DNA of 28,897 nucleotides, from positions 1 through 28,897 of IMG/VR virus record IMGVR_UViG_3300013103_000043. The stretch is one strand, 5' to 3'. Each line of letters starts with the position of its first letter. Position 1 is the first letter of the stretch. This document shows, in pieces, positions 1-28,897 of the stretch. Position numbers and translations under genes: made by a program. This stretch comes from a virus. The notes under the pieces were generated by a model. That model searched no databases and was not told where the DNA came from. It worked only from the letters and a program-made list of their open reading frames with translations.

Positions 1-1305
1 GCTCCAGGTACAGGAAAGACAACTTCTGTTATTAAGATGATGAACAATAATCCAAACAAAAAATTTATTTATATTTCGCCTAATTTGACAGAGGCTGAAA
101 GAATAGTAAACAGTTGTCCAAAACTTAATTTTAAAGAACCGAGTGATAAAAATAAAACAATTTCTAAATCAGAGAATTTATTATCATTAATTGGAAAATA
201 TGAAAATATATCTTCTACACATTCTCTATTTGAAAAACTTACCGATGAAACCTTGGATGCCCTGAGTAAAAGAAATTATACTTTTATAATGGATGAGACG
301 TTTTCTGTTTTAGAAAAATTTAAGATGTTTCCATCTATAAATGCAGAGTCGGGTCAATACCTAACACAACTTATAAAATCCAACATGGACTCTTTGTTAG
401 AATACAGTATTGTGAAAGTAGATAAAACCTTTAAAGTTATATGGACAACAGATAAAGCCTTTGACGGATATAGAAATGTAAAAGATTATTGTGATAGAGG
501 TCTTCTTTATTATATGGGTAGGGGTGCATTAATGTGGAGTTATCCTGCCAGATTTTTTAATAAAGATATTTTTGAGGAAATTTTTATTCTCACTTACCAG
601 TTTGATATGCTGGTAATGAAATCATATTTTAGCTATCATGCCATAGATTATAATAAATATTTCACAAGATTACAAAGTTCTAGTAGTATTTTGAAAACAG
701 GCAATGATTGCTTTGGTGTTTCCTCTATATACAAAACACAGGACGCATCCCATGACCTACCTTTTGTTTCTAAATTAAAGAAAAACATAAAAATAGTAGA
801 ATATCCAGCGATGAATGCTATCGGTAATGAATATTATGCTCTGAGTCATTCTTGGTATAAGTATGCGAATCAACAACAGTCTCGCGACATCTCTTCCAAG
901 ATGACAAATTTTTTTACAAATTATTCGGATGCTCTAAAACATGAGCGCATGTGGACAGTATTTAAACAGTTTTCATATAAAATACAAGGAAAGTATCTTA
1001 GAAAAAATAAAGATACTTTAATAGAATTGAATGTTAGAGCAACTAATAATTTTAGACACAAGCGAGCCTTAGTCTATCCTGTAAATAGATTTTACCATCC
1101 ATCTACTAAGACTTTTTTTTCAGCTCGTAAAGTAGGGCTTAAAGATGATGACCTTGCTCTCAGTGAGATGCTCCAATGGTTGATGCGTTCAAGGTTAAGA
1201 GAAGGTAAAAGTATTGATTTGTTTATACCTTCTCGAAGACAGCGGAACATCTTAAAGGCATACTTAAACAATGAAGAATATGATAAAGACAAGTCTTATG
1301 ATTAA
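1..1305 (+). CDS. P-loop ATPase, helicase-like (5' end cut off)
   Basis: The reading frame is open from the first base, so the gene starts upstream; 434 residues are visible. The first codons encode a Walker A motif, APGTGKTT. A helicase-style segment follows (KFIYISPN, then EAERIV), and a Walker B/DExx-like motif, FIMDE, lies near residues 93-97. The C-terminal part is Lys/Arg rich with an SRRQRN stretch that could hold an arginine finger. Together these point to a superfamily 1/2-type helicase or related DNA-dependent ATPase acting in phage replication. The exact family is not recognised, because the N-terminal domain is missing and the middle shows no other clear motif. It is the first of a tight run of genes leading to the RNA polymerase, separated from the next gene by 14 nt holding an AAGGAG ribosome site. 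Confidence 0.7.
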   Translation, partial: APGTGKTTSVIKMMNNNPNKKFIYISPNLTEAERIVNSCPKLNFKEPSDKNKTISKSENLLSLIGKYENISSTHSLFEKLTDETLDALSKRNYTFIMDETFSVLEKFKMFPSINAESGQYLTQLIKSNMDSLLEYSIVKVDKTFKVIWTTDKAFDGYRNVKDYCDRGLLYYMGRGALMWSYPARFFNKDIFEEIFILTYQFDMLVMKSYFSYHAIDYNKYFTRLQSSSSILKTGNDCFGVSSIYKTQDASHDLPFVSKLKKNIKIVEYPAMNAIGNEYYALSHSWYKYANQQQSRDISSKMTNFFTNYSDALKHERMWTVFKQFSYKIQGKYLRKNKDTLIELNVRATNNFRHKRALVYPVNRFYHPSTKTFFSARKVGLKDDDLALSEMLQWLMRSRLREGKSIDLFIPSRRQRNILKAYLNNEEYDKDKSYD

Positions 1306-1319
1306 AAAAGGAGATTGAC

Positions 1320-1544
1320 ATGGGAAGAAAGAGAACAAGAGTTTTACATAATATCCATATGCCAGTAAACGGAGATTTTGGAACAGAGAGTTATTGTTTC
1401 GTAATGTATACGACAGGTTATGAAGACATTATGAAACGGTGCATTTCTCGTGGTTCTGCAAATCACGATATTTATCCTTTTTACATGGCTGCTGAACTTG
1501 AGGTAAAAAAAAGAATAAACAAGGAGAATTTATCAAATGCGTGA
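1320..1544 (+). CDS. Hypothetical protein, 74 aa
   Basis: A small basic protein starts at an ATG preceded by AAAAAAGGAG with good spacing, so it is very likely translated. It has aromatic-rich segments (SYCFVMYTTGYED) and ends in a Lys/Glu-rich tail (EVKKRINKENL). There is no signal peptide, membrane segment or recognised motif. Its last 8 nt overlap the next gene, whose ribosome site lies inside this one, suggesting coupled translation. It sits between a helicase-like ATPase and the phage RNA polymerase, in what looks like the replication/transcription operon. Function unknown. Confidence 0.65.
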   Translation: MGRKRTRVLHNIHMPVNGDFGTESYCFVMYTTGYEDIMKRCISRGSANHDIYPFYMAAELEVKKRINKENLSNA

Positions 1545-1890
1545 TTTCTATTACGTTGAATTTAATTATGATGGGTTAAATCAAACCCGACTTGGGAGAG
1601 TTTATGATGCGTTCGTTATTTTTGGAAGTGGAGTAAAAGGAATTACCAAAGATATGATGAAAGACCTATCTTTCCCTGACTTAAAAATAACGATGTGTGA
1701 AAAGTATGATGATGTATTAAAAAATATAAAGACAAATAGAAATAAGGATGACGGAAGTTTGTCTCAGGAGTTTTTAGACATCCTTGATAGGCAAGAAATT
1801 GTACGAGTTGATTGGGAATTCAATGTTTCACCTTGGGAAATACCTCCCCTTTGGCAATGGGAAGCGGATAAAAACGGAGACCCATATTAA
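1537..1890 (+). CDS. Hypothetical protein, 117 aa
   Basis: The start ATG overlaps the end of the preceding gene by 8 nt and has an AAGGAG site 11 nt upstream, so translation is probably coupled. The protein has a Tyr/Phe-rich N-terminus (MRDFYYVEFNYDG), a central Lys/Asp-rich part and a Trp/Pro-rich C-terminus (SPWEIPPLWQWEADK). No transmembrane segment, zinc site or nucleotide-binding motif is visible. It is a small soluble phage protein in the early/middle gene cluster and I do not recognise the family. Confidence 0.65.
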   Translation: MRDFYYVEFNYDGLNQTRLGRVYDAFVIFGSGVKGITKDMMKDLSFPDLKITMCEKYDDVLKNIKTNRNKDDGSLSQEFLDILDRQEIVRVDWEFNVSPWEIPPLWQWEADKNGDPY

Positions 1891-1927
1891 AAAAAACCTA
1901 AACCACAATTAAACAAGGAGATATACA

Positions 1928-2296
1928 ATGTCTAAAGATACTTATACGGATACAGAACTACTTGATTTTTTAGAAGAGAAATTAGCAGAAACTGGTTTTG
2001 GGGTTAATTTCTCATATGATGTGTTGGGATTGCAAATGTTTTCATCTAAGGACATGAATGCAAAACCAGATGTGCGTTCTGCAATTTTGGAACTCATGAA
2101 ACAATTCAATTCTTATTTAGAAATACAAAAAGAATATTTGGTTTATTTTCTCAAAGAAACTCTTACCGAAACAGAAAACAGAAAAATGGAGTTTGTATCT
2201 ATTCTGGCTCAAGATGAAGAAGACCTTTATAAAAAAGCAAAAGAAGACTATAACATGGATAAAAAAGACATTATTAAAATTGTCAAATTTCTATAA
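1928..2296 (+). CDS. Hypothetical protein, 122 aa
   Basis: The start is set by AAGGAGATATACA-ATG, a strong ribosome site with ideal spacing. The protein is acidic and mostly helical, with repeated Glu/Lys runs in the second half (KETLTETENRK, EDLYKKAKED). No catalytic or binding motif is seen. The 37-nt gap before it is A-rich and holds only the ribosome site. It lies 8 nt upstream of the RNA polymerase start, so it is almost certainly co-transcribed with it. A helical partner or regulator of the polymerase is possible, but that is only an inference from position. Confidence 0.65.
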   Translation: MSKDTYTDTELLDFLEEKLAETGFGVNFSYDVLGLQMFSSKDMNAKPDVRSAILELMKQFNSYLEIQKEYLVYFLKETLTETENRKMEFVSILAQDEEDLYKKAKEDYNMDKKDIIKIVKFL

Positions 2297-2304
2297 GGAG
2301 TTCT

Positions 2305-3930
2305 ATGACAACAAAACCAAAGAAACTTCAATCTTATGAGATATTGAAGTTCTCATCTACATTTCTAAAGAGGAATGAATGGGTTGTAAATATCAGCCTA
2401 AACAGTGGGAGGTTAAATCGGCAGGTCGTGAGTTTGGCGGAAAACGAATTCTTTTATCAATTGAGTAGATTGAAAGAGTCTGTGGTAAATTGGGATATTG
2501 TTGATGCCTTGATTTTAGAAAAACGGGAGTTGACAAAAAAGAAAAATTCCAATGTAAATCGAAACAGAATCAGAAAGTTAGATTGTGAATTAGATTCCAT
2601 AATATTTATCCCCGAAATAGTATCTATAGAATTTGATAGCAAGTCGCACTATAAGACTCTGCAAAATAGAAAGTTGGTAGTAAATGACAAGGAATTTGTA
2701 AGATTTTTAGCTGGTGCAGGAAATATACGAAGTTCAACCGTATTCTTTATTGAGAAGTCTTACTTTACCCCACTAACAGATGTTTTGGATAATGGTCGAG
2801 ATAAGAACACAAAGCTGAATCCTGCGAAATTAAATGCTTATTTCGGATTGTACGCGTCTAGCGGATTTAGAGTGGCTTACCCAAGATTTGCTGTAATTCC
2901 AGACTATGAATTTGAAAAAATAGCAACTGTAGATTTTATAGACGATGATAATGACATAAAAGAAATTGAGAGAACCTTGACCTTGAATGCTTTTGATGGG
3001 CAGGGATTAATATCTCCAAAATTTGCCAAAATATGGGCAGATGGATTAGGATTAGAATACACCCCGTCTAACTTTATAATTCGGTCATCTTTTATAAAGG
3101 GCTTAGTTGTAGTTTTTGACTATAAGAAATTTGCGAAAAGTATCGGTGTGGAAGTTGGAGTTGACTTATGGGGAAATAGATTTCCAATAGATGACACGGA
3201 TATTGTTTTATCTGAATCTCAATTTAAATTATGGGACTCATATCTATCATTGGACGACTATATTTATAATAGTGAGAAAAATGACATACCGTTTAGGGTT
3301 ACTCGATATTCACCTAAACAATTAAATCGAAGTAGTTCAACAAATTATATGTTTTTGCAAGTATTAGATTTGGCGGAAAAAGACATTAAATCCTTGTCAG
3401 AACCAACCTTGGATTTTTTTAGAGATGTCAGAAATTTGGATGAACGTAAAACATCTTTGTTTTTATCTGGAAGCAGTTTTTTTGATGATGATTTTGGGGC
3501 GGAAAAATTTTGTGATTTAGGTATTGTGTCAAAGTCCATCCTAGTATATCCCAAATTGCTTGGAGAGAGATATATATCTTCCAGAATTTCAAATGTTATA
3601 AAGAAAAAAGAACAGATGGCAAAATTAGGAAAATTAATTGTAGAGGGGCAATATCAAATAATGGTCTCTGACCCTTACGGACAAGCCCAATGGCTATGCG
3701 GAATGTCCCCAAGAGGATTGTTGAAAGAAGGAGAACATTATTCTAAATGGTGGTATGATAAAGGAGAGAGAGTTCTTGCTGCTGCCAGAAGCCCTCTAAC
3801 TCATAATAGCGAAATGGTTAAATCTAAAATAACAGAAACAAGACAAATGGTTGAATGGTATAAATATTTAGGAAATGTATATATAATGCCTATAAATTCA
3901 TTAGATACATTATACATGGCAGATTCGGAT
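2305..3930 (+). CDS. yonO-like: Single-subunit RNA polymerase, QDE-1/YonO type: exon 1
   Basis: Exon 1 encodes residues 1-542 of a polymerase of about 895 aa, joined to an exon at 5061-6122. The start ATG follows TAAGGAG. Near the end are GMSPRGLLKEG and AARSPLTHNSEM (residues 492-504), the latter matching the Arg-x-Pro segment before the metal-binding loop of two-barrel cellular RdRPs and their phage relatives. The exon ends MADSD, and the next bases are an in-frame TAA. Read alone it would lack the catalytic Asp triad. Joined across the intron it reads D542-Y-D-G-D546, the DxDGD loop that binds the catalytic magnesium. YonO of SPbeta is a DNA-dependent RNA polymerase of this class reported to transcribe late genes; the same role is inferred here. 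The N-terminal half has no motif I recognise. Confidence 0.85.
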
Positions 3931-5060
3931 TAAAACGTAGTCCCTTTAGACCGCGAGGTCTATCGAAGAAGGTGGTGAAGGGCAAAATGCCCGTGTATCT
4001 CAAACCAAGTATTTGGGAATCATAGGAAATGATGATTTGTTGAGATGCTAACGAGGAAAGCTAAAGAGAATTTTTAATTATAAAATGATTAAAAAAGAAG
4101 AAAGAAGATATTATGTTTATGAATGGTTCAATGTTGACAGCGGCGAAGTTTTTTATGTCGGCAAAGGAACTCGGTTGAGGTATAGACAATTAGGAAATAG
4201 AAATAAGTTTTTTTTAAGATACCACAACAAATATAGTTGTGATGTGCGAATTATCTCTAATAAAATGGGCAATGATGAAGCTCTGATTCTGGAACATGAA
4301 GTAATCATGGAATATAGAAAAACAGGGCAATGTCAAACAAACATTACCGATGGAGGTGAAAATCCCCCAGTAATGAGTGGCGAGAAAAATGGTATGTTTG
4401 GAAAACACCATAGTCAAGACACGAGAGATAAGATTAGTCGCATCCATACATTATCTGGTCGATTTAAGGGAGCTGGCAATAGTCAATTTGGTGTTTCTCC
4501 GAAAGACAGAATGGATGAAGAAACCTATAAAACATGGAGAGCTAAACAAAAAGCGAGAAAGTTTGGAAAAACAAACCCAAATTATGGGAATAAAAAACTT
4601 TCAATGTTCTATAGGGACAATCCAGATGTGTCAAAAGAAAAGAATAGTAGGGCAGGCATAAAAAATGGAAGAGCCATCCCAGTAGCAATGTCAAATGATA
4701 ACGGATTTTATAAGGAGTTTGATTACATGATTTTATGTGCAGAATATCTTGTAGAAAAAAAGATAATAGAAACAAGAGCAAAGAATCTTTCAGGCATTGC
4801 TACCAGAATTTCTTCAGCCGCGAAGAATGGTAGCGAATATGCAAACCATGATTTTAATTTCATAAACAAATAACTAAAATTCTCAATGCCAATCTCGTGC
4901 CAAGGCTTGGCTATAAAATGCCTCGCAAGGTCTAGAGACTATTCCGCAAGGAAGTAGGAGAGATGTGAAATACCTCTCTCCGAAGTGCCACCAATCTGTT
5001 TTTTTACAGATTATGAAATAGTCCAACTACAATTTTAAAGGTGAAAGCCGTTTGTAGTAG
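3931..5060 (+). ncRNA. Group I intron interrupting the polymerase DxDGD motif
   Basis: This 1130-nt self-splicing intron carries a homing endonuclease gene. Core signals: P2-like AGACC-GCGA-GGTCT (3948-3961, GNRA loop); ACGAG (4051) pairing with CTCGT (4894); GAGAATTTT (4066-4074) pairing with AAAATTCTC (4876-4884) around the ORF; P7 GACTAT (4937-4942) with ATAGTC (5018-5023) in typical R and S box contexts; a P8-like GGAGAG/CTCTCC stem between them; P9 ACTAC (5026-5030) with GTAGT (5054-5058). Splice sites: exon GGAU (3927-3930) pairs with guide GUCC (3940-3943), giving the standard U-G at the 5' site. The intron ends in G5060, and CGUA (3936-3939) pairs with UACG at the exon 2 start (5061-5064) as P10. 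Splicing restores the frame. Confidence 0.93.
4085..4873 (+). CDS. Intron-encoded GIY-YIG homing endonuclease with NUMOD3 repeats
   Basis: A 262-aa protein encoded inside the group I intron. Residues 9-28 form the GIY-YIG motif as YYVYEW then VFYVGKG. Glu70/Glu72 lie in the helix after it, and NITDGGENPP (residues 86-95) is the conserved segment closing this nuclease domain. Next come NUMOD3-type DNA-binding repeats: GMFGKHHSQDTRDKIS (103-118), NSQFG (132-136) and NPNYGNK (164-170). A C-terminal NUMOD1-like helical domain follows (about 193-262). The enzyme is expected to cut intronless copies of the polymerase gene at the codons of the active-site loop and so spread the intron. The start has no clear Shine-Dalgarno and lies just behind a stem arm of the intron core, so translation may depend on RNA folding. 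It has the same strand as its host gene. Confidence 0.9.
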   Translation: MIKKEERRYYVYEWFNVDSGEVFYVGKGTRLRYRQLGNRNKFFLRYHNKYSCDVRIISNKMGNDEALILEHEVIMEYRKTGQCQTNITDGGENPPVMSGEKNGMFGKHHSQDTRDKISRIHTLSGRFKGAGNSQFGVSPKDRMDEETYKTWRAKQKARKFGKTNPNYGNKKLSMFYRDNPDVSKEKNSRAGIKNGRAIPVAMSNDNGFYKEFDYMILCAEYLVEKKIIETRAKNLSGIATRISSAAKNGSEYANHDFNFINK

Positions 5061-6122
5061 TACGATGGTGATATTTGTCTATTGACAAATCAAAAAGAAC
5101 TAATAAATAGAAGAATAAGTGGAAACCCTATTAGCTATAATGGCGGAAAAGCAAAAAAAGAAATTGTCACAAAAGAATTGATAGCTAACGCGGATTATAA
5201 TGGGCTTGGGACTAGGATAGGTTTTATTACGAATATCTCTAGCACGTTACACTCCCTTTTGTATAGATTTCCAAAAAATTCAGATGAAAGAATTGAGATA
5301 GATAAGAGGTTGAAGATTTGTAGAATGTTGCAGGGGGTAGAGATTGATGGGGCTAAACTGGGGGGAGTAAAGAAGAAAGTTCCACCATCTTGGACAAAGT
5401 ATTCAAAAGAGTTATCGAACGTAGAAAAAAATATATTAGCAGACAAAAGACCATTGTTTATGCGACATCTATATCCGCAGTATGATAAAAAATATAAGAA
5501 CCACATATATAATTATAACAATCATTGTTTTTCCCATTGGGGAATGTCTTTCAATTCTTTGGAACTGAAAGAAAAGAAAACTAAAAAACAGAAAAAAACA
5601 ATTGAGAATTATTATAGGTATTCGGATTTTATCTTTACTCCATCCCCTATGAATGTTTTGTCTATACATATTGAAAATGAGTTGGATAGAATTTATGATA
5701 ATACAAAAAAGAAAAAAATAGATTTTGATTATAAACAGCTCCTTTCCAATTTTCAATATATTCCAGATGAAGACAAAATAGTTGAAATGAAAAAACTTGT
5801 TGCGAAATTTCTATCGGCAAAAAAGGCTTGGAGAAGGACTATAAACAAGAGTTTGAAAAAAGATATTTATTACATTCTTTCTCAGGCAAAAAAAGATGCC
5901 CTTCAGGTAACAAGTGATGGGGAAGAATTGGGAAATCTTATTGTTTGGTTGATGAAGGATTCTTCTCGATATGATTCTTTTGGATGGACGGTTCTTGGCG
6001 ACTTTATTGTAGAAAATCTCTTGCTGAGACATGGGAGAACAGTCGATATTTTAGTTAAGGATTTTTATGGAGAAGAAGAATTTTTGTTTGAAACTTATTC
6101 TAACAAAAAAATAACTCTGTAG
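5061..6122 (+). CDS. yonO-like: Single-subunit RNA polymerase, QDE-1/YonO type: exon 2
   Basis: Exon 2 opens TAC GAT GGT GAT, completing the catalytic loop as D-Y-D-G-D with the last Asp of exon 1. It adds 353 residues, for about 895 in total, close to the length I recall for SPbeta YonO. About 90 residues on is LQGVEIDGAKLGG (residues 632-644 of the joined protein). This corresponds to the conserved AVD-x-PKTG-like segment of eukaryotic RdRPs and supports the family call independently of the Asp motif. A later TTG within exon 2 (5082) could be mistaken for the gene start, but no ribosome site precedes it and it lacks the metal-binding residues. The rest is Lys-rich, as expected for a nucleic-acid enzyme. 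The stop is followed within a few bases by AGGAGG for the next gene. Confidence 0.87.
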   Translation, partial: YDGDICLLTNQKELINRRISGNPISYNGGKAKKEIVTKELIANADYNGLGTRIGFITNISSTLHSLLYRFPKNSDERIEIDKRLKICRMLQGVEIDGAKLGGVKKKVPPSWTKYSKELSNVEKNILADKRPLFMRHLYPQYDKKYKNHIYNYNNHCFSHWGMSFNSLELKEKKTKKQKKTIENYYRYSDFIFTPSPMNVLSIHIENELDRIYDNTKKKKIDFDYKQLLSNFQYIPDEDKIVEMKKLVAKFLSAKKAWRRTINKSLKKDIYYILSQAKKDALQVTSDGEELGNLIVWLMKDSSRYDSFGWTVLGDFIVENLLLRHGRTVDILVKDFYGEEEFLFETYSNKKITL

Positions 6123-6134
6123 GAGGCAAGTGTT

Positions 6135-6908
6135 TTGAAAAAAATTTATGACGAAACAGTTCTCTTGAATAGCGTTTTGAAAAATGGCTTTCTTACAGGA
6201 ACTCCAGATTTTCAAGAACTTTTAGTTCTTGCGAAAAATTTTAGAGGTAGGTATGGATATGGTTTCACAAATATATGTAAGGAACTGTCTAATTTTTGTA
6301 GTGGCGAAATAGATGGATATTTAGATGAATTTTATTTTGAAACATTTCGCTCCGTAGCGAGAATTTCCATAAAAACACCTGAACTCAGAACGCCAAGCTA
6401 CCCTATAGAATTTACAAGGACGGAACTAGATAAGATTAGAAGAATAAAAAATTTCAAATATCAAAAAGTAATATTTTCTGCGTTGTCTCTTGGTAAAGCA
6501 TTTGGAAATAAAAAAATAATCTCGTCAAATCCGAAAGACATTTCTTTTATCTTAAAAATTTCTCAGACAAGAATATCCAAAGTTGAATTTAGAGATAAGG
6601 TAACACCCATTGCAAAACAACATGGGATATTCGAGCATAGGTTTTCTAAAAACGGAAATGGATTTTATATTTCTATCTTAAAAGAAGAAGATGAATCTAT
6701 CCAAAGAGAGTTATTTTTTGATGATTTAACAAATGCTGGAGTTGAATATAAAAATTATATAGGGTGTGATTTGGGATGGTGCGAAAACTGTGAAACAGAA
6801 ATTTGTAAACAATCCAATAGGCATGGGATGTGTTCAAAGTGTGCATATGAAAGTGGAAAAGATAATAATCGCAAAAGAGTTTCTAAGCATAGAGATGGGT
6901 GGCAGTAG
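6135..6908 (+). CDS. Putative winged-helix-like, zinc-binding protein, TTG start
   Basis: A 257-aa protein starting at TTG, placed by AGGAGG at 6121-6126 with 8-nt spacing. No ATG fits as well. The first 100 residues show no known motif. Residues about 110-175 (KYQKVIFSALSLGKAF, then ISSNPKDISFILKI, then KVTPIAKQHGIFEHR) look like a helical, winged-helix-type DNA-binding unit. The C-terminus has a Cys cluster, CENC-(x)4-C-(x)5-HGMCSKC, able to bind at least one zinc, followed by a basic tail. It lies directly between the phage RNA polymerase and the HU-like protein. This suggests, by context only, a transcription factor or accessory subunit for that polymerase. The family is not recognised and the fold is a judgement by eye. 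Confidence 0.6.
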   Translation: MKKIYDETVLLNSVLKNGFLTGTPDFQELLVLAKNFRGRYGYGFTNICKELSNFCSGEIDGYLDEFYFETFRSVARISIKTPELRTPSYPIEFTRTELDKIRRIKNFKYQKVIFSALSLGKAFGNKKIISSNPKDISFILKISQTRISKVEFRDKVTPIAKQHGIFEHRFSKNGNGFYISILKEEDESIQRELFFDDLTNAGVEYKNYIGCDLGWCENCETEICKQSNRHGMCSKCAYESGKDNNRKRVSKHRDGWQ

Positions 6909-6950
6909 CCTGTAATGGTTTAGGCGTATAGTTTCTATATAGATAGAGAG

Positions 6951-6967
6951 TTGTGCATTTCGCACAA
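6951..6967 (+). promoter_or_regulatory. Hairpin upstream of the HU-like gene
   Basis: TTGTGC-(ATTTC)-GCACAA forms a perfect 6-bp hairpin ending 13 nt before the ATG of the HU-like gene and abutting its AAAGGAAA ribosome site. Just upstream is the 10-nt palindrome TCTATATAGA (6934-6943). There is no T-run, so it is not a classical terminator. A role in mRNA stability or start-site accessibility is possible. Confidence 0.4.
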
Positions 6968-6980
6968 AAGGAAATAAATA

Positions 6981-7295
6981 ATGAAAAAATTAACAAATAA
7001 TAAAGAACTGGTGAACATTCTGTCTGAAATGTGTGGTTATAATAAAGGGGATACTAAAATCTTTCTAAAGAATTGGAAATTGTTAATGGCGACACAAATG
7101 TACAATGGAACAGAAATGAATGTATCGGGACTTCCAAAACTATCCTTTACACTAAAAACAGGAACAGGAACTCCAATTCCTGGAGGTGGCAGAAGTGATA
7201 AAGAATGGGAGACATTAGTTCCTACTCTCTCGGTTCCGCCAGCTTGGAAGGCTCTTGCAAAAGAAGGGTTTGAAAATAGACGGGATAATGGGTAA
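6981..7295 (+). CDS. HU/IHF-like DNA-binding protein
   Basis: A 104-aa protein with the HU layout: an N-terminal helical part resembling the HU start (KELVNILSEMCGYNKGDTK), a turn into the beta arm (GLPKLSFTLKTGTGTPIP) and a C-terminal segment TLSVPPAWKALAKEG that mirrors the VPAFKPGKALK end of HU. It should bind and bend DNA as a dimer, perhaps in phage chromatin or at late promoters. It is slightly longer than host HU (about 90 aa) and has an extra Gly-rich stretch in the arm (PGGGRSDKEW). From memory, SPbeta encodes an HU-related protein, YonN, next to its YonO polymerase, and the same arrangement here supports both calls. A Shine-Dalgarno AAAGGAAA precedes the ATG. A tRNA gene follows. 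Confidence 0.75.
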   Translation: MKKLTNNKELVNILSEMCGYNKGDTKIFLKNWKLLMATQMYNGTEMNVSGLPKLSFTLKTGTGTPIPGGGRSDKEWETLVPTLSVPPAWKALAKEGFENRRDNG

Positions 7296-7364
7296 TAAGA
7301 TAAAGTAAAATTATATAAGTAAAGATATTTTTATTTATATTAATTCTCAGATGGGGAAATTAGA

Positions 7365-7434
7365 CTCTGGATAGGCGGTAAATAAATTTAAAATAATTTA
7401 TATTATTTTTAGGGGGAAATCCCGCTGTCCAGAG
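7365..7434 (+). ncRNA. Structured non-coding stretch, long imperfect hairpin
   Basis: In the 304-nt gap after the HU-like gene, CTCTGGATAG-(G)-CGG (7365-7378) pairs with CCGCTGTCCAGAG (7422-7434) with one wobble and one bulged G. It encloses about 43 nt that are AT-rich and hold an inner AAATAAT/ATTATTT stem. GGGGG just before CCC offers a competing small hairpin. No open frame uses this sequence. It lies directly upstream of the tRNA gene and could be a phage small RNA, a processing signal or the leader of the tRNA transcript. Confidence 0.4.
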
Positions 7435-7449
7435 GGATAAAGTAAATAT

Positions 7450-7524
7450 ATGGGATTAGCTCAGTCTGGTCAGAGTACTCGCTTTGGACGCGAGGAGTCG
7501 TTGATTCAAATTCAACATCCCATA
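7450..7524 (+). tRNA. tRNA-Pro (anticodon TGG)
   Basis: A complete cloverleaf can be drawn. The acceptor is ATGGGAT with ATCCCAT (7 bp) and discriminator A. The D stem is GCTC with GAGT around a loop with the TGG core. The anticodon stem is CTCGC/GCGAG with loop TTTGGAC, giving anticodon UGG. The variable loop is 5 nt. The T arm is GTTGA-TTCAAAT-TCAAC. CCA is not encoded. Position 37 is A, while bacterial proline tRNAs normally have G37. The gene sits alone between the HU-like gene and the virion genes and is followed by a terminator-like hairpin. Confidence 0.92.
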
Positions 7525-7539
7525 CTAATTATAAAAAAT

Positions 7540-7570
7540 AAATCCTTATCCTAACAGGTGTGGATTTTTT
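7540..7570 (+). terminator. Rho-independent terminator after tRNA-Pro
   Basis: AAATCC pairs with GGATTT, enclosing CCT-AAC-AGG, and the stem runs directly into a T-run (7564-7570). It lies 16 nt behind the tRNA and before the next ribosome site. This would end the polymerase-HU-tRNA transcript, so the virion genes that follow probably have their own promoter or depend on read-through. Confidence 0.65.
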
Positions 7571-7599
7571 GGTTTAAGTACTAAGGAGGATTTATAGAT

Positions 7600-7881
7600 A
7601 TGTATAAAGCACTTACTGCAAACTTAACAACTACGGCAGGGGGAGATTTGATTGAAGCATTGGAAGCTCTTTTATCTAGTGGAGACAACATCATCGCTGC
7701 TAAAATTTCAATTGTAGCACAATCGGCATTGAGCATTAAAATAAACGACCACCCAGTCTATAGTCCTCTTTATGCAAACGGGACGGATTGGAAAATTTCT
7801 TATGATAAAGGGGATGTTTTTGCCAGTTCTATAGTTACTCAACAAACGGGAGTTTCTGTATGGATAAGCATTCTGTATTAA
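7600..7881 (+). CDS. Small virion-like protein, 93 aa (unknown)
   Basis: The start ATG follows AAGGAGG. The protein is rich in Ala, Ser, Thr and Ile with short alternating hydrophobic stretches (IIAAKISIVAQSALSIKI, then VSVWISIL), consistent with an all-beta fold such as a small jelly-roll, and has no charged catalytic cluster. Composition and position, just ahead of a LamG-domain virion protein and the packaging genes, suggest a minor virion or fibre-associated component. No signal peptide or membrane segment is convincing. Family not recognised. Confidence 0.6.
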   Translation: MYKALTANLTTTAGGDLIEALEALLSSGDNIIAAKISIVAQSALSIKINDHPVYSPLYANGTDWKISYDKGDVFASSIVTQQTGVSVWISILY

Positions 7882-7910
7882 ACGGAACATTTATAAGGAA
7901 TATTTTCGCA

Positions 7911-8081
7911 ATGGGTTCGTTCTCTCTTGGTATGGCTGGAGTTCCAGAATCGAGTGGTGATGGGAGTGGAATTCAAGAAGTATGGGTTTTATCTTCAGCC
8001 ACATCTCATCAGCCCACTAATAGACTTGGATTTTGGGATGACGGTGAGAATTGGAATGATACAAATGTTTGGTACGATTAA
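7911..8081 (+). CDS. Small hypothetical protein, 56 aa
   Basis: The frame is open from an ATG at 7860, inside the preceding gene. The ATG at 7911 is preferred because it lies after that gene's stop and has AAGGA 11 nt upstream. The 7860 start also has a GGAG nearby, so a 73-aa form cannot be excluded. The product is Gly/Ser-rich at the start and ends in a Trp/Asn/Asp-rich tail (GFWDDGENWNDTNVWYD). This composition is common in short phage virion proteins. No domain is recognised. It is followed after 12 nt by the LamG-domain gene, with AAGGAGG between them. Confidence 0.55.
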   Translation: MGSFSLGMAGVPESSGDGSGIQEVWVLSSATSHQPTNRLGFWDDGENWNDTNVWYD

Positions 8082-8093
8082 GGAGGATAGATT

Positions 8094-9563
8094 ATGGTTT
8101 ATGTAGATATTGCAAATAGTGAAACAGGTCTATCTGCTAGGGGAAAGATAAATGAGATAGGTTCAGATGTAGAGAAATCAGTAAGACAGGTATCGGATAT
8201 TGCAAATGTTTCTAGTGAATTGGAATACTGGGGTAATGGAACAAGTGTTTTAGATTTATCGGATAAAAAATATTATAAATGGAGTGGTAGCGCATGGGAA
8301 AGAGACTACAGGGCTGCTACAACTATTGATAGTGGGGTTGGGGCTACTGAATTTGTATGGGATGATTTGAGAATTAGTCCAACCACTCTTCCATCTATCG
8401 GCGCAAGAAGTCCAGAACACAAAGTTGTGGCTAATGATGGCACAAGCTCATCCACGAGCAATGCAATTGTTTTAGACGGAAATAACGACTATACTACAGT
8501 TGGTGATTATCCAGCGTTAGATGTAACAGAGATGACTATTGAAGGATGGTACAAACCAGTTAGTTCTGGTAGTTATGAGTTACTCGACAGGGATAGCAAT
8601 TTTGAATTCTATATGTCTGGTGGACAGTTACAATTTACATTGAAAGGTGTTAATAATGATAGTCAATCCAGTGATAATGGGGTAATTCTTGCTGGTGGGT
8701 ATCAGCATTATGCTGTAGTTATTTCTGATGAAGGTGCAAGACGAAGGGCAACTTTTTATGTAGATGGGGTCGAGAAAGGTAGCGGCAGATTGAATGCCAA
8801 CTTTACTGGTGCGTCTGATGGATTGAGATTTGGTCAATACACTTCGGGATGGAATTATCAAGGTTCTATGGATAATTGCATTATATACAATGTCCCTCTT
8901 ACGTTATCTCAAATACAAGAAAGATATAACGGTGGAGATGGAAGTATTACATTACCAACTGGAGTTACAGAAGCTACAGATGTTGTTGCCAGATTTGAGT
9001 ATGATGAAGGAACTGGCACGGTTGTAGATAATAATTGTACTCTGGGTAGTGGGAGTGATATGATGTTATTTAACTCTATTGGATGGGAAGCTGGACATGT
9101 TGACAGTGGAAATCCAACGGGTTCTTTTGGTGTTGTGGCATTGAGTTTTAATGCAGATACGACTAACGAAATATTTTTCTCTGCTCAAATGCCTCACACC
9201 TATGCAGAAGGGACATCTATATTTCCTCATATCCATTGGATGAATCCATCTCCTGGCAGCGGAAATATTGTCTTTGGGTTAGAGTATTTGTGGGTTAATA
9301 AAGAGGAAGCTATTGCAGGTGGAAATACGACAGTAGTTAAAAAGGTTATTGCTGCAGGAACACAGGGAGTACATAATATCAATACAATCGCTGAGTTGGA
9401 TGGAACAGGGAAGAAAATAAGTTCTATCCTAGAATGCCGTCTATTCAGAGATGGGTCTAATAGTTCTGATACTTTGGCTAGTGAGATGTTTTTGTCAGAA
9501 TTTGATTTCCATTTTAAAATAGATTCGTTAGGTAGTTATCAAGAATATATAAAGAGATTATAG
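8094..9563 (+). CDS. Virion protein with LamG/concanavalin-like domain
   Basis: A 489-aa protein in three parts. Residues 1-110 contain a short helical stretch and an adhesin-like YYKWSGSAWER segment. Residues about 124-280 form a LamG (concanavalin A-like) jelly roll: NAIVLDGNNDYTTVG, MTIEGWYKP, HYAVVISDEG, ATFYVDGVEKGSG and the closing SMDNCIIYNVPLTLSQI, all typical of LamG domains in phage and surface proteins. Residues 310-489 form another beta-rich domain (PHIHWMNPSPGSGNIVFGLE) ending in a SEFDFHFKID strand, like phage fibre or head-fibre C-termini. LamG domains bind sugars or protein surfaces, so a role in adsorption or as a capsid fibre is likely. Being upstream of the terminase rather than at the tail end favours a head-associated fibre. 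Strong AAGGAGG start. Confidence 0.75.
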   Translation: MVYVDIANSETGLSARGKINEIGSDVEKSVRQVSDIANVSSELEYWGNGTSVLDLSDKKYYKWSGSAWERDYRAATTIDSGVGATEFVWDDLRISPTTLPSIGARSPEHKVVANDGTSSSTSNAIVLDGNNDYTTVGDYPALDVTEMTIEGWYKPVSSGSYELLDRDSNFEFYMSGGQLQFTLKGVNNDSQSSDNGVILAGGYQHYAVVISDEGARRRATFYVDGVEKGSGRLNANFTGASDGLRFGQYTSGWNYQGSMDNCIIYNVPLTLSQIQERYNGGDGSITLPTGVTEATDVVARFEYDEGTGTVVDNNCTLGSGSDMMLFNSIGWEAGHVDSGNPTGSFGVVALSFNADTTNEIFFSAQMPHTYAEGTSIFPHIHWMNPSPGSGNIVFGLEYLWVNKEEAIAGGNTTVVKKVIAAGTQGVHNINTIAELDGTGKKISSILECRLFRDGSNSSDTLASEMFLSEFDFHFKIDSLGSYQEYIKRL

Positions 9564-9584
9564 AGATTTATTGATGGGTTTTAT

Positions 9585-9638
9585 TCCAAGACTGGTGTTG
9601 GGGGATTTTATTTACAAGTTCAATTCTTGTAACTTGGA
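9585..9638 (+). ncRNA. Truncated tRNA-like element A (acceptor stem plus T arm)
   Basis: TCCAAG (9585-9590) pairs with CTTGGA (9633-9638). Inside the 3' half is a T arm, TACAAG-TTCAATT-CTTGTA (9613-9631), whose loop fits the tRNA consensus TTCRANY. Between acceptor and T arm, instead of D and anticodon arms, are only about 21 nt, containing TGGTGTTGGGGGAT. Nearly the same internal motif occurs in element B (13586-13635), where both helices have different sequences. No coding frame explains it. It begins 22 nt after the LamG-protein stop. Confidence 0.6.
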
Positions 9639-9641
9639 TTT

Positions 9642-9713
9642 ATGATGGATAGGGACGTACACCCGAAAAGGCATATTCTCAAATGCTCTTCCATCATCTT
9701 GTTTTATTTGAGA
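9642..9713 (+). promoter_or_regulatory. Mutually exclusive hairpins ahead of the GIY-YIG gene
   Basis: ATGATGGA (9642-9649) pairs with TCCATCAT (9690-9697), enclosing a GGG/CCC hairpin and a GCAT/ATGC hairpin. Alternatively TCTCAAAT (9677-9684) pairs perfectly with ATTTGAGA (9706-9713), which would break the first fold. The second hairpin ends 10 nt before the GAGAGGA ribosome site of the following gene. With element A this fills the 173-nt non-coding gap 9564-9736. The layout resembles a leader that switches between two folds; the ligand or trigger is unknown. Confidence 0.4.
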
Positions 9714-9736
9714 GTAATCTATGAGAGGATTTGATT

Positions 9737-10795
9737 ATGAGTAGAAAATTAGAACAGTCTGTAGTTAATGATTATTTTAGTGAGTTTGGATATATTGTAA
9801 AATCAACATACATGGGTTATGCAAAACCTTTAATTGTACAATGTCCTATTGGGCATGAATATAGCATTAGCTTGGATGTGTTTAAGCGGGGTTCTCGATG
9901 TCAATTGTGCGAATGGGAATCACGAAAGAAAAATCCAGATGAGATTCATTCTTTTTTAAAAAAGAAGGGTTATCGGTGGGTGTCTGGAGAATACATTAAT
10001 GCACATCAGAAAATAACAGTGGAATGTGACAAAGCCCATTCGTTTGATATTCCATGGGCTGCATTGTCTCAAGGAGCGGGATGCCCCAAATGTGCAAAAG
10101 ATATGGCATCTCTTCGCTACAGAAAAGATTTTAACTTAGTATTGTCAGACATAAAATCAAAAGGTATTGAATATGTTTCTGGCGAGTATATAAACGGAAC
10201 ATCTAAAATGACTTTATTTTGTCCTGCACATGGAAAGTTTCAGAGGAGTTATGACAGCGTTATGTCATCAAAATATCCTTGTCCAAAATGTGCAAAGGTG
10301 GGAGCAGCAGAGTTTCATAGAAAAGATTTGGACGAGATAATAAAAAATATTGAATCATACAATTTTAAATATATCTCAGGAAAGTACAAGAATAATATGA
10401 GCAAATTAAAAGTTGAGTGTGATAAGGGGCATATTTTTTCAATTAGTTGGGCGAATTTTAGTAAGGGGAAGAGATGCCCCAGCTGTGCTGTGTATGGATT
10501 TAATACGGCTAAAAAGGGAATTTTGTATTATCTAAGGGTAGAATATAGAAATAAAACATACTATAAGATAGGAATAACAAATCGCTCTATTAACGACAGA
10601 TTTAATAATTCCGATTTAGAAAAAATAACAATTTTAAAAACATGGAAACATAAAAGGGGTTTCACAAGTTATAAAAAAGAACAGGCTATATTAAAAAAAT
10701 ATTCAGAATATAGATATAGAGGTAAGACTAAGGTATTGCAGTCTGGTGGAAATACAGAACTTTTTACTAAAGATGTACTGGGACTTGATTTGTAA
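9737..10795 (+). CDS. Free-standing GIY-YIG-like nuclease with four zinc ribbons
   Basis: A 352-aa protein. The ATG at 9737 is chosen over an upstream TTG because GAGAGGA lies 7 nt before it. Four repeats of about 62 residues each carry a Cys-His...Cys-x2-Cys zinc site: C36/H40/C55/C58, C97/H101/C116/C119, C162/H165/C182/C185 and C228/H232/C247/C250, the last three preceded by Y-x-S-G-(E/K)-Y-(I/K)-N. Residues 261-345 look like a GIY-YIG/T5orf172-type nuclease: GILYYLRVEY, YYKIGITNRS then DRF, and Glu341 in GNTELF. The family is common as free-standing homing-type endonucleases in phage genomes. The zinc ribbons would provide DNA recognition. It sits between a virion gene and the packaging genes like an inserted mobile gene, not inside an intron. 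Confidence 0.75.
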   Translation: MSRKLEQSVVNDYFSEFGYIVKSTYMGYAKPLIVQCPIGHEYSISLDVFKRGSRCQLCEWESRKKNPDEIHSFLKKKGYRWVSGEYINAHQKITVECDKAHSFDIPWAALSQGAGCPKCAKDMASLRYRKDFNLVLSDIKSKGIEYVSGEYINGTSKMTLFCPAHGKFQRSYDSVMSSKYPCPKCAKVGAAEFHRKDLDEIIKNIESYNFKYISGKYKNNMSKLKVECDKGHIFSISWANFSKGKRCPSCAVYGFNTAKKGILYYLRVEYRNKTYYKIGITNRSINDRFNNSDLEKITILKTWKHKRGFTSYKKEQAILKKYSEYRYRGKTKVLQSGGNTELFTKDVLGLDL

Positions 10796-10808
10796 AGGAG
10801 ATGTTGAA

Positions 10809-11759
10809 ATGGGAAAGGGTGTAAAAAGTATACGTGTAATGAGGGAATACATATCACCTAACGGTACACTAATAGAGGGAAATGTTTATTGTCGCAGGTG
10901 TAGAAAAGAAAAGGCTCCAAAAGAATTTTATGGGGCTGTTGACCACACCTTAGATACTAACGGGCTGTTTTCAGTTTGTAAAGATTGTTGTAATATAGTA
11001 TATGACGGGGAATATTTAAAACTGAGAACAATTAAAAACGCGATGATTTCCACTTGTAGACTACTTAATGTTTCTTATAATGAATCAGCTTTGGATGGAA
11101 CAAAAAGCCATATTAAAAAAACTCAAGAGCGGAAGGGCGTTGATTTCAAACAAAAAGTTTTTAGTTTATACAAGTCAAAATTGTCTTCTACTGCACAAAG
11201 AGAAACATCGTCCATGGCTGGAACCCCTCTAACATTTTCTGAGCCTCCTTCAACTATTGCATTGATTGATATTGATAAAGAAGACCAGTTACCTCAAGAT
11301 GAGTTTTGGGGAAAGGGATATTCTCAAGACGACATAGAATTTTTAGAGAAAGAATATTGGAATTTTAAGAAAAACTATATTATTGATGACTATGCAGACA
11401 AGGTTTTGCTAAAAGAAATTTGTTATTTATTGTTATCCATAAGTAAGGATAGGTTGCTACCTAATAAATCAGTGTCCGCATCGGTTAAAGAATTACAGAA
11501 ATTATTACAAACAGCAAATCTGTCTCCAGATGTTGTATCAAGTTCATCAAGCGGGAAAAACATGGAAACCTATGGAATGAAAGCCAAGTTTATGGAAGAA
11601 CACAGTCCTTCTGAAATAGCAAACCCAAAATATGATGATGTAGATAACTACAAATATTATTATAAAAACTTCCTAGAAAGACCTGTTATCAACTATCATG
11701 AAGGAACTCCGAACTACAAAATAGATGAAGATGGCAAAGAAGAAGATTGGAGTGTGTGA
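10809..11759 (+). CDS. Probable terminase small subunit, zinc-finger N-terminus
   Basis: A 316-aa protein. The ATG at 10809 is chosen because AAAGGAG ends 8 nt before it; an upstream in-frame start would lie inside the preceding gene. The N-terminus has a four-Cys zinc site, C28-x2-C31 and C57-x2-C60. Residues about 175-225 read FWGKGYSQDDIEFLEKEYW, then NFKKNY, then LLKEICYLLL. This helical pattern, with a W-G-x-G-Y-(T/S) start, recurs in proteins encoded just before large terminases in Bacillota phages. The gene ends in a TGATG overlap with the large terminase, showing tight coupling. It probably recognises packaging DNA and loads the motor. The small-subunit call rests on position and this motif rather than full homology. 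Confidence 0.6.
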   Translation: MGKGVKSIRVMREYISPNGTLIEGNVYCRRCRKEKAPKEFYGAVDHTLDTNGLFSVCKDCCNIVYDGEYLKLRTIKNAMISTCRLLNVSYNESALDGTKSHIKKTQERKGVDFKQKVFSLYKSKLSSTAQRETSSMAGTPLTFSEPPSTIALIDIDKEDQLPQDEFWGKGYSQDDIEFLEKEYWNFKKNYIIDDYADKVLLKEICYLLLSISKDRLLPNKSVSASVKELQKLLQTANLSPDVVSSSSSGKNMETYGMKAKFMEEHSPSEIANPKYDDVDNYKYYYKNFLERPVINYHEGTPNYKIDEDGKEEDWSV

Positions 11760-13579
11760 TGAGTTATAAAAATTATCAATCTAATAAGCATAAAAAAAAT
11801 ATGAAGAGACAAGATTCTCTTGTGAGAGGGAAAGATTCCACTCTAGCGAAAACCATGTCTGAAAAACAAGAAGAACAATTCGCAAAATGGAATTACTTTT
11901 TTAGACGGAATCCACAGTATTTTGTAGAATGGTATTTAGGATTGACGTTGTATGAATATCAACGATTTTGGATTTATCATATGATGAACTCTTCACGATT
12001 TTTGAGTTTGGCGGGAAGGGGTACTGCAAAATCATTTATAGCTGGACTTTTAGCTGTTGTAAGGTGCATTCTTTACCCTGGAACAACTGTTGTAATTGCA
12101 TCAAAAACAAAGAAGCAGGCAAATCTAGTTGTTAGTTCAAAAATAAAATGGATGTATGACGAGTTCCCGAACATAAATAGAGAAATAACGAAAATATTAT
12201 CAAACCCAAACGATTCAGTTGTTGAGTTTCGCAATGGGTCTGTTATAAAAAGTGTAGTGTCTTCTCCGAATTCAAGAGGTCATAGATGTAATATGCTCCT
12301 TGTAGATGAATCGAGGCAAGTATCGTCTGAAATTCTTGATACAATATTAAAGCCATTTTTAATTATCCGAAGACCTCCATTCACAATGAAGGAAGAATAC
12401 TCTGACTATATAGAACAGCCTTCGTATATTAGAATTTCATCGGTAGGGTATAAGTCTGAAGAGTGGTATGCTAGAGCAAACACCACTTTGCGAGAGGTGG
12501 CAAAGGGGAGTGAAACAACGAAGGCATTGTTTTGGGATTATACCTTAACTTTAAAACATCATATTAGAAGCAGAGAGCAACTCGAAGAAGACAAGATAGA
12601 TATGGACGAAATCTTCTTCTCTATGGAGCTAGGTAATATTCCTTACGGAGGAGCTAAGAATAGTTTTTTTAATTATTCAATGTTTAAGAGAACTGTGAAA
12701 AGACCTTGGATACCTATTCGATTTGACATGGCTAAACCAAAAGCTAAGAACAAATATGACATACCCAGAAGCATTGGAGAGGTGAGGATGGTCACAGTTG
12801 ATTGTGCTGCTGCTCCAGGGTCTACAAATGACTTGACATCTTTATTTTGTTTCAGGCTCATCCCGACAAAAAAGGGATATAAAACACTCGTTGTCTATGG
12901 CGAGGCTTTTTCTGGAATGAATACAGAATTGCAAGCCCTTAGAATCAAGCAAATTTATTCTGAGTTTACAAATTTTAAGGATGGAGATGTTCTTGTTCTG
13001 GACAGCGCGAATATCGGTAGGGGCATTTATGATAATCTTACAAGTATAAGCACTGACACTGAGAGGGATATAGATTATCCGCCCATGAAGGTTATGATAC
13101 ACCGAAGTATTTCAGATACACGGTATAAAGATTTTAATGACAGGGCTATATCTCCAGATGCGTTTGAATGTGTCTATCCAATTCAAGGAAGTGCATCTCT
13201 GAATTCTGACATAGCTAGTTCTTTTCGGAAAAGGTTGAAGAGCGGACTTCTTCATTTTTTAGTAGATAAAGATGAACAGGAAGAAACATATTTAAAAAAG
13301 AAGAACAAAGATATGGTTAGTATGGATGATGTATCGCTAAAGGCGTATATATTGAATCCAAATATTCAAACATCATTGCTGGTAAATGAATCTATAAGTC
13401 TTGAAATGAGCATGTCAGGAGAAAATATTAAGTTGGAAGAAAAATCAGGGGCAAGAAAAGATAGATATTCTAGCGTATCATATGGAAGTTATGTTGTGGG
13501 ATTGCTTGAGCAAGAACTGTTACAGCTAACGACAGATGACGACCTCGACACTTGGGTCGGAGCATTAGGGGTAGTATAA
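11759..13579 (+). CDS. terL: Terminase large subunit
   Basis: A 606-aa packaging motor. The ATG at 11759 overlaps the previous stop as TGATG. The ATPase domain has Walker A GRGTAKS (residues 86-92) and Walker B NMLLVDE (178-184), with SKTKKQANLV after strand 2. The RNase H-fold nuclease domain has MVTVDCAAAPGSTND (Asp348 and Asp358), VLVLDSANIGRG (Asp415) and a late SDIASSFRKRL segment with further acidic residues. These are the features of TerL: ATP-driven DNA translocation into the prohead and cutting of the concatemer. Length is at the upper end of the normal range. Its neighbours, the putative small subunit before and portal after, agree. Confidence 0.93.
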   Translation: MSYKNYQSNKHKKNMKRQDSLVRGKDSTLAKTMSEKQEEQFAKWNYFFRRNPQYFVEWYLGLTLYEYQRFWIYHMMNSSRFLSLAGRGTAKSFIAGLLAVVRCILYPGTTVVIASKTKKQANLVVSSKIKWMYDEFPNINREITKILSNPNDSVVEFRNGSVIKSVVSSPNSRGHRCNMLLVDESRQVSSEILDTILKPFLIIRRPPFTMKEEYSDYIEQPSYIRISSVGYKSEEWYARANTTLREVAKGSETTKALFWDYTLTLKHHIRSREQLEEDKIDMDEIFFSMELGNIPYGGAKNSFFNYSMFKRTVKRPWIPIRFDMAKPKAKNKYDIPRSIGEVRMVTVDCAAAPGSTNDLTSLFCFRLIPTKKGYKTLVVYGEAFSGMNTELQALRIKQIYSEFTNFKDGDVLVLDSANIGRGIYDNLTSISTDTERDIDYPPMKVMIHRSISDTRYKDFNDRAISPDAFECVYPIQGSASLNSDIASSFRKRLKSGLLHFLVDKDEQEETYLKKKNKDMVSMDDVSLKAYILNPNIQTSLLVNESISLEMSMSGENIKLEEKSGARKDRYSSVSYGSYVVGLLEQELLQLTTDDDLDTWVGALGVV

Positions 13580-13585
13580 AAATTA

Positions 13586-13635
13586 TCTTGGTTATGGTGT
13601 GGGGATATAATTTGGGTTCAATTCCCATTCCAAGA
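13586..13635 (+). ncRNA. Truncated tRNA-like element B (acceptor stem plus T arm)
   Basis: TCTTGG (13586-13591) pairs with CCAAGA (13630-13635). The 3' half contains a T arm, TGGG-TTCAATT-CCCA (13613-13627), again with the TTCRANY loop. The connector holds TGGTGTGGGGAT. Compared with element A (9585-9638), both helices have changed in sequence while pairing is kept, and the connector and T loop are almost the same, which argues for a selected RNA structure. It begins 7 nt after the terminase stop and lies about 50 nt before the portal start. Confidence 0.6.
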
Positions 13636-13654
13636 ATTTAAAATTAATTGTTTA

Positions 13655-13674
13655 GTTGTCATTATGCTGACAGC
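13655..13674 (+). promoter_or_regulatory. Hairpin directly before the portal ribosome site
   Basis: GTTGTCA-(TTATGC)-TGACAGC forms a 7-bp hairpin with one G-T wobble, ending just before AAAGGAGG of the portal gene. No T-run follows. It could set the 5' end or stability of a processed portal message. Confidence 0.35.
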
Positions 13675-13686
13675 AAAGGAGGTATT

Positions 13687-15297
13687 ATGACAAAAGAGAA
13701 TAATAATAAAGAAGATGTTTTATTAAAAGAAAAAGAAGTTTGGAGTATTTTAGAATTTGCACAATCTCTATCTGGAATTGGTTCCAATATGCCTATAAGT
13801 ATAGATATGTTGAATCAAGCATTGAAAAATACCACACTCGGAAATACAGGTGAGGTTACAGTAGAGCAAGTAGAAAATGCTTTAGCAAAACCAAAAGAAA
13901 GTGAAGATGAATTAAGAAGAATTTCCCAATCATTTGACATCACGTCTTCTATATATAAGAGGCTTTTATCCTTCATGGGAAATCTTGCGTCTTTTGATTA
14001 TACTTATACCGCCACTCGAAAAGATGGAAAACCTCAAAAATACAATGAAATTCAATATAAAAAAGATTCAAAAATTCTTGAAAATTTTATGGATAGCTTT
14101 GATTATAAATCAGAATTTATAAAGGTGTCCAGACAGATATATCGTAATGAAGCATATTTTTCAGTGCTTAGAGATGAAGGAGATAAATATGTTTTGCAAG
14201 AATTACCTCAAGACAGATGTAAGATAACAGGTCGTTTTTCTCATGGGATATTGTTTTCTTTTGATTATATGTATTTTGCTACTCCTGGAATAGATATTGA
14301 CTTTTTCCCACATATATTTAAAACTACATTGGTAAAACTTGAAAAAAATAAAATAGATACCAAAGGATATAATCCTTCTGATACTCTGTTGGGACGTGGA
14401 AATCACGGATTTGCTCAATGGGTAGATACTAGTCCATTAGATAATTTCTGGATGTTTAAATTTACTCCTGAGATTGCTTCCCGTATTCCTTATTTTGCTG
14501 GATTATTTCCTGATTTAGTAAATCAAGACACGATTAGAGAATTACAGAAAAGTGATTATTTAGCCAGTGCGGCTAAAATAATAATGGGTGAGGTTCCTCT
14601 CCTGAACGGAAAAGCTGCAATAAAAGATGCAATATCTATTTCTCCTGACCTTTTAGGAAAGTTTTTAGCCTTAGTAAAAAGTTCTTTGAATACAGAAGCG
14701 GTTAAAGTTGCCGCATCTCCTTTACAAAACGTAGAATCTTTTGACTTTAAGTCTGACCCTAACATATCCAGTTCTTATTTAAAGAACACTTTGGCAAGTT
14801 CTGGTGTGAGTTCAAATCTTTTATTTTCACAAGATGCGAAATTAACCGTTCTTGAGGCTGCTCTGTCTATGAATATAGACGAGATTTTAGCAGAAAGTGT
14901 ATATCCACAATTTAATGATTTTATAGATTGGCATGTAAATAAAAGAACTAAAAATTATAAGTTTGAAATTAAATTTGAAGGGTCTAAAACATATACTAAT
15001 TATGAAAGAAGACTAGATAAAGCTATGGAATTAGCCCAGTCTGGAATTGTTCTCCCACAACGAATAGCGAGTGGTATGGGAATGAGTCCTTTTCAATTAG
15101 AAAGAGAATTGGCAATGGCAAAGGATTCAGGATTCGTTGATAATTTAACCCCGATTCTAATGAGTGGGCAAATGTCAAAAGAAGAAATTTCTGGCACAAA
15201 TGATGATGCTGGAGCACCAACTAAAAAAGATAAAGATTTGTCGGAAAGCGGGTCTCAAACACGTGAGGTTGGGGGGAATGATTCTAAACAAGTTTAA
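13687..15297 (+). CDS. Portal protein
   Basis: A 536-aa protein. The ATG at 13687 follows AAAGGAGG; an earlier in-frame ATG at 13648 lacks a ribosome site. Portal-like features: an early helical region with SIYKRLLSFMGNLASF, a central stem-forming part, and a C-terminal block SSGVSSNLLFSQDAKLTVLE followed by ALSMNIDEIL. This is the wing/crown region seen in SPP1-like and SPbeta-like portals, where a short Gly/Ser-rich tunnel-loop segment precedes a long helix. The end (about residue 500 on) is disordered, Lys/Asp/Ser-rich. Portal forms the dodecameric ring through which TerL pumps DNA and nucleates head assembly. Position directly after TerL fits. No overall sequence match was tested. Confidence 0.8.
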   Translation: MTKENNNKEDVLLKEKEVWSILEFAQSLSGIGSNMPISIDMLNQALKNTTLGNTGEVTVEQVENALAKPKESEDELRRISQSFDITSSIYKRLLSFMGNLASFDYTYTATRKDGKPQKYNEIQYKKDSKILENFMDSFDYKSEFIKVSRQIYRNEAYFSVLRDEGDKYVLQELPQDRCKITGRFSHGILFSFDYMYFATPGIDIDFFPHIFKTTLVKLEKNKIDTKGYNPSDTLLGRGNHGFAQWVDTSPLDNFWMFKFTPEIASRIPYFAGLFPDLVNQDTIRELQKSDYLASAAKIIMGEVPLLNGKAAIKDAISISPDLLGKFLALVKSSLNTEAVKVAASPLQNVESFDFKSDPNISSSYLKNTLASSGVSSNLLFSQDAKLTVLEAALSMNIDEILAESVYPQFNDFIDWHVNKRTKNYKFEIKFEGSKTYTNYERRLDKAMELAQSGIVLPQRIASGMGMSPFQLERELAMAKDSGFVDNLTPILMSGQMSKEEISGTNDDAGAPTKKDKDLSESGSQTREVGGNDSKQV

Positions 15298-15322
15298 TCA
15301 AAGTAAAAGGAGGTAGATAAGT

Positions 15323-15691
15323 ATGTCTGTTACAGAATATAATTTTCCTGACTTTTATAGAGGTGACACTTGCCAGCCAATAGATTTTCAGATAACTGTG
15401 AATGGTTCTTCTTTGGATTTGACTGGTTCCTTGATTAGTATGATGGTTAGAAAAAAGGTTTCTAGAGAATATTCTGATGGATTATTGATGGGTAGTTTTG
15501 ATAGTGATACTATTGGTGGAATAACAATTACAAATGCTATAGGCGGAGAGTTTATGTTTAATTCTCAATTAATTGATATTATTCCAGATGCTTTTGATTA
15601 TGATATACAAATTATGTTTTCTGATTTTACTGTAAAAACATATATATCAGGTGATTTTATAGTTAAGCAGGATTATACTAATGGTAGATAA
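15323..15691 (+). CDS. Phage structural protein, beta-rich, 122 aa (BppU-like N-terminal type)
   Basis: Strong AAAGGAGG start. The sequence DFYRGDTCQPIDFQI, then LDLTGSLISMMVRKK, then a short-strand end GDFIVKQDYTNGR has the layout of small phage proteins with an RGDT-xxxxDF motif and an L-D-L-T-G turn, related to the N-terminal Ig-like modules of baseplate/fibre proteins. It overlaps the next gene by 11 nt, and the pair may work as an attachment module with its fibre. Because it follows portal, a head-fibre anchor is as likely as a tail role. Not an enzyme: no catalytic motif is seen. Confidence 0.6.
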   Translation: MSVTEYNFPDFYRGDTCQPIDFQITVNGSSLDLTGSLISMMVRKKVSREYSDGLLMGSFDSDTIGGITITNAIGGEFMFNSQLIDIIPDAFDYDIQIMFSDFTVKTYISGDFIVKQDYTNGR

Positions 15692-16343
15692 TATAATAAT
15701 TAATGTGGCGGAACATCCTATCTCGGTAGAAATTGTTACATCAGAAGGAATTGGAGATGCTCCAGTTGATGGAAGTATCTATGGAAGATTAAACTCTGCA
15801 TGGGAAATCGTTGCAGGTGCAGTTAGATTGTGGACTAGAAGTAGTTCTACGTCTACACTATCACCATCGACTCCGAATGACAACATAGATGCTGGTGAAG
15901 GATATATAACTGGGAGAAAGTGTGGTGTATTCGCTCATTTGTCTAAAATATCTAAGACAGAGTGTACTTTGGCAGATACTTGGTATCCAATTCAAGGGGC
16001 GTTTATAAATAATCCGATGGAAGATTTTAGTTTTGGTGTAAACCAGATTATATATAATGGAATTAAAACTCAATATTTTGAGATTGATGCTCATGCAACC
16101 GTGCAAGGTGAAAACAATGGAATAGTTCTACATTTTGGAGTAAAAATCAATAATATTTTATTTGACGGTTCCATTATGGGACAATTCTTGAAAACTAAAG
16201 ATGAGCCTTTTGCTATTTCTGGAACGTCTGTTATAGAATTGTCTGAAACTGATACTGTTCAATTTGTTGTGAAATCTGACTTAGCTGGACAGGACATACG
16301 TTTTAATCATCTTACGGCAACAATCTCTGAGTTTTTTGATTAA
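15681..16343 (+). CDS. Putative head-fibre or decoration protein, C1q-like C-terminus
   Basis: A 220-aa protein starting 11 nt before the end of the preceding gene. The N-terminus (NIIINVAEHPISVEIV) is a beta strand pair typical of phage fibre anchors. It is followed by SIYGRLNSAWEIV, a short linker seen before collagen-like or trimeric parts. From about residue 75 the sequence is all-beta (YFEIDAHATVQGENNGIVLH, then IIELSETDTVQFVV-like strands, then FNHLTATISEF), with the strand order of C1q/TNF-like jelly rolls, which trimerise at fibre tips. A role in surface binding or capsid decoration is inferred. No collagen repeat is present. Confidence 0.55.
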   Translation: MVDNIIINVAEHPISVEIVTSEGIGDAPVDGSIYGRLNSAWEIVAGAVRLWTRSSSTSTLSPSTPNDNIDAGEGYITGRKCGVFAHLSKISKTECTLADTWYPIQGAFINNPMEDFSFGVNQIIYNGIKTQYFEIDAHATVQGENNGIVLHFGVKINNILFDGSIMGQFLKTKDEPFAISGTSVIELSETDTVQFVVKSDLAGQDIRFNHLTATISEFFD

Positions 16344-16412
16344 GGCATAGAATACCAATTTTAAGTGGTAAATAAAGAATTAAATAAGTAGAAATATGGA
16401 GGAATATAAATT

Positions 16413-16724
16413 ATGACAATTACAACTGCCCAAGAGAGTGATATTAACAAATCTATGAAAGCTCTGGAAAGAGTATCCTTTGGCTCGATGCTTGTATCTC
16501 GTGGTGTTTATACTGTTACGGCAGGAGAAGCCTCTGCTGGGACGTTAGATATTATTACAACTTTTACTGGAGCTACGGGATTTCTAGTTCAAATCTATAG
16601 AAGCGATGTGAATGTAGCAGCTGATGCCGATATAACATTGGCAAGCGGTGTTTTAACAGTTGCAGATGGTGGGGCTACCTATGCAGTTACAGCGGGCGAC
16701 ATCGTTCATTATATTTTGCTCTAA
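16413..16724 (+). CDS. Small decoration-like virion protein, 103 aa
   Basis: The start ATG follows ATGGAGGAA. Ala/Thr/Val/Gly-rich and all-beta, with two similar turns (YTVTAGEASAGTLDI and VTAGDIVHYILL) and no charged motif. This composition is usual for small capsid-decoration or fibre-associated proteins. The 69-nt gap before it is AT-rich and contains only a weak TACCA/TGGTA hairpin and the ribosome site. Family not recognised. Confidence 0.6.
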   Translation: MTITTAQESDINKSMKALERVSFGSMLVSRGVYTVTAGEASAGTLDIITTFTGATGFLVQIYRSDVNVAADADITLASGVLTVADGGATYAVTAGDIVHYILL

Positions 16725-16734
16725 GGATTCTCTT

Positions 16735-16938
16735 ATGTACATACTGAATTCTGAAAAGAAAGACATTGTCTCGTTCCCTTCCGTGGTTCAAAAATACTTG
16801 ATTTCAAAAGCAAAACTTCCTATTTATTCAAAAAAAGATAGGGTTTCTTATTTTAAAAAAACAAAGAGACTCAAAAAGGAATTAGACCAAGCTCCTTTGT
16901 GGGTGAGAATACTTATACGGGGGATTAATTATGAATAA
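16735..16938 (+). CDS. Small basic hypothetical protein, 67 aa
   Basis: The ATG at 16735 is chosen over an earlier in-frame ATG inside the preceding gene, since AAGGA lies 7 nt upstream and the stop of that gene is just before. The product is Lys-rich, mostly helical (KKDRVSYFKKTKRLKKEL) and short. The last 8 nt overlap the start of the protease-scaffold gene, suggesting coupled translation. It could be a head-assembly factor but nothing in the sequence shows this. Confidence 0.6.
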   Translation: MYILNSEKKDIVSFPSVVQKYLISKAKLPIYSKKDRVSYFKKTKRLKKELDQAPLWVRILIRGINYE

Positions 16939-18463
16939 AGGTAAAAAACTAAATTTTGAAGTAGAGAATATCTCTGTAGAAGACTCTATGCCTAATTCTA
17001 AATTTGCAAAAATATCATTGGACTTTTTTGCGAGTGGTGATAATGAACACGAGATGTATGTTAGTGAAGATGTTCTTAATAAAAAAGCAGAAACCATATT
17101 CAATGTCCCAATTGTTTGGGAGTACGACAGAATTCTTGACGATGCAGGTTCTCATGACCCACTAGAAGTTCCTTGTGGCTTTGTAAAAGACGATGCTGAA
17201 ATAGAAAGAATAGTCATTTCAGATGGAAGGACTATGCTCAGAGTTGTTGGGTATATATGGAAAAGATATTCTGGTCGATTGATGGAAATTTTAGAACGGG
17301 ATGGTGGGAAGAAACCCGTCAGTGTTGAAATGAGTGTATATGAAACGCATATTGATGATGATGGGAAAGAGAGTCTTATTGATTATGTTTTTGAAGCGAT
17401 TACTATCTTGGGGTCATTTATACAGCCAGCAATCCCATCTGCGGGATTGAGTGTTCTTTCATTTTCGCAGGAAAAGAGTGATTACGAAAAAGCCTATAAA
17501 AAGGAATTCGCCAAGTATTCGGAAATAGATTTTTCAATTCCATTAGAAGTAAAAGCAAATTGCCAAGATGGTTTAGATATTTATAATGAGTTTGGATATG
17601 GGGGGACTACGGTCTCACTTGCTATGTCTCGTTATATTATTAAAAATGATAAGATAGAAGCATCTAAAATTCGCAAGATGGCAAAATACTTTACTGTAAA
17701 TGGGGGTCGCTCCAAACCTGATGATATAAATGGTAGAGAGTTTATTAGCTGGCAATTATATGGTGGGGAAATTGGGAAGAGTTGGAGTTCTGAAATAGTT
17801 GATAAGATGAATGTTGCAGACGAAGCCATGGTTTCTCATTTTAATATTGACGTTGATGGAAAAGATAAAAATTTTCAAGAAAAGGAGATAAGTATGAAAA
17901 AAGAAGAAGATTTTAAAAAAGAAGATAAAGAACCTGAAGATGAACCTGTAACCATGGAGAAAGAAGAAGTTTCAGAATCTGAAGATGCCGAAGAAAAAGA
18001 TATGGCAAAAGAAGAAGATGCTGAATCCGAAGAAGATTTTACGGAAGAAGTTGAAGAAGACGAGAAAGAAGAAGGTTTTGAAGCAGAAGAAGAAAAAGAT
18101 TATGAAAGTCTTTTTACTGAACTAGAAGGCAAATTCTCAGTTATTGAAGTTGAAAATAAAGAACTTCGTAAATTTAAATCTGGCATTGAAAGACAACAGT
18201 TCGATGTTAGAGTTGAAACAACGCTGACTTCTGTAAAACATCTTTTTGATAAAGGCGGTTTACTTGAACTTCGTGAAGATGCTAAGAACTATTCATTGGA
18301 TAGTTTAAACGGGTGGGAAAACGTGGTTAAGGCAAAAGCCTTTGAAGTATCTGAAAAGATGCCCAAAGATAAAGATGTCGCGGAAGATGATGGCATTTTG
18401 AAAATGAGTTTGGTTGACGGTGATATTGTAACTAAACCTGTTTACGACAGCTTGTGGGATTAA
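16931..18463 (+). CDS. Prohead protease fused to scaffold
   Basis: A 510-aa head-maturation protein in three parts. Residues 1-180 look like an assemblin/HK97-type serine protease: GSHDPLEVPCGFV (His75 candidate) and KPVSVEMSVYE (Ser131 candidate, with Glu133), then an AIT-I-G segment and a final LSFS. Residues about 195-305 contain FGYGGTTVSLAMSRYI, IRKMAKYFTVN and FISWQLYGGEIGKSW, a domain often found with phage head-maturation proteins. Residues 322-400 are extremely Glu/Asp/Lys-rich, followed by a coiled-coil region and a compact C-terminus, as in scaffolds. An in-frame ATG with its own ribosome site starts the scaffold part (see 17894). The gene precedes the capsid genes, as expected. 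Catalytic residues are assigned by eye. Confidence 0.75.
   Translation: MNKGKKLNFEVENISVEDSMPNSKFAKISLDFFASGDNEHEMYVSEDVLNKKAETIFNVPIVWEYDRILDDAGSHDPLEVPCGFVKDDAEIERIVISDGRTMLRVVGYIWKRYSGRLMEILERDGGKKPVSVEMSVYETHIDDDGKESLIDYVFEAITILGSFIQPAIPSAGLSVLSFSQEKSDYEKAYKKEFAKYSEIDFSIPLEVKANCQDGLDIYNEFGYGGTTVSLAMSRYIIKNDKIEASKIRKMAKYFTVNGGRSKPDDINGREFISWQLYGGEIGKSWSSEIVDKMNVADEAMVSHFNIDVDGKDKNFQEKEISMKKEEDFKKEDKEPEDEPVTMEKEEVSESEDAEEKDMAKEEDAESEEDFTEEVEEDEKEEGFEAEEEKDYESLFTELEGKFSVIEVENKELRKFKSGIERQQFDVRVETTLTSVKHLFDKGGLLELREDAKNYSLDSLNGWENVVKAKAFEVSEKMPKDKDVAEDDGILKMSLVDGDIVTKPVYDSLWD
17882..17887 (+). promoter_or_regulatory. Internal ribosome site for nested scaffold
   Basis: AAGGAG lies inside the protease-scaffold gene with 6 nt to an in-frame ATG at 17894. 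It is as strong as the sites that start independent genes in this window. Confidence 0.7.
17894..18463 (+). CDS. Nested scaffold protein, internal in-frame start
   Basis: Translation from the ATG at codon 322 of the protease-scaffold gene would give a 189-aa protein made only of the acidic scaffold part: MKKEEDFKKEDKEPEDEP, then Glu-rich stretches, then ELEGKFSVIEVENKELRKF (coiled coil) and a C-terminal VKHLFDKGGLLELRED unit that could contact the capsid protein. The AAGGAG site 6 nt upstream is the main evidence. The arrangement is known from lambda, where Nu3 scaffold is read from inside the protease gene C. The product would fill the prohead and guide capsid assembly, then be degraded by the longer protease form. 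Confidence 0.65.
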   Translation: MKKEEDFKKEDKEPEDEPVTMEKEEVSESEDAEEKDMAKEEDAESEEDFTEEVEEDEKEEGFEAEEEKDYESLFTELEGKFSVIEVENKELRKFKSGIERQQFDVRVETTLTSVKHLFDKGGLLELREDAKNYSLDSLNGWENVVKAKAFEVSEKMPKDKDVAEDDGILKMSLVDGDIVTKPVYDSLWD

Positions 18464-18533
18464 GTAAATACCACTGTGCTGATAAAGTAGAAAAAATTCT
18501 CGAAAGAGGACTAAATATTTAGGAGGAAGAAAA

Positions 18534-19070
18534 ATGGCAACAAATGATTATGCAATTGTCGAAATCTCCAGCGGCGGAGAGCAAACTAATAATGCCGCAA
18601 ATCAAAGTGTAGTTTCAACCTACGCAATGGAGAACGGGTTTATTTTTGCTTTAGATACCCTTTCTAACGTAGCTGGAAATGGTGCAGTTTTTGTAGCAAC
18701 CACTCCCGCAACTGGAAATTTGAGTAACCTTTCGATGCTGGTAGAACCACCTGTGTCAAAAATTGCTGGACGAAAAGGTCTTTCTAAAGACCCTCGCGAA
18801 TTTAGGCTTGAAATAGCTGAAGTTGGTTCTGCAAAACAACTTGAAGTTGGAGATATTGTTAAATTATCCGCAACTGCTGTTACAGGTACTGCTGCTGCAT
18901 ATTTGGTTGCAACAAATGCGTCAAATGTATTGAATTACTCAGCTTCTGTAATTTCTGGTTTGACATTAAAAGTTATTGATGCTTCGGATTATTTCTCCTT
19001 GGCAGATGGTGCCGCTATTGGTACTCAACGTGTTGCGGCAATTAAAGCTAAAGTCGTAGCAGTAGCATAG
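18534..19070 (+). CDS. Capsid decoration/accessory protein
   Basis: A 178-aa protein with TAGGAGGAA before the ATG. It is rich in Ala, Val, Ser and Thr, with likely beta structure throughout (NGFIFALDTLSNVAGNGAVF, then KQLEVGDIVKLSATAV), and lacks catalytic motifs. Its place, between scaffold/protease and major capsid protein, is the usual position of the decoration or stabilising protein (lambda gpD-type position). The 70-nt gap before it holds a GATAAAGTA element and a small CTC-GAAA-GAG hairpin. Decoration is the best call by context; the family is not recognised. Confidence 0.65.
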   Translation: MATNDYAIVEISSGGEQTNNAANQSVVSTYAMENGFIFALDTLSNVAGNGAVFVATTPATGNLSNLSMLVEPPVSKIAGRKGLSKDPREFRLEIAEVGSAKQLEVGDIVKLSATAVTGTAAAYLVATNASNVLNYSASVISGLTLKVIDASDYFSLADGAAIGTQRVAAIKAKVVAVA

Positions 19071-19083
19071 GAGGATATAAAAA

Positions 19084-20181
19084 ATGAAAAATTTACCTAA
19101 TCACATTGTTCGTTTCGCAGATGGTGGAGATTTTTATGATAAGTTTACGGACTTATTTGCTCACTATCAATCAGAAAAACTTGGACTTAATAAAACTTAT
19201 GAGAAACTTGGAAAATCAGGTTTACCAGTAAGTTATTCTACAAAAGAATCCGAAGTAGAAATTGCTTTCCATAAAGAAATTGCAAAACACTCTGGAATTC
19301 CATCAACAAGCAATTTGCCTCTGTCCACTCGTGCAAACCACCCTCTCTATAAATATGCTGTGTTTGCAGTTGTTGGTGCGGCAATTGATGCTGTAGTTCC
19401 TCAGATTCTTATGGATAGTATTGGTTATTATTCAGATGTTCATAATATCGCTTGGGGCGATACTGCTCAATTTGACATTCAAATGGCTCGTGATTATTTT
19501 GTAGTTTCTCGTGCTGGTAGGGGTGTTGGTCAGAGTTTTATCAATAAACAATATACTGGCGAAGTGTTAGTTTCTCCTGAATATCGTCAGATTTCAGTAG
19601 CTACAGACCTCTATCGAGTATTAGCTGGTCAAGAAAGTCTTGTAAACTTTGTTTTCAAAGCCGCCAAATCTTTAGCCGCGGATATTCAACGGGACACTTA
19701 CAATACTTTTAACAACGCTCTTACTGGTCTATCATCTCCTTTGAAAGTTACTGGCTGGTCTGTAGCTGGATTTACAGGGCTTGCTGAATTGTTAGAGTCT
19801 TGGAACAGTGCTCCAGTTGTTTGTTTGGGTACAAAGACCGCTTTGAGCGTTATTACCCCATCGGATGCTAATTATCGTTATGATATTGATTCTCCATTTG
19901 CTCGTTTTGGTTTCATGAATGATTTTAAGGGTGTTGAAATTCTTGAAATGAAACAAAGTGCTGCTTGGGAAACTGAGTTTTCTACCGTCTTGGATGACAC
20001 AAAGTTATATCTTGTTTCTCCTGCCAGTGGCAAACTGGTAAAAACTGTTTTGGAAGGGAATGTATTGAGTAGAACTAGTCAACATGCAGAAAATGCGGAT
20101 TTACAAAGTGTTGCTACGTTAGGTATGTCTTACGGTAGCGCAATTGCTACTGGGGCTTTAGCTGGAATTATTCAGCTTTAG
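19084..20181 (+). CDS. Major capsid protein (HK97-fold candidate)
   Basis: A 365-aa protein, start ATG after AGGAGGATATAAAA. The layout is that of an HK97-type capsid protein: N-terminal helical arm, an extended region around IPSTSNLPLSTRANHPLYKY, a peripheral-like domain, a long helix (NFVFKAAKSLAADIQRDTYN) and an axial-domain-like end with VVCLGTKTALSVI, a DFKGVEI strand and a LYLVSPASGKLV strand before a Gly/Ala tail. Codons are more regular than in neighbouring genes, as expected for an abundant protein, and it is followed by a long hairpin. It comes directly after protease-scaffold and decoration genes, which fixes the role more firmly than any single motif. Confidence 0.85.
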   Translation: MKNLPNHIVRFADGGDFYDKFTDLFAHYQSEKLGLNKTYEKLGKSGLPVSYSTKESEVEIAFHKEIAKHSGIPSTSNLPLSTRANHPLYKYAVFAVVGAAIDAVVPQILMDSIGYYSDVHNIAWGDTAQFDIQMARDYFVVSRAGRGVGQSFINKQYTGEVLVSPEYRQISVATDLYRVLAGQESLVNFVFKAAKSLAADIQRDTYNTFNNALTGLSSPLKVTGWSVAGFTGLAELLESWNSAPVVCLGTKTALSVITPSDANYRYDIDSPFARFGFMNDFKGVEILEMKQSAAWETEFSTVLDDTKLYLVSPASGKLVKTVLEGNVLSRTSQHAENADLQSVATLGMSYGSAIATGALAGIIQL

Positions 20182-20196
20182 TAAATTAACCTGATA

Positions 20197-20228
20197 ATAT
20201 GGGAGGCTTATTTCTAAGCCTCCCATAT
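20197..20228 (+). terminator. Perfect 14-bp hairpin behind the capsid gene (no T-run)
   Basis: ATATGGGAGGCTTA-TTTC-TAAGCCTCCCATAT: a perfect 14-bp stem with a 4-nt loop 15 nt after the capsid stop. A T-run is lacking, so it is more likely a partial terminator, an RNA 3'-end stabiliser or a processing site than a full terminator. It would raise the amount of capsid message compared with the genes behind it. Confidence 0.55.
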
Positions 20229-20247
20229 ACAGAAAGGAAAGTATAGA

Positions 20248-20919
20248 ATGGCTAAACCTACAAATGCAGAATTAATCAAGAAAAATCAAGCATTAGAAAG
20301 TGAATTAAAAGAACAAAAGGAAGCATTGTTAGAATTACAGAAGACAATGGAAAATCTAAAACCCAAAGGGGCAAATGCTGAAATGGTGACAATGAAAGAA
20401 CCCTTTGAAGATAAATATAAAACAGAAGAATTTAATATTCGACCCGATGAATACGTTGAAGTTGTGTCTCTTTGTCCTAATGACTTATATCTATCAAGAA
20501 GTTTACGAGATGAAAACCCTTTGAAATTTGAAACATTGGGTGAACGAAAACATCTTTTATATAGCGAATTGATTGCTATTATAAATCATCATCCCAGATT
20601 TGCTAAAAATGGAGATTTCTATATTCCAGATATAAGAATTGTAAAGCGACATGGGCTAATTGATTTTTATGATAAAATTTTGACTAAAGATGAAATCTAT
20701 TTGGTTATGACATCTGATAGTGATGAAGCAATTAAAATGTTTAAGAAAGCAAATATGAAACAACAAGAATATCTTTCAGACATGCTTATTGCTAAAATTA
20801 TTAAAGGTGAAAATGTCGATATGAATATGGTCTATAAAATGGGGCAAATTCTTGGAACAGATATTGCTAAATCGGCAGAAGATGCAAAAGAATTTGGAAA
20901 ATTATTAATTAAAGAATAA
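20248..20919 (+). CDS. Head protein with N-terminal coiled coil, unknown role
   Basis: A 223-aa protein after AGAAAGGAAAGTATAG. Residues 1-40 are a clear coiled coil (ELIKKNQALESELKEQKEAL). The middle part (IRPDEYVEVVSLCPNDLYLS and IINHHPRFAKNGDFYIPDIRIV) is beta-rich. The end is helical and Lys/Asp-rich. Between the capsid and connector genes such proteins may join head completion or act as capsid-associated factors. Family not recognised. Confidence 0.6.
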   Translation: MAKPTNAELIKKNQALESELKEQKEALLELQKTMENLKPKGANAEMVTMKEPFEDKYKTEEFNIRPDEYVEVVSLCPNDLYLSRSLRDENPLKFETLGERKHLLYSELIAIINHHPRFAKNGDFYIPDIRIVKRHGLIDFYDKILTKDEIYLVMTSDSDEAIKMFKKANMKQQEYLSDMLIAKIIKGENVDMNMVYKMGQILGTDIAKSAEDAKEFGKLLIKE

Positions 20920-20941
20920 AAAATAAAAGGAGGTTATAAAA

Positions 20942-21400
20942 ATGACAACTCCTTATAATGCAGTGTACGATTTATTTTTAGTACAAATAAAAGACTGGAG
21001 ATTGGATAATCTTTATGATATATCAGTTCCAGATTTTGAAAATTATTTACAGGGATTCCTAATTTTAGGAATCCCTGAATTTAGTGAGTTTTGTGACCAG
21101 AGTTTGGTAAGAGATGACATTCTGTCTCTTTTTACAGAAGATTTGACGGATGCTAATTTAATACTTTTGTCTAAATTTATGGTTAAGGCGTGGTTAGATA
21201 AAGAAATTCAAGATTCGAGGCAGATACGTCTCCATGTAGGGGATAAGGATTTCCGTATCTTGAGTGAAGCAAATAATTTGAGAGCGAAAGAATCTTATAT
21301 GGTTTTGAAGTTAGAAGGTTTGAGCCAAGACCTGATAAACTATTCATGGTATGGAAAAGATATGTCTGACTGGTTGAATGGGACATTTATTAGCGCATAG
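20942..21400 (+). CDS. Putative head-tail connector (adaptor)
   Basis: A 152-aa, largely helical protein with AAAGGAGG before the ATG. It has the size and position of the adaptor that docks below the portal (SPP1 gp15/HK97 gp6 place in the order). Segments such as IKDWRLDNLYDISVPDFENY, then ANLILLSKFMVKAWLDKEIQ and RAKESYMVLKLEG form helices typical of this group. The gene contains an unusual perfect inverted repeat (21050-21077). The call is by context and secondary-structure pattern. Confidence 0.55.
   Translation: MTTPYNAVYDLFLVQIKDWRLDNLYDISVPDFENYLQGFLILGIPEFSEFCDQSLVRDDILSLFTEDLTDANLILLSKFMVKAWLDKEIQDSRQIRLHVGDKDFRILSEANNLRAKESYMVLKLEGLSQDLINYSWYGKDMSDWLNGTFISA
21050..21077. repeat. 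Perfect 13-bp inverted repeat inside a coding region
   Basis: CAGGGATTCCTAA-TT-TTAGGAATCCCTG lies in the connector gene, coding for QGFLILGIP. Both arms match completely. As RNA it makes a strong hairpin, as DNA an almost palindromic site. No T-run follows. Confidence 0.6.
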
Positions 21401-21414
21401 GAGGATATTAAAAA

Positions 21415-22701
21415 ATGGCATATGTACATTATTCAATATATAAAACCTCCATGACGAAAACTCCAAAAGCAGATTACTATGATGAAACTCAGGCATTTAT
21501 AGATGATATGTTCTATGATTCTTCTGATTGGTATACGATTCAAGAAGAAACTTTTTTTGCAAGTGGGGAGTATGTAGATTTGGACGTTCGTATTAATCGA
21601 GTTATTAATCCTAGCACGGGAGCAAATCGAGGTAATGACTGGAAACTACTCCTGTTTAAAGATATATCTAAAAGCATACCTTTGGGTTCTTATTTTATAT
21701 TTGAAGACAATTATTGGATAGCTGTAAATACAGAAGATACGGTTGACTTGACTTCAACTTGTATTGTTAGACGATGTAACAATACTCTCCGATGGTATGA
21801 TGTTGAAACAGGAGCGAAGTATTCTTACCCTTGTGTTTTGGGATATGTTATAAATGAGAACCGAGATTATGTATCAAATAATAGCGCAGTAGTTCAACCA
21901 TCTGGTCTATTGACGGCTATCTCTCAATTAAATATCGGTACAAACAAAATACAATCGTCTCAGAGATTTTTGTTCGGGAATGCTTCGAGCTGGACTAGCT
22001 ACAGGGTAGAAGGGGGGGGAATCAATAATTTCTCTAATTCTGAGACCGTGAACAACACTCCGTATGGTTTGTTGACATTGACGCTTGGAGTTAAACAGAG
22101 AGGGAATGACGAAATTGATGACCTCGTAAATGGTTATGCAAATGCTCGCAAATTAGAGTATTCTATATCTCTTGATAAGAGTTCTATATCTGGTCAGGTT
22201 GGAGATACCTATCAGTTAGATGCTACAGTATATGACGAGGGTCTAACTGTTGACAGAGATGTTATATGGGAGTCTTCGGATGAATACATAGCAACTGTTG
22301 TTGACGGATTGGTTACTTTTGCAAATACTGGGAATTGCTCTATCACCGTGAACTTAGACGGAGATGCTGATGTCAATGATAGTTGTAATATAGTTGTAAA
22401 TACTACCCCAATATCTGAATATGAAATCGTTGTGTCTCCAGATAAAAATTATGTATTAGAAAATGACAGTGAGAGTTACAATGTTACATTAGAACTCAAT
22501 GGTATAGACACTACTGACGTATTTGTTTTTAATATTGTTGCAGGGAATGTTCCTGTGGATAATTATGTGTTTACTGTTGTTAATGGAAATAATTTTAATT
22601 TAGAGAATGTTGGAATGTATATAGAAGAAGAGTTGGTTATTAGATGCACATCTGGAATTCATAGTCGAGATATTTCGATTCGACTAAGGGGAGGATGGTA
22701 A
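21415..22701 (+). CDS. Putative head-completion/stopper protein with Ig-like domains
   Basis: A 428-aa protein starting after AGGAGGATATTAAAA. The first ~180 residues contain WKLLLFKDISKSIPLGSYF, IAVNTEDTVDLTSTCIV and RRCNNTLRWYD, a beta-barrel pattern seen in phage stopper or head-completion proteins. Residues about 245-330 form a BIG2-type Ig domain (ISLDKSSISGQVGDTYQLDA, then VIWESSDEYIATVVDG and GNCSITVNLDG). A second Ig-like unit follows (335-428). Ig domains on virion proteins usually bind the cell surface weakly. The stopper role is inferred from the order after the adaptor. Confidence 0.55.
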   Translation: MAYVHYSIYKTSMTKTPKADYYDETQAFIDDMFYDSSDWYTIQEETFFASGEYVDLDVRINRVINPSTGANRGNDWKLLLFKDISKSIPLGSYFIFEDNYWIAVNTEDTVDLTSTCIVRRCNNTLRWYDVETGAKYSYPCVLGYVINENRDYVSNNSAVVQPSGLLTAISQLNIGTNKIQSSQRFLFGNASSWTSYRVEGGGINNFSNSETVNNTPYGLLTLTLGVKQRGNDEIDDLVNGYANARKLEYSISLDKSSISGQVGDTYQLDATVYDEGLTVDRDVIWESSDEYIATVVDGLVTFANTGNCSITVNLDGDADVNDSCNIVVNTTPISEYEIVVSPDKNYVLENDSESYNVTLELNGIDTTDVFVFNIVAGNVPVDNYVFTVVNGNNFNLENVGMYIEEELVIRCTSGIHSRDISIRLRGGW

Positions 22702-22702
22702 A

Positions 22703-23260
22703 ATGGCAGATGTTTGTGACAGTAGGGATGGATATAACTTTTTTGAACAATTCCCCAATTATTCATATCTGATGGTAAAATATCTTCGAGACAATAATGA
22801 GACGATTTGGAAGTTATTAAAATATAATTCGGCGAATGCTTGGATGAAGCCAGATTTGACAGTAAGTGAAAAAAATGAATTAATATATGCTGGAATTGGA
22901 AATAGTTCTAAGTTTTCTATATTTTTAAGTCCTGGATTTCCCGATGTTGGGAAAGAAGAGAAGACTTTCTTGACTATTTCACCAAATATGATAATACCTA
23001 CAAATAAAGTAGTATCGCAAGTTACAATCATGTGCGAGGTCTATTCAAACTTCAACATAACCCACCTTTCTAATTATACAGCGAGAGTGGATGTCATTGC
23101 TCAACAGTTAATTCAAACTTTTAATGGGGCAATAATTGATGGATTGGGAATAGGTCAAATATTTCTTGACAGATTAGGGTCTAAACCTACAGGGTCTGAA
23201 AGAGCAGGAACTTTGCCGTTCTCTGGGAGATGGTTGCTTTTTGCAAACAACACTGTTTAA
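22703..23260 (+). CDS. Putative tail terminator/head-tail joining protein
   Basis: A 185-aa protein starting one base after the preceding stop, with GGGGAGG inside the end of that gene. The N-terminal part is helical and aromatic; the C-terminal half has ITHLSNYTARVDVIAQQLIQ, then IGQIFLDRLGSKPTGSERAG and SGRWLLFANNTV. Strand-helix-strand order, length and position between stopper and tail tube fit the tail-terminator or tail-completion class. No direct family match by eye. The 42-nt gap behind it holds nothing beyond a weak ribosome site. Confidence 0.5.
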   Translation: MADVCDSRDGYNFFEQFPNYSYLMVKYLRDNNETIWKLLKYNSANAWMKPDLTVSEKNELIYAGIGNSSKFSIFLSPGFPDVGKEEKTFLTISPNMIIPTNKVVSQVTIMCEVYSNFNITHLSNYTARVDVIAQQLIQTFNGAIIDGLGIGQIFLDRLGSKPTGSERAGTLPFSGRWLLFANNTV

Positions 23261-23302
23261 TTATGAATATTGATAAACTAATTTACATAAAAGAGTAATT
23301 CT

Positions 23303-24085
23303 ATGTCAAATAATAAATATGAGAAATACACTACTTTCGACTCCCCTATTCCTTACAAATCATTGTTGATATATCCTGCCACGATGAGAGATTATTTTGA
23401 GTTTATGGCAAGTTCTCCTGTGTTATTGATGGATATATACAGTGTACCAGACCCAAAAATTCTTTCGATGAAATACTTAGAATATCTTTTTCACATAAAA
23501 GAATATGACGAAGAAACTAAGAAGGATTATTATCCTTATCTGAATCCTTTATATTTTTTGTTGAAATTGGTTTTGAGAATCGAAGATGGAGATGAAGATA
23601 ATAAGATAGAATTTTTCCAACCTGATGGAATGCCCACTATCCGTATAGGGAAGGATGTTTTTGATAAAAATGATTTTGAGGTAATTAGAGAAATAATAAT
23701 AGAGCAAAATTTGCTAAATCCTCCTAACCATAAAATAGACAAGAAGTTACGAGACTCTATGGCAGAAGCGAGAACTCTAAAAGCTAAGATGGGGGAAAGT
23801 AAGACATGCTCCATAGAAGACCAGATGACTGCTCTAATGACTGAAACATCCTTGAGAATGGAAGATATTTACAATATGACTATCCGAAGATTTTCTAAGG
23901 CTTTAGAGAGGGTTGATAATACTCTTCATTATAAAGTTTATTTGTCTGCTTCGATGAGTGGGATGGTAACATTTAAGGATAAGTCATTTATTAAACACTG
24001 GCTTGTGGACTTACAGAGAGACGAGTTAGATGAGTTGGTAGCTTACAATTCAATAGAAAATACAGTTACGAAAGGTAACTTATAA
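23303..24085 (+). CDS. Tail-region protein of unknown role, 260 aa
   Basis: Starts after AAAAGAGTAATTCT. It opens with SPIPYKSLLIYPATMRDYFE, then MASSPVLLMD and KYLEYLFHIKEYDEE, a set-up I associate with a conserved protein of long-tailed Bacillota phages encoded close to the tail tube. The rest is helical with a charged middle. A tail-assembly chaperone-like role has been supposed for this type; here the position before rather than after the tube leaves this open. No enzyme motif is seen. Confidence 0.5.
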   Translation: MSNNKYEKYTTFDSPIPYKSLLIYPATMRDYFEFMASSPVLLMDIYSVPDPKILSMKYLEYLFHIKEYDEETKKDYYPYLNPLYFLLKLVLRIEDGDEDNKIEFFQPDGMPTIRIGKDVFDKNDFEVIREIIIEQNLLNPPNHKIDKKLRDSMAEARTLKAKMGESKTCSIEDQMTALMTETSLRMEDIYNMTIRRFSKALERVDNTLHYKVYLSASMSGMVTFKDKSFIKHWLVDLQRDELDELVAYNSIENTVTKGNL

Positions 24086-24104
24086 ATTTTAGGAGGAAGA
24101 TATT

Positions 24105-25142
24105 ATGGCAAAACAATATTTTATGCCAAATGTAGCAAACGCAAGATTGTTCGATATGGAAGACAACCTTATTATGGTTGCCAAAACACTGCTTGATACG
24201 ACTTTTGATTTCACCGTTCAAGTGACAGACGTTAGAGCTGGGAAAGGGAATCCTTTGATTTATGCTCATTTTCATAGTCCTGAAGGAACTGTCGTATTAA
24301 CAGATGCACAATTTAACTTACAAATGTTGGCATCTACTGTGGGGTCTACCCTTACTACGGGTGCTAATGTATATACTCAAGAAGATGTAACTCTTGGAAC
24401 AGGTGGAACAGGAACAGTCACTGGAACTCCTCTTGCGATTCAAGGAACAGCACTTTATGGGTGGGTGACACATGATGGCGTAGATGCTGTAGAACGTGTC
24501 ACTTTTACGGGTTCAGGGTTCACGTCTTCCGTGGGAAGCGATGATGATGTTGTATGTGTTTATTATTTTGAAAACAACGCTTCTGCAAAACAACTTAGTA
24601 TATATTCGGATGTCGTCCCCGACACTTTGAGATTAGTCCTAGATGGCGACCTTGCCGAGAAATCAGATAGTTCTGCTGGAATTGTTGGAGAAGTACAGAT
24701 TATTGTTCCAAAATTGCAACTAGACGGAAACTTCAGTTTGGCAATGACCCCAGACGCTGTGTCTACGACTCCAATTAAGGGGAGAACTATTTCTGCGGAT
24801 AACAATGTTGCAGGGTGTTCAGCACAAGGTATTTTAGCTGAGATTACCAGAATTATTGATGACGCAGATTGGAAAGATTCTATAACTGGATTATCTATTT
24901 TGGGGGGTGATATTACATTGGCAGCCGCTGAAACAAAAGATATTGAAGTTATAGCTGTGTTGGATGACGGAACCACTAAGACTGTCCCAATTGCAGATTT
25001 GACTTATGCTTCATCGACTGTGGCTACAGCGACTGTGGTTTCTGGCACCGTAACCGCGGTGGCTACAGGGACGACTTACGTCAGCGCAACGGTAACTACT
25101 CATACTGACATGGATGCAAGTTGTTTGGTAACTGTTAGTTAA
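24105..25142 (+). CDS. Major tail tube protein with C-terminal BIG2 Ig domain
   Basis: A 345-aa protein after TTTTAGGAGGAAG. Residues 1-255 are beta-rich with tube-like elements (TFDFTVQVTDVRAGKGNPLI, then PDTLRLVLDGDL, then GEVQIIVPKLQLDGNFSLAM), matching the strand pattern of siphophage tube proteins that bring out capsid-like repeats such as VTDVRAG and the K-L-xG-NF-S-L core. Residues about 258-345 form a BIG2-type Ig domain (ITLAAAETKDIEVIAVLDDG, then SSTVATATVVSGTVTAVATG), a known decoration on tail tubes. Codon use is regular and a terminator-like hairpin follows, both fitting an abundant protein. A siphovirus-type non-contractile tail is suggested, as no sheath gene precedes it. Confidence 0.75.
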   Translation: MAKQYFMPNVANARLFDMEDNLIMVAKTLLDTTFDFTVQVTDVRAGKGNPLIYAHFHSPEGTVVLTDAQFNLQMLASTVGSTLTTGANVYTQEDVTLGTGGTGTVTGTPLAIQGTALYGWVTHDGVDAVERVTFTGSGFTSSVGSDDDVVCVYYFENNASAKQLSIYSDVVPDTLRLVLDGDLAEKSDSSAGIVGEVQIIVPKLQLDGNFSLAMTPDAVSTTPIKGRTISADNNVAGCSAQGILAEITRIIDDADWKDSITGLSILGGDITLAAAETKDIEVIAVLDDGTTKTVPIADLTYASSTVATATVVSGTVTAVATGTTYVSATVTTHTDMDASCLVTVS

Positions 25143-25181
25143 TATCTATACTTGACAAATTAAGAAATTTATAAAAAATAA

Positions 25182-25228
25182 AAGAATGGAGATGTGTTGT
25201 AAAAAGCAGGTCTCCATTCTTAATTTTA
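25182..25228 (+). terminator. Terminator-like hairpin behind the tail tube gene
   Basis: AAGAATGGAGA (25182-25192) pairs perfectly with TCTCCATTCTT (25211-25221), loop 18 nt, followed by AATTTTA. The short T-run makes partial termination likely. Upstream, TTGACA at 25153 is a -35-like hexamer, but the nearest TATAAA is only 12 nt away, so no promoter is called. Confidence 0.55.
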
Positions 25229-25253
25229 TAGGCTAGAGGAGGTGTTGAGTCTC

Positions 25254-25451
25254 ATGGAAAATAAGAAAGAAGTTAAAGATGAAGTTAAACCAGCAAAAAA
25301 GAAGTATATCGCAAAGACTAAACAAAAAATGGGGACTGTGGTATTAGTAAAACCTAATGCGTTAATTGTAGAAGTAGGTGGTCACAACACACAAATCTCT
25401 ATTCTCGGTTTCGAGAATGTTAAAATTGGCGATAAAATTAAAATGAGTTAG
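25254..25451 (+). CDS. Small basic protein with S1/KOW-like beta barrel, 65 aa
   Basis: The ATG at 25254 is used because GAGGAGG lies 11 nt before it; GTG/TTG codons just upstream overlap the ribosome site. A Lys/Glu-rich tail (residues 1-28) is followed by GTVVLVKPNALIVEVGGHNT, then ILGFENVKIGDKIKM. This is the pattern of a small five-strand barrel of the S1/OB or KOW class with a final V-x-GD-x-I turn. Such domains bind RNA, DNA or protein. Its role in the phage is unknown. It stands alone behind the tube terminator. Confidence 0.6.
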   Translation: MENKKEVKDEVKPAKKKYIAKTKQKMGTVVLVKPNALIVEVGGHNTQISILGFENVKIGDKIKMS

Positions 25452-25470
25452 GCGTGAGGAAATAAAAATA

Positions 25471-25797
25471 ATGAACACATCAGGCACACAATTTATATCT
25501 TTATACTTATCTATATTCTTTTTTGTTGTCTGCATGATTCATCTATTTCTACCAGATAGAAGAAGAGAATTCAAGTGGGTTTATGGAATGACAGGAATTG
25601 GTTTGCTTGGCGGAATAATCTTTTATATTTATATACTATTTTTTGATTATGCTGGACATTCTATGTCAGCCTTTCTCAGGTCATTCCAAATAGTTTTATT
25701 CGGTGGATGGACGTTTATAACCCTCATCGAGAAAATCTTAGAAACAAGTGGATATAAAAATCTAAAACACAGGATACTTAAATATGGAGATAAGTAG
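25471..25797 (+). CDS. Small membrane protein with three transmembrane segments
   Basis: A 108-aa protein after GTGAGGAAATAAAAATA. Hydrophobic segments at about residues 8-27 (SLYLSIFFFVVCMIHLFLP), 40-59 (GIGLLGGIIFYIYILFF) and 70-87 (FQIVLFGGWTFITLI), with basic loops (DRRREFK) and a basic C-terminus. The size and layout fit a holin-class or accessory membrane protein. A separate LLH-type holin lies at 27446, so this could be an antiholin, a superinfection-exclusion protein or unrelated. It overlaps the next gene by 14 nt. Confidence 0.6.
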   Translation: MNTSGTQFISLYLSIFFFVVCMIHLFLPDRRREFKWVYGMTGIGLLGGIIFYIYILFFDYAGHSMSAFLRSFQIVLFGGWTFITLIEKILETSGYKNLKHRILKYGDK

Positions 25798-26251
25798 TGA
25801 AGTAGTGGGTACGCTCGTAGCATCGTTCATTGCTTTAATGATATGGTTGGTGAAGAAAGCCGTATCAAAGGATGAGACTATTGCAAATACAGACAACATA
25901 GATGGAGATACGATAAAGTCTCTTTCTGAGACAATCAAAACTCTTTCGGATACAGTGACGAAAAATTTAAAAGATACTGCTGATTTTAGAAAAATTGTAA
26001 ATGTTCAAGCTAAAAAAATAGCCAGCCTTGAAGAAGCCTATGCTATAATAGTTCGACAAAATGAAAGGTTGTCACAAGAAAATGCAGAAATGGAAGTGCG
26101 GATGATTGAATTAGAAAGAGAAAATGATAGGCTTAGAGAAATGTACGTTGATGGAAAAATAAAAGAAGTAAAGGATGAACAAGATGCCAAAGATGAGCAT
26201 GAACAAGACCAAGACGACCAAATCACAAGAGAAGCCCCAAGTGGAAATTAG
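25784..26251 (+). CDS. Single-span membrane protein with long coiled coil
   Basis: A 155-aa protein. Residues 5-24 form one membrane segment (VVGTLVASFIALMIWLVKKA). Residues about 45-130 are a coiled coil with heptads (LSETIKTLSDTVTKNLKD, then ENAEMEVRMIELERENDRL). The end is very acidic. The layout resembles hemolysin XhlA-type or cell-envelope anchored phage proteins with reversed orientation, and it overlaps a three-span membrane protein, so the two may act as a pair. The last 68 nt overlap the next gene in another frame. Confidence 0.6.
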   Translation: MEISSEVVGTLVASFIALMIWLVKKAVSKDETIANTDNIDGDTIKSLSETIKTLSDTVTKNLKDTADFRKIVNVQAKKIASLEEAYAIIVRQNERLSQENAEMEVRMIELERENDRLREMYVDGKIKEVKDEQDAKDEHEQDQDDQITREAPSGN

Positions 26252-26729
26252 TTTTGATTTAAAAGATTATGAAGTAAAGAAATATTTGACTATTCAAGAC
26301 CAGTTGGATATTATTGACTTTTATTCTAAAGTGTATTTTGGAAAAAGTGGAATTGAAATGAATTATTTTAAAGCAGAACTGGAAGCAGATTCTGCCCTTT
26401 TACAAGTATGTTTAGGAATAGATGTTCCAGCGAATGAAAAGTTTTATCTGTTTATGGATAACGTATACTCATCTGATTTAATTAATCGGTTGAAATTGAA
26501 AGTAGTTAATTATAACGATTTCTTCTTTCGCTTAGAATCCGCTATTTCTAAGAAAGAAGAATATAATAATTCTTTTAGAGGGATTTTTGATGGAGTATTA
26601 TCTTCCATCGGAGATTTGGACGGAGAAAAAGTAAAAAATGCGTTAGATAGTTTAAAAAATTTACAGGACGAAATGAAAGATTCTCCTTTTAAGGATTTGA
26701 TGGCTGAAGCTAAATATGAGACCAAGTAA
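26184..26729 (+). CDS. Putative tail-assembly protein, 181 aa
   Basis: The ATG at 26184 is chosen because AAGGA (26171-26175) lies 8 nt upstream; the in-frame ATG at 26175 overlaps that site, and ATGs at 26193 and 26199 are also possible. The first 18 residues are basic and disordered. Then comes a helical, acidic protein (VEISFDLKDYEVKKYLTIQD, then ELEADSALLQVCLGIDVP, ending NALDSLKNLQDEMK) with the look of a tail-assembly chaperone. A programmed frameshift with the preceding gene was considered but a -1 slip would not lead into this frame. Start overlaps 68 nt of the membrane protein gene. Confidence 0.5.
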   Translation: MPKMSMNKTKTTKSQEKPQVEISFDLKDYEVKKYLTIQDQLDIIDFYSKVYFGKSGIEMNYFKAELEADSALLQVCLGIDVPANEKFYLFMDNVYSSDLINRLKLKVVNYNDFFFRLESAISKKEEYNNSFRGIFDGVLSSIGDLDGEKVKNALDSLKNLQDEMKDSPFKDLMAEAKYETK

Positions 26730-26748
26730 CAAATAGGAAGGAAACAGA

Positions 26749-26925
26749 ATGAAGTCTAAAAGATTAAAGACTTGTCCAAAATGTAATGATTATATTAAGT
26801 TGATTGAAGTTAAAAAAAACAATGGACAGTATTCTATGGATTGTCCTAAATGTGGATTTAGACAAGTATTTAAAAAAAGGAAAAGAGTTAAGTATATTCC
26901 TTCAGATGAATACTTGGTAAAGTAG
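26749..26925 (+). CDS. Small zinc-ribbon protein, 58 aa
   Basis: A short gene preceded by GGAAGGAAACAGA with good spacing. The product begins MKSKRLKTCPKCNDY and has a second CPKCGF (residues 32-37), making a C-x2-C...C-x2-C zinc ribbon with 17 residues between the pairs, followed by a very basic stretch, KKRKRVKY. Such proteins bind nucleic acid or act as small regulators. It is flanked by tail-region genes, and its stop is 6 nt before the next start, so the two are probably co-translated. Confidence 0.75.
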   Translation: MKSKRLKTCPKCNDYIKLIEVKKNNGQYSMDCPKCGFRQVFKKRKRVKYIPSDEYLVK

Positions 26926-26931
26926 ATTTAA

Positions 26932-27423
26932 ATGAAAGATATTACAAGTCTTTCGGAATTAAATCTCTTGATGGAATCTGTTTTGAAAGAACTTCTCCAG
27001 AAAATTTCAAAAGATGTTCTCAAAGATTTTAAAGAAAAGTATATACAAAAGTATATATATGATTTAAATTATCCTAATGCAACTTATAAAAATGACGGGG
27101 TTAAATTTATAGATGTTTGGGATTTTGATGAACCTAAGAAATTGGCAAATTCAATGGTAACTGAAATGAAAGGGGATTGGACTAAAATGAAGTCTATGGA
27201 TACTTTATTTATCCATAGTTCATACAGCCCATTTGGAGAAGATAGTCGGCAAGATTTAGAAAGATATTTGAACAAAAATGGGGGAGACCCCTACAGGAAT
27301 TCAAAACCATATTGGAATATTTTTAAAACAGAATATGTCAATGGTGGAGGATTAAAAAAAGTTGTAGATAGGAACGCTAAAGCATTGGGCTTGGAAAATA
27401 GTGCTTCTGTTTCTTGGAATTAG
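26932..27423 (+). CDS. Putative neck/minor structural protein, 163 aa
   Basis: Starts 6 nt behind the zinc-ribbon gene without a strong ribosome site, so coupling to it is likely. The N-terminal half is a long helix (LSELNLLMESVLKELLQK, then DVLKDFKEKYIQKYIYDL). The rest has NATYKNDGVKFIDVWDFDE and a Gly/Asn-rich C-terminus. Phages encode proteins of this plan (HK97 gp10-like or neck proteins: helix, then a hydrated beta part) in the connector/tail region. The role is not certain. Confidence 0.5.
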   Translation: MKDITSLSELNLLMESVLKELLQKISKDVLKDFKEKYIQKYIYDLNYPNATYKNDGVKFIDVWDFDEPKKLANSMVTEMKGDWTKMKSMDTLFIHSSYSPFGEDSRQDLERYLNKNGGDPYRNSKPYWNIFKTEYVNGGGLKKVVDRNAKALGLENSASVSWN

Positions 27424-27445
27424 CGTATAAAAGGAGTTTATAAAA

Positions 27446-27862
27446 ATGGATTGGATTGAATTGTTACCACAGATTATAGATGTTTTTGAAGTATTTATTA
27501 TGGGTATTTTATGCTTGTCTTTGCCTTTTTTCTTGGTACAGGGAATTCGTTTTGTTTGGCACTGGGGCAATCGGTGGGCAGAAGAATTGAAAGCCTTTGA
27601 CCCTCATGTATATGATGTTGCTTCTTTCTTTGCAGTAGAGGCAGTCAAATATGCAGAACAAAAAGGACTTGGCAAAGAAGGAAAAGAAAAATTAGATTTA
27701 GCAGTTGCATATCTTGAGAGAGAACTGTATGAGCGTTTTGGTCTTGAGTTGGAATTGGAAGTTATTCAGGACAAAATAGAAGTCGCAGTTTTTGAGGTAT
27801 TTAATGAACTTAAGGGCTTGGAACTTATTGATGACTTAGAACTTCTAATAGAAGAAGAATAA
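27446..27862 (+). CDS. LLH-type phage holin
   Basis: A 138-aa protein after AAAAGGAG. One clear N-terminal membrane segment (residues about 13-34, VFEVFIMGILCLSLPFFLVQ) is followed by an amphipathic part with AVEAVKYAEQKGLGKEGKEK, then LDLAVAYLERELYERFG. The A-V-x-(Y/W)-A-E-Q signature and helix spacing fit the phage holin LLH family (superfamily 6). The C-terminus is acidic. It would form the membrane lesion that lets the endolysin reach the wall. No endolysin is visible in this window, and a terminator follows, so it would be encoded elsewhere. Confidence 0.7.
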   Translation: MDWIELLPQIIDVFEVFIMGILCLSLPFFLVQGIRFVWHWGNRWAEELKAFDPHVYDVASFFAVEAVKYAEQKGLGKEGKEKLDLAVAYLERELYERFGLELELEVIQDKIEVAVFEVFNELKGLELIDDLELLIEEE

Positions 27863-27875
27863 AAATTTAAATTAG

Positions 27876-27918
27876 AGAAAGGATGGACTGTAATTATAGT
27901 CTGTCCTTTCTTTTTTTT
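27876..27918 (+). terminator. Strong Rho-independent terminator
   Basis: AGAAAGGATGGACT (27876-27889) pairs over 14 positions (two G-T wobbles) with AGTCTGTCCTTTCT (27898-27911), directly followed by a run of Ts (eight counting the last of the stem). It ends the tail/holin transcript. The downstream resolvase gene has its own AAAGGAA ribosome site. Confidence 0.9.
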
Positions 27919-27933
27919 ATAAAGGAATTTATT

Positions 27934-28425
27934 ATGAAGAAAAAGAAAAAAGCGTATCTGCTTTCCTTGGACTTGTCTCTTAGCAATAGTGGATATACTG
28001 TTTTTGAATTTAATGCTGAAAAAAGCGATGCGAAACCCGTTGTGGTTGGAAGCATAAATACTAAGAAAATAAAGGCTCGTTCTAGTAAATTAAAATTCAT
28101 AGCAGATGAAATTATTAAGATAAAGAACAAATATAATCTTGTGGATGTAATAATTGAGGACGGGTTTTATAGATTCAAAGTACCCACCCTCGCCCTCTTT
28201 TCAGTAATTGGAGTTGTCCAGTATGTCTTAGATGGCATTCCGCAAAAACTCTATAAGCCGAACTCGATAAAGTTGACAGTAGGCGGAAGGGGTGAAGCTA
28301 CGAAAAAGGAAGTACTGGATGGAGTTTTGACTTATTTCAATTGGCTTGAGTTTGACAATTTTGACCAATCAGATTCCACTGCCGTTGGAATTAAACATCT
28401 AGTAGAAACGGGAATCTTAAAATGA
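27934..28425 (+). CDS. RuvC-like Holliday junction resolvase
   Basis: A 163-aa protein. The ATG at 27934 is chosen because AAAGGAA lies 7 nt before it and earlier in-frame starts fall in the terminator. RNase H-fold signature: LLSLDLSLSNSGYTVFE (first catalytic Asp), VDVIIEDGFY (Glu in strand 4), KPNSIKLTVGGRGEATKKEV (RuvC-typical loop and helix) and DQSDSTAVGI (last Asp pair). These are the four acidic positions of RuvC-type resolvases. It would cut branched DNA in replication or packaging. The stop overlaps the recombinase start as ATGA, so the two genes are coupled. Confidence 0.8.
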   Translation: MKKKKKAYLLSLDLSLSNSGYTVFEFNAEKSDAKPVVVGSINTKKIKARSSKLKFIADEIIKIKNKYNLVDVIIEDGFYRFKVPTLALFSVIGVVQYVLDGIPQKLYKPNSIKLTVGGRGEATKKEVLDGVLTYFNWLEFDNFDQSDSTAVGIKHLVETGILK

Positions 28426-28897
28426 GAAAGACATTTAGAAAAATAATCGTGACAGAAGATACATTAAAAAATATAAATCCTGAAAATAAAAAACTTCAAA
28501 AGCAGTTTTTACAGCACAAGAGTCTATCCGCATCCCCCACCACTATCAAAGGTTATGGGTCAGATTTAGACATATTCTTTTCTTATCTATATTTAGAACA
28601 AGAAAATTTATCTTTTATCGAATTAAAGAAATTTGATTTAATATCGTTTTTTACGTATGCAAAAGATGAACTCCAATTTGGTTCTTCCCGTTCAAATAGA
28701 TTGCGTTCGACTTTATCTTCGATGAGTATCTTTATTGAATCTGTATTGGATGACCAATATTCCGATTTTAAAAATATAGTTCTTTCGGCTGTTCAGTCTG
28801 TGCCGAAATCTCCAGAAAGAGAGAAGACAGTTTTTACAGATGAAGAAGTGGAAGATATGATAAGGCATTTTGAAAAGGACGATTTGCAAATTGCAAC
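28422..28897 (+). CDS. Tyrosine recombinase/integrase, N-terminal part (cut by window end)
   Basis: 158 residues are visible and the frame is open to the end of the window. The sequence SLSASPTTIKGYGSDLDIFF, then FIELKKFDLISFFTYAKDE, and SSRSNRLRSTLSSMSIFIES is the SAM-like core-binding domain of tyrosine recombinases (helical, Arg/Ser-rich, N-terminal to the catalytic part). EREKTVFTDEEVEDMI begins the catalytic domain. The catalytic Arg-His-Arg-Tyr residues lie outside the window, so activity cannot be judged. From memory, SPbeta carries such a protein (YomM) in its late region. It could integrate the phage or resolve genome multimers with the coupled RuvC-like enzyme. Confidence 0.75.
   Translation, partial: MRKTFRKIIVTEDTLKNINPENKKLQKQFLQHKSLSASPTTIKGYGSDLDIFFSYLYLEQENLSFIELKKFDLISFFTYAKDELQFGSSRSNRLRSTLSSMSIFIESVLDDQYSDFKNIVLSAVQSVPKSPEREKTVFTDEEVEDMIRHFEKDDLQIA

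Follow-up and report, generated by a model that had tools for sequence, protein, structure and literature searches.

A predicted SPO1-type group I intron within the catalytic motif of a YonO-like phage RNA polymerase gene

The intron of gene 31 in phage SPO1 is of the same subtype as the element described here and likewise encodes a homing endonuclease inside a phage polymerase gene. Its nuclease, I-HmuI, belongs to the HNH family. The two elements differ in their host gene, which codes for a DNA polymerase in SPO1, in their insertion site, and in their nuclease family. In phage PhiPA3, gp210 harbors a putative group I intron with an endonuclease directly after two conserved aspartates of a phage RNA polymerase (PMC11620839). 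Unlike in the present case, the host protein is the beta subunit of a multi-subunit jumbo-phage RNA polymerase, the site is not the DxDGD triad, and the nuclease, which was shown to inhibit a competing phage, is an HNH enzyme (PMC11620839). For the RNAP B′ of zeta crAss-like phages, stops and frameshifts have been reported within the same catalytic motif (DxDxD), but this is a much larger and different polymerase, and the available part of the report assigns no splice sites or introns to the motif (PMC7886860). The introns of the Bastillevirinae are also group I elements with endonucleases in phage genes and fall into heterogeneous IA-type clades; a single-chain RNA polymerase is not among the hosts named in the available part of their description (PMC11878797).

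The window analyzed here is the whole 28,897-nt stretch of IMG/VR record IMGVR_UViG_3300013103_000043, and the exons and the intron with its parts lie on its plus strand. A single-chain RNA polymerase gene is split into a 542-aa ORF (2305–3933) and an open frame at 5061–6122. Exon 1 (2305–3930, 542 aa) closes on TCG GAT (last codon 3928–3930), whose final residue is the first Asp of DYDGD, and is followed by an in-frame TAA. Exon 2 (5061–6122, 353 aa and a stop) opens with TAC GAT GGT GAT (Y-D-G-D), matches phrog_35857 (E=1.7e-15), and is colinear with the polymerases of BUCT082 and PMBT24 and with YonO. The 3930/5061 join yields a single 895-aa frame containing MADSDYDGDICLLTN, in which DYDGD is restored; the predicted ligated exon sequence is GAUUACGAUGGU. 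While exon 1 alone matches the Pfam RdRP family PF05183 with E=1.4e-10, the joined protein reaches E=1.1e-15 (57.8 bits, cut-off 23.8) in one domain that spans the junction (residues 114–643). It can be aligned over its full length with the uninterrupted polymerases of Bacillus phage BUCT082, Enterocloster phage PMBT24, SPbeta (YonO), Perkons, and TR-TP1. When neighboring U^/G^ junctions with an uninterrupted frame are compared, DYDGD arises from 3930/5061 and 3924/5061 only, and the latter was rejected for the loss of two codons that homologues retain.

The site also occurs empty. On two IMG/VR contigs, L126 and L127, the homologous gene is intact and shares ~52% identity with exon 1. In L126, the closest relative found, the gene is uninterrupted: window 3499–3930 corresponds to L126 5668–6099 and window 5061–5924 to L126 6100–6963. 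The two L126 segments adjoin, and this is therefore an intron-free allele with zero bases between the positions equivalent to 3930 and 5061. The exon ends and the restored DYDGD had been proposed in the first-pass annotation, and both the joined frame and this empty site bear them out to the base. The annotation had further placed the insertion in the DYDGD codons; the motif is indeed split, but between its first (Asp) and second codon, so that no codon is interrupted. The intron splits the gene between the codons for the metal-binding active-site aspartates of the polymerase.

The host gene product is predicted to be a QDE-1/YonO-type RNA polymerase, a family in which DNA-dependent RNA synthesis and late-gene specificity are known for YonO alone; the end-to-end alignment with YonO and the PF05183 match agree with the earlier assignment to this family. 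The fold was modeled on intact L126 as a stand-in for the window protein (mean pLDDT 86.3). The model matches maize RDR2 (5.9e-19), QDE-1 (2.8e-17), and phage P74 gp62 (2.6e-8), as well as the P32 gp64 RNA polymerase and the polymerase of crAss-like phi14:2. Across 13 relatives, the DxDGD aspartates (L126 residues 543, 545, and 547) and the ID..K motif (638, 639, and 642) are invariant. In a clade comprising L001 (BUCT082), L139, L140, L148, L190, and L188, D-F-D-Y-D replaces D-x-D-G-D, which exchanges the catalytic-loop Gly for Tyr. Directly 3′ of the polymerase gene lies a gene with C-terminal CxxC pairs (6135–6908) that may encode a polymerase partner; L001, L002, L003, L004, L007, and L126 have a similarly sized gene at the same place after the polymerase. 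A tRNA-Pro (TGG) is found at 7450–7525 between a DNA-binding-protein-like gene and the structural module.

The interrupting segment (3931–5060, 1130 nt) takes on the predicted architecture of a SPO1-type group I intron with an extra P3-P4 domain. P1 (3927–3943) pairs GGAU 3927–3930 with GUCC 3940–3943 and sets a U3930-G3940 wobble at the 5′ splice site. The internal guide is extended from P1 and shared with P10 (CGUA 3936–3939/UACG 5061–5064). The P2 hairpin (3947–3962, UAGACC-GCGA-GGUCUA) was read from the sequence and is present in the predicted fold. The 5′ strand of P3 (GGUGGU, 3971–3976) finds its partner in GCCACC 4987–4992, with covariation across the intron family. The extra domain (3977–4050) consists of a hairpin (3980–3983/3989–3992) and a helix (3995–4003/4040–4048) with an inner stem (4018–4023/4032–4037). 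The 5′ strand of P4 (ACGAGG, 4051–4056) pairs with UCUCGU 4893–4898, and the 9-bp P5 stem (4066–4884; 4066–4074/4876–4884) holds the entire endonuclease ORF in its loop. In the P6/P6a region (4899–4931), P6 (GCC 4899–4901/GGU 4929–4931) is assigned from the group I consensus order. P7 (4937–5023; GACUA 4937–4941/UAGUC 5019–5023) encloses P7.1 (4942–4953), P7.2 (4957–4981), the 3′ strand of P3, and P8 (4993–5012). The element ends with P9 (5026–5032/5052–5058) and the terminal omega G5060 (5026–5060). The U-G pair of P1, the guide shared with P10, and the terminal G are therefore all found at the splice sites, and the core contains the P3/P7 pseudoknot, P4-P6 with P6 as assigned, and P8. The wobble, final G, P10 pairing, and P7 and P9 stems reported in the first reading are all present. 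A direct junction of P3 and P4 did not fit, and the relatives revealed the extra domain between the two helices.

Neither the window nor its interrupted relatives yield a group I intron with Rfam at the gathering score. RF00028 scores 16.9 bits on the window against a cut-off of 50, which is a curated cut-off and not a defining structure; several Rfam matches to the T4, Twort, SPO1, and SPbeta sequence records likewise stay below it. An absent core is not the reason for the weak score, which stems from the extra P3-P4 domain and the 0.8-kb ORF. An ORF-less relative, L060, matches the whole Rfam group I core end to end (E=2.5e-8, 38.3 bits), also below the cut-off of 50. With the motif GGAATNNTAGGAAATGANNATT, which the window intron shares with the introns of two related phages, 36 IMG/VR contig stretches were retrieved, of which ~30 are real introns. 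Two covariance models were built with the window excluded: R1, from 27 segments of other introns, covers the P3-P4 domain, and R2 rests on 10 other introns, represented by their 3′ halves. R1 gives a single match in the window at 3966–4062 (E=3.5e-18, 72.6 bits), R2 a single match at 4931–5026 (E=2.8e-16). A covariance search had been named as a check of the core; it failed with Rfam alone, and the two window-free models placed both core halves. Compensatory changes occur in 14 of the 20 pairs of the R1 domain among the 27 other introns. In P3, which links the two core halves and for which the family shows 22 distinct helices, 175 of 186 positions are paired, whereas 2000 shuffles average 123 and reach at most 142; the count is conservative because the strands were chosen by pattern and a few wrong picks were retained.

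R1 also matches SPO1 (E=8.5e-22, 87.8 bits) within gene 31, the DNA polymerase gene annotated as containing an intron, while in T4, Twort, and SPbeta the domain gives no match at E<=0.1. Since the known SPO1 intron has the same domain, the extra P3-P4 domain is ruled out as the sign of a new intron class, and the window intron is therefore of the SPO1 type. The same type is found in CB473P3 (OP172757.1, 58878–58970), beside an I-HmuI-like endonuclease, and in Perkons (MT325768.1, 95827–95921); both host genes are annotated as hypothetical. A blastn search with the 3′ part of the intron returned short matches to the conserved core only.

The P5 loop houses a homing endonuclease gene (4085–4873) whose 262-aa product is a putative GIY-YIG enzyme with NUMOD3. 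NUMOD3 scores above its cut-off (26.9 bits), the GIY-YIG domain stays below the Pfam cut-off (14.9 against 22.6 bits) with the motif YVY..YVG present, and a PHROG homing endonuclease is matched with E=1.2e-8. The intron is probably mobile. Most likely, the endonuclease would cut intron-free alleles at the same motif, whereupon the intron would be copied in. Catalytic codons would be favored because their sequence is fixed and imprecise loss would be lethal, and conserved catalytic codons are the place where theory expects such elements (Swithers 2009, PMC2814812). A second mobile nuclease of the same phage is encoded at 9731–10795 between structural and packaging genes; this endonuclease is free-standing and combines CapR repeats with a T5orf172 (GIY-YIG-like) domain.

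The distribution of such introns was surveyed in polymerase genes. No relatives turned up when viral and genome contigs were queried with a single protein, and an eight-row alignment was too diverse as a query, so that two closer alignments were used. These polymerase-alignment searches, in which the intron did not serve as query, yielded 160 loci. Among 188 loci in total, 48 were flagged as interrupted; 31 of the 48 fall within the 160, and 18 of these 31 are closely related SPbeta-type prophages. Loci L010–L045 were found through the intron and therefore show where the intron type lives, not its frequency. Junctions were placed by protein score and the U^/G^ rule (those of L014, L029, L032, L035, L188, and L201 were read by hand with the same rule) and clustered by flanking exon into 26 clusters, some of which are two introns of one gene. 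The junction of L204 was left unplaced, and L158 was excluded from the counts for a one-base disruption of its motif: it has a same-site intron (L158:1353–1735) and an exon 2 that reads TATGACCGGAGAT, that is, DYDGD plus one extra base, from either an assembly error or a broken gene.

The window position, D^xDGD, is occupied in at least 12 gene lineages (window, L025, L029, L032, L035, L130, L136, L146, L166, L188, L189, and L201). Four lineages are interrupted at DxD^GD or its equivalent DxD^YD (L002, L003, L183, and L188) and four at Q^FDxDGD (L014, L016, L022, and L028). The second invariant motif is split as (V/I)D^xxK in at least eight lineages (L003, L010, L014, L016, L022, L025, L188, and the SPbeta group), and L024/L034/L195 have an intron before its Asp. 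A further intron-like insertion of ~1190 nt with a 317-aa ORF precedes the DxDGD intron in L035/L038/L039, in the SQFK region. In the phage databases surveyed, the catalytic motif is a recurrent intron target in unrelated phages, and the two most conserved motifs of YonO/QDE-1-type polymerases are repeatedly interrupted in phages of Bacillus and Enterocloster and in many metagenomes. The introns at the same site may reflect descent or repeated homing.

In L188:7657–9746 (IMGVR_UViG_3300031555_005762), the catalytic motif holds a 6-nt exon, TTCGAT (Phe-Asp, 8765–8770), between two group I introns of 1108 and 337 nt; a third intron lies at RQID^KTK, and all three follow U^...G^. With the three introns removed, the 926-aa protein aligns over its length with L156 at 52% identity, and its joined motif GSDFDYDIVAST matches GSDFDYDIIATTS of BUCT082. 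The yonO gene of phi3T (KY030782.1) contains an unannotated 400-nt group I intron (51536–51935; L212:3004–3403) and is annotated as two hypothetical proteins, phi3T_60 and phi3T_59. After intron removal, it encodes 835 aa that are 93.4% identical to SPbeta YonO and gap-free; SPbeta yonO has no intron at this site. Similar introns occur in several SPbeta-like phages and prophages, with a length of 330–400 nt without an ORF or ~1290 nt with a 308-aa ORF. They share intron subtype and polymerase family with the window intron but are located at the second motif, ID^FAK, instead of DxDGD. A literature search, beyond whose reach lay two SPbeta-intron papers by Lazarevic, found no report of yonO/phi3T introns or of micro-exons.

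In the proposed mechanism, the GGAU end of exon 1 would pair with the guide GUCC of the intron, and a guanosine would attack after U3930. The guide would then hold the UACG start of exon 2 via P10, and the freed exon 1 would attack after G5060. The joined mRNA would encode the complete polymerase, which would transcribe late genes as YonO does. Immediate in-frame stops past the 5′ splice site are usual in phage introns and bar ribosomes from the ribozyme core. In the window, exon 1 reaches its stop after a single Asp of the triad, and in the frame of exon 2 TAG TAG lies immediately upstream, with the first possible start, TTG 5082, downstream of the motif. No unspliced product can therefore hold the second and third Asp, and splicing is required for a complete triad. 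YonO transcribes the late genes of SPbeta, deletion of yonO silences them, and a change in the Asp triad abolishes its activity (PMC5467207), in keeping with the earlier claim that a dead fragment alone can be made before splicing.

Taken as a whole, a probably mobile group I intron that splices itself out of a polymerase gene at 3931–5060 is almost certainly the best explanation of the locus. An intein or a programmed frameshift, for which the split conserved motif would be equally typical in the case of inteins, is excluded for practical purposes by the stops: the first intron codon is an in-frame TAA, and many more occur in all frames apart from the endonuclease ORF. A group I core is present besides. 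All core helices and the reading frame of the endonuclease are intact and the rules for both splice sites are obeyed, which makes it highly improbable that the insertion is degenerate and does not splice, with the polymerase gene either dead or functioning through two halves translated separately. The phi3T annotators do list a split yonO as two genes, but phi3T keeps a similar arrangement around a joined yonO that is 93.4% identical and gap-free to SPbeta YonO. In the window, each exon is an open frame that runs colinear with intact relatives, and a separate exon 2 product starting at TTG 5082 would lack DGD.

Whether the intron also serves the phage is a separate matter. In one reading, splicing acts as a regulatory gate on late transcription, delaying or conditioning it; this would draw on the appearance of a complete polymerase only after splicing and on the position of its gene upstream of the terminase, portal, and structural genes. 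Nothing points to regulated splicing, however; the scattered occurrence and the variety of endonucleases suit a mobile parasite, and the close relatives L126 and SPbeta YonO have no intron, which is therefore dispensable for this life style. A beneficial gate is thus very unlikely, and a role of splicing in gating or timing late transcription is a guess. The endonuclease could by analogy be a weapon against intron-free competitors, as is the PhiPA3 nuclease against the PhiKZ RNA polymerase gene (PMC11620839). The two cases share logic and type of target gene, and intron-free relatives with a conserved site exist, yet the nuclease families differ (GIY-YIG here, HNH in PhiPA3) and ordinary homing accounts for the pattern without any benefit to the phage; the weapon function is accordingly rated unlikely. 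A broader scenario is quite unlikely: the motif would be a long-standing hot spot for SPO1-type introns, invaded at several positions separately, splicing would set the start of late transcription because no complete polymerase exists before it, and nuclease or delay may benefit the carriers.

On its own, the intron of the window is an ordinary element of a known kind, and the pattern across phages is of moderate interest. It corrects the annotation of essential phage polymerases that are listed as separate hypothetical proteins. With its 6-nt exon flanked by a group I intron on either side, L188 provides a strict natural test of splice-site choice. A laboratory system is offered by Bacillus subtilis, where phi3T can be set against SPbeta, with the yonO intron present or absent, to address the long-standing question of whether introns of phages are neutral or alter the timing of infection.
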